DNA of 44,048 nt, taken from the NCBI GenBank assembly GCA_009392515.1, contig VFGE01000049.1:1-44048 (forward strand). Direction: 5' to 3'. The notes under the pieces were generated by a model, which saw nothing but the letters and a program-made list of their open reading frames with translations, did not search any database and was not told where the DNA came from. This stretch comes from SAR202 cluster bacterium (GTDB lineage Bacteria > Chloroflexota > Dehalococcoidia > Lucifugimonadales > UBA6952). The translations under genes were made by a program, and so were the position numbers. Below are positions 1 through 44,048 of this stretch, piece by piece; position 1 is the first letter of the stretch; the number at the start of each line of letters is the position of its first letter.

Positions 1-169
1 TTTTTATTTGAAATGAACCTTATTATATCTTCATTCAGTCCTTTGGTGCAGTTTCAGATTCTATATCTGTAATAAAACCATATTGATAATTTTTTGCAAT
101 AGAATCTTTTACTTCTACATTCGTACCATCATCAAATTCGCTTTCGCTTGTAGGATTTTTTGTTGCCAT
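1..169 (-). CDS. sufB: SufB N-terminal fragment, apparently frameshifted; runs off the window
   Basis: The reading frame starting at the ATG at 169 gives about 44 residues resembling the N-terminus of SufB, the scaffold subunit of the SufBCD iron-sulfur cluster assembly complex. The recognisable part is YGFITDIESETAPK. A TGA follows at 37-35. One frame over, translation continues as LNEDIIRFISNK, which is exactly what follows this motif in SufB. One G therefore appears to be missing around 40-43 (AAGGACTG where AAGGGACTG is expected). This is either a sequencing or assembly error or a real disabling mutation. The ATG at 169 is chosen over the longer frame because AAAAGGA lies just upstream. 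The rest of the gene and any suf partners are outside the window. Confidence 0.75.
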
Positions 170-285
170 TTGATTCCTTTTATTAATTTTGATTCCTTTT
201 GTTATTCTGTTTGTTTTATTGCATACTAAATAGGTATCAATATTTACCAATTATGCATTGTATTTGTTAGATAGAGATTGACCCG

Positions 286-317
286 TACACATTGTAGCTA
301 TTATGCTACCGTGTGTA
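286..317. promoter_or_regulatory. Spaced inverted repeat (possible operator) in the sufB/PHP divergent gap
   Basis: Two nested arms are symmetric around 301: TACACA (286-291) with TGTGTA (312-317), and GTAGC (294-298) with GCTAC (305-309). A TTGACC box at 278-283 lies just upstream, so the dyad would overlap the -10 region of a plus-strand promoter at about 299-306. No T-tract follows, so it does not look like a terminator. Binding by a dimeric regulator is an inference. The remainder of the 213-base gap (170-382) shows nothing else I can support. Confidence 0.4.
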
Positions 318-382
318 AGTTATTATACCATAATTTATGATTAATTGAAGAGTTTTATTCTTGCTTGGAAAGGTAATAATTA

Positions 383-1036
383 ATGAATTTAGATTTGCAT
401 AGTCACTCTGTATCTTCTGATGACTCGAGAGCAACTGTTGAGCAATATCTTAAATGGATTGTATCTTTAAGAAAAAAAGGATATGTCGTAGATGGCATTG
501 TCCTTACCGAGCATAGAAAGTTTGATATAGACATAGATTACACTCAGTTGTCTGAAAAATATGATGTTTTAGTTCTTAAAGGATCTGAGCTTGATACAAG
601 ACATGGCCACTTTTTAGTTTACGGCGTTACAAAACAAATGCTAGATAAAATAGATTTTGGGAATGTTAAGATGGACTCAATTGAATTAATGAGGATTGCT
701 CAACAATCTGGGGCTATAGCATTTCCAGCTCATCCGGGTAGATTTGGTATTGGTTTTTGTGAATATTCCGATACTGGTCTTGATTTTAATCAAGTTGGTA
801 TAGTCGAACACCTTAATGGGAGCTATCGTGCGGGTGAATTAGAAAGAACAGAGAAATTAATTTCTGAAAAGGGATATTTGGGAACAGGTGGTAGTGATGC
901 TCATTTTGTTAGTGCAATAGCTACATGCTTGACTGAATTCCGAGAGAGTATTCATAATGAAAAAGATTTAGTAGAAGCTTTAAATGAAAAAACATTCAAA
1001 GCAATTACCCTGGAAGAAACAAAAATTCCAGGTTAA
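383..1036 (+). CDS. PHP-domain metal-dependent phosphoesterase
   Basis: The 217-residue protein carries the ordered PHP motifs: DLHSHS at residues 4-9 (H6, H8), TEH at 42-44, E69 in GSELD, HGH at 74-76, AHPGR near 117 and GSDAH near 171. These residues normally bind the trinuclear metal centre of PHP phosphoesterases. The length fits a stand-alone PHP enzyme rather than a polymerase domain. The substrate cannot be read from sequence. It is separated by only 16 bases from the following MaoC gene, so the three genes 383-1969 may be cotranscribed. Confidence 0.85.
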   Translation: MNLDLHSHSVSSDDSRATVEQYLKWIVSLRKKGYVVDGIVLTEHRKFDIDIDYTQLSEKYDVLVLKGSELDTRHGHFLVYGVTKQMLDKIDFGNVKMDSIELMRIAQQSGAIAFPAHPGRFGIGFCEYSDTGLDFNQVGIVEHLNGSYRAGELERTEKLISEKGYLGTGGSDAHFVSAIATCLTEFRESIHNEKDLVEALNEKTFKAITLEETKIPG

Positions 1037-1052
1037 ATGAATTGAGGTAAAA

Positions 1053-1517
1053 ATGTCAGAAGATTTGAATAAAGATCAAATTGATTATGATAAAAGTCAA
1101 CTTGGTAAAGAATATCCTGCTGGTTCTTTTTTAGTAACAGAAGAAGAAGTATCCATGTATTGTAATTCGATTGGAGAACAATCTGAAATATGCCATGATA
1201 AATCAAAAGCATTAGAAGCTGGATATCGTGATATTGTTGCTCCTCCCACATTTTGCGCTCTTTTTGTGAGAGGATTTGATAGGCCTAATATAAATTTAAA
1301 TTTTGGGAAATCTGGGTTTCACGCTGGTGAAGCAATTGATGTTTTAGAACCAATATGTGTTGGAGATACACTTAATGCTTCGATACAATTAAGTGATGTA
1401 TATGTTAAAACAGGCAGATCAGGTCAAATGGTATTTATAGTATGGGAACATATATTTAGAAATCAAAATGGAAATATCGCCGCAAAAGTAAGAGAATCTC
1501 ATGTGAGGAGAGAGTGA
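1053..1517 (+). CDS. MaoC-type hotdog dehydratase, N-domain subunit
   Basis: The 154-residue protein resembles the N-terminal half of MaoC/FAS1-type dehydratases. It has an opening segment with EYPAGSFLVTEEEV, a GYRDIVAPPTF motif at the usual hotdog-helix position, and FHAGEAIDVLEPICVGDTL, typical of MaoC_dehydrat_N proteins. This family hydrates enoyl-CoA or dehydrates 3-hydroxyacyl thioesters. The next gene encodes a second hotdog protein and overlaps it, so the two probably form a heterodimeric hydratase, as two-gene MaoC systems do. A GAGGTAAAA stretch precedes the ATG. The CoA substrate is unknown, but the adjacent CoA-transferase pair fits a CoA-thioester catabolic role. Confidence 0.8.
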   Translation: MSEDLNKDQIDYDKSQLGKEYPAGSFLVTEEEVSMYCNSIGEQSEICHDKSKALEAGYRDIVAPPTFCALFVRGFDRPNINLNFGKSGFHAGEAIDVLEPICVGDTLNASIQLSDVYVKTGRSGQMVFIVWEHIFRNQNGNIAAKVRESHVRRE

Positions 1518-1969
1518 TGAAATATATTGAAGATGTAGACTTGGGAGATGAATTTGGTCCGATACAAATTGAGGTTAAGCCTGATGATGTAATCGATTTT
1601 TGCAAAACATGGATTCGCGAAGAGGAAAATAGCAAGAATATATTTAATGCTGCTCCTACAAGATTTACTGATGAAGAATTTGCCAAAAGTGAAGGTCTTC
1701 CTGGAGCTATTGTTCCAGGAATTATGAGTATGGCTTATCTCGCTAGATTATTAAACACTGCTTGGCCAAACGGGACTATAACCCAACTAGATGTTGTTTT
1801 TCGACAATTGGTTCTTCACAATCAAATAATTAATTTAGTAGGGGTGGTAACTGATACCGTTTCTGAAGACACGGAAAATTATATTGAATGTGACGTTTAT
1901 ATTGAAAATAACGAAGGTTCTAGACTTGTTGGTGGGAAAGCGCGTTTAAACATGCCAACAAAAAAGTAA
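1517..1969 (+). CDS. MaoC-type hotdog dehydratase, second subunit
   Basis: The protein has about 150 residues and a hotdog-fold pattern: an FGPIQIEVKPDDVIDF start, the helix PGAIVPGIMSMAYLARLL, and the strand region TQLDVVFRQLVLHNQIINLVG, seen in MaoC-like hydratases. The ATG at 1517 shares its first base with the TGA of the upstream gene and has GAGGAGAG a few bases ahead. The GTG at 1514 is too close to that ribosome site. Tight overlap with the preceding MaoC gene supports a two-subunit enzyme. It converges on the minus-strand CoA-transferase gene with only four bases between the stops. Confidence 0.78.
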   Translation: MKYIEDVDLGDEFGPIQIEVKPDDVIDFCKTWIREEENSKNIFNAAPTRFTDEEFAKSEGLPGAIVPGIMSMAYLARLLNTAWPNGTITQLDVVFRQLVLHNQIINLVGVVTDTVSEDTENYIECDVYIENNEGSRLVGGKARLNMPTKK

Positions 1970-1973
1970 ATAT

Positions 1974-3236
1974 TTATAGACTATTCCCAATAATCTTTTC
2001 CTCCCACATTTCATTGATTTCTTGTTGTTTGATTCCTAGTATAGACCCTAGTATTTCTTCATTATTTTCTCCATATATATTTGCACGCTTAAATAGAGGG
2101 TCTTTAATATACTGAAATTCCCAAATGTTTTTTGGGTAACTATGTTCACCAGCAATGGGGTGATCGATTTTAATGAAATAATCTCTGGTATTTAAATGCT
2201 CGTTGTCAACGATCTCGCGTTCATTCATTATCGCCGCAGAAGGGATAAAGTTTTTTTGTAGTAAATGCATTAATTGAAATTTATCATATTGTGAAGTCAA
2301 TTTATTTAGGGTTTTATCAATGTCATCATGATACTTTATTCTTGCTAAAGCATTTTTATATAGCGAATTATTTAAAAGATCATTAGATTTAAATAGGCTA
2401 CATAAATTTTCCCAGTCCATATCATTTCTTATTGATATCGCTATCCATTGATTATCTCCCTCACATTTATAAACACCTTGAGGTGCTCTTGTGGGGTGCC
2501 TGTTTCCTATCTGCTTTGGGTTTTGATTATTCATACTATATCCCATTAAGTATTTTGTAAGATGAGGAATAAATGTTTCAGCCTGTGAAAGATCTATACT
2601 TTGTCCAGTTCCATTTATATTTCTATGAAATAGTGCCATGCAAACAGATATTACTAAGTTTAGTGCTGCTATAGCATCAGTATGGTATATAGACATAGTT
2701 TCAGTGGGTTCAGTATCGGGTGGGGTTCGAAGTAACCAATGCCCTGTAAATGCATCGAGGCCACTACCTAATGTTACATATTTCTGATAGGGTCCATCAA
2801 CTCCCCATCCGGGCATAGATACCATAATTAAGTCTGGTCGGTATTGTTTCAGTATATTATATGATATTCCTAGGTTTTCCATAGTTCCAGCAGAGTATCC
2901 CTCGATTACTACATCACTACATTTTACTAATTCAAATAAGGTTTTTTTTCCAATTTCAGTTTTTAAGTCTATAGATAATCCTTTTTTATTTCGATTTGCC
3001 ATATTGTGGCTAGCGTATCCGTCCCATGGACGCTCTTGGCTTAATTTATTTTCAACTAACCCTCTGCGCGCAGAAACTACATCATGTGGTCTTGTTATTG
3101 GAGCTCTGGGGTACGATTCAATTTTAATTATTTCTGCGCCTAAATCCCCCATAAGGGAGTTTCCCATAGGGCCTGCCCAAACTTCGGTCAATTCCAATAT
3201 GCGTATATTTTTTAAAGGATAATTATTTAAATGCAT
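1974..3236 (-). CDS. Family III CoA-transferase (CaiB/BaiF), catalytic-Asp subunit
   Basis: The 420-residue protein is a full-length family III CoA-transferase. It has the N-terminal nucleotide-fold segment with GDLGAEIIKIE near residues 30-40, the NRNKKGLSIDL motif near 81-91 and a GTGQSIDL motif. Counted back from GTGQ, Asp187 in YHTDAIAAL falls at the position of the catalytic Asp of formyl-CoA transferase, which forms the acyl-anhydride intermediate. Its ATG overlaps the upstream gene stop by one base (TAATG), so the two are translationally coupled. The upstream partner lacks the Asp, suggesting this is the active subunit of a heteromer. The acyl substrate is unknown. Confidence 0.85.
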   Translation of the reverse strand: MHLNNYPLKNIRILELTEVWAGPMGNSLMGDLGAEIIKIESYPRAPITRPHDVVSARRGLVENKLSQERPWDGYASHNMANRNKKGLSIDLKTEIGKKTLFELVKCSDVVIEGYSAGTMENLGISYNILKQYRPDLIMVSMPGWGVDGPYQKYVTLGSGLDAFTGHWLLRTPPDTEPTETMSIYHTDAIAALNLVISVCMALFHRNINGTGQSIDLSQAETFIPHLTKYLMGYSMNNQNPKQIGNRHPTRAPQGVYKCEGDNQWIAISIRNDMDWENLCSLFKSNDLLNNSLYKNALARIKYHDDIDKTLNKLTSQYDKFQLMHLLQKNFIPSAAIMNEREIVDNEHLNTRDYFIKIDHPIAGEHSYPKNIWEFQYIKDPLFKRANIYGENNEEILGSILGIKQQEINEMWEEKIIGNSL

Positions 3237-4474
3237 TAAATTGTTCCATTAGACTTCAATATGGATAAATTTTTTACAGGAACACCAAGAAATTTGATTA
3301 AAATTTCTTTAGTGTGTTGGCTTAATTTAGGAGCAGGGGTATTTATTCCCCATTCAAGTTTAGAAAAACGAAATGGGGCTCCTGTGTATGTAATTTCACC
3401 TGCTAATTCGTGTTCAGACTTAAAGAAATAAGATCTATGAACTAATTGGGGGTCTAAGAAGAGATCTCCAATTTGGTTTATTGGGGTACACATTACTCCG
3501 TATTCTTGGCATATTTCAAAGACTTCCTGTTTTCGTCTTGGAAGTAACCATTCAAGTAGATATGTTTCAAATTCTTCTTGTTTGGATTCTCTTTTTGCTG
3601 GTATTGACCAATTAGGATCCTTTAACAAATCTTCTTTTCCAATTGCACTGCATAGTCGTCTAAAAAACCTGTCCTCTCCTGAACCAAATACTATATACCC
3701 ATCTTGACATGGGTAGCATCCAGTAGGGTATCTAAGGTCTATTGACCCTCTTTGTAGTAATCTTTTGGTATATTGATCAAATACTGTACGTGTATCAACA
3801 TTGCCAATTTGGGCTTCCATACCAGATATCTTAATTAGATGACCCTTAGAATTGCTATTTAAAGCAAATATAGCCGCCATAGAGGCAGCTGCTGCAGTCG
3901 TCCCTATCTGATATAGAATGACATCAGACCCATACTGTAACGGAGGGCCTTCTGCTATTCCATGCGGTGACATTCTATTGGTTAAGGCAAATGAAATAAA
4001 ATCGTTTGTTTCATATTCTGAATATGGTCCATAATCACCAAATGGAGTAATATGGGTAATAATTAAACTTGAATTTAATTCTTGCAGTATATTTAGCGAT
4101 AATCCTAGTTTTGTTAAAAAGCTTGACGGTTTATCAATAACTAGAAGGTCGCACTTTTTAATCAATTCAATAAATATAGCTTTTCCATCCATTGTATTTA
4201 AATTTAAAGTGATACTTTTTTTGTTAGTATTTAAATTAAGATACAATCCACTTGTTTCACAATTAGGTATGTTTTTTGGAAAAGGTCCAGACTTTCTACT
4301 TGAATCACCTTGTAAAGGTTCAATTTTTATTACATTTGCCCCATAATCGGCAAATAATTTTGTGCAATAAGGTGCAGATATATAATCTCCAATTTCTAAT
4401 ATTATTAGATCTTCAAAATTTGTTGTGTTGTTAGATTCTCTCATTACTACTGTATTTTTATATTTTGATATCAT
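3236..4474 (-). CDS. Family III CoA-transferase homologue lacking the catalytic Asp
   Basis: The 412-residue protein has the family III hallmarks: ADYGANVIKIEPLQGD near residues 42-57, NTNKKSITLNL near 82-92, and a C-terminal HTKEILIKFLG. At the position of the catalytic Asp the alignment gives Leu187 in a GSDVILYQIG stretch, and the usual GTGQ is degenerate (SKGH). It therefore probably cannot form the acyl-enzyme intermediate alone and likely acts as the structural or substrate-binding partner of the coupled downstream transferase. No clear ribosome site precedes the ATG at 4474; Met11 is an alternative start. Confidence 0.8.
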   Translation of the reverse strand: MISKYKNTVVMRESNNTTNFEDLIILEIGDYISAPYCTKLFADYGANVIKIEPLQGDSSRKSGPFPKNIPNCETSGLYLNLNTNKKSITLNLNTMDGKAIFIELIKKCDLLVIDKPSSFLTKLGLSLNILQELNSSLIITHITPFGDYGPYSEYETNDFISFALTNRMSPHGIAEGPPLQYGSDVILYQIGTTAAAASMAAIFALNSNSKGHLIKISGMEAQIGNVDTRTVFDQYTKRLLQRGSIDLRYPTGCYPCQDGYIVFGSGEDRFFRRLCSAIGKEDLLKDPNWSIPAKRESKQEEFETYLLEWLLPRRKQEVFEICQEYGVMCTPINQIGDLFLDPQLVHRSYFFKSEHELAGEITYTGAPFRFSKLEWGINTPAPKLSQHTKEILIKFLGVPVKNLSILKSNGTI

Positions 4475-4612
4475 TAGAAAATTCTAATTGTTATCGGTCA
4501 AGTACATAAATTAGCATAAAATGCCAATTATCTAGATAGTATGACTTATTATTCATAAACTAACTCCTTTTTGATAAGTGTGGTATATTTTACGTAATTT
4601 ATTGGAGGTAAA
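4475..4612. promoter_or_regulatory. Divergent gap with a possible extended -10 promoter for the MscS gene
   Basis: The 138-base AT-rich gap separates divergently transcribed genes. TGG plus TATATT at 4581-4589 resembles an extended -10 element on the plus strand, about 20 bases ahead of the MscS start. A TTGGAGG ribosome site lies at 4602-4608. No convincing -35 box was seen. Confidence 0.3.
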
Positions 4613-5680
4613 ATGAATATTGATTTACTGACGAAAATTTCTATAACAGAAGCTATTACTGCTTTGGTAATACTTTTTCTGGGTTTCATAATTGCACTCA
4701 TAACATATTTTGTATTTAGAAGGATACGAAATAACTTAAAAGAAAATAACCAACATCAACTTGCTTCAGTAATATCCGATTTTGACACAATAGTCATACT
4801 AACTATTGTATTTGTCTTTATTTATTTAGGATTGCTTTCAATTAATGAATTGCGTGACGGCATTTCACAATTCAACCAAGTATTTACGATTCTTCTCGTC
4901 CTCCTTGTTTCCTATTCACTTATTAAAGCGAAAAACCATTTATTAGAATGGTATTCAGAGAAAATTAATTATGACAACTCTCCACAGACTAAAGTTGTTA
5001 AAACTTTAATTCCTACTGCTCATTGGCTATTTACTTTAATAATAGTTTCGTTAGCAATTCTTATAAATCTAGACATAATAGGAATTTCTATAGCACCTCT
5101 TATTGCAGGTTTGGGTATAGGAGGTTTAGCAGTAGCATTAGCTTTACAAGGAACTCTTAGTAATTTTTTTGCAGGAGTTAATGTTTTGACTGATGGGAGT
5201 ATACGAGTTGGTGATTATGTGGAACTCTCAGAGGGTTTTTCAGGAATTGTTACCGGCATAGGTTGGAGAACTACTCGAATTAGAACACTGGGCAACAATA
5301 CAGTAATTTTGCCTAACAATCGGTTAGCAGATACTATCGCTACAAACTATAGTTTTCCATATGATGAGATGTCTGTCTATTTAAGAATAGGTGTTGGCTA
5401 TTTTGAAGATTTAGCATATGTAGAAAACGTTGTTGTAGAGGTTGCCAAAGAAGTTTTGTTAAATACTGAAGGGGCAGTTTCTAATTATAATCCCACAGTT
5501 TGGTATGAAGAATTCGGTGATGATAATATAAATTTCTGGGCAGTTTTGCGAGCAAAAGGATATTTCGAATCATGGGCTGTAAAACATGAATTTATCAAAG
5601 CAATATCCGAAAGATTTAAAAAAGAAAACATCGAGATATCTTTCCATAACACTAATATTTTTATGAGAGACAAATCATAA
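4613..5680 (+). CDS. MscS-family small-conductance mechanosensitive channel
   Basis: The 355-residue protein has several N-terminal membrane helices. These are followed by the Gly/Ala-rich pore helix (GLGIGGLAVALALQGTLSNF, about residues 167-186), diagnostic of MscS channels, and the beta domain with VGDYVELSEGFSGIVTGIGW and ILPNNRLADT. The C-terminal region matches the alpha/beta cytoplasmic cage. It would release osmolytes on hypo-osmotic shock at the cytoplasmic membrane. Its TAA is followed one base later by the TTG of a DoxX-like gene, so the two are probably cotranscribed. A strong GGAGG ribosome site precedes the ATG. Confidence 0.92.
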   Translation: MNIDLLTKISITEAITALVILFLGFIIALITYFVFRRIRNNLKENNQHQLASVISDFDTIVILTIVFVFIYLGLLSINELRDGISQFNQVFTILLVLLVSYSLIKAKNHLLEWYSEKINYDNSPQTKVVKTLIPTAHWLFTLIIVSLAILINLDIIGISIAPLIAGLGIGGLAVALALQGTLSNFFAGVNVLTDGSIRVGDYVELSEGFSGIVTGIGWRTTRIRTLGNNTVILPNNRLADTIATNYSFPYDEMSVYLRIGVGYFEDLAYVENVVVEVAKEVLLNTEGAVSNYNPTVWYEEFGDDNINFWAVLRAKGYFESWAVKHEFIKAISERFKKENIEISFHNTNIFMRDKS

Positions 5681-5681
5681 A

Positions 5682-6131
5682 TTGAATTATGTTACTTCCT
5701 CAAATTTTTTATGGTTAATTAAAAATACTATTACATTAGTTTATGGTGGTTGGTTTATATACATAGGTATACAACATTTTGTAGACCCTGAATGGTTTGA
5801 GCCTATTGTGCCAGTTTTCCTAGGATACCCAAAATTCTGGGTTTTATTCAGTGGATTAATTGAGATCCTATTAGGGGCGTTTTTAATAATTCCTTTCACA
5901 CGAAAAATTTCAGGAGTTTGTTTAGTAATATTTTTAATAGTTATATATATCGCTAATATTAATATGTGGATATTTGATATACCTATTGACGGGAATAAAC
6001 TTACGACACAGGGACACATAATACGTGGGTTTGCACAAATTTTGTTAATTACTATTGCTTTATATATAGTTGAATTTAATCCAATAAATTATTTACGTTT
6101 AAAACTTAGAATAAGACAAATTCTTAGATAA
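5682..6131 (+). CDS. DoxX-like four-helix membrane protein
   Basis: The 149-residue protein has four hydrophobic segments and the DoxX-type pattern: IGIQHFVDPEWFEPIVPVFL, then SGLIEILLGAFLIIP and a basic loop before the third helix. DoxX-like proteins are small quinone-linked or redox-associated membrane proteins of diverse role; no specific activity can be assigned. The frame opens with TTG one base after the MscS stop, and no ATG suits the start better, so it probably depends on coupling to the upstream gene. Confidence 0.7.
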   Translation: MNYVTSSNFLWLIKNTITLVYGGWFIYIGIQHFVDPEWFEPIVPVFLGYPKFWVLFSGLIEILLGAFLIIPFTRKISGVCLVIFLIVIYIANINMWIFDIPIDGNKLTTQGHIIRGFAQILLITIALYIVEFNPINYLRLKLRIRQILR

Positions 6132-6194
6132 ATAGAAATAGTAGTGAAAATATACTCATATTTAATTCTCTATAGACATTTGGGGTTTTTCCTA

Positions 6195-6223
6195 TTGACA
6201 ATATACTCACTCAACTGTATCGT
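6195..6223 (+). promoter_or_regulatory. Probable sigma-70-type promoter for the substrate-binding lipoprotein
   Basis: TTGACA at 6195-6200 is a perfect -35 box. With a 17-base spacer it is followed by TATCGT at 6218-6223, a fair -10. It lies about 100 bases upstream of the lipoprotein start, which fits a highly expressed periplasmic-type binding protein. Confidence 0.5.
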
Positions 6224-6325
6224 TTGTTGTTAATGTGATAAGAACATAGGTTAACATGCAATAGGTATGTTCAGCCTTTATTTAGCATTTATTATTTATG
6301 TGTGTTATTAATGGGAGGTTTTGTT

Positions 6326-8158
6326 ATGACAAACAAGTTTACCAAACTTATGACCCTTGGTTGTATGGTTCTCTTGGTATCAGGCTTGTCAATCTCTTGT
6401 GGTGGAGATGATGATTCATCTTCAACTGCAAGTACATCGACAGCAAGTACCAGTACGAGTACTGCAAGCACTAGTACTGCAAGTACCGCAACAACTACTG
6501 AGGCATCGACAGCAACTAACGTTGTTACAGGTATCGCTGCTTACAGCGAAGGTCAAAAAGGTGAAGTAGCAAAAGCAACACCAGTAACTGTGGATAAAAG
6601 TTTATTTACATCAATCAAACGTGGTGGAATTTTGAACCAAGCTCACAGAAGAAGCCCTCGATACTTTAGACAGGACCTTTCTACTGCTAGTGATGAAACT
6701 GCAGCTTCTATGCCTATATTTAACGGATTATTATGGACTGCACCACCAACTCATACCCAGGTTACAGGCGACATCGCTAAAGACTGGACTATTATGAATG
6801 CTGGTAAGACATATATCTTCGATCTTCATGAAAATATTGTTAACCACAATGGTAACAAATTTGATTCTGAGGACGTTAAATTTACACTTGAATGGCTTGG
6901 TGCTGAATCAGATAACCGACCTCCACACTCAAGCGTATCAACAGGTGGGGAATCTATTTTTAAAGATATAAGAACAAACGGTCCAAATCAGGTAATTATT
7001 GATTTGGTAGAAGCAGATTCTGTTTTCTTCCCACAATTAGGTCAACGTTACATGAATATGCAGACTCAGGCTGACTTCGATGAAGAAGGCTCTAAAGATG
7101 CACCAGTTGGAACTGGTCCTTATGCTATGACTAGCCATGTACCTGGTGAAAAGATTGAATATAGGAAACACAGTGACTACTTTAAAGCTGGTCTTCCATA
7201 TCTTGACGGAATAGATACATTCATTATTCGTGACCCAACCCCTCGATTTGCTGCATTCGAAGCAAAACGACTTGATATTATCTTGATGGGTAGTAGTCAT
7301 GGTTTGTATTCAGATATTGCGACTGCTATGGAAAAACGACATCAAGGTGAAGTTACTTGGTATGAAGGTCTTCATACTGTAGGTAGAGGTGTCCACTTCA
7401 ACCACAGAAAAGAAGGTCCTTGGTCAGATAAGAGAGTTAGACAAGCTGTTAACTTAGCTATTGATAGAGATGCAATCTGTCAGGCAATCCCAGCTTGTTT
7501 CCCTGGCTATCAATTACCATCAGCAACCTATGGTATTACAGACCGAGCTGCATTGAACGACAAACCTGGTTGGGCTCCTGCAGGTCCTGGTAAGGATGCA
7601 GAAATTGCAGCAGCTAAGAAACTTATGGCTGAAGCTGGATATCCAGATGGATTTGAAGTTGACGCTTTGTGTAGAGACTCAGTTGACTATGCAGAGAGAC
7701 TTTGTCCAGTTGCTGAATTCTTATTACGAGAAACCTTAAATATCCGAGCTACTCTCGATGTTAAAGAAACTGGTGCTTGGAATGAAGCACAACAGCAAAC
7801 AGGTGAATGGATGATGGAATTTGGTTCTGCTAACTCAGCAAACGTTGACCATCCATACAACTGGTTAGAGTACTGGGGATTCTGTGGAGAGGGATTGTTT
7901 GAAAACATCCGTGGTTGGTGTAATGAAGATTATGATCAACTTCTCCGAGACATGAGAAAAGCAACTGAAACAGCTGAACTTAAAGATTTAGCAACTCAGG
8001 CTATAGCAATTCTTGATGAAGAAGTTCCTTCAGCTCATTTATTCTGGCCATCCAGATTCTCTATCCGATGGAATTATGTAATGAATCCTGCTGATGAGAA
8101 AAATGCTGGTCAGTATTCTGCAGCAAGAAGATTTGAAAATCAGTGGCTCAATAAATAA
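6326..8158 (+). CDS. Solute-binding lipoprotein of a peptide/nickel-type ABC transporter (SBP family 5)
   Basis: The protein has about 610 residues. The ATG at 6326 is chosen because GGGAGG lies seven bases upstream; the GTG at 6302 precedes that site. The N-terminus is a lipoprotein signal ending LSISCGG, so the Cys would be lipidated. It is followed by a low-complexity Ala-Ser-Thr linker of about 50 residues (STASTSTSTASTST type), then a family 5 binding domain with FNGLLW, YIFDLHENIVNHNGNKFDSE, VGTGPY and VRQAVNLAIDRDAI. It would capture oligopeptides or related solutes outside the membrane. No permease or ATPase genes are adjacent, so it is an orphan here. A perfect terminator follows it. 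Confidence 0.9.
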   Translation: MTNKFTKLMTLGCMVLLVSGLSISCGGDDDSSSTASTSTASTSTSTASTSTASTATTTEASTATNVVTGIAAYSEGQKGEVAKATPVTVDKSLFTSIKRGGILNQAHRRSPRYFRQDLSTASDETAASMPIFNGLLWTAPPTHTQVTGDIAKDWTIMNAGKTYIFDLHENIVNHNGNKFDSEDVKFTLEWLGAESDNRPPHSSVSTGGESIFKDIRTNGPNQVIIDLVEADSVFFPQLGQRYMNMQTQADFDEEGSKDAPVGTGPYAMTSHVPGEKIEYRKHSDYFKAGLPYLDGIDTFIIRDPTPRFAAFEAKRLDIILMGSSHGLYSDIATAMEKRHQGEVTWYEGLHTVGRGVHFNHRKEGPWSDKRVRQAVNLAIDRDAICQAIPACFPGYQLPSATYGITDRAALNDKPGWAPAGPGKDAEIAAAKKLMAEAGYPDGFEVDALCRDSVDYAERLCPVAEFLLRETLNIRATLDVKETGAWNEAQQQTGEWMMEFGSANSANVDHPYNWLEYWGFCGEGLFENIRGWCNEDYDQLLRDMRKATETAELKDLATQAIAILDEEVPSAHLFWPSRFSIRWNYVMNPADEKNAGQYSAARRFENQWLNK

Positions 8159-8184
8159 TTGAGTAAATAGAAACTGAATTTAAT

Positions 8185-8213
8185 GAAGAGCGCGATTATT
8201 AATCGCGCTCTTC
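8185..8213 (+). terminator. Intrinsic terminator after the substrate-binding protein gene
   Basis: A perfect 13-base-pair stem (8185-8197 with 8201-8213, GC-rich core GAGCGCG/CGCGCTC) with an ATT loop is followed by a TCTTTTG stretch. It lies 26 bases after the lipoprotein stop and ahead of the MFS gene, isolating the lipoprotein as a single-gene transcript. Confidence 0.8.
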
Positions 8214-8243
8214 TCTTTTGTTAACAATCTTGGAGAATTTTAT

Positions 8244-9449
8244 ATGGTAAAATCTTGGTCCTATCTAATCGCTTTATCTACCGGACATATGGTAAAACAT
8301 TTTTACCAACAAGGTATATTGTTATTAATACCTTTTGTTAAGGCATCACTCGGTTTAACAGATGTTCAGGTAGGACTATTAGGAACTTCTCGTACAATCT
8401 TCTCATCGGCTATGAATATACCTGCTGGTATAATGGCTGATGTTTGGAGAGATAAAATTTCTATCATGTTGACAGCTAGTTTACTCTCCTTGGCTATTGG
8501 TTACTTTCTGTTGGGTGTAGCTCCCAACTTTATTGTTGTGTTTTTAGGAATTGCTATTACTGGTATGGGCACATCTTTGTGGCATGCACCTGCGTTTGGT
8601 TCTCTGGCCGTCGTCTATCCAGACAGAAAGGCAACAGCTATGGCTGGTCATAGAATGGGAGGCTCAATAGGTGATACATTAGCCCCTTTTATCATAGGAG
8701 CGATTCTTGGAGGAATAAGTCTTTCATTTCTTACAACCGATTCTATTCAATGGGAATCCCTATCATTATTCATGAGTATACCTGTAGCTTTATGTGCAAT
8801 TTTAGTTGCAATATTTTTTAGAAATAAATCAAGTATTGCAGGTGATTCATTAAATATTAACGAATACTTTGTTGCTGTTATTCCTTTACTAAAAAACAAA
8901 GCCGTTCTTAGTATGGTGCTATTATCTGGTATACGCGGGATGTCACACAATTCATTGTCTATATTTCTCATGATCTATATGGTCGAAGACCTAGGTTTTG
9001 GTTCGTTTACAGCAGGTTTCCACTTATCTCTTCTTACTTTATTTGGCGTTATATCAGCTCCAATCATGGGTATGATATCTGATAGAAAAGGAAGAAGATC
9101 TATAATCTTTTTTGCTATTGCCTCCACCGCTATTTTAGTATTTTTATTGATACCTTTTGGTACAGGATTAATGTTGACCATAATTTTGGCTCTTTTGGGT
9201 GCTGTCCTATATACTGTCAATCCTATTATGTTAGCTACTGCTCTTGATTCTGCAAATAAAGGTACAGAAGGATCGGCTACATCACTTATGTTTACAGGAG
9301 CTGCAATATTTTCTGCCTTTGGCCCTGTATTTGCCGGATATCTTAAACAAACTTATGGAACTATGGATGCAGTTTTTTGGTTTGTTGGAATTATGATGAC
9401 AATTAGTGCAATTGCAACCCTCATAGTACCAATGAAGACAAATCAATAG
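8244..9449 (+). CDS. Major facilitator superfamily transporter
   Basis: The 401-residue protein has about 12 hydrophobic segments. The loop-2/3 signature appears as PAGIMADVWRDK, and a second-half counterpart as GMISDRKGRRSI. Both are typical of MFS carriers of the cytoplasmic membrane. LRGMSHNSLS-like and GSATSLMFTGAA segments are in helices, but no substrate-specific motif is recognised. GGAG lies upstream of the ATG. The stop is 12 bases before the alpha/beta hydrolase start, so the two may work together, for example uptake of an ester or amide and its hydrolysis (inference). Confidence 0.85.
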   Translation: MVKSWSYLIALSTGHMVKHFYQQGILLLIPFVKASLGLTDVQVGLLGTSRTIFSSAMNIPAGIMADVWRDKISIMLTASLLSLAIGYFLLGVAPNFIVVFLGIAITGMGTSLWHAPAFGSLAVVYPDRKATAMAGHRMGGSIGDTLAPFIIGAILGGISLSFLTTDSIQWESLSLFMSIPVALCAILVAIFFRNKSSIAGDSLNINEYFVAVIPLLKNKAVLSMVLLSGIRGMSHNSLSIFLMIYMVEDLGFGSFTAGFHLSLLTLFGVISAPIMGMISDRKGRRSIIFFAIASTAILVFLLIPFGTGLMLTIILALLGAVLYTVNPIMLATALDSANKGTEGSATSLMFTGAAIFSAFGPVFAGYLKQTYGTMDAVFWFVGIMMTISAIATLIVPMKTNQ

Positions 9450-9461
9450 TAATATAACTAT

Positions 9462-10319
9462 ATGAGCTTCATTGAAATAGATAACTATTCTTTTCATTAT
9501 CATCATTATAAAGGTGATGGTCCTGATATTGTATTACTTCATGGCCTAGCTTCCAATTTGAATATATGGAATTTAGTTGCACCAATATTATCACAAAGCT
9601 TTAATGTGTACACAGTTGATCAAAGGGGGCATGGCCTTTCTTCTAAGCCAGATAATGGTTATGACTTCGAGTCTATCACTAGCGACCTTACTTCTATTTG
9701 TAAAAATCTAGATTTAAATACTCCAATAATTGTTGGGCATAGTTGGGGTGCTAATGTTGTCATTGAATCCCTTGCCAAAGATACGAGTCATTATTTCAAA
9801 GGAGGGGTGTTAGTTGATGGCGGAGTGTTAAATATATCAAAAGAGAATCGTTCTACTTGGTCTGAAATCGAAACTCGTTTGGCTCCTCCAGTTTTAACAC
9901 ACCTAACATTAAATCAATTACTACAAAGAGTCCGGGAAAATCGAAAAGAAGACTGGAATGTAGCTTTTGAAGATGTTTTAACGAATTCTTTTGAAGTTAT
10001 TAACGGTTTAATTAAGCCTAGATTATCTAGAGAAAATCATATGAAGATACTATATGAAATCTGGAATGAAAACATATTATTTCAATTGGAGTCTATTGAC
10101 TCTCCAGTACTTATATTGCCTGTATCATCTGATAATAATGAATCTGTTAGCCCTAATATGCATGGAGTAAGTAAAAAGGAAGCTGTAAATATCGCGAGTT
10201 CCAAACTACATAACTCTGAAGTTATATGGCTAAAAAAATCCATTCACGATGTACCTATTCAAAATCCAAAGCTTGTAACTGATGCTATTTTTAAATCGAA
10301 AGATACTCTTTTTGGTTGA
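9462..10319 (+). CDS. Alpha/beta-fold hydrolase
   Basis: The 285-residue protein shows the alpha/beta hydrolase order. An oxyanion-hole motif LLHGLAS lies near residues 25-31, DQRGHGLSSKP near 53-63, the nucleophile elbow VGHSWGA with Ser94, and a late His in SIHDVP near the C-terminus. The likely acid lies after the VLILPVSSD strand. It is a cytoplasmic esterase, lipase or C-C hydrolase-like enzyme of unknown substrate. There is little ribosome-site signal before its ATG, so translation may be coupled to the MFS gene 12 bases upstream. Confidence 0.88.
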   Translation: MSFIEIDNYSFHYHHYKGDGPDIVLLHGLASNLNIWNLVAPILSQSFNVYTVDQRGHGLSSKPDNGYDFESITSDLTSICKNLDLNTPIIVGHSWGANVVIESLAKDTSHYFKGGVLVDGGVLNISKENRSTWSEIETRLAPPVLTHLTLNQLLQRVRENRKEDWNVAFEDVLTNSFEVINGLIKPRLSRENHMKILYEIWNENILFQLESIDSPVLILPVSSDNNESVSPNMHGVSKKEAVNIASSKLHNSEVIWLKKSIHDVPIQNPKLVTDAIFKSKDTLFG

Positions 10320-10384
10320 TTTGATTTTTATTAATTTCTATTGGACAATAATAATAGAGTATTTAAAAATAGGTATCTTCACAT

Positions 10385-11410
10385 TTGAATAATTCTACTC
10401 CTAATCTAAATTATGGCTCCATTTTATTTCTCGGCTCAGGTGAAACTGCATCAGCTGGGCGTATATTACATGAGCAACTATTCAAAAAGCTTTCCAAGAA
10501 AAAAGTTAATGTTGCAATTCTCGAAACACCTGCAGGTTTTGAACCTAATTCCAGACAAGTTGCTTTAGAAGTTTCTGATTTTTTTATTGAAAAACTTCAA
10601 AATTATCACCCTGATGTAAAAATAATCCCTGCTAGAAGGCGCGATGGTGACTTTAGTACCAATTCAGAAGAAATAATTAGTGATATCAAAACTGCTGATC
10701 ATATATACCTAGGTGCTGGTAGCCCTACGTATTTAGTTAAACATCTAGAAAATACACTCGCTTTAGAAAATCTTCATAACCAACATCAAAATGGTTCATC
10801 GATTTGTTTGACTAGCGCTTCTTCAATAGCTTTTGGGAAATGGTCTTTACCTGTTTATGAAATTTTCAAAGTTGGTTTGGATTTGTACTGGCAACAAGGT
10901 TTAGATTTTTTTTCTAGATTTAACCTGGATTTATCAATAATCCCTCATTGGAACAATAATGATGGTGGCAAAAAAATTGATACTAGCAGATGTTATTTAG
11001 GTAAAGAAAGAGTGGATAAACTTTTAAATATGCTTCCTATAGAATCAGTTGTGCTAGGGATTGATGAGCATACTGGTTTACTTTTAGACTTTTCTAAACA
11101 AACTGTCAATGTAGTTGGAAAAGGATCTGTTCATCTTCTACAAGCTGGAAATGAAAAAATATATAGAAATGGCGATGAATTTCAATTACAAGATTTAGGT
11201 AATTTTATTATGCCTGAAAACAAATCCTCTGTAATAAACAATCACCTAGTAAAGGAAATTCCACAAAATATTATTGAATTAGCAGAAATGCGATTACAAT
11301 CAAGGAAAAATAAAGAATGGGATCAAGCCGATAGATTAAGAATAAAACTTTCTGAGCTTGGGTATCAAATAGAAGATAATAATGATGGATACAGTGTATC
11401 AAAAATATGA
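10385..11410 (+). CDS. Peptidase S51/GATase1-like protein with a CysRS-type C-terminal tail
   Basis: The 341-residue protein opens with TTG. Residues ~10-280 resemble the S51 (dipeptidase E/cyanophycinase) class-I-amidotransferase-like fold: ILFLGSGETASAGR, AILETPAGFEPNS, IYLGAGSPTYL, and a nucleophile elbow SICLTSASSIAFG with Ser144. The last ~45 residues (from about 297) read AEMRLQSRKNKEWDQADRLR followed by a Gly-containing helix end. This closely matches the C-terminal tail of cysteinyl-tRNA synthetase (R..AR..K.W..AD.IR..L...G). The fusion is notable. Its stop overlaps the ATG of the first thioredoxin-like selenoprotein (ATGA), so the three genes form one unit. Whether it has peptidase activity is unknown. 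Confidence 0.75.
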   Translation: MNNSTPNLNYGSILFLGSGETASAGRILHEQLFKKLSKKKVNVAILETPAGFEPNSRQVALEVSDFFIEKLQNYHPDVKIIPARRRDGDFSTNSEEIISDIKTADHIYLGAGSPTYLVKHLENTLALENLHNQHQNGSSICLTSASSIAFGKWSLPVYEIFKVGLDLYWQQGLDFFSRFNLDLSIIPHWNNNDGGKKIDTSRCYLGKERVDKLLNMLPIESVVLGIDEHTGLLLDFSKQTVNVVGKGSVHLLQAGNEKIYRNGDEFQLQDLGNFIMPENKSSVINNHLVKEIPQNIIELAEMRLQSRKNKEWDQADRLRIKLSELGYQIEDNNDGYSVSKI

Positions 11411-11934
11411 GATATATATATAAAATGTGGTATTTATTTAATGGATTTTCATTTTTGTGGGCATTGACGATAGCTATATTATTCTTTGGGGTAATTTTTT
11501 ATAGATATATACCTCGTCCACAATTTGTCATATTATTTACTGTATTAATTGCCAGTGTTTTTATTCTTTCACAATTTTTATATGCCTCACGACAAACGGC
11601 TGGAATAAATTCATATGCAAATGCTATTGAGGAAATACAAACCAAAGATTTTAACTTGGTATTTTTATATTCAAATTACTGAATTGGTTGCAAAACTGCA
11701 AAGCCGATCGTGGATCGGCTAGAGAAAGATTTAGAGAATGAAATTAATGTAATTAGACTAGATGTGATGACTGAAGCAGGCCGAGATTTCAGAGAGGAAT
11801 TCTCTGTTCGTGTCACACCTGGATTTGTCTTAGTTAATAATGAAAATAAAGAGTTATGGCAGTTTATTGGAATTCCAAATTCTAAAACATTTATAGAACG
11901 AATCAAGAAAGAAATAAAGGATACAAATGGATAG
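11407..11934 (+). CDS. Membrane-anchored thioredoxin-like protein with UxxC motif (probable selenoprotein)
   Basis: Reading the in-frame TGA at 11680-11682 as selenocysteine gives one 175-residue protein. It has two membrane helices (about residues 8-32 and 39-60), then a thioredoxin fold: strand LVFLYSNY, redox motif U92-I-G-C95, helix KTAKPIVDRLEKDL, strand INVIRLDV, cis-Pro loop VTPGFVLV, and a C-terminal helix. U92 sits exactly at the first Cys of a CxxC. Coding and family similarity continue without a break after the TGA, and a hairpin suitable as a bacterial SECIS lies directly downstream. An ordinary gene caller would split this into two pieces. ATGA overlap with the upstream gene and an 8-base overlap with the downstream gene indicate an operon. 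It faces the cell exterior or membrane surface and is likely a thiol-disulfide or peroxide-linked reductase. Confidence 0.85.
11688..11720 (+). promoter_or_regulatory. SECIS-like double hairpin after the TGA of the first Trx selenoprotein
   Basis: Immediately after the TGA at 11680-11682 lie two adjacent stems. The first is TTGCA/TGCAA with an AAAC loop (11688-11701). The second is a perfect 8-base-pair stem AGCCGATC/GATCGGCT with loop GTG (11702-11720). The GU of that loop starts 28 bases after the TGA, within the window used by bacterial SelB-binding SECIS elements, which need a G(U) in the apical loop. The element lies within the coding sequence. Confidence 0.7.
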
Positions 11935-12523
11935 ATTAACTACACTTCTTTCATCGAATAAAATAACAAGAGTGTTTCTTCTATTCACTATACTATTAAT
12001 AGCCATTATTGGTTGTGGAGAAGACCAAAATTCAGATATTGCATTAGATGAATCAGAGTATGACGTTAAATATGATAACAAAGATTTATTGGTAAAATCT
12101 AACGTTGAAGAAACCGCTACTAGCAAAAATAATACAAAAGAATCGGAACCTACAAATAATCCTAAAGAATTTATTAATACTGAACTTCAAGAATCGTTAA
12201 ACTCTAATAACTATTCAAAAGAAAATGAAGAAAAAGATGTAGATACTGTCTATAATTTAAGTTTAGTTTATCTATATTCAGACTACTGAATTGGTTGCAA
12301 AAATGCAAAGCCGATCGTGGATCAGCTAGAGATTGAACTAGACCCTCAGATTGATATCAAAAGGATTGATATTCTTACTGAATATGGTAATGAATTTAGT
12401 AACGAATACTCATTGAGTACACCCGGGTTTATATTACTGAATAATTCAAATAAAGAATTATTTAGATTTATAGGGGTGCCCAATAAGTCAAAATTTGCAG
12501 AGCAATTAAAGGAATATATCTAA
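11927..12523 (+). CDS. Lipoprotein thioredoxin-like protein with UxxC motif (probable selenoprotein)
   Basis: Decoding the in-frame TGA at 12287-12289 as selenocysteine gives 198 residues. A lipoprotein signal ends LIAIIGC with Cys30 as the lipidation site. A ~80-residue Asn/Glu/Ser/Lys-rich linker is followed by a thioredoxin domain: LSLVYLYSDY, U121-I-G-C124, KNAKPIVDQLEIEL, IDIKRIDIL, cis-Pro STPGFILL. It is a paralogue of the preceding protein with a different membrane tether (lipid rather than two helices). The ~58 bases around the TGA are almost identical in the two genes, whereas the flanks have diverged. The start overlaps the previous gene by 8 bases. An exported reductase role is an inference. 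Confidence 0.85.
12295..12327 (+). promoter_or_regulatory. SECIS-like double hairpin after the TGA of the second Trx selenoprotein
   Basis: The layout is the same as in the first copy: TTGCA/TGCAA with an AAAA loop, then AGCCGATC-GTG-GATCAGCT with a single C/A mismatch. The apical GTG is at 12317-12319, again 28 bases after the TGA. Conservation between the two copies is far higher here than in the rest of the genes, arguing for RNA-level constraint or recent gene conversion. Confidence 0.65.
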
Positions 12524-12531
12524 ATTCATAA

Positions 12532-12930
12532 TTAATTTGCAGGTATTTCCATTATTTCAATCCTGCTACCGTCTGGTGTTCCTATAAACGCTATAGACAT
12601 ACCAGTGGCGGGATTAACATTTGGTCCCTCTAATACTGTTGCTCCAAGAGTTTCTAGTCTAGTTAATTCTTTGCTCATATTATCAACTTCAATACCAAAA
12701 TGTTCGATACCAAGATGTACTCCAGAACCTAATTCTGGTAGAGATTCATCAGTTCTGGCACCTGATATATTTATTGCAACTCCATCCTTTGTTTTGCAAC
12801 GTACAAATTGGTCACCCGAATCTCGCATGACACTACTTAGTATTTCAAACTCAAATGCTTGAACATACCAATTTGCGACTATTTCAGGGTTGTCAGCCTT
12901 AATGTGTACATGATTAAATTTGTATGCCAT
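12532..12930 (-). CDS. VOC/glyoxalase-fold protein
   Basis: The 132-residue protein is a single vicinal-oxygen-chelate unit pair. It begins FNHVHIKADN with a metal-type His near residue 8, contains GIEHFGIEVDN with a second His near 77, and ends IAFIGTPDGSRIEIME, whose Glu is the usual third ligand. Members include glyoxalases, dioxygenases and epimerases; the substrate is not evident. It has a good AGGAG ribosome site. It sits nine bases downstream of a fumarylacetoacetase-type gene on the same strand, so a shared ring-cleavage or keto-acid pathway is plausible. Confidence 0.85.
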   Translation of the reverse strand: MAYKFNHVHIKADNPEIVANWYVQAFEFEILSSVMRDSGDQFVRCKTKDGVAINISGARTDESLPELGSGVHLGIEHFGIEVDNMSKELTRLETLGATVLEGPNVNPATGMSIAFIGTPDGSRIEIMEIPAN

Positions 12931-12939
12931 TACATTCTC

Positions 12940-13728
12940 CTATTCATTAACTACTTTATTTGTAAGTACTCCTATATTTTCCACTTCAACTTCAACAATA
13001 TCCCCGTGACTCATATTTTCAGGATGACCAGAAGTCCCAGACCATATCATATCTCCAGGAGATAACGTTATTGCTTGGCTTATAAAGCTTATTAATTTGC
13101 CAAAATTAAAAAACATATCAGAAGTATATGCTTTTTGAACTTCTTCACCATTGACTCTTACTATCATTGCGTTTTGTTCTCTTGGATCAAAAGACGTTTC
13201 TATCCATGGCCCAATCGGAGCAAAAGTATCAGACCCTTTTGCTCTCCAAAATTCTCTGTCATCACGTTGCCATGTTCTTTCGGATATATCATTTCCACAT
13301 GTGTAACCCAATATATTATCCCATGCGGTATTTTCATCAACGCGTCTTGTGGTTTTACCAATAATTGCAATACATTCTCCTTCATATTGAATACCGCTAG
13401 GTGAGTCCTTAGGGATAATTATATTTTCTCCTTCACCAATAATTGAAGTTATAGATTTAAACCATGGATCAGGTTGCTCAATAGTAGTTGCATTTGTCCC
13501 GAGTGCTTCATTTGCCATTTGTAGATGATCTAAGAAGTTTAAACCTGGACCATACATTTGTTTAGGCGTGCAGGGTGGTAATAATTTCACACTTTTAAGT
13601 TCAAATTTTTTATCAGTTTGTTGAAATTCTCCAAAAATATCTCCATCAATTTTATAGATTATATTTGACTCAAAAACGATCCCATAACTTTCTTGATTAT
13701 TATTTGCTTTGAATCTGCAGATCTTCAT
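12940..13728 (-). CDS. Fumarylacetoacetate hydrolase family protein
   Basis: The 262-residue protein has the FAH C-terminal domain. The metal-binding YEGECIAIIGK carries E116 and E118, GYTCGNDISERTWQ carries D147, followed by RAKGSDTFAPIGPW and a late DMIWSGTSG. These residues coordinate Mg2+ or Ca2+ in fumarylpyruvate and acylpyruvate hydrolases and 2-keto-acid hydratases or decarboxylases. The length matches the short FAH class. CAGGAGG precedes the ATG. It is followed by the VOC gene and preceded by a glutaredoxin gene, all on the minus strand. The exact substrate is unknown. Confidence 0.9.
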   Translation of the reverse strand: MKICRFKANNNQESYGIVFESNIIYKIDGDIFGEFQQTDKKFELKSVKLLPPCTPKQMYGPGLNFLDHLQMANEALGTNATTIEQPDPWFKSITSIIGEGENIIIPKDSPSGIQYEGECIAIIGKTTRRVDENTAWDNILGYTCGNDISERTWQRDDREFWRAKGSDTFAPIGPWIETSFDPREQNAMIVRVNGEEVQKAYTSDMFFNFGKLISFISQAITLSPGDMIWSGTSGHPENMSHGDIVEVEVENIGVLTNKVVNE

Positions 13729-13745
13729 GACAACCTCCTGGGGTG

Positions 13746-13994
13746 CTATTGCATTATATTGAGTTTATCGGCTAATTGTTTGTTTGATGGTTCTACTAAA
13801 ACCGAATTATCAGGGAAGATTATTGTAGGGATAATTTGTTTACCATTATTAGTTTTAATTACAAAATTTTTGGCATTTTCATCTTGATCAATATTAATCT
13901 TTTGATAAGAGATGCCATACCTATCTAAAAAGCGCTCTGCTCTTATACAGTCACCACACCAATCAGCTCCATACATGATAATTTGTTTAGACAT
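13746..13994 (-). CDS. Glutaredoxin/mycoredoxin-like protein
   Basis: The 82-residue protein is a complete small glutaredoxin fold: IIMYGADWCGDC with Cys13 and Cys16, then ISYQKINIDQD, IPTIIF (cis-Pro) and LVEPSNKQLADKL. The EPSN ending and WCGDC motif resemble mycoredoxin-type glutaredoxins common in Actinobacteria and Chloroflexota, which reduce mixed disulfides. The start is placed at 13994, with GGAG nine bases upstream; the frame runs further upstream to 14159 but has no ribosome site and overlaps the divergent amidohydrolase gene. Confidence 0.85.
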   Translation of the reverse strand: MSKQIIMYGADWCGDCIRAERFLDRYGISYQKINIDQDENAKNFVIKTNNGKQIIPTIIFPDNSVLVEPSNKQLADKLNIMQ

Positions 13995-14090
13995 TAATTC
14001 TCCAGTTCTTATAAATTTATTATTATTCGTAATATAATAGAGAGTACAAGTTAGTTCAATCATTAAATTAATACAAGTATTGGAGAGGAT

Positions 14091-14891
14091 ATGATAATAG
14101 ATAGTCATTGCCATGCAGGACTCAATTGGTTTGAACCAATTGAATTGCTTCAGTATCAAATGGAAATAAATAATGTATCTAAAGCAATACTAATACAACA
14201 TGGAGGCAATTACGATAATTCCTACATTATTCAATGTGCAGAAAATCAACCAGAGAAGTTTTCAGCAGTTGTTTGTGTAGATAATAATGATATTAATTCT
14301 CCAGAGATATTAAAAAATTTAGCTAATAATCCAAATGTCGTGGGAGTAAGATTGAGACCAAACGAACGATTTAAATATGGAGATCCTCTAACTTTATGGA
14401 AAATAGCTGAGTCTGAAGGTTTGGTTGTAAGTTGCTTTGCTATTAACGCCAATTTATGCGCTACTCATGAATTCCAAGAACTTGTAAGTACTATTTCAGA
14501 TACCAAAATTATACTAGAGCATTTGGGCGGAGTTTATATTTCTAGAACACCAGAAGTTACCAAATCTCCTTTCACCTCATTCAAAAAAGTTCTTGAATTA
14601 GCACAATATAACCATACATATATGAAATTTGGTGGATTAGGAGAATTTTGTGAACGACCAAATACATTAACTGCAGATATCGGGTTCAAAGATATACCTC
14701 CATTAATCGAATTGGCTGTAGATGCTTTTGGCTTTCAAAGATTAATGTGGGGAAGTGATTACACTCCAGTTAGTCAACGTGAAGGATATGCTAATGCTCT
14801 AAACTATCCTTTAAACCTAGATATCTTCAATTCGAAAGACGCTAAAAACCATGTCTTATCAAAAACGGCTATAGAATGCTGGGGTCTTTAA
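14091..14891 (+). CDS. Amidohydrolase 2 family metal-dependent hydrolase
   Basis: The 266-residue TIM-barrel protein begins MIIDSHCHAG, giving the HxH metal motif at residues 6-8. It also has VVGVRLRP, ILEHLGG with a likely metal His, and LMWGSDYTP with the C-terminal Asp. This pattern is typical of amidohydrolase-2 lactonases and decarboxylases (TIM-barrel hydrolases acting on lactones or aromatic acids). A TTGGAGAGG stretch lies upstream of the ATG. The substrate is unassigned. It is divergent from the glutaredoxin gene and followed seven bases later by a membrane protein gene region. Confidence 0.88.
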   Translation: MIIDSHCHAGLNWFEPIELLQYQMEINNVSKAILIQHGGNYDNSYIIQCAENQPEKFSAVVCVDNNDINSPEILKNLANNPNVVGVRLRPNERFKYGDPLTLWKIAESEGLVVSCFAINANLCATHEFQELVSTISDTKIILEHLGGVYISRTPEVTKSPFTSFKKVLELAQYNHTYMKFGGLGEFCERPNTLTADIGFKDIPPLIELAVDAFGFQRLMWGSDYTPVSQREGYANALNYPLNLDIFNSKDAKNHVLSKTAIECWGL

Positions 14892-14912
14892 CACAGAATG
14901 AAAGGAATATCT

Positions 14913-15425
14913 ATGAATACACGATTATCATTGTTTGCTATAAACGGGTTGTTAGGAACAACTGTATTACTTAGTTATATTTGGGGAATCTATTCAGCTG
15001 AAGATCCTATGGCACTATGGGGGGAAATGCCTGAAATATATATATCCTATATTACGGGATCAATGTTCATAGCAGCTTTGGGGTATATTGTTTACACTCT
15101 TTATATTGCATATGGACGAGATATTATTATTACTGATGATTCATTTTATCCGTATAATCTAACGTACATTATTATCTTAGTTTCAGCTTCGATATGGATG
15201 CCTTTAACTGTTTGGTATGTGGATACCTCTTCTTTGTTTTATTGGATTCTAATTGTTGGTAGCTTGTATATTGTAGGATTTATGTCATGTTTTATGACCT
15301 ATTTATTGGTAAAAAGTACTCCTAAAGTCAATCTATGGAAAAATATAGCAATTGGTGGTTCTATATGGTTTACCTTTCACACTCTTATTCTTGATGCTAT
15401 TGTGTGGGTTATCTGTTTCCATTAA
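14913..15425 (+). CDS. Unrecognised five-helix membrane protein
   Basis: The protein has about 170 residues and roughly five hydrophobic segments: LFAINGLLGTTVLLSYIWG, YITGSMFIAALGYIVYTLY, LTYIIILVSASIWMPLTVWY, a FYWILIVGSLYIVGFMSCF helix, and a C-terminal SIWFTFHTLILDAIVWVI. No domain is recognised. The ATG at 14913 follows AAAGGA by six bases and is preferred over 14898. A conserved acidic loop (SAEDPMALWGEMPE) follows the first helix. It lies directly upstream of the methionine leader but is separated from it by a promoter. Confidence 0.65.
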   Translation: MNTRLSLFAINGLLGTTVLLSYIWGIYSAEDPMALWGEMPEIYISYITGSMFIAALGYIVYTLYIAYGRDIIITDDSFYPYNLTYIIILVSASIWMPLTVWYVDTSSLFYWILIVGSLYIVGFMSCFMTYLLVKSTPKVNLWKNIAIGGSIWFTFHTLILDAIVWVICFH

Positions 15426-15451
15426 ATTCTATATTATCTTTCAATAAATAA

Positions 15452-15480
15452 TTGACAACAGTTTTTTTATCAATTAATAT
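15452..15480 (+). promoter_or_regulatory. Promoter of the methionine leader/metY transcript
   Basis: TTGACA at 15452-15457, a 17-base spacer, and TAATAT at 15475-15480 form a strong sigma-70-type promoter. Transcription would start near 15487, about 30 bases before the Met-rich leader peptide. Confidence 0.65.
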
Positions 15481-15516
15481 ACAACGGCTCACTAATTAAC
15501 CGGAGAGACTTAATAG

Positions 15517-15630
15517 ATGAATTTTACTGCAATGCAAAATATGCGCTTTATGATGATGTACATGATGATGTGCACTATGCTTAGTGCTATGTTTTCTGGT
15601 TGCCAGAAAAGAGAGGTTTTGCGCATATAA
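15517..15630 (+). CDS. Methionine-rich leader peptide (attenuator)
   Basis: The 37-codon frame begins with ATG nine bases after GGAGAG and ends at TAA 15628-15630. It encodes 11 methionines, including MMM at residues 12-14 and again at 16-18, plus Cys19 and Cys29. It is too small and too biased to be an ordinary protein. It sits between a strong promoter and an intrinsic terminator ahead of metY and metA, exactly as trp or his leader peptides sit ahead of their operons. Ribosome stalling at Met codons when Met-tRNA is scarce would be the sensor. It could alternatively be a hydrophobic small protein, but the matching RNA structures argue for attenuation. Confidence 0.82.
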   Translation: MNFTAMQNMRFMMMYMMMCTMLSAMFSGCQKREVLRI

Positions 15631-15689
15631 TTGATTGTAGAAAAAATTTCACAAATTGTAATAGACCTCGTAACGAGGTCTTTTTTTTT
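15539..15689 (+). promoter_or_regulatory. Transcription attenuator: 1:2, 2:3 and 3:4 pairings
   Basis: Segment 1 ATATGCGC (15539-15546) pairs perfectly with GCGCATAT (15621-15628). GAGGTTT (15613-15619) pairs with AGACCTC (15663-15669; one G-U), which is the 5' arm of the terminator. The terminator itself is 15663-15681. The 1:2 and 2:3 pairings cross and so exclude each other. A further hairpin, TTTTCTGG/CCAGAAAA (15592-15610), lies just past the last Met codon. A ribosome stalled at the Met runs (15550-15570) would mask segment 1 and allow 2:3. A ribosome reaching the stop codon would cover segment 2 and allow termination. Confidence 0.72.
15663..15689 (+). terminator. Attenuator terminator upstream of metY
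   Basis: A perfect stem AGACCTCG (15663-15670) / CGAGGTCT (15674-15681) with a TAA loop runs straight into nine T residues (15681-15689). It lies 33 bases after the leader peptide stop and 78 bases before metY, so it must be read through for metY expression. Confidence 0.85.
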
Positions 15690-15749
15690 ACTCTCAGTTA
15701 AATGACGGTAATAGATCAAATTAAGAATTAAAGGTATTTATATATATAA

Positions 15750-17093
<1,344 letters not shown>

Positions 17094-17107
17094 ATGATTA
17101 TAATTAA

Positions 17108-17139
17108 CTGTGATGAGGATATTCCTCATCACAGTTTTT
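17108..17139 (+). terminator. Terminator-like hairpin between metY and metA
   Basis: A perfect 12-base-pair stem (17108-17119 with 17123-17134; arms CTGTGATGAGGA and its complement) with a TAT loop is followed by TTTTT (17135-17139). It lies between the metY stop and the metA ribosome site, 15 bases before the metA ATG. It could limit metA expression relative to metY or be part of a second control point. Confidence 0.7.
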
Positions 17140-17154
17140 AATATAGAGAGAAAT

Positions 17155-18048
17155 ATGTCATTACTACTTCCTACTAACTATCACGCTATTCCTCATATTG
17201 AACATAATGATATTGTTCAATGGACGCCACTTGGCCAAAATAACAACTCTTCTAATCATCTTAGGATAGGTATACTTAATATTATGCCACTAGGCCACGA
17301 ATATGAATTAAATATATTAAATTCGCTTGGTTTTACAACTTATGAAGTAGAACCAATTTGGATTAAATTGAAATCTCATACCTACAAAACATGGCCTGAA
17401 GGATATGTTGATAGAGAATATATAACTTATGAACAGGCTAAAGACCAAGGTCGCCTTGATGGATTAATTATTACAGGTGCCCCTGTAGAGCATTTAAGAT
17501 TTGAAGAAGTTACCTATTGGAGAGAAATAGTTAATATAATTAATGATTCCCGGGATTATTGTCCTAGTACTTTAGGTTTATGCTGGGCTGGCATGGCAAT
17601 GGCACATTTGGTTGGTGTTAAAAAAAATGTTTTCGAAAAAAAACTATTCGGTGTATTTGAGCTTGAGAATCAAATATCTAACCATGTGATTATGGGTGCA
17701 AGTGATGACAAATTTGTATGTCCTCAAAGCCGAAATGCTGGCATGGATGATATAGACATGCAAAGAGCTGAATCTAGAGGTGACTTAAATTTGTTGGCTT
17801 ATGGAGAAGAGGCTGGTTATACAATATATGAAACCCCTGATCATAAACAATTGATTCACATAGGTCATCCTGAATACAATTCAGGTAGATTGGCATATGA
17901 AGCTAGAAGAGATTCAACAGATCCAGCTGTACCTCCAATTAGTAACTTTGATTTTGAAAACCCAGCAAATGTTTGGAAAATGCATCGCCATACCTTTTAT
18001 CAACAATGGTTGAATTATTGCCATAGAACTCTACAAAATACAATCTAA
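17155..18048 (+). CDS. metA: Homoserine O-acetyltransferase, MetA family
   Basis: The protein has about 297 residues and the MetA family features: IGILNIMPLGHEYE, the catalytic Cys in LGLCWAGMAMAHL, and a late IHIGHPEYNSGRLAYE with the catalytic His/Glu. In the GAP motif it reads GAPVEHLRFEEVTYW. Glu at the position of E. coli Gly111 is associated with acetyl-CoA rather than succinyl-CoA use in this family, which fits the neighbouring MetY. The start at 17155 has GAGAGA upstream; the longer frame from 17110 would run through the terminator hairpin. It converges on the LLM gene with a 10-base gap. Confidence 0.9.
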   Translation: MSLLLPTNYHAIPHIEHNDIVQWTPLGQNNNSSNHLRIGILNIMPLGHEYELNILNSLGFTTYEVEPIWIKLKSHTYKTWPEGYVDREYITYEQAKDQGRLDGLIITGAPVEHLRFEEVTYWREIVNIINDSRDYCPSTLGLCWAGMAMAHLVGVKKNVFEKKLFGVFELENQISNHVIMGASDDKFVCPQSRNAGMDDIDMQRAESRGDLNLLAYGEEAGYTIYETPDHKQLIHIGHPEYNSGRLAYEARRDSTDPAVPPISNFDFENPANVWKMHRHTFYQQWLNYCHRTLQNTI

Positions 18049-18058
18049 AGATTGGCAT

Positions 18059-19078
18059 TCATTCCTTTAGAGCCTCAGCCACTAATGTGTATGAATTAAT
18101 ACGATCTTCAAAATAATAGCAATTTGACACAATATTAATCTGGTCTGTTTGATAACTTTCTGAACTAGCAAGTATTTTTTCTTTTACTTGTTCTTTCGTT
18201 CCTAATATTTGATTACTATTTACTTGTGCAAGGTGCTGTATTTCACTTGGGTTTAGAGTTATAGCACTAGCTTCTTCTGGAGAAATCATTGGCTCTCTTA
18301 TTCCACGTATAGAATTGATTCTCGAAATATTTCTACTTGTCGTAATAAAGTGGGCTTTCTCTTCAGTTTCAGCACACATTACATTTAAAGCAACACTTAA
18401 TTTAGGCTCATTTAAGTATCCTGAAGGTTTAAAAGATTTTCGATAAAGCTCTGCGATCTGAGGGCCATGAGCAGCAGTTGTTCCAAAAAAATCAGCAAAA
18501 GAAAAAGGTAAACCCAGCTCTGCGGCAAGCCTAGCACTGTAATCACTAGACCCTAATAACCATATATCAGGAATGTGGTTCGGAGTTAATCCTGGTTGTA
18601 CTTTGATATTCACAAAAGGATGTTCTTGGTCCAAGGTTTCAGATAAGTGTCCAATTAAGTCGACAACTTGTTGAGGAAATTGTTGAATATCCATTGGGTA
18701 CTTTGGATAGGATAGGGCAGCAGCTGTAAGTTGATCACTCCCAGGAGCTCTTCCAATTCCAATTTCAATTCTTTCAGGGAAAAATGTATCTAATAATCGA
18801 AAAACTTCGGCTACTTTAAAAGCCGAATAATGGGAAAGCATAACTCCACCACTACCAACTTTTATTGTATTTGTTTGTGTAGCAATTTGTCCTATAAGTA
18901 TTTCAGGAGCTGTTCCTGCATAACCGCCAGAATTATGATGTTCTGCAACCCAGTATCTTTCATAACCAAGTTTTTCAGCTACTTGTGCTAAGGAAACACT
19001 TTCAGTAAGTGCTTGACGAGCTGTCCCACCCTTACGTATAGGGGATTGATCAACAACTCCTAAATGTATTTCTTTCAT
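18059..19078 (-). CDS. LLM-class (luciferase-like) flavin-dependent oxidoreductase
   Basis: The 339-residue protein shows the bacterial-luciferase-like TIM barrel of the MsnO8/YhbW subgroup: IHLGVVDQSPIRKG, AEKLGYERYWVAEHHN, IKVGSGGVMLSHYSAFKVAE, and ERIEIGIGRAPGSDQ. These enzymes use FMN (or F420) to oxygenate or reduce small substrates. The substrate is unknown. The start lies 13 bases downstream of the YHS gene stop without a strong ribosome site, suggesting coupling to that gene. Confidence 0.9.
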   Translation of the reverse strand: MKEIHLGVVDQSPIRKGGTARQALTESVSLAQVAEKLGYERYWVAEHHNSGGYAGTAPEILIGQIATQTNTIKVGSGGVMLSHYSAFKVAEVFRLLDTFFPERIEIGIGRAPGSDQLTAAALSYPKYPMDIQQFPQQVVDLIGHLSETLDQEHPFVNIKVQPGLTPNHIPDIWLLGSSDYSARLAAELGLPFSFADFFGTTAAHGPQIAELYRKSFKPSGYLNEPKLSVALNVMCAETEEKAHFITTSRNISRINSIRGIREPMISPEEASAITLNPSEIQHLAQVNSNQILGTKEQVKEKILASSESYQTDQINIVSNCYYFEDRINSYTLVAEALKE

Positions 19079-19091
19079 TTAAAGTATGAAA

Positions 19092-19286
19092 TTACTCAGA
19101 TATATATTTGTCAGGATTGGCCATAAAAAGAGATCTACATTCCATGCTGCTAAAATAATACCATTTACCATCGTGGAATCTTCTTGTACCTTCTGTTGGA
19201 TCTACTTCATTAGCCCCGTGAGCTGTTTGACCCGTTACTTCTCTTTGGCCTTCTTCACTTGTAGTTTTTCCACAAACCATACACAT
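19092..19286 (-). CDS. YHS-domain small metal-binding protein
   Basis: The 64-residue protein begins MCMVCGKTT and ends GKWYYFSSMECRSLFMANPDKY, matching the YHS/TRASH layout of a CxxC pair near the N-terminus and a single Cys in the YYF...C...F...P.KY segment. Such domains bind a soft metal or zinc and are often fused to metal ATPases or monooxygenases; here it stands alone. AAGGAG precedes the ATG. It is followed by the LLM oxidoreductase gene, which may be its functional partner. Confidence 0.75.
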   Translation of the reverse strand: MCMVCGKTTSEEGQREVTGQTAHGANEVDPTEGTRRFHDGKWYYFSSMECRSLFMANPDKYISE

Positions 19287-19378
19287 AAAAATTTCTCCTT
19301 AGATTTACAAAATAATTATCGTGAGATCAATATTACAATACCACGTGTATCATTTCAATAAATTATGTACACATTTAA

Positions 19379-20593
19379 TCACGAGCTTTTGTTGTATCCT
19401 AATTTTCTACTCCAGACATCTAATCTTTGGTCTTTGCCATTAAATATAATTTCACCTTCACCATCTAAAAAGCGCTCTAATCGATAATTTTCTAGATAAT
19501 CAACTTTTTGTTCGTCAAGTATTTCCATTGCAGCATAAGTTCCTAGTATTGGAGATAAAGTTACACCACTATGAGTAACTGCTATATACATATTGGGTAC
19601 TTGGTCGGAGAATCCTACAATTGGTAATCCATCTGCAGGCATTGGTCTATACCCAATTCCCATTGGTGCTACGTCTACATTAGGAATTGCGAGATAATGT
19701 CGAGCTCTATCCAACAGGTTCAATGCGTGTTCGTTACTATCATCATTGGATACACTTTCTTGTGAGCCTTCCCCAATCATTAAACTACCATCAGAAAATT
19801 GTCTGACATGAAGTTGCCCATTATTTTTATCAATTGCAGGTAGGTGAATAAGAGCAGCTGTATTTAGTAATGGAGGTATAGTCAAAGTCCTAGCGCCAGA
19901 GCCTGGGCTTTCCACAAGGGGGATATTGACTCCTGCTAAACTTGCTAAGGAGGGCGTCCCTATCCCAGCTGCGATAACAAACGTATCGCATTGAATAATA
20001 CCCTTGGAGGTATTTAATCCTGTTACAACACCATTTTCTAAAATCAATTCATCTATCCGTGTGTTTGGCAGAAATGTTCCGCCATTATCACGAATTTTTC
20101 CCAAGCATGCATCAATAACTTTTAATGGTTCTACATGAGCATCATTAGCACCGTAATAACCAACTTCAAATTCATCAATTTGTAAATTTGGTTCAAGTGC
20201 CTGTAATTCATCTTTATCGATTAAATTACATTTATACCCGAGTGATTGCATTTTTTTTGTTTTAGTAATTAAATCTTCAGCGTCTTTTTTTGTTTTAACC
20301 CAACGTATATCTCCACCAACAACAAGACCGACATCATTACCTAGTTCTGATGCAAATCTATGCCACATATCCATAGACATCTTATTTAAATGCCAATAGT
20401 GCTCAGGCATTTTATAATACGAATTTAACCAAGCAAATGAATGTTTTGAGGCTCCTTGTCCAGGAATATCAATGTCAATTATTGTCAAGTTGATATTAGA
20501 TCTTTGTGATAAATTAAATCCAATAGACGCACCAACTATACCTGCACCGGCAATAACTATATTTTTGTTTGTTTTTGTATTACTAATAGTCAT
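19379..20593 (-). CDS. FAD-dependent oxidoreductase, DAO (D-amino-acid oxidase) family
   Basis: The 404-residue protein starts with the dinucleotide-binding Rossmann motif VIAGAGIVGASIGFNL. It contains TIIDIDIPGQGASKHSFAWLNSYY, where Ser/His near the flavin-attachment position are typical of glycine/sarcosine-oxidase relatives, and ends IGYRPMPADGLPIVGFSD with THSGVTLSPILG. This is the pattern of DAO-family amine or amino-acid oxidases. The substrate is not assigned. It is followed downstream by the YHS and LLM genes, after a 92-base gap. Confidence 0.88.
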   Translation of the reverse strand: MTISNTKTNKNIVIAGAGIVGASIGFNLSQRSNINLTIIDIDIPGQGASKHSFAWLNSYYKMPEHYWHLNKMSMDMWHRFASELGNDVGLVVGGDIRWVKTKKDAEDLITKTKKMQSLGYKCNLIDKDELQALEPNLQIDEFEVGYYGANDAHVEPLKVIDACLGKIRDNGGTFLPNTRIDELILENGVVTGLNTSKGIIQCDTFVIAAGIGTPSLASLAGVNIPLVESPGSGARTLTIPPLLNTAALIHLPAIDKNNGQLHVRQFSDGSLMIGEGSQESVSNDDSNEHALNLLDRARHYLAIPNVDVAPMGIGYRPMPADGLPIVGFSDQVPNMYIAVTHSGVTLSPILGTYAAMEILDEQKVDYLENYRLERFLDGEGEIIFNGKDQRLDVWSRKLGYNKSS

Positions 20594-20659
20594 GGAATAT
20601 TAGTATCATAGAGAAAAATAAATAGCAATAAACTTTTCTGGTAGTCAATGGAGGGAATA

Positions 20660-21448
20660 ATGAGAAGAAATATATTACGTGAAAAATTAAACAATAATGA
20701 GTCCACAATTAGCACTCATATTCATTCAGTATGGCCATCTGTTGTCGAAGCTATAGGACATGCTCACATTTATGACTATGTTGAATTTGTTGCCGAATAT
20801 GGACCATCAGATTTACATGATTTGGACAACTTAGCTAGAGCTGCTGATATTTATGACTTAGGTATGATGTTGAAAGTTGATCAGAGTAATCAAGCATATC
20901 TGGCACAAAGAGGTATTGGATCTGGATTTGGTAGTATTTTGTTCACAGATGCTCGAAATGTAGATGATGTGAAAGAATGTATAAGAATTGCTACTCCAGA
21001 CACTCCTGAAGATGGTGGATTGTACGGAGTCTCAACAAGAAGAAATAGCTATATGGGTTATGGTGGATCCGAAGATTATATTAAATCTGTTAGGGATGTT
21101 GTAATTGCTATTATGATTGAAAAACAAGGAGCTGTAGATCATTTAGAAGAAATTTTATCTTTACCGAATGTTGATATGATTCAATGGGGACCTTCTGATT
21201 ATTCTATGAATACTGGAAAAGGTGGTCAAAGAAACCATCCTGATGTAATCAAAACTAGAAATTTTGTATTTAAGAAAGCTCTTGAAATGGGCGTTGCTCC
21301 TCGAGCTGAAATTAATTCTGTAGATGAAGCTAAAGAATATCTAGATATGGGAGTAAAACACTTCTCGATTGGTACTGATATAAATATTCTACATAATTGG
21401 TGGAAACAAAATGGAGAAGCATTAGCTAAAGCTATCGATGAATCATAA
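20660..21448 (+). CDS. HpcH/HpaI-type aldolase
   Basis: The protein has about 262 residues and resembles class II HpcH/HpaI aldolases: VEFVAEYGPSDLHDLDNL, AIMIEKQGAVDHLEEIL with the metal-binding Glu, and MIQWGPSDYSMNTG with the metal-binding Asp. The substrate-binding Arg usually found in the VRV strand is replaced by LKVDQ, so activity may differ from 2-keto-3-deoxy-acid aldolases. GGAGGG lies directly upstream of the ATG at 20660, which is preferred over 20648. It ends at a strong bidirectional terminator. Confidence 0.82.
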   Translation: MRRNILREKLNNNESTISTHIHSVWPSVVEAIGHAHIYDYVEFVAEYGPSDLHDLDNLARAADIYDLGMMLKVDQSNQAYLAQRGIGSGFGSILFTDARNVDDVKECIRIATPDTPEDGGLYGVSTRRNSYMGYGGSEDYIKSVRDVVIAIMIEKQGAVDHLEEILSLPNVDMIQWGPSDYSMNTGKGGQRNHPDVIKTRNFVFKKALEMGVAPRAEINSVDEAKEYLDMGVKHFSIGTDINILHNWWKQNGEALAKAIDES

Positions 21449-21478
21449 AAAAAGAGGCGGTAAGACCGCCTCTTTTTT
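21447..21478. terminator. Bidirectional intrinsic terminator
   Basis: A stem AAAAAAGAGGCGGT / ACCGCCTCTTTTTT with an AAG loop has an A-run on one side and a T-run on the other. It therefore serves both the plus-strand aldolase gene and the minus-strand CapA-like gene that converge on it. Confidence 0.85.
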
Positions 21479-21498
21479 GAATCTACATTTTAGCTTAA

Positions 21499-22872
21499 TT
21501 AACTGAGGTCTACCGATCCAGTTTCACCATTAATGGAGATTTTTGTTCCATACTTGGAAGACATTTGCTGCATATTATCTAATACAGATTTTGCAACTTC
21601 ACCCGTAGCTAATGTAGGTCTGCCTCTAGTTCCTCTAGATCTTCTAAATCCTAAGTCCAGCGGTAATAAAGTGATTTCACTTAATTTTTTACCTTTAAAT
21701 TTAACTTGGGCCATTGTGCTTTCCCATTGTCTAAAATCGGCAGGCATTCCTTTAGTATCATTATTTACATGATCTTCACTATATTTAGTGCCTGATCGTG
21801 TGTCATAAAAATCAGCTGGAACTGCATCCCATCCAAGACCTTCCATAAGATATCGATCGTGGGGTGTTCTCAAAACTGTATCATTTTGCATAAAAAAGTC
21901 ACCAAGTGAATAAAAGATTGGTTTCCCTTTATATATCTCTATTCCTCTGTCTCTGTGTGGGCCGTGGCCGGTATACACATCTGCTCCAGCATCTAAAGCG
22001 GCTTTAGCAAATGTTACAAGATGGTCACCTGGGTCAGTAATTGTTGCCCCCCCTTGATGGTTATGCATAGTTACTAATACCCAGTCAGCCATTCTTTTTG
22101 CATCACTTACACGATCTAAAATTTGCTCCATGTCATATTCATTAGGAATACGGGTTTGTCCAAATTTGCCATCTTTACTCAATACGAATTTCAATGTGGG
22201 TACTGGTGAATACATTGGCTGTCCAAAAAGATGAAATTCAGTACTACTGTCTTCAGTAAACTCACGAGCCTTTTTCTGATCTTCAAATCCAAGGCCTTGG
22301 CTTATCTTTTTTAGGGCATCAAGACTTTCTTGATCTACATAATAAATTGCCGTTGATCGTAACCAACTTACACCTGGCCTGCCTTGCATATCACGTCGTT
22401 GTTCACCAGCTCTACCTTCTGCTGGTCCAGAATCAGTAAGTGATATTAAAGCTACTCGACCAGCATCAGTGTCAATATACCCTGGTTCTCGGGCGTCAGC
22501 TAAGTTTTTACCACTTCCAGCATGTGCTAGACCATATTTATCAAGATTTTCAATATTCTTTAAAATACCACCTTCTCCAAAGTCGTATGCATGATTGTTT
22601 GAGCATGCGACAAGATTTATTCCCATCCACTGTAATTCTTTGATGTTTTGAGGCGATGATCGCATATAAGTTCCCAATTGATGTGGGTTATTAGGACTCT
22701 CATAGTCGTGAAAAATCATTTCTGCATTAGTAAAAGTGACATCACCTGCACGCATAATTTCTACCATTTTTAGGTAGTTTTCTTCAGTGAACATTGAGGT
22801 TCCTCGAGTTATGAGAGATTCCCCAGTGAGCACCATGGTTATATCACCTGATTCCGAATTATAGGTTGCCAT
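21499..22872 (-). CDS. CapA-family (PGA_cap) metallophosphatase-like protein
   Basis: The protein has about 457 residues and the CapA calcineurin-like layout: ITMVLTGESLITRG at the start, FTNAEMIFHDYE, NLVACSNNHAYDFGEGG (metal-binding Asn-His), WVLVTMHNHQGG, and DVYTGHGPHRDRGIEIYKGK followed by FYSLGDFFMQND. The canonical GD of the first metal motif is GES here. CapA proteins are linked to poly-gamma-glutamate capsule synthesis, but many stand-alone members have unknown substrates. The start at 22872 follows AAAGGAGGAG; the frame extends to 22998 without a ribosome site. There is no obvious signal peptide from this start. Confidence 0.85.
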   Translation of the reverse strand: MATYNSESGDITMVLTGESLITRGTSMFTEENYLKMVEIMRAGDVTFTNAEMIFHDYESPNNPHQLGTYMRSSPQNIKELQWMGINLVACSNNHAYDFGEGGILKNIENLDKYGLAHAGSGKNLADAREPGYIDTDAGRVALISLTDSGPAEGRAGEQRRDMQGRPGVSWLRSTAIYYVDQESLDALKKISQGLGFEDQKKAREFTEDSSTEFHLFGQPMYSPVPTLKFVLSKDGKFGQTRIPNEYDMEQILDRVSDAKRMADWVLVTMHNHQGGATITDPGDHLVTFAKAALDAGADVYTGHGPHRDRGIEIYKGKPIFYSLGDFFMQNDTVLRTPHDRYLMEGLGWDAVPADFYDTRSGTKYSEDHVNNDTKGMPADFRQWESTMAQVKFKGKKLSEITLLPLDLGFRRSRGTRGRPTLATGEVAKSVLDNMQQMSSKYGTKISINGETGSVDLS

Positions 22873-23008
22873 AGACTCCTCCTTTAATTTAGACACATAA
22901 TCGTTGTATGTATGATGGATTTTATGTAAAAAAATCGAAATTAGATACCAAAAAAATCCTGTTTTATTAATTCCAATACACCTTTTTTCCTTAATCAACT
23001 CTTTTTAA

Positions 23009-23017
23009 TGTTATACT
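23009..23017 (+). promoter_or_regulatory. Extended -10 promoter for the DUF2157/GDYXXLXY pair
   Basis: TGTTATACT at 23009-23017 is a TGn-TATACT extended -10 element, about 37 bases upstream of the DUF2157 start. No good -35 box was seen. The remainder of the 181-base divergent gap shows nothing else. Confidence 0.4.
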
Positions 23018-23053
23018 GATTTGAAAGATAGTAAAATTTGAAAGTTATTTACT

Positions 23054-24277
23054 ATGAAATCTTCAAATAATTTAAATTTCTTAGATAGAATAAGAAAAGA
23101 TCTTAAAGTTTTTGTTGAGCGGGGAATAATAACCAATATCCAAGAAGATTCTATTCTTGAATATTATGGTGTAACTAAAGATATTCTCGATAAAGGCAAT
23201 AGTTACTCTAGACTTATAATAATTCTAAGTACATTGGGTGCAGTCTTAGTTGGTTTAGGGGTTGTGTTACTTATTGCAGCTAACTGGAACTCTATTCCTC
23301 CCATCGTAAAAATTACCATGAGTGTTATTAGTGTAATAACGGCAAATGTTATTGGGTACTGGCTTAGGTATAAAACTATTTATAAACGTATAGGGGCATC
23401 TATATTTTTTCTTGCAGCATTTCTATTCAGTGGTAGTGTCTTTTTAATTGGCCAAATGTATCATATAAGATCTGATAATTTCGATATATTATTGTGGATA
23501 CTTTTGGGAGTTTTACCAGTTGCATATATAATTTATTCTAAAGCTTTATTTAGGTTAAGTATGGGAATAATAATATTCTGGCCTGGATGGAAACTCGCAA
23601 CTTTATTTACAGAGGATGCCTCTCAATTTATTTTTTCATTCTATGTTTTATATGGTGTTTTAATATATCTTATTGGTTTCTTACATTCCAAAACTGCCAA
23701 TTTTAACATATTTACAAATACTTTAATTTTCATTGGGAGTTCTGTATCATTAGCAGTTTCTTATATTTTAACAATGGATGGGATTTGGAATGAATGGGAA
23801 ACGGATATTAACTACTTCCCCAATATAATTCCCATCATACTTTTAACAACTATAGTTCTACTTATTCAATTAAGTAAATATTATTTAAGAAATTTTGAAT
23901 TTTCACCTAAACTTTTAATTCTCGAATCCTTTGTACTTTCGTATCTCATATTATTATCCTGGTTTTTATTCTTTACACCTAAAATTACTGATAAATATCT
24001 TCTATTTTTTATCATGGTTGTTTTCAATATTATATTTTTAGGATTAAGTTTATTGATTACTTACGTTGGTATTAGGCTTAAAAGGTATTCGTTGGTCAAC
24101 TTAGGCCTTTTTGCAGCCATTTTATTTATTTTTACAAAATATTTTGACCTCTTTATAGGAATGATTGATACTGGATTGTTTTTTGCAATTACAGGTATTT
24201 TATTACTACTGGGAGGAGTGTCTTTTGAACGTATTAGACGACGTTTATTAGATAGATTTCATTTGGATGAGGGCTAA
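23054..24277 (+). CDS. DUF2157 multi-pass membrane protein
   Basis: The 407-residue protein has a soluble ~55-residue N-terminal helix region (FVERGIITNIQEDSILEYY). This is followed by about ten hydrophobic helices, beginning IIILSTLGAVLVGLGVVLLI and AANWNSIPPIVKITMS, the signature of DUF2157. The function of DUF2157 proteins is not established. Its stop is two bases before a GDYXXLXY-family gene, an association seen repeatedly for these two families, suggesting one membrane complex. Confidence 0.85.
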   Translation: MKSSNNLNFLDRIRKDLKVFVERGIITNIQEDSILEYYGVTKDILDKGNSYSRLIIILSTLGAVLVGLGVVLLIAANWNSIPPIVKITMSVISVITANVIGYWLRYKTIYKRIGASIFFLAAFLFSGSVFLIGQMYHIRSDNFDILLWILLGVLPVAYIIYSKALFRLSMGIIIFWPGWKLATLFTEDASQFIFSFYVLYGVLIYLIGFLHSKTANFNIFTNTLIFIGSSVSLAVSYILTMDGIWNEWETDINYFPNIIPIILLTTIVLLIQLSKYYLRNFEFSPKLLILESFVLSYLILLSWFLFFTPKITDKYLLFFIMVVFNIIFLGLSLLITYVGIRLKRYSLVNLGLFAAILFIFTKYFDLFIGMIDTGLFFAITGILLLLGGVSFERIRRRLLDRFHLDEG

Positions 24278-24279
24278 CT

Positions 24280-24891
24280 ATGTCTAGAACAAAAAAAATA
24301 TATTTGTCCCTGATTGTTGCTCTTCAGGTTATATCTATCATTGTATTTGTAGTAATTCAAGAAATTAGATTTTCAGAATCTAAGATAATAACACTACAAA
24401 CTCAGCCAGTAGATCCTAGAGATATATTTCGAGGCGATTATGTCATTTTAGATTATGAAATTTCACATTTGAATGAAAATCCAACAAAACGTAATAGTTC
24501 TGACAAAACCACTTGCTGTTATTATGAATTTTGGGAAGAAACTGATAAAGATGTATATGTGTTTTTGAAGCCAGCCGGTGATATATGGCACGCATTTGGA
24601 ATTTCATCCTCATATGATGGAGGGGATTTAATTACAGATAATAATTCTAATATTTCTGAATTTATTCGAATCAAAGGAAAACTTTCAACAGTCGATGATA
24701 TCGAACGCCTTGATACAGAAGAAAGATTCCGTGAACTTAATATCACTTATGGTATTGAAAATTATTTTGTTCAGGTTGATACAGGAAAAATAATTGAAAC
24801 AGCAGATGACGTGAAAGTAAATGTAAAGGTGAATAAGCATGGTGGTTCTCAGATAGAATCGTTACTTGTTGATGGTATAAAGTGGCCTTAA
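24280..24891 (+). CDS. GDYXXLXY-domain membrane-anchored protein
   Basis: The 203-residue protein has an N-terminal membrane helix (SLIVALQVISIIVFVVIQ) and an exported domain with TQPVDPRDIFRGDYVILDYEI, containing the family motif GDYxxLxY (GDYVILDY). A pair of adjacent Cys (TCCYY) follows about 25 residues later. The family has no assigned activity. It is encoded two bases after the DUF2157 gene and converges on the M28-like gene with a nine-base gap. Confidence 0.85.
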   Translation: MSRTKKIYLSLIVALQVISIIVFVVIQEIRFSESKIITLQTQPVDPRDIFRGDYVILDYEISHLNENPTKRNSSDKTTCCYYEFWEETDKDVYVFLKPAGDIWHAFGISSSYDGGDLITDNNSNISEFIRIKGKLSTVDDIERLDTEERFRELNITYGIENYFVQVDTGKIIETADDVKVNVKVNKHGGSQIESLLVDGIKWP

Positions 24892-24900
24892 TTAAATTAT

Positions 24901-26046
24901 TTACTCTGTATTCGCTAATTCAAAAACAATTTGGTTAAATGATTTTGATAACCTAGCTATTTTTTTTACATCTACCGATACAGGCCATCTGTCTTTTTGA
25001 AGATGGAACAAAGCATTAGTCCCTTGGAGAACAACAACGTTTGCACCTAAATTCGCAACAAATGCAGATTCTCTTCCGAGTATTACTCCTAAATCAATTG
25101 CAATAGCATCATTTATATTTTCTTTTATTAATGCATTACTTGTAATTTGTCTTAATTGTGTGTTTGAGGAACAGAATCTTGTACCAGGCATAACTGCAGC
25201 ACCAATATTTGCGCCAAAATGAACCCAATTTGATACTTTTTTGATGAAATCAGGTCTTTTATCTAAGAAGGATTGAATACCATAAGCACCTAATTCATGC
25301 GCACTAGTAGCGACAAAAATAACATTTCTAGAAACTTTTTTTGAAATGATATATTGCATCACTTCAAGCCAGCAGGCTATACCACCACCACGTTCAGATG
25401 CACAATTCCACCATCCACTTCGAGGAGTCATAACTACTATTGGATTTAGATCATTATTGCTTCCCTTAATTTCAGTAATAATATTATATGATTCCGATTG
25501 TTCAAAATCTGCATGTACCATTATATGTACATTTTTATGTGATGAAATTGCACGTGTAATTTCTTCTTTATATTCACCTGAGATTTGTAATACTGGAACA
25601 CCATAGTGTTGGCCAAACTCAGGTGTGTTAATAGCCATTAATCCAGGTGTTTCTCCAACAGTCAAAACAATTACTGCTTTATATTCTCCAGATTGTCTTG
25701 CATAGAGTAAATTTTCAGAGTAGTTAATATTTCCATGATTCATTTCAAAAACTGGTATATCAACATTATCACCATATAATCCAATAGTTCCTTTAATACC
25801 ATTTTCATCTGTATATAGGCAATCAAACATTGGTAAACCTTCAATTATAGAATCATTGATTTTTATATGTGAGGTAATTGGGTTTACTCGATTTAGGGAG
25901 AATGACTCTTTCATTGCTGAAAGGCCTATCGACCTGATTTTGTCTATTAACCAATTTGCAGAGAGATGATCTGTAACCGTTCCTGTTCGGTGATATCCCT
26001 GAGAATCATACTCTTGTATGATTGTAGAAATACGTTGAGATTGCAT
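24901..26046 (-). CDS. M28-like aminopeptidase fold protein with degenerate metal site
   Basis: The 381-residue protein aligns with peptidase M28. A PA-like insert carries the stretch VIVLTVGETPGLMAIN. The core follows as NIITEIKGSNNDLNPIVVMT, then VIFVATSAHELGAYGIQSFL, in the order seen in Zn aminopeptidases. Canonical H-x-D is replaced by TPRSGWW, the bridging-Asp region (ANDNASG) by SERGGGIA, and the EE pair by HE. The normal two-zinc centre is therefore unlikely to form. It may be a non-peptidase binding protein or use a different chemistry. It has no signal peptide. It is encoded three bases after a small Cys-containing protein. Confidence 0.65.
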   Translation of the reverse strand: MQSQRISTIIQEYDSQGYHRTGTVTDHLSANWLIDKIRSIGLSAMKESFSLNRVNPITSHIKINDSIIEGLPMFDCLYTDENGIKGTIGLYGDNVDIPVFEMNHGNINYSENLLYARQSGEYKAVIVLTVGETPGLMAINTPEFGQHYGVPVLQISGEYKEEITRAISSHKNVHIMVHADFEQSESYNIITEIKGSNNDLNPIVVMTPRSGWWNCASERGGGIACWLEVMQYIISKKVSRNVIFVATSAHELGAYGIQSFLDKRPDFIKKVSNWVHFGANIGAAVMPGTRFCSSNTQLRQITSNALIKENINDAIAIDLGVILGRESAFVANLGANVVVLQGTNALFHLQKDRWPVSVDVKKIARLSKSFNQIVFELANTE

Positions 26047-26049
26047 AAT

Positions 26050-26373
26050 TTAGCAACAATTTTTTTCAATATTATTATTTGACGTAATGTTTACTGGATC
26101 TGGGCAACATTCTAATTCTAGATTACCAGATGTGTTTGTATTTAATATGAGATTGATTGTTTTGTCATTTTTGACAACACCGGTATCTGGTGAATAGGAT
26201 GCTACTGGGACAGCGTCAGGATAAAAACCTTCAGGGTATGTAGGACATACGGCTGTATATCCTTTTGTTCGTTGAAGTACTTGGCCTTCAAATGACCTAG
26301 AGATCATAAACTCCAATGCATCTTCAACACTTTCAAATGGCTTTGAACATTTTGTATAATTCCATTCACTCAT
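26050..26373 (-). CDS. Unrecognised 107-residue Cys-containing protein
   Basis: I do not recognise this protein. It begins MSEWNYTKCSKPFESVEDAL, has a middle VCPTYPEGFYPDAVPVASYS, then a strand region ending LELECCPDP, and finishes KNCC. Six Cys, two of them adjacent pairs near the end, suggest metal binding or redox activity. There is no membrane segment or signal peptide. An AGGAG ribosome site precedes the ATG by about eight bases, supporting a real gene. It is coupled to the downstream M28-like gene (three-base gap). Confidence 0.6.
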   Translation of the reverse strand: MSEWNYTKCSKPFESVEDALEFMISRSFEGQVLQRTKGYTAVCPTYPEGFYPDAVPVASYSPDTGVVKNDKTINLILNTNTSGNLELECCPDPVNITSNNNIEKNCC

Positions 26374-26488
26374 AATTTACTCCTAAATTATATTTGTGAT
26401 ACTACCATACATTCATATTAATATAAATAAAATCACATAGATAAACACTTTTAATAATATTCTATGGGCATTTTTATGTTTAAATTAA

Positions 26489-26564
26489 TGGACCGGGGGA
26501 CGGGACTCGAACCCGCAACATTCACCTTGGAAGGGTGACGCACTACCAATTGTGCTACCCCCGG
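26489..26564 (-). tRNA. tRNA-Gly (anticodon TCC)
   Basis: On the minus strand the acceptor stem CCGGGGG/CCCCCGG, D-arm GCAC/GTGC, anticodon stem TCACC/GGTGA with loop CTTCCAA (anticodon TCC), variable loop, and T-arm GCGGG-TTCGAGT-CCCGT all form. The 3' CCA is encoded (26491-26489). Confidence 0.95.
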
Positions 26565-26701
26565 ATTGGAGTTATACATTACCATATAATGCTATTTTTT
26601 TCCAAATTTCAATTTAATCTATTTATTCAAAGTAATTCTGTTATTCAATATTCAATTTAAATGCGTTATCATATACCCGATATTCAGATAGAGAGGTGAT
26701 T

Positions 26702-27658
26702 ATGGCTATTATTAATAGTGTGTTGGGGCCACTGGATACAGCAAACTTAGGCTTTACATTATCCCACGAGCATATCCTAACAACATCAGCTGGTATACAA
26801 CAGGTGTTTCCAGAATTAATTCAGAGAGATCGTTTAGTTGAAAGGGCAGTTGAAACCTTTACTAAAATTAAATCTGAAGGAGTGGATACAATCGTTGATG
26901 TCAGTACTCTTGATCTAGGACGAGATATAAGGTTAATTGAAGAAGTATCTAAAAGATCTGGTGTAAATGTAATTTGCGCAACAGGAACTTGGCGTGATAT
27001 ACCTCGAGTTTTTTGGACAGCATCCCCAGATACAATTGCAGATTTATATATCCGTGAAATTGAAGTTGGTATTGAAGGTACTGGTATTAAACCAGGAATT
27101 ATAAAAGTTGCTAATGATATGGGCGGCGTAACCCCTGAAGGCGAAATAATACTAAGAGCTGCTTCACGAGCAAGTAAGGCTACAAAGACTCCCATATCTA
27201 CCCATACATGGGCTCCTGAACGTGTAGGAGAACAACAAATTTCCATATTTGAAGACGAAGGTGTAGATCCAAATACTGTTTATGTTGGACATAGCAATGA
27301 TTCAACTGATATTAATTATCTTCGAGGATTACTATCCAAAGGTGTCTGGTTAGGATTAGATCGATTACCAGGTGGACATCATCCAGGAACTCCTGAATGG
27401 GAACAACGAGCTGTTATTACTAAAGAGCTTATTGATGAAGGTTTTGATAATCGAATTATGTTGGGACATGATTGGTCAGTTGATTCGTTCGTTAATTCTG
27501 AAGAAATGAGAGTAATGAGGCACGAAAGAAATCCAGATGGCTATTTATTTATTAAAAACAAATTCTTACCGAGACTAAAAGAATTAGGTGTTTCTGATCA
27601 ATCAATCAACCAAATGATGATTGAAAATCCTAAAACTTTTTTTTCAATAAATCATTAG
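26702..27658 (+). CDS. Phosphotriesterase-family metal-dependent hydrolase
   Basis: The protein has about 318 residues and the phosphotriesterase/lactonase pattern. It begins with LSHEHIL (H22, H24), then PGIIKVANDMGG with the Lys expected to be carboxylated, ISTHTWAPE, YVGHSNDSTD and LGHDWSVDSF, each supplying a metal ligand in this TIM-barrel family. Natural members are mostly lactonases or amidases. The start at 26702 follows GAGAGG; the GTG at 26696 is too close. It is followed 12 bases later by a CoA-transferase gene, so it may act in the same catabolic route. Confidence 0.9.
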   Translation: MAIINSVLGPLDTANLGFTLSHEHILTTSAGIQQVFPELIQRDRLVERAVETFTKIKSEGVDTIVDVSTLDLGRDIRLIEEVSKRSGVNVICATGTWRDIPRVFWTASPDTIADLYIREIEVGIEGTGIKPGIIKVANDMGGVTPEGEIILRAASRASKATKTPISTHTWAPERVGEQQISIFEDEGVDPNTVYVGHSNDSTDINYLRGLLSKGVWLGLDRLPGGHHPGTPEWEQRAVITKELIDEGFDNRIMLGHDWSVDSFVNSEEMRVMRHERNPDGYLFIKNKFLPRLKELGVSDQSINQMMIENPKTFFSINH

Positions 27659-27670
27659 ACAGGGGGAGTG

Positions 27671-29011
27671 ATGGAGGAATTAATTAAAGGTCTCAGAGTG
27701 TTAGATTCTACTACTATGGTAGCTATGCCAACTGCAACTCACATTCTAGCTGATATGGGTGCTGAAGTTATCAAAATAGAAAACCATACTGCTCCACGTT
27801 CAGAAGGCGGTGGCATTTTCCCCGATAATAAACCTGGGAATAATTTTTGGAATAGAGATGGATTATTTCATGCCTTACAAAGAAGTAAGTTGGATATTAC
27901 TCTAAATTTAAGAACTGAAGAAGGCCAAGATGCTTTTAAAGATCTAGCATCATTAAGTGATGTTATTATTGAAAATAATCGTGCAGGAAGTATGGAGAGA
28001 CTTGGGTTAGATTATGAAGAAATCAAAAAAATAAAACCTGACATAATCTATATATCAAATACTGGATTTGGTTATACTGGCCCTTGGAGACAATACGCAG
28101 GTATTGGTCGAATGTTCGAACTTACCTGTGGCTTAAGCCAATTCACTGGATACACTGACGAAGGACCTAGAAGAGTTGGTGCTGCTTTTTACGATGTTCC
28201 TGTGGGCTGGACAGCAGTATTTGCTATCATGTCAGCATTACTCCATAGGCAACAAACTGGACAAGGTCAATGGATTGATTTTGCTATGTATCAAATTGGT
28301 GTATCGACAATTGGCGACAAACTTCTTGATTTTGTTGCGAATAAACGAAACGGTCAAGTTATGGGAAATGCTCATGAATACTATGCACCCCATAATGTAT
28401 ATCCTTCAAAAGGTGAAGATCGATGGATTGCTATAGGTACTGAAAATGATTCCCAATGGCATGCTCTTTGTGAAGTTATGGGAAACCCTGATTGGTGTTT
28501 GCTTGATGAATATTCTGATTCATTTTCAAGACTCAAAAATAGAGAATCTCTCGATTCTTTAATTTCTGACTGGACTTCATCTTATGACAATAATGAATTA
28601 ACGGATACATTACAATCTAAAGGTATTCCTGCAGGTCCTGTTATGAATAGTAAAGATTTATTATTAGATCAGCACTTGAAAGATAGGGGTTTTTATGAAG
28701 TGATAACCCATAATTCTTCAGATAATATTGGGAAACAAATCTATTCTGGTCGTGGTTGGCAAATGTCAAATGCACAAGTAAAAATTCGTCGCCCAGGACC
28801 TGGCTTAGGCGAACATAATGAACAAGTATTATCGGATCTTCTGGGGTATGATTCAGATACAATCGATGACTTTTACGACTTAGGAATAATTGCTGACGAA
28901 CCGATAAATCAACGATCTTCTGCAAATCCTCCATCATTAGAAAAACTAAAAGAAGATGGCACTATTACAGATTTTGATACAGATTATAAAATAAACTTGG
29001 GATTGGGATAG
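27671..29011 (+). CDS. Family III CoA-transferase, catalytic-Asp subunit (long form)
   Basis: The protein has about 446 residues. Family III features are LADMGAEVIKIE, RSKLDITLNLRTEEG, PDIIYISNTGFG, and GQGQWIDFAMYQ. Counting back 24 residues from the Gly of the GQGQ motif places Asp175 (in AAFYDVPVGW) at the catalytic position. It carries the ~30-residue C-terminal tail found in the other long forms here (SLEKLKEDG...FDTDYKINLG). The ATG at 27671 follows AGGGGGAG. Its stop is two bases before a shorter, Asp-less homologue, so the pair probably makes a heteromeric enzyme. Confidence 0.85.
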   Translation: MEELIKGLRVLDSTTMVAMPTATHILADMGAEVIKIENHTAPRSEGGGIFPDNKPGNNFWNRDGLFHALQRSKLDITLNLRTEEGQDAFKDLASLSDVIIENNRAGSMERLGLDYEEIKKIKPDIIYISNTGFGYTGPWRQYAGIGRMFELTCGLSQFTGYTDEGPRRVGAAFYDVPVGWTAVFAIMSALLHRQQTGQGQWIDFAMYQIGVSTIGDKLLDFVANKRNGQVMGNAHEYYAPHNVYPSKGEDRWIAIGTENDSQWHALCEVMGNPDWCLLDEYSDSFSRLKNRESLDSLISDWTSSYDNNELTDTLQSKGIPAGPVMNSKDLLLDQHLKDRGFYEVITHNSSDNIGKQIYSGRGWQMSNAQVKIRRPGPGLGEHNEQVLSDLLGYDSDTIDDFYDLGIIADEPINQRSSANPPSLEKLKEDGTITDFDTDYKINLGLG

Positions 29012-29013
29012 CA

Positions 29014-30237
29014 ATGAGTGAGAAGGCATTAGGAAATATAAGAGTTCTTGATATGAGTGACGATATAAGTGGGGCATATTGCACAAAATATCTTGCAGAT
29101 TATGGTGCAGATGTTATAAAAATAGAAAAACCCAACAAAGGTAACTTAACTCGTCATATTGGTCCATTTTTTCATGACGATCCTGATAAAGAAAAAAGTT
29201 TGCTATATTTTTATCTTAATTGCAATAAACGCAGTATAACTTTAGATATTAACCAAAGCTCTGGTAAAAAGATATTAATTGAATTATTAAGTAATGTAGA
29301 CGTGTTGGTAGAAAATTTTCAACCAGGATATTTAGAAAAAATAGAGCTTAGTTATGAAGAGTTAAAACATAAATTTCCTAAATTAATTATTATGTCCCTT
29401 ACACCATTTGGACAATATGGACCACGTAGTGATTTCAAAGGTAATGATTTGATCTACTATGCAATGAGTGGAATAATGCATATAAGTGGAGCATATGGGA
29501 AGCCTCCATTAAAGCATGGCCATCCACAGAGCTATTATATGGCCGGAATGACAGCTGCTTACACTATAACTTCTGCATTGTTTTCAAGGTCTATGAGTAA
29601 TACAGGGCAACACATTGATGTTTCATTGCAAGAAGTTGTAGCTTCTCATCATTACAATGGACCAACGAGATATTCCTACACGGGCGGTATAGAAGCTCGT
29701 GCGACAAAGGTAGAAGGTAGTTCTTTTAAAGGAATTAAATTTGAAGGAATTGTTAAAGCTAAAGATGGCTATATAGGGGCATCTTCTCAACAAGGACGAC
29801 AACGTCCACTATTTAGTACCTATGCTGAAATGCTAGATATCCCTGAATTGAGTGACAAAAAATTTTCTAGCGCTACAGATCGAATTGAAAACGCAGATGA
29901 GTTAGACGAAATACTTTTACCGAAATTAGAGGAATGGAATAAATATGATTATTTCGATAAAACTATGAGTGAAGGCTGGGTTACCGGAGTAGTTCAAACT
30001 CCTGAAGATTTACTAAAGTGTCCGCAATTAGCAGATAGAGGATATTTTATAGAGGTCGAGCACGCTAAAATTGGAAAAATCAATATTCCTGGAGAAACTT
30101 TTAGGCTTCCTAATTGCCCATGGCAGTTTACTCGACCTGCACCATTATTGGGAGAACACAATACTGAAATATATTGTGAAGAATTAGAATATTCTAAGAA
30201 TGATGTGATTATGCTTAAACAAGGAGGCATAATTTAG
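29014..30237 (+). CDS. Family III CoA-transferase homologue lacking the catalytic Asp
   Basis: The 407-residue protein has LADYGADVIKIEKPNKG, NCNKRSITLDI, LIIMSLTPFGQYGP and NTGQHIDVSLQEV, so the fold is intact. At the catalytic Asp position it has Tyr174 in HPQSYYMAGMTAA. It also lacks the FD-DYK tail of the long forms. It is encoded two bases after an Asp-containing homologue, an arrangement like heteromeric BbsE/BbsF-type transferases, where only one subunit carries the acyl-enzyme Asp. The role is inferred as a non-catalytic partner. Confidence 0.82.
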   Translation: MSEKALGNIRVLDMSDDISGAYCTKYLADYGADVIKIEKPNKGNLTRHIGPFFHDDPDKEKSLLYFYLNCNKRSITLDINQSSGKKILIELLSNVDVLVENFQPGYLEKIELSYEELKHKFPKLIIMSLTPFGQYGPRSDFKGNDLIYYAMSGIMHISGAYGKPPLKHGHPQSYYMAGMTAAYTITSALFSRSMSNTGQHIDVSLQEVVASHHYNGPTRYSYTGGIEARATKVEGSSFKGIKFEGIVKAKDGYIGASSQQGRQRPLFSTYAEMLDIPELSDKKFSSATDRIENADELDEILLPKLEEWNKYDYFDKTMSEGWVTGVVQTPEDLLKCPQLADRGYFIEVEHAKIGKINIPGETFRLPNCPWQFTRPAPLLGEHNTEIYCEELEYSKNDVIMLKQGGII

Positions 30238-30257
30238 GATGATACTTAGTAACTATT

Positions 30258-30266
30258 TGTTATAAT
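30258..30266 (+). promoter_or_regulatory. Extended -10 promoter before the CoA-transferase array
   Basis: TGTTATAAT at 30258-30266 is a perfect TGn-TATAAT extended -10, about 60 bases ahead of the 30326 start. It suggests the 30326-36999 genes have their own transcript. Confidence 0.55.
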
Positions 30267-30325
30267 AGATGAGATCAAATTCCAAATAAGTTTGATACAA
30301 AATGATGCAATGGAGGTTATGAATT

Positions 30326-31525
30326 ATGATTGCACCTGGAGCTTTAGAAGACATTAAGGTACTTGATATTAGTCAAGGAATAGCAGGGCCATTTGCAGCC
30401 AAAATTCTTGGTGATTTTGGTGCAGATGTGATAAAAGTTGAACCGTTAACAGGAGATTATGGTAGAACTATGGCTCCTTTTCATAAAGATGACCCAGATA
30501 TAGAAAAAAGCTTATTTTTTCTACTCTTAAACTTAAATAAAAGAGGTATTACCTTAAATCTGGAAACATCTACTGGGCAAAAAATATTTAAAGAACTTGT
30601 AGCTGAATGCGATGTGGTTGTTGAATCTTTTGAACCAGGATATCTTGATTCACTTGGGTTAGGATACACTGAATTAGAAAAGATAAATCCTAAGATTGTT
30701 TTAACTTCTATTACATGGTTTGGACAAACCGGGCCATATAGTAAATATAAAGGCGAAGAAATTGTTGCATATGCAATGAGTGGAATTATGAGTATTAGTG
30801 GCACTGCTGATCGTGAACCCTTGAAGCATGGTGGGTTTCAGTCTCAGTATGAATCGGGTATTAATGGCGCTTTATCAACAGCTTTTACTTTGCTCATGAG
30901 GGATTTTACAAATGAAGGACAACATGTTGATGTTTCTATACAAGAAGTAGTCAATTCGACTCTTGTTGTAAATCAACCTTTTTATAGCTGGACTGGTGCT
31001 GTACAAGGTAGAAGAAGGTCAGAAGGCGCTGGTTTTGGTAACGTTATGCCTTGTGCTGATGGATACTTTATCAGTCAGCCAGGTGGCGGTGCTACATGGG
31101 ACGATATTGTTGATTTTTATGGCAATGAAGTTCTCAGAGAAGAAAAATTTGCAAATGCTGAATTGCGTGTTCAAAACGGTGTTGAATTTGACGAAGTTCT
31201 TACTGAAGCTACAAAAGATCGTAAAATGCACGAAATGTTTAAGACAGCCTCAGAAGATTACAGAATGTTATTTGGAATAGTCCAAACGCCTGAAGATTTA
31301 GCAAACTGCCCTCAATTAGAAGCTAGAAACTTTTATGAAGAAGTCGATCATCCTGTTATTGGCAAGATCAAGGTACCATTCAGATTGTTTAATATGAGTG
31401 AAACTCCAAGTCAATATAGAATTCCTTCACCAACCCTGGGACAACATAATGTTGAGGTTTACACTGAGACTTTAAATTATTCTAAAGAAGACTTAGTTAA
31501 ATTACGAGAGTTAGAAATTATCTAA
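30326..31525 (+). CDS. Family III CoA-transferase homologue lacking the catalytic Asp
   Basis: The 399-residue protein is closest to the 29014 gene: LGDFGADVIKVEPLTGDYGR, NLNKRGITLNLETSTGQ, MSGIMSISGTADREPLKHGG, and NEGQHVDVSIQEV. The catalytic Asp position holds Gln174 (FQSQYESGIN). It leads an operon in which four Asp-containing long homologues follow head to tail. It may therefore be the common partner of several catalytic subunits. GGAGG lies nine bases before the ATG. Confidence 0.82.
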   Translation: MIAPGALEDIKVLDISQGIAGPFAAKILGDFGADVIKVEPLTGDYGRTMAPFHKDDPDIEKSLFFLLLNLNKRGITLNLETSTGQKIFKELVAECDVVVESFEPGYLDSLGLGYTELEKINPKIVLTSITWFGQTGPYSKYKGEEIVAYAMSGIMSISGTADREPLKHGGFQSQYESGINGALSTAFTLLMRDFTNEGQHVDVSIQEVVNSTLVVNQPFYSWTGAVQGRRRSEGAGFGNVMPCADGYFISQPGGGATWDDIVDFYGNEVLREEKFANAELRVQNGVEFDEVLTEATKDRKMHEMFKTASEDYRMLFGIVQTPEDLANCPQLEARNFYEEVDHPVIGKIKVPFRLFNMSETPSQYRIPSPTLGQHNVEVYTETLNYSKEDLVKLRELEII

Positions 31526-31541
31526 TTTACTGGAGTATGTG

Positions 31542-32894
31542 ATGACTAAATCACCCTTTGAAAATTTGAGAATTATTGATTCAACTTATGTCTTTGCTAT
31601 GCCCTACGCAGGAGGAATATTAGGAGATATGGGGGCAGAAGTTATTAAAATAGAAGGACCAGGCCACCTTGACATTGTGAGAGGCGGACAATTTTCTGGT
31701 GGATTTCCTGATAATAATCCTGGAGAGGACTACTGGAATCGATCCGCTAGTTTTAATTTATTGAACAGGAATAAAAAATCACTCACCTTAGATTTGAGTA
31801 AAGAGGAATGCCGTGAATACCTTAAAGAGTTAATTTCTATAAGTGATGTAATGATGGAAAATTATACTCCAAGGGTAATGAAACGATGGGGGTTAGATTA
31901 CGAAAATATAAAAAAAATTAAACCTGATTTAATTTTGATTTCAAATACAGGATATGGTCATGGAGAAGGCCCTTTTTCTGCTTATCCTGCCCAAGCCACC
32001 ACACAAGAGGCTACACATGGCCATTGTTACATAACTGGCTACAATAATGATATACCTTCCAAGGCAGGAGCTTCTTATGTGGATTTTCTTGCATGTTGGT
32101 CAGGTTTATTTGCAGTAGCTTCAGCCTTAAGATATAGAAATAAAACTGGCAAAGGTCAGTGGATTGATATTGGGATGTACCAACTTGGAGTTATGGGTAC
32201 AGCCGAATATATTATGGACTGGCAATCTAATCAAAACAAATCAGGACGATTCGGGAATAGACATCCATGGAGAACACCTCAAGGCACATACCCTTGTAAT
32301 GGAATAGATCAATGGGTTGTATTATCAATAGGCGAAGATTCTCAATGGGCACAGCTTTGTGAAATTATGGGAAAGCCAGAACTTGCTTCTGATGAAAAAT
32401 TTGCAACCTTATTGAATAGAAGACGATATCATGACGAAATAGATCAAATTATTTCAGAATGGACAAAGACTAAAAACAAATATGAAATTATGGAATTACT
32501 ACAAAACCAAAATATTCCATGCGGTCCGGTATTCGATTCTGCTGATTGTAATTTAAATCCACATTATCAAGAACGTGGTTTTATTGAACGTGTAGAATAT
32601 CCAGAATTTAGAAATATTGGAACGAGAAAAATAATGGGACGCCCATGGAAGGGTAGTAAACTAGATGCTCGCGTTAGAGCCCCAATTGAACCCTTGGGGT
32701 CAAGTAACAGCCGTATTTTGCAAGAATTAATAGGTATGAGCGATAAGGATTATAAAGATTTTATTTCAAAAGGATTTATTGCCGAAAAACCTGCTGAAAT
32801 ACGAGAAGTACCTACTTCGTCATTAGAAGAACAAGTACAATCAGGCAGACTCGCATATTTTGATGCAGATTATAAAAGTAAATTAGGAATATAA
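31542..32894 (+). CDS. Family III CoA-transferase, catalytic-Asp subunit (long form, array copy 1)
   Basis: The protein has about 450 residues: DSTYVFAMPYAGGILGDMGA, NRNKKSLTLDLSKEEC, ISNTGYGHGEGP, TTQEATHGHCYITGY, YVDFLACWSGLF with the catalytic Asp (residue 181 from the ATG at 31542), and GKGQWIDIGMYQ. The C-terminal tail reads SLEEQVQSGRLAYFDADYKS and LGI. TGGAG lies six bases before this ATG, so the GTG at 31539 is rejected. It is most similar to the next gene. Acyl donor and acceptor are unknown. Confidence 0.88.
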   Translation: MTKSPFENLRIIDSTYVFAMPYAGGILGDMGAEVIKIEGPGHLDIVRGGQFSGGFPDNNPGEDYWNRSASFNLLNRNKKSLTLDLSKEECREYLKELISISDVMMENYTPRVMKRWGLDYENIKKIKPDLILISNTGYGHGEGPFSAYPAQATTQEATHGHCYITGYNNDIPSKAGASYVDFLACWSGLFAVASALRYRNKTGKGQWIDIGMYQLGVMGTAEYIMDWQSNQNKSGRFGNRHPWRTPQGTYPCNGIDQWVVLSIGEDSQWAQLCEIMGKPELASDEKFATLLNRRRYHDEIDQIISEWTKTKNKYEIMELLQNQNIPCGPVFDSADCNLNPHYQERGFIERVEYPEFRNIGTRKIMGRPWKGSKLDARVRAPIEPLGSSNSRILQELIGMSDKDYKDFISKGFIAEKPAEIREVPTSSLEEQVQSGRLAYFDADYKSKLGI

Positions 32895-32908
32895 CGGAGA
32901 CTATAACT

Positions 32909-34261
32909 ATGAAAGCGCCACTTGAAGGAATACGAGTAATTGAATCTACATATGTATTTGCATTTCCATATGCAGCAGGTATTTTATCTGATTTAGGTGC
33001 TGAAGTTATTAAAATTGAAGGACCTGGGAGGCCAGATACAACTCGTAATGGAGCATTTGCTGGAGCATATCCTGATAATATTGTGGGTGATGATTCATGG
33101 AATAGAACTGCTTCTTATAATCAAATAAACCGTGGGAAAAAATCACTGACTCTTGACTTGAGTAAAGATGAAGGTAGAGAAATATTAGTCGATATGCTTA
33201 AACAGTCAGATATATTTATGGAAAATTTTACACCACGCGTGATGAAAAGGTGGGGTCTTGATTATCCAAACCTCAAAAAGATTAAACCAGATATTATTAT
33301 GGTTTCTAATACAGGATATGGTCATGGTGAAGGCCCTTGGTCATCTTATCCTGCCCAGGCCACTACTCAGGAAGCAACACACGGACATTGCCATATCACA
33401 GGCTACGATAATGATATACCTTCTAAAGCAGGCCAATCCTTTATTGATTTCTTATCGTGTTGGTCTGGCTTAATGGGTATTGCTAATGCTTTACGACATA
33501 GAAATAAAACTGGAGAAGGTCAATGGGTTGATGTAGGTATGTATCAGTTAGGAGCCTATTTAACGTCTGAATATATACTTGATTGGATGTCTAACTCCTT
33601 TAAAGGAGAAAGAATTGGTAATCGACATAGATGGCGTTCTATTCAAGGGGTTTATCGATGTGCTGGTGCTGATGAATGGATTTCAATTTCCATTGGTTCA
33701 GATACAGAATGGGAAAACCTTTGTAAAGCTTTGAATGCTAAAGAATTACAAGAGAATCCAAAATATCAAACTGAATTAGGCCGAAGAGAACATTATAAAG
33801 AAATTGATCAAATTATTAATAAATATACGCAATCTTATGATAAGCATACCCTTACAACTGATTTGCAAAATTTAGGCATTCCTGCTGGTTCAGTTTATGA
33901 TGCGAGTGATTCGAATACAAATCCTCATTATTGGGAACGTGGATTTTTAGAGACAATTCAATTCCCTGAAGAGAGAAAAATGGGCAAGCGTGTATTAATG
34001 GGCCGACCTTGGAAAGCTAATAAATCTGATCTTAAAATACATCGACCTGCTCCACCTTTTGGAGACTCTAACCATGATTTTATTGTCGATTTACTCGGAC
34101 ATACTGAACAAAAATACAATAATCTCGTTGAAACTAATATTACAACCACAGTGCCTGTAAACTTACGTCCTACACCCACAATGAGTCTTGAAGAATTAGT
34201 TGCTGCAGGACGTTTGAAATCCTTTGACCCTGATTTCAAAAAGAAACTAGATATTTTATAA
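32909..34261 (+). CDS. Family III CoA-transferase, catalytic-Asp subunit (long form, array copy 2)
   Basis: The 450-residue protein is a close paralogue of the preceding gene: ESTYVFAFPYAAGILSDLGA, NRGKKSLTLDLSKDEG, TTQEATHGHCHITGYDNDIP, FIDFLSCWSGLM with catalytic Asp180, and GEGQWVDVGMYQ. The C-terminal tail is SLEELVAAGRLKSFDPDFKK. CGGAG precedes the ATG at short spacing. It lies 14 bases after copy 1 and 24 before copy 3. Differences from copy 1 cluster in the small-domain substrate region (for example RHRWRSIQGVY against RHPWRTPQGTY), consistent with a different acyl preference. Confidence 0.88.
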   Translation: MKAPLEGIRVIESTYVFAFPYAAGILSDLGAEVIKIEGPGRPDTTRNGAFAGAYPDNIVGDDSWNRTASYNQINRGKKSLTLDLSKDEGREILVDMLKQSDIFMENFTPRVMKRWGLDYPNLKKIKPDIIMVSNTGYGHGEGPWSSYPAQATTQEATHGHCHITGYDNDIPSKAGQSFIDFLSCWSGLMGIANALRHRNKTGEGQWVDVGMYQLGAYLTSEYILDWMSNSFKGERIGNRHRWRSIQGVYRCAGADEWISISIGSDTEWENLCKALNAKELQENPKYQTELGRREHYKEIDQIINKYTQSYDKHTLTTDLQNLGIPAGSVYDASDSNTNPHYWERGFLETIQFPEERKMGKRVLMGRPWKANKSDLKIHRPAPPFGDSNHDFIVDLLGHTEQKYNNLVETNITTTVPVNLRPTPTMSLEELVAAGRLKSFDPDFKKKLDIL

Positions 34262-34285
34262 ATAAAATAGCAAGGATTAACATCT

Positions 34286-35638
34286 ATGAAGTTACCTTTG
34301 GAAGGTGTGCGAGTTTTAGATTCAACTTACGTTGTTGCAATGCCTTATACTTGTGGTATTTTGGCTGATTTAGGTGCAGATGTTATTAAAATTGAAGGAC
34401 CTGCACATTTAGATGGTACTCGTGGTTTGGCACTTCCTGAAGGCCCAGATCAAGATAGCTCAGGGGATTATTGGAATAAAAAGGCAGGATTTACCACAAT
34501 GAATCGCGGGAAAAGATCGCTTACATTGGATATGGGCAGACAAGAAGGTCGTGATTTATTTATTGAAATGCTTAAAGTAAGTGATGTTGTAGTTGAGAAT
34601 TTTACTCCGAGGGTAATGAAAAAATGGAATCTTACCTACGATGATATAAAAAAAATCAAACCTGATATTATTATGGTTTCTAATACTGGTTATGGGCATA
34701 GTGATGGACCATATGCATCTTATCCCGGGCAAGCTACAACGATGGAAGCCACTCATGGAACAGCCTCAGTCACTGGTTACCCAGGTGAGCTACCAGACAA
34801 AGCTGGCCGGTCATATGTAGATTTTTTAGCATCCTGGCACGCTTTGTTTGCAATCGCTTCAGCATTACGATATAGAAATCGTACAGGGAAAGGCCAATGG
34901 GTTGATATAGGCATGTACCAACTGGGCGTTTCTTTTATTAGTGAGTATTTAATGGACTGGATTTCTAATACACGTTTACCATCACGTATTGGCAATCGAC
35001 ACCCACAATATGCCCCGCAAGGTTGTTATCCAACTAATGAAGATGATAGATGGATAACAATTTCAGCAATTAATCAAAAACAATGGGAAAATCTATGTGA
35101 CTTTATGAACCGTAAAGATTTATTAGATGACCCCAGATTTCTTAATAACGAGCTACGAATAACAAATCATGATGAAATTGATAAAATCATATCTGAATTT
35201 ACAAAAAACTTTGAAAGATTTGAATTAACTGAACACCTTCAAAAATTAGAAATCCCTTCTGGCCCCGTATTAGATGTTCGCGACTCTTCCATTTCAAAAC
35301 ATCATTGGGATAGAGGTTTTCTTGAACGAGTAGATGGTCCTAAAGAAAGGGGTATTGGCCCACGAGTTTTGATCGCTAGACCATGGCACTTAAACAAATC
35401 AAATATTAAAATCAAAGGTTATGGTCCTGCATTAGGAGACGGAAATGATGATATACTTAATAACTTACTAGCTAAAAGTAAATCCTTTATACAAACTATG
35501 CATGATATGGATATAGTTAATGAAATTCCTACCAGAATACGACAAGGTCAAATATCTACTGGTCGAGAAGGAGGTACTCAAACATTAGGAAACGGTTGGT
35601 TTGATAAAGAATACAAGAAAAATTTAGGAATTGAGTAA
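34286..35638 (+). CDS. Family III CoA-transferase, catalytic-Asp subunit (long form, array copy 3)
   Basis: The 450-residue protein has DSTYVVAMPYTCGILADLGA, NRGKRSLTLDMGRQEGRD, TTMEATHGTASVTGYPGELP, YVDFLASWHALF with catalytic Asp179, and GKGQWVDIGMYQ. The substrate-region motif is RHPQYAPQGCYPTN, shared with copy 4 but not copies 1 and 2, so the array is two pairs of close duplicates. The tail ends WFDKEYKKNLGIE. Only a weak ribosome site (AAGGA) precedes the ATG. It is separated from copy 4 by five bases. Confidence 0.88.
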   Translation: MKLPLEGVRVLDSTYVVAMPYTCGILADLGADVIKIEGPAHLDGTRGLALPEGPDQDSSGDYWNKKAGFTTMNRGKRSLTLDMGRQEGRDLFIEMLKVSDVVVENFTPRVMKKWNLTYDDIKKIKPDIIMVSNTGYGHSDGPYASYPGQATTMEATHGTASVTGYPGELPDKAGRSYVDFLASWHALFAIASALRYRNRTGKGQWVDIGMYQLGVSFISEYLMDWISNTRLPSRIGNRHPQYAPQGCYPTNEDDRWITISAINQKQWENLCDFMNRKDLLDDPRFLNNELRITNHDEIDKIISEFTKNFERFELTEHLQKLEIPSGPVLDVRDSSISKHHWDRGFLERVDGPKERGIGPRVLIARPWHLNKSNIKIKGYGPALGDGNDDILNNLLAKSKSFIQTMHDMDIVNEIPTRIRQGQISTGREGGTQTLGNGWFDKEYKKNLGIE

Positions 35639-35643
35639 ATAAA

Positions 35644-36999
35644 ATGAAATTACCTTTAGAAGGAGTTAGAATCCTAGACTCTACATATGTTGTAGCTATG
35701 CCATATGGTGGTGGGGTAATGACTGATCTTGGTGCTGAAGTGATTAAAATTGAAGGCCCATCCCATGTCGATATTTCTAGGAGATTAACTGCGCCACAAG
35801 GTCCTGATGGAGAAAATGGTGGAGACTATTGGAACAAAGCTGCTGGCTTTAATAATATGAACAGGGGTAAAAGATCTTTAACATTGGATATGTCTCGACA
35901 AGAAGGTCGAGACTTGTTTATAGAATTAATAAAAATTTCAGACATCATAATGGAAAATTTCACCCCACGTGTTATGAAACGCTGGAATCTTACATATGCA
36001 GACATAAAGAAAATCAAACCAGATATTATTATGCTATCAAATACAGGATATGGCCATAGTGAAGGACCATATGCATCATATCCGGGACAAGCTACTACAA
36101 TGGAAGCAACTCATGGTACAGCATCAGTTACTGGGTATCTCAATGATATTCCATCTAAAGCAGGAATGTCTTACGTTGACTTTTTAGCATCCTGGAGTGG
36201 CCTATTTTCAGTTGCATCAGCGTTAAGATATAGAAATCGAACTGGGAAAGGGCAATGGATTGATATAGGTATGTATCAATTAGGATGTTATTTTCTTGGT
36301 GAATATATATTAGACTGGGTAGATAATAAACGACTACCATCTCGTATTGGCAATCGACATCCACAATATGCCCCACAAGGTTGTTATCCTACAAACAAAG
36401 AGCAAGATCAATGGATAGTAATTTCTGCTTTAACTCAACAACATTGGGAATCTTTGTGTATAGCTATGGAAAAACCAGACTTAAAATCAAATCCCAAATT
36501 TGTCGATAATTCAGCACGTCTGAAAAATCATGATGAAATTGACGAAATAATTGCGAATTTTACAAAAAATTATGAACGATTTGAATTGATGGAATTATTA
36601 CAAGAATTGGGTATACCATCAGGCCCTGTTTTTGATTCAAAAGACTATTTTACTAATACACATTATCATCAACGTGGATTCATCGAGAAAGTGACTGCTC
36701 CACCAGAAAGAAACCTAGGTACTCGAGCCCTTATTTCACGTCCATGGAATCTAAATAAATCTCATATAAAAATTAAAGGTTTCGCTCCTGCATTTGGAGA
36801 AGCTAATAAATATGTTTTAAACGAACTTATGGGGAAAGATAATAGATTAATTGAAAACTTAATTGAACAAGATATTATTAATGAAATTCCCACAGCATAT
36901 CGGAATAAGGCTATAGATTATTCAGCTGCTTCTATACCAACCACAGGTGGTGTGAAATATATTGACCCAGATTATCAAAAAAATTTAGGCATAGAATAA
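35644..36999 (+). CDS. Family III CoA-transferase, catalytic-Asp subunit (long form, array copy 4)
   Basis: The 451-residue protein is nearly a repeat of copy 3: DSTYVVAMPYGGGVMTDLGA, NRGKRSLTLDMSRQEGRD, TTMEATHGTASVTGYLNDIP, YVDFLASWSGLF with catalytic Asp179, and GKGQWIDIGMYQ. It shares the RHPQYAPQGCYPTN motif and a tail ending YIDPDYQKNLGIE. The start follows the previous stop by five bases with no clear ribosome site, implying coupled translation. It is the last gene of the array; a tRNA gene follows. Confidence 0.88.
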   Translation: MKLPLEGVRILDSTYVVAMPYGGGVMTDLGAEVIKIEGPSHVDISRRLTAPQGPDGENGGDYWNKAAGFNNMNRGKRSLTLDMSRQEGRDLFIELIKISDIIMENFTPRVMKRWNLTYADIKKIKPDIIMLSNTGYGHSEGPYASYPGQATTMEATHGTASVTGYLNDIPSKAGMSYVDFLASWSGLFSVASALRYRNRTGKGQWIDIGMYQLGCYFLGEYILDWVDNKRLPSRIGNRHPQYAPQGCYPTNKEQDQWIVISALTQQHWESLCIAMEKPDLKSNPKFVDNSARLKNHDEIDEIIANFTKNYERFELMELLQELGIPSGPVFDSKDYFTNTHYHQRGFIEKVTAPPERNLGTRALISRPWNLNKSHIKIKGFAPAFGEANKYVLNELMGKDNRLIENLIEQDIINEIPTAYRNKAIDYSAASIPTTGGVKYIDPDYQKNLGIE

Positions 37000-37009
37000 C
37001 TTAGTTCAG

Positions 37010-37038
37010 TTGCAAAATACTCATAAATCAGATACGAT
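37010..37038 (+). promoter_or_regulatory. Probable promoter of the CAT-anticodon tRNA
   Basis: TTGCAA (37010-37015), a 17-base spacer and TACGAT (37033-37038) lie 25 bases ahead of the tRNA 5' end, which suits a tRNA promoter. Confidence 0.45.
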
Positions 37039-37062
37039 TCGTACCTAGTGAATTATTTTCAA

Positions 37063-37134
37063 GGGCCCGTAGCTCAGTGGTAGAGCGGTCGACTCATAAT
37101 CGATTGGTCGTAGGTTCGATCCCTTCCGGGCCCA
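37063..37134 (+). tRNA. tRNA with CAT anticodon (Ile2-like or elongator Met)
   Basis: The acceptor stem GGGCCCG/CGGGCCC, D-arm GCTC/GAGC, anticodon stem GTCGA/TCGAT with loop CTCATAA, and a T-arm with TTCGATC all form. The T-stem has one U-U mismatch. No CCA is encoded. The GACTCATAATCG and TTGGTCG segments resemble bacterial tRNA-Ile2 (lysidine-modified CAT), but an elongator Met tRNA cannot be excluded. Confidence 0.9.
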
Positions 37135-37306
37135 TTTTATTTCCAGAATAGCTTTCGATCTACTTACCTGCTAGAATTGTCTATATACGTATAGATCAAA
37201 GAAATAAAGTAAATGATTCGATTCCATAATATACACATTAATCAATTCATAATACAAAGTCCTTTTTCTATCCACTATCCTTTATGTCAAAAAGAGTTAG
37301 TTTTCC
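37135..37306. other. Gap between tRNA and UMF1 gene
   Basis: This AT-rich 172-base gap holds a small inverted repeat TCTATA-TACG-TATAGA (37180-37195) and no convincing promoter. The ribosome site before the next ATG is also weak. I see nothing else in it. Confidence 0.3.
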
Positions 37307-38527
37307 ATGAAAAAATATAACCTCTCTTTATCTGCAATAAGTTGGATATCATTTGATGCAGGGAGTACAGTATTTTATTCTGGTATTACAGGTTATTTCT
37401 TTCCCATATGGTTAGTAAGTATAAAAGGGGCAAATGATTCGGATTTTGCATTAACTATCACCATAGCAACAGCTATTACATTATTAGCAGGACCAACCTT
37501 AGGTAAAATAATGGATATTTATTTTACAAAAAGATATTTTGTGTTTGGATTCACACTCATTACTTGTCTGTTCATACTTTGCTATGGTCTTTTTTCTAAT
37601 ATATTCGTGATACTTTTATTATTTGCATGCTCTTTAGTGTTTTTAAATTTTGCTGAAATTGCCTATAACTCAATGTTGATTGATGTATCTACACCACAAA
37701 ATAGGGGGCTTATTGGTGGGTTAGGTATAGGTGTAGGATATGCTGGATCTTTTTTTGTCGTAATTATAGGTTTATTTATCAACTCTCAATATGGAACATA
37801 TGAATTGGCATTTCTTATAATCTCACTAATTTTGGCTCTTTTTGCAATTCAATTGCTATTCTTTACTTCTACAAATTCAAGTTTAATTCTATCAACTTCT
37901 AATAAACTAAAAAGTGTTATAACAAATCCGATTCAATATTTATTCGAGGCAAAATATACTCGAATCAGAAAATTCCTTCTTGTTAAATTCTGGTATATGT
38001 CGGCTATAAATGCAGGTATAACTTTTATTTCATTATTTGCAGTAGAAACTGTGGGCATCCCTCCAAATAAAATACCGTGGTTTTTATTTGTTGGAATAAT
38101 TTTTTCAATACCAGGTGCACTATTTTGGGGGCTTTTTACAGATAAATATGGAGCACGTCATTGTCTTATTCTTGTAATCAGTTGCTGGATTCTTGGATTT
38201 CTAGGAATTGTTCTTATCCCATTATTTAACCTAGATCAAAACATTTGGTGGATTGTAATATCTTTTACAGGACTATTATTAGGTGGTGTTTGGGTTGCTG
38301 ATCGTCCAATACTTATTCAATATTCAGATGATAATGATATCAATGAATCATTTGGTTTATATAATGTAGCTGGTAGGGCAGCCTATCTATTTGGTTCATT
38401 TCTATGGTGGGTTTTTACTGCATTTACACCATATGGGCAGATTGGGGCACTTTCTTCTTTAGTTATTTGTTTATGTATTGCCCTAATACTATTAGTCCCT
38501 TTTAGAATGCTCTCTGACGCTAATTAA
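37307..38527 (+). CDS. UMF1/Atg22-type MFS transporter
   Basis: The 406-residue protein has about 12 hydrophobic helices and matches the UMF1 branch of the MFS. ISWISFDAGSTVFYSGITGY lies at the N-terminus. FAEIAYNSMLIDVSTPQNRG, followed by IGGLGIGVGYAGSFFVVIIG, corresponds to the family YNALLPDIA...GLGWALGYLGG segment. A second-half loop FWGLFTDKYGARH is the usual MFS signature. Family members export amino acids from vacuoles in yeast; bacterial substrates are unknown. It converges on the LRR gene with a six-base gap. Confidence 0.85.
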   Translation: MKKYNLSLSAISWISFDAGSTVFYSGITGYFFPIWLVSIKGANDSDFALTITIATAITLLAGPTLGKIMDIYFTKRYFVFGFTLITCLFILCYGLFSNIFVILLLFACSLVFLNFAEIAYNSMLIDVSTPQNRGLIGGLGIGVGYAGSFFVVIIGLFINSQYGTYELAFLIISLILALFAIQLLFFTSTNSSLILSTSNKLKSVITNPIQYLFEAKYTRIRKFLLVKFWYMSAINAGITFISLFAVETVGIPPNKIPWFLFVGIIFSIPGALFWGLFTDKYGARHCLILVISCWILGFLGIVLIPLFNLDQNIWWIVISFTGLLLGGVWVADRPILIQYSDDNDINESFGLYNVAGRAAYLFGSFLWWVFTAFTPYGQIGALSSLVICLCIALILLVPFRMLSDAN

Positions 38528-38533
38528 CTAACT

Positions 38534-40606
38534 TTATCGACCTCGAGCCATTTGAGCTACTGTTCCTAGTAAGGTGATAAATATACCAAAGATAGCAATC
38601 ACGGTAGGGTCTAGAAGCTGGTTTACATCGTTGAGGCCCATGTTTTGAGCCCATTCAGGTACTTCATCCACATTGAATAGGAAACCTCTACTACTACCTT
38701 CTTCTTCATAATAAAAGGAAGAACTGTTATTAGAGGTAGTGTTATTAGAAGAATTATTAAAACCTGAGTTGTTTTGTGAAGATTGTTGATTCGTGCCAAT
38801 GTTCCCATTATATTCAACTTCAACACCTCTATTTATCAATTCTTCTATCTTATAAGATTGGGATATTGGATTGTCATTTATGTCCAAAAATCGAAGGTTT
38901 ATTAAATCATCAGTAAAATCTAGTCCAGAAATACAAGAATTTGAGATATATAACTCGACGATTCTTAATCCTCTGAGATTGTCCCAAGGGTTATAGGTAC
39001 TTTGACATAATTGATTGTTAGATAAATCCAGAACCATTAGTGATCTTAAATTACCTAACGGTTCAATATTAGTAATTCTATTGTCGGCAATTTGAAGTTC
39101 TTCAAGATTCCTAAGTGTTTCTATACCATTAAGATTAATTATATTTTGGAAGTTTGCCTCTAGAAAAGTTATTTTTTCTAATGCATCTCTGTCAATTGAG
39201 AGGTCTTGAGGGTTACTACAAAAGCTTAATCCTTGAGTCTTCATTTGATTTATGATAGAAGTCCATAAAGAATTGTCTTGAAAGCGTGTAAAACCACTTA
39301 CACTATCACAATAATCACCTGTGTTTTGTTGGTTTTGGCTTGATGACGGTTGAGTTCGACTAGCATTGACTAAAGATCGAGGATCTCCTCCCCATAAAAT
39401 ATCAGCTAATTGTTGTTGTGAAACATTTGGTAAATTTGCGATATTAATATCATATTTATCTTGTAAGACTTTATTTAAAGGAAAGGTGTTAACATCAGTT
39501 TGTACTCCATTACGTTGTAGGAGTGTTAGAGGGTTTTCTTGAGGAGGATATCTAGGATCTTGGTCTGGAACAACAAGCATATTGTCTCTCATATCCAGGG
39601 TTCTTAAATTTGTAAGACTTAATAACAAGTCGATATCGCTTATTTCGTTATTATTCAATCGCAGTGCTATTAAGTTTGTGGCGTATTCTATTCCTTCTAA
39701 GGAAGTTATTCCTTTATTTGAAAGATCAACTTTTGTTAATTCCAATACAGAAGTAAGGGTTAGTGATGTGTCATCACAATCGTTTCCAGAGGCGCTGTAA
39801 GCTATCCCTTGGTTGTTAAATTCGTCTATAAGTGCTTCCACAAGCCTCTCGTCATAAAATATTACTCTTGGCTCCCCTCTGCACTGGTATCCAGTGTCCA
39901 CCATAGGAGATGAATATTGATTCGTGTTAGATGTGTTTGGCATTCCCATGCCTCCACTCATCATTCCACCCATCATGTTGCCCATCATACTGCCCATATT
40001 CATATTATTACTAATACTTACTGACTGAACGTTTCCTGAAACCCATCCACCCATCCATGGCCATTCAGCATAAGTGATGTCGTTGTATAAACGTGTTTCA
40101 CCATTAATATTTGTACCAGGAGGTGAAGGCTGCAAAACCCAATCGCCATAATACACAAAAATGTAGCAACGGCCATCGCGAATTGTTTGTTCTGCTATAC
40201 AGTTATTTTTGACCCAATATGGGAAACCCATGAACATGCCTTCCATAACATAGGTCCCTGTGTAATTTTTTGATACCTCTGGTCTTTCAGGATCATTATG
40301 TATGACATCTAATGCCATAGGCATAGTCATATCATTCATCATTCCACCCATCATGTTGCCCATCATACTACCCATATCGCCCATATTACCCATATTGCCC
40401 ATGGATCCCATATTGCCCATGGAGCCCATATCTCCCATATTGCCCATAGAGTTGCCCATATTGTTACCAGATTGGCTTGCAGCATCGTGTTCAGCATATA
40501 TAGTCGAAGCGGATAAAGAGTATAACAACATCGTTAGAGTCGTTAAAGTAATTATGAATAAAATACTTTTTAATTTAGAATTAATACCTAAGCTTATTTG
40601 TTTCAA
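38534..40606 (-). CDS. Secreted LRR protein with Met-Gly repeats and C-terminal membrane module
   Basis: The 690-residue protein begins at TTG with a signal segment (ILFIITLTTLTMLLYSLSAS, then AEHDA). Residues 50-97 are Met-Gly-Asn/Ser/Asp repeats. Residues 114-198 are an unrecognised domain with NNC, CYIF, WVLQPSPPG and GNVQSV motifs. A second Met-Gly patch spans 202-222. Two cap-plus-LRR modules follow (LTKVDLSNKGITSLEGIEYA, LEELQIADNRITNIEPLGNL), SDS22/internalin-like. The final 52 residues are a membrane-anchor-like module ending TLLGTVAQMARGR. It is probably a cell-surface adhesion or binding protein. Domain X, the LRR caps and the C-terminus recur in the next gene upstream. Confidence 0.85.
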   Translation of the reverse strand: MKQISLGINSKLKSILFIITLTTLTMLLYSLSASTIYAEHDAASQSGNNMGNSMGNMGDMGSMGNMGSMGNMGNMGDMGSMMGNMMGGMMNDMTMPMALDVIHNDPERPEVSKNYTGTYVMEGMFMGFPYWVKNNCIAEQTIRDGRCYIFVYYGDWVLQPSPPGTNINGETRLYNDITYAEWPWMGGWVSGNVQSVSISNNMNMGSMMGNMMGGMMSGGMGMPNTSNTNQYSSPMVDTGYQCRGEPRVIFYDERLVEALIDEFNNQGIAYSASGNDCDDTSLTLTSVLELTKVDLSNKGITSLEGIEYATNLIALRLNNNEISDIDLLLSLTNLRTLDMRDNMLVVPDQDPRYPPQENPLTLLQRNGVQTDVNTFPLNKVLQDKYDINIANLPNVSQQQLADILWGGDPRSLVNASRTQPSSSQNQQNTGDYCDSVSGFTRFQDNSLWTSIINQMKTQGLSFCSNPQDLSIDRDALEKITFLEANFQNIINLNGIETLRNLEELQIADNRITNIEPLGNLRSLMVLDLSNNQLCQSTYNPWDNLRGLRIVELYISNSCISGLDFTDDLINLRFLDINDNPISQSYKIEELINRGVEVEYNGNIGTNQQSSQNNSGFNNSSNNTTSNNSSSFYYEEEGSSRGFLFNVDEVPEWAQNMGLNDVNQLLDPTVIAIFGIFITLLGTVAQMARGR
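39961..39999. repeat. 39-base direct repeat, copy A (Met-Gly coding)
   Basis: This segment matches 40339-40377 with one mismatch. It encodes the repeated MGSMMGNMMGGMM stretch on the minus strand. The copies lie 378 bases (126 codons) apart, in frame. Confidence 0.85.
40339..40377. repeat. 39-base direct repeat, copy B (Met-Gly coding)
   Basis: This is the partner of 39961-39999. It lies at the end of a longer run of GGN-ATG units (to about 40459) encoding the N-terminal Met-Gly repeats. Confidence 0.85.
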
Positions 40607-40653
40607 ACCTATTACCTGTCCTTTGATATTAGTGATATATTCCTAAATCAAGT

Positions 40654-40659
40654 TGTCAA
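40654..40659 (-). promoter_or_regulatory. Possible -35 box for the LRR gene at 40606
   Basis: On the minus strand TTGACA lies about 50 bases upstream of the TTG start, with an AT-rich ATATATC segment downstream at roughly -10 spacing. The 150-base gap between the two LRR genes holds no clear terminator. Confidence 0.35.
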
Positions 40660-40756
40660 CTCCAACAATATAGCAATAATCATATCATCTAGTAAAGTAG
40701 TAAAGGCTTTTATCAGACCAAGAAAGTTATATATTGAGTATAAGGGGGTATAAGTT

Positions 40757-43700
40757 TTATCTGCCTCGAACCATCTGTGCTACAGTTCCAAGAAGTGTGA
40801 GAAATATACCGAAGATTGCAATTACAGTAGGGTCAAGTAATGTGTTAAAGTCATTAAGACCTATGTTCTGCGCCCATTCTGGTACTTCATCTACATTAAA
40901 TAAGAAACCTCGTGTATTTTGTTCATCTTGAATAAAAAATTCATTATTGTTTCTGGTATTAATATTATTATTATTGCTGTTGTTGAACGACGATCCATCA
41001 GATTGGATAGTTATACGGACACTCTGAACATTGCCTCCCCATACTCCATTCCAAGGATCCATACCATTCAATACGTCATTAGCTAACCATGTATTACCAT
41101 CAACTGCTGCGCCAGGTGGGAAAGGCTGTAAAACCCATTCACGCTCTGAAACTTTGAATATATAACAAGTTCCTTTTCCACCAGCGTTACAGTTATCTTT
41201 CATATAAACTGGCGCACTAGAATATTCATATGGTTCAATATTGTAAATTCCGCTATAAGCAGAATTATTATTATGGATTAATTCTATTTGTTGTACATCG
41301 CTTCCTTCACCAGGGTTAAGGTATCTATAATCAGATGTATCAACAATTACATTTGAACTCATATTTTGGTTACTTGAGCCACTTTGGTCAATACCTTCAA
41401 AATTTACGCCCATGTTATCTAGATGACGATATATATCATCATCTATACCATCAGGTACATTTGAATTCGTTAAATTGACAGTCGCATTAGGCTGATAATT
41501 TAAATTAAGTAACGCGGAATAATCATCTACGTACCTCATATCGCTGAGATTGAGATATGCTATTGCGCCCATTGCACTTAAAGGCCACAAATCATTTACA
41601 TCACTATCAGCAATTGAAAGCCCAGCTAAATTTGGAAGATTATATAGGAAATTGATATCTGTTATACATTGATCCTTTTGCTGATAGCCAATATCTAAAA
41701 AGCGGAGATTATAATTACCTCTTAATGAGTCAAACGGATTAAATCCTTCTTGACATATAACATTATCGGCAAGAAAAAGGTCTCTTAAGTTATATAGGTT
41801 CTCAATTCCTTGTAAAGTAACTAAGTTGTTGTCATTTAATTTTAATACTTCGAGATTATTTAGTGCCATCATATTGAATATCGGTGATGCATCAAAAATT
41901 TCACTTTCTCCAAGTTCGAGTACCTTAAGATTATATAAAGCGTCCAAAGGCCAGAATTCTGCAATCTGGTTCCCACTGAGATTTAAAGTACTTAGGTTTG
42001 ATGCTGCTTCTAATCCGTCGAGATACCTAATCCCTTTATAAGAAGCATCAAGTTCTGTTAATTGTTCTAGGGGTAAACGAGTTATTTTTGTGCTATTATA
42101 ATCACTACAATACTCTATACCAGCTTCCTGCAAAGCTTCAATTAAAGTACCAAATAGTCCTCTGTCAGCAAATTCAACCCATTCTCCAGGATTATCGCAT
42201 GTTCCATCAACATTAGAACTATACCCTGAATTAGATGTATTAGTACTAGTTGTTTGTGGACGTTGATTATCATAATTGACTTTTACCCCTCTCTCAATGA
42301 GAGATTGAATAGGGTTATCAAATTCAGATTCATCTATCATATTATTATTAAGACTTACAGATGAATCTTTCCCCAAGCCTTCAATTCCTAATAGGGGGGT
42401 AATATCAGTAATATTATTATTGTTGAGATTTAAGAATTTCAAATTAAGAAAACCGTGTTCTGCTGAGAATAAATCGTTTACATTCTCATCATTTAATCCT
42501 AGTCCTCCGATTTGCAAAGTAAGTATTCTTTCTGTTGTAAATTTTGCCCAATCAATATTTTGCGCGTTTATAGGATTATTCCCGATACCAATACAACATA
42601 ATTGTTTTATTAAATTCCCCTCAGAAGGCAATAATGGACCGATGTCGGAAATATTATTCCCATCTAGAAATAGTCCCGATAGATTTGGCAAACTAGCAGG
42701 TGTTAAAGAAGATATATCAGAAATTTGGTTATTATATAACGTTAACGTTCGCAAACTCTTTAATTGGGCTAACCGTTGGATATTTACAAGATTATTCCCC
42801 GACAAATTTAGTTGTTCTAGTTTTTGTAGATTTCCAATACCTTCAAGATCGTATATTCCACCAGCACGTAATTTTAATTTAGTCAGGTTGGTAAAATGTT
42901 TTATATCCCTGATATGACCAAATTGAACATTTTCCAGATCAATATCTGTGATTTTAGATACATCTTCTCTTAATACATATCCTGTATCCTTACCAATCAT
43001 TTCTCGTATTTTTGATTCAAATTCAAGATTTTCAAAAATTACGGCATTAGCAGGTGGAGTAGGAGTAGGAGTAGGTGGAACTGGCGTCGGAGTAGGAGTA
43101 GGCATACCAAAAGCTGGAGCCTCGACATTCATACCTCTTGCTCGTAAATTAGATACCATATCTACAGATTCTTGGCTTAGTGGGTTCCCATTTAAAACAA
43201 TCTCGATATCAGGAATTAAATTTCCATTTTGTACAAGGGGTGTTATATCTATAATTCTATTATTATCTAAGAATATACCTTCCAGATACTGAAGTTTTCT
43301 TAATGGCTCTATATTTGTTATTCGGTTGTTGTCTAACCGGATTTCTTCTAAGAAGGTCATGGATTCTAGAAATGAAATATCAGTCAAGTTAGAATCATAA
43401 AATTGAAGATTTTTTAAATATTGTAGACTTCTTAGGGAGTCTAGGTTTGTAATGTTATTACGGGAAATGTTTAAATGTTCTAAATACTGCAAATTAGCTA
43501 AAGGAGTTATATCGGTAATTTTATTATCATTTATATATAAATATTGCAAAAAAGGAGCATTGGATAGAGGAGTTATATCTGTTAGGTTATTACCAGCTAT
43601 ACTAAGGTTATTTAAATTTGGCATATTAGTGACAAAAGATATATCTCTGATATTGTTGTATCCAAGGCCAATATATTCTAGTTTAGTTAAGTTTGCTAAT

Positions 43701-44048
43701 GGAGTTGCGTCAATAATTCTATTTGAATCAAAACTCACATTACGTAAATTTGAAGACTGAACATTCTTTAATGAAGATAAATCCGATATATTATTACTAG
43801 AAAAATATGCATTCCTTAACGGGATGATTGCTGTCAGTGGGCTAATATCGGTAATCCTATTACTGTAAGCATTAATATAGCTTAAACTAGGTAATCCCAC
43901 TAATGGAGAGATATCACTAACTAAGTTATTCCCTATCTCTAAATCACGTAATCGTGGCAGATTTTTTAATGGGGATAGATCTGTAATTCTATTATCACGA
44001 ACATATACCCTTGTTAGATTTGTTACATTTTCTAACCCTGCCAAACTA
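40757..44048 (-). CDS. Large LRR surface protein, N-terminus outside the window
   Basis: At least 1095 residues are visible; the frame continues past the window edge, so the start is missing. The first ~300 residues are uninterrupted 22-residue LRRs of the SDS22/internalin type (units like LEHLNISRNNITNLDSLRSL). A PTPTPTPVPPTPTPTPP linker near 315-335 follows. Next come a cap (FENLEFESKIREMIG) with further LRRs, and a third cap-LRR module after an Asn/Ser/Thr linker. Domain X (929-1014, with NC, CYIF, WVLQPFPPG, GNVQSV) is next, then an Asn-rich linker and the same 52-residue C-terminal module ending MVRGR. It is an inferred surface-anchored binding protein, and a partner or paralogue of the adjacent LRR gene. 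Confidence 0.85.
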   Translation of the reverse strand, partial: SLAGLENVTNLTRVYVRDNRITDLSPLKNLPRLRDLEIGNNLVSDISPLVGLPSLSYINAYSNRITDISPLTAIIPLRNAYFSSNNISDLSSLKNVQSSNLRNVSFDSNRIIDATPLANLTKLEYIGLGYNNIRDISFVTNMPNLNNLSIAGNNLTDITPLSNAPFLQYLYINDNKITDITPLANLQYLEHLNISRNNITNLDSLRSLQYLKNLQFYDSNLTDISFLESMTFLEEIRLDNNRITNIEPLRKLQYLEGIFLDNNRIIDITPLVQNGNLIPDIEIVLNGNPLSQESVDMVSNLRARGMNVEAPAFGMPTPTPTPVPPTPTPTPPANAVIFENLEFESKIREMIGKDTGYVLREDVSKITDIDLENVQFGHIRDIKHFTNLTKLKLRAGGIYDLEGIGNLQKLEQLNLSGNNLVNIQRLAQLKSLRTLTLYNNQISDISSLTPASLPNLSGLFLDGNNISDIGPLLPSEGNLIKQLCCIGIGNNPINAQNIDWAKFTTERILTLQIGGLGLNDENVNDLFSAEHGFLNLKFLNLNNNNITDITPLLGIEGLGKDSSVSLNNNMIDESEFDNPIQSLIERGVKVNYDNQRPQTTSTNTSNSGYSSNVDGTCDNPGEWVEFADRGLFGTLIEALQEAGIEYCSDYNSTKITRLPLEQLTELDASYKGIRYLDGLEAASNLSTLNLSGNQIAEFWPLDALYNLKVLELGESEIFDASPIFNMMALNNLEVLKLNDNNLVTLQGIENLYNLRDLFLADNVICQEGFNPFDSLRGNYNLRFLDIGYQQKDQCITDINFLYNLPNLAGLSIADSDVNDLWPLSAMGAIAYLNLSDMRYVDDYSALLNLNYQPNATVNLTNSNVPDGIDDDIYRHLDNMGVNFEGIDQSGSSNQNMSSNVIVDTSDYRYLNPGEGSDVQQIELIHNNNSAYSGIYNIEPYEYSSAPVYMKDNCNAGGKGTCYIFKVSEREWVLQPFPPGAAVDGNTWLANDVLNGMDPWNGVWGGNVQSVRITIQSDGSSFNNSNNNNINTRNNNEFFIQDEQNTRGFLFNVDEVPEWAQNIGLNDFNTLLDPTVIAIFGIFLTLLGTVAQMVRGR

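Follow-up and report, generated by a model that had tools for sequence, protein, structure and literature searches.

Predicted membrane-anchored selenocysteine thioredoxins in a SAR202 bacterium: a tandem gene pair from a family found across the Chloroflexota

Two overlapping genes of a SAR202 cluster bacterium each encode a thioredoxin fold interrupted by one in-frame TGA at the first position of the active-site motif, and we regard it as very probable, judging from sequence comparison, that their products are anchored extracytoplasmic thioredoxins into which selenocysteine (Sec) is inserted at that codon. One protein is predicted to be held by two membrane helices and the other by a lipid anchor, and their likely role is in extracytoplasmic thiol/disulfide exchange. 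The genes lie in a contig stretch of 44,048 nucleotides, here called the window; the features discussed below are collected in Table 1.

Table 1. Features of the selenoprotein locus, in window coordinates
Feature	Position	Strand	Description
Upstream ORF	10385..11410	+	Likely in the same operon; peptidase S51-like match slightly under the Pfam cut-off
Gene 1	11407..11934	+	175 aa; two predicted N-terminal transmembrane helices and thioredoxin domain, predicted Sec 92; from read-through translation, Pfam Thioredoxin and AlphaFold2
Transmembrane helices, gene 1 (predicted)	11449..11577	+	Cores at about residues 15-31 and 41-57 by hydropathy; model helices 15-34 and 38-62
In-frame TGA, gene 1	11680..11682	+	Predicted Sec 92, YSNY-U-IGC; homologues align Cys there
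Candidate SECIS hairpin 1	11702..11720	+	8 bp stem, apical loop GUG 11710-11712, 27 nt from TGA to loop
AAAGGA, Shine-Dalgarno-like	11916..11921	+	Within the end of gene 1, 5 nt 5' of the gene 2 ATG; read from the sequence
Gene 2	11927..12523	+	198 aa; predicted lipoprotein signal, polar linker of ~80 residues, thioredoxin domain, predicted Sec 121
Lipobox I-I-G-C(30), gene 2	12005..12016	+	From the sequence; orthologue has I-L-G-C
In-frame TGA, gene 2	12287..12289	+	Predicted Sec 121, YSDY-U-IGC; sister species retains TGA
Candidate SECIS hairpin 2	12309..12327	+	Stem of hairpin 1 with one C.A mismatch (7 pairs), loop GUG 12317-12319

Two thioredoxin frames that cross a TGA

The original prediction, made from the letters of the window, described two overlapping thioredoxin-fold genes each with an in-frame TGA in a U-I-G-C motif, and both the frames and the TGA positions were confirmed. 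Either frame contains a single internal TGA. Genes 1 and 2 have 8 nt in common, and the ATG of gene 1 shares 4 nt with the stop of the ORF before it (ATGA at 11407); given these overlaps, the two genes appear to close an operon. The upstream ORF also adjoins the gene 1 orthologue in a sister species, the closest named relative (a Dehalococcoidia MAG from Station ALOHA, JAKUQA010000007.1; gene 1 identity 92%). This relationship makes it very probable that the window comes from a marine member of the Chloroflexota. By eye, the C-terminal tail of this ORF (10385-11410) resembles the end of a cysteinyl-tRNA synthetase.

A six-frame scan of the 44 kb for TGA codons flanked on both sides by more than 65 open codons in the same frame returned exactly two, the sites in genes 1 and 2, so two such read-through frames are not a chance occurrence. 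Thioredoxin similarity had been said to continue beyond the TGA in frame; indeed, the match to the Pfam Thioredoxin family (PF00085) crosses the TGA in both genes, scoring 36.2 bits for gene 1 and 28.1 bits for gene 2 against a gathering score of 23.5, and the two proteins share 47% identity over 110 aa across it. The thioredoxin equivalog TIGR01068, of the cytosolic TrxA type, gave 39.3 and 36.4 bits, under its curated cut-off of 96.8; no NCBIfam model reached its cut-off for either protein, and the TlpA and Redoxin families of Pfam were not among their matches.

Comparison with the sister species gave dN/dS values for gene 1 of 0.033/0.587 before the TGA (about 0.06) and 0.045/0.315 after it (0.14), and purifying selection evidently acts on both sides of this codon. 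The corresponding values for gene 2 were 0.352/0.592 before the TGA, in the part with the fast-evolving linker, and 0.101/0.614 after it.

The proposed attachment of one protein by two helices and of the other as a lipoprotein was likewise borne out. The helices of gene 1 are supported by hydropathy over 37 family members and by an AlphaFold2 model (mean pLDDT 85), which combines a pair of long helices with a full thioredoxin fold and places the Sec where helix 1 of the thioredoxin domain begins; the best PDB matches of the model are thioredoxins or thioredoxin fusions. Over the same 37 members, K+R residues make up a fraction of 0.016 of the N-tail, 0.277 of the interhelical loop and 0.115 of the part that follows helix 2, with net charges of -4, +70 and -16, respectively. 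By the positive-inside rule the positively charged loop should therefore be cytoplasmic and the N terminus and thioredoxin domain outside, and the thioredoxin domain of gene 1 is thus predicted to be extracytoplasmic. Gene 2 starts with a K/R-containing N terminus followed by a hydrophobic stretch and IIGC30, as expected of a lipoprotein; this lipobox and the linker of ~80 polar residues therefore suggest that its thioredoxin domain, too, lies outside.

Selenocysteine machinery and candidate SECIS elements

The source assembly (1.55 Mb, 98% complete) was searched for the genes of selenocysteine insertion that the original prediction had named as a check, and all were found: tRNA-Sec with anticodon TCA (61.2 bits), selA (515.4 bits), selB (337.9 bits) and selD (354.2 bits), each exceeding its curated cut-off. 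By this gene content, the genome decodes selenocysteine. The selD gene (genome G000, contig C37, locus L018) holds its own in-frame TGA at about 1531-1533, read CAG-U-AAK and followed downstream by a hairpin, TCCAAG-TGA-CTTGGA, with a UGA loop; as read from the sequence, SelD is thus itself a selenoprotein in this genome.

A candidate SECIS hairpin starts 19 bases 3' of the TGA in both genes. The published bacterial SECIS model has a stem of 4-16 bp, a distance of 16-37 nt from the UGA and a minimum free energy of -7.5 kcal/mol or lower (PMC13188914, Fig. 2A). The copy in gene 1 fits with its GUG loop 27 nt from the UGA and its 8 bp stem; it folds at -12.2 kcal/mol alone, and the 54-nt window around it at -15.9 kcal/mol (z -3.3 against codon-shuffled controls). 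The copy in gene 2 differs from the model (PMC13188914) in that its stem has a mismatch and the lone hairpin, at -6.0 kcal/mol, falls short of the limit of -7.5; its 54-nt window reaches -9.6 kcal/mol, but the lowest-energy fold there is a different structure. Measured against codon-shuffled controls, single-sequence folding was clearly significant for copy 1 only and not for most others, so the case for SECIS elements rests on covariation. An Rfam search over the locus gave chance matches only, an uninformative outcome given that, to our knowledge, Rfam lacks a general model for the SECIS of bacteria.

Among 16 sequences with the Sec form, 87.5% of stem cells are paired and 19 double-sided changes occur. 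Their covariation score of 0.385 compares with 0.145 in shuffles and was reached by none of 500, and sliding the stem partner by one base lowers pairing to 43% or less. The consensus energy from RNAalifold is weak (-1.51). Seven Cys forms pair at 51.8% of stem positions, no better than shuffles. In a larger set of 46 dereplicated Sec forms of the phylum compared with 11 Cys forms, the pair between the third base of a Pro codon and the first base four codons on (G-C, U-A or C-G) is kept in 45 of the 46 Sec forms and in two of the 11 Cys forms. Lys AAG is combined with C-first rather than T-first Leu codons 18:1, whereas Lys AAA prefers T-first over C-first ones 9:2, which, at the level of the codons, is purely synonymous covariation. 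The covariation counts ignore phylogeny, which leaves the p-values too optimistic, although the changes do recur in distant families.

Two other explanations of the interrupted frames were weighed against selenocysteine insertion. Were TGA an ordinary amino acid codon in this organism, for example Trp, read-through would also yield full proteins; yet other ORFs of the window end in TGA and long frames open on both sides occur at just two TGAs, which upholds the earlier view that TGA is a stop elsewhere and recoding unlikely. The homologue alignment, with Cys and never Trp at the site, refutes a code change, and the genome holds a dedicated tRNA-Sec with selA, selB and selD, so that we give this explanation practically no credence. 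That the TGAs are true stops, leaving broken genes or short N-terminal products with separate C-terminal halves, is hardly more credible. Gene-calling software would break both genes at that point, and the GTG codons at 11710 and 12317, proposed beforehand as the starts of the second halves, do exist; these candidate starts, however, are the apical loops of the two hairpins and fall inside helix 1 of the thioredoxin fold. Moreover, both TGAs are kept in the sister species, dN/dS is low on both sides of the one in gene 1, TGA occupies exactly this column across dozens of genomes, and covariation in the hairpin is restricted to Sec forms.

A different objection concerns the RNA. Within the window genome, the DNA of genes 1 and 2 is 95% identical over the TGA and the 13 codons next to it, as against 56% and 62% in the flanks, a pattern that recent gene conversion could produce in place of selection on RNA. 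In the sister species, however, identity there is 83%, with four synonymous differences, and the stem geometry is still kept; compensatory changes also keep the same stem across the phylum. We consider gene conversion an improbable explanation, though a far more serious one than a code change or true stops, and selection on a SECIS hairpin remains our preferred reading.

Distribution of the family and recurrent tandem duplication

Relatives of gene 1 were found in 22 of 393 genomes of the class and in 41 of 400 genomes of the phylum, and relatives retrieved with gene 2 as query in 51 of 250 genomes of the order. The active-site position in the class set of 22 is TGA in 14 genomes (the present one included) and Cys in eight. 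The replacement of TGA by Cys had been suggested as a check, and homologues ending at the TGA had been set beforehand as the refuting observation; none ends there, and all run through with TGA or Cys. Ser89, Sec/Cys92, Cys95 and cis-Pro138 are invariant in the family alignment. Lipoprotein copies and fragments left aside, members have in common a short N-terminal motif, N-Q/H-Y/N-S (variants occur), two membrane helices and a thioredoxin domain. Where helix 1 ends on the outer side, Sec and Cys forms alike carry an almost invariant N-x-x-S motif (e.g. window 11440-11451).

SelA scored above cut-off in 12 of the 13 other class genomes with a Sec form, the remaining one being only 71% complete, and it is absent from two of the eight with a Cys form. 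One Cys form (locus L064 of genome G374, about 5999-6475, - strand) contains an in-frame TAG, which we considered as a second recoding and rejected: the usual residue there is Glu and the position is away from the active site. This TAG is likely a point mutation or a sequencing error.

When 21 family members were compared with NCBIfam, the matches were to general thioredoxin-type models; the TsoB selenoprotein model matched two of the 21 weakly and the TlpA model one, also weakly. No family library searched describes the membrane family of gene 1, which is found across the phylum.

Genes 1 and 2 and their sister-species orthologues form one clade (support 100/99), and in the sister species the gene 2 orthologue adjoins that of gene 1. 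Two copies occur only in this genus among the 250 order genomes at the threshold used, and the lipoprotein paralogue is confined to this genus among the genomes searched. From these sequences, gene 2 is best explained by a tandem duplication within this lineage in which a lipid anchor replaced the two helices. A second tandem case comes from a different family of this phylum, f144 (loci L104, L105, L108 and L109; genomes G664, G865, G625 and G699). There the pair consists of two adjacent two-helix genes, the first with UxxC and the second with UxxS and the TGA kept; with UxxS, the resolving Cys is gone from the second copy. The copies of f144 form a clade of their own (support 100/99), and since this case is separate, tandem pairing arose at least twice. 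At a further locus (L119 of genome G716, about 4210-4922) a Cys thioredoxin gene with CGPC directly adjoins a Sec form, possibly a third kind of pairing.

Predicted function and relation to known systems

In the mechanism that we propose, both selenoprotein genes would be transcribed in one operon, each TGA being followed by its SECIS hairpin, through which SelB would insert Sec from the tRNA-Sec made by SelA and SelD. The products would be thioredoxin-fold oxidoreductases with a U-I-G-C active site, acting at the outer face of the cytoplasmic membrane, that of gene 1 tethered by its two helices and that of gene 2 lipid-anchored on a long flexible linker. The selenolate would attack disulfides or oxidised thiols of envelope proteins, and Cys95 of gene 1 or Cys124 of gene 2 would resolve the mixed selenosulfide. 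Helix-anchored and lipid-anchored forms would differ in reach, and might share the work between near and far.

That the proteins work in the reducing direction seems probable, with less confidence than we place in Sec insertion and anchoring. The genome encodes a CcdA-like protein (34 bits, NPCGF motif) and no VKOR was found in it, a combination that suits reduction. The rival reading, that they are oxidases or isomerases like DsbA and DsbC or belong to a peroxidase/reductase module and are not general reducing thioredoxins, would accord with the extracytoplasmic location common to Dsb proteins, and a comparison of 20 loci of the family showed no conserved neighbour: no reductant gene regularly adjoins it and no partner is indicated. 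It would also accord with the distribution of CcdA, which found no support as universal electron donor: few family-positive genomes of the order have CcdA-type proteins, no oftener than negative ones, and CcdA does not track the family. Against the rival stand the absence of VKOR from the genome, on which ground we rejected VKOR-driven oxidation, and the sequence and fold, which are nearest to reducing thioredoxins and not to DsbA. Sec is, moreover, generally chosen for reducing steps. We therefore hold the oxidase or isomerase reading to be unlikely, if the least unlikely of the alternatives considered, and favour reducing thioredoxins.

ResA, CcmG and TlpA are also thioredoxin-fold proteins anchored at the outer face of the cytoplasmic membrane and possibly reduced through CcdA. 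The present proteins share with them the outer-face anchor, the thioredoxin fold and possible reduction by CcdA; in contrast, gene 1 has two N-terminal helices, not one, Sec takes the place of Cys, both proteins are nearer the PF00085 thioredoxin than the TlpA and ResA families, and cytochrome c maturation genes are absent among the immediate neighbours here.

Selenoprotein thioredoxins with UxxC (PF00085) are established, with examples from the Sargasso Sea and from Deltaproteobacteria and Treponema (PMC1088965, PMC1794560, PMC13188914). They have in common with the present pair the fold, Sec as the first residue of CxxC, Cys homologues and a downstream SECIS, but the listings in these papers leave unmentioned a membrane or lipid anchor, a tandem pair and a Chloroflexota-wide subfamily, and the domain here is predicted to be extracytoplasmic. 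Operons with several adjacent selenoprotein genes are also known (grdA-grdB, prdB-prdC, frhA-frhD-hdrA, SAO and Tso; PMC13188914); those pair unlike proteins of one pathway, whereas the two genes here are thioredoxin paralogues that differ in their anchors. For the phylum, a survey of 2006 had listed no more than three selenoproteins (PMC1794560), and a 2026 selenoproteome review lists thioredoxin UxxC and does not mention Chloroflexota. Our literature search returned no paper joining selenoproteins with SAR202, and those joining selenoproteins with Dehalococcoidia dealt, by their titles and abstracts, with other topics. The original claim that such a pair is undescribed must accordingly be narrowed: UxxC Sec thioredoxins as such are established, while there appears to be no earlier description of the anchored family that spans the phylum, of its lipoprotein form or of the repeated pairing in tandem.

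As a tentative suggestion, held with rather less than even confidence, uncatalogued phylum-wide extracytoplasmic selenothioredoxins that were tandemly duplicated at least twice may form two-component selenol relays: a transmembrane/lipoprotein pair in one case and a UxxC/UxxS pair in the other, in which one partner would be resolved by an outside thiol, perhaps that of the other partner. Because tandem pairing recurs and one lineage lacks the resolving Cys in its second copy, the idea of a relay lends itself to direct testing, and the segments of TGA and hairpin are testable natural SECIS variants that include synonymous compensatory pairs. The hairpins, the wide distribution and the independent second pairing go beyond what was originally predicted. 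Gene callers are expected to split each member in two at the TGA, and annotations of many marine Chloroflexota genomes may consequently be wrong for this family. Taken together, the findings extend the selenoprotein thioredoxins by a widespread branch, membrane-anchored and found in Chloroflexota, and imply that selenium-dependent redox chemistry may take place at the cell surface of ocean bacteria.
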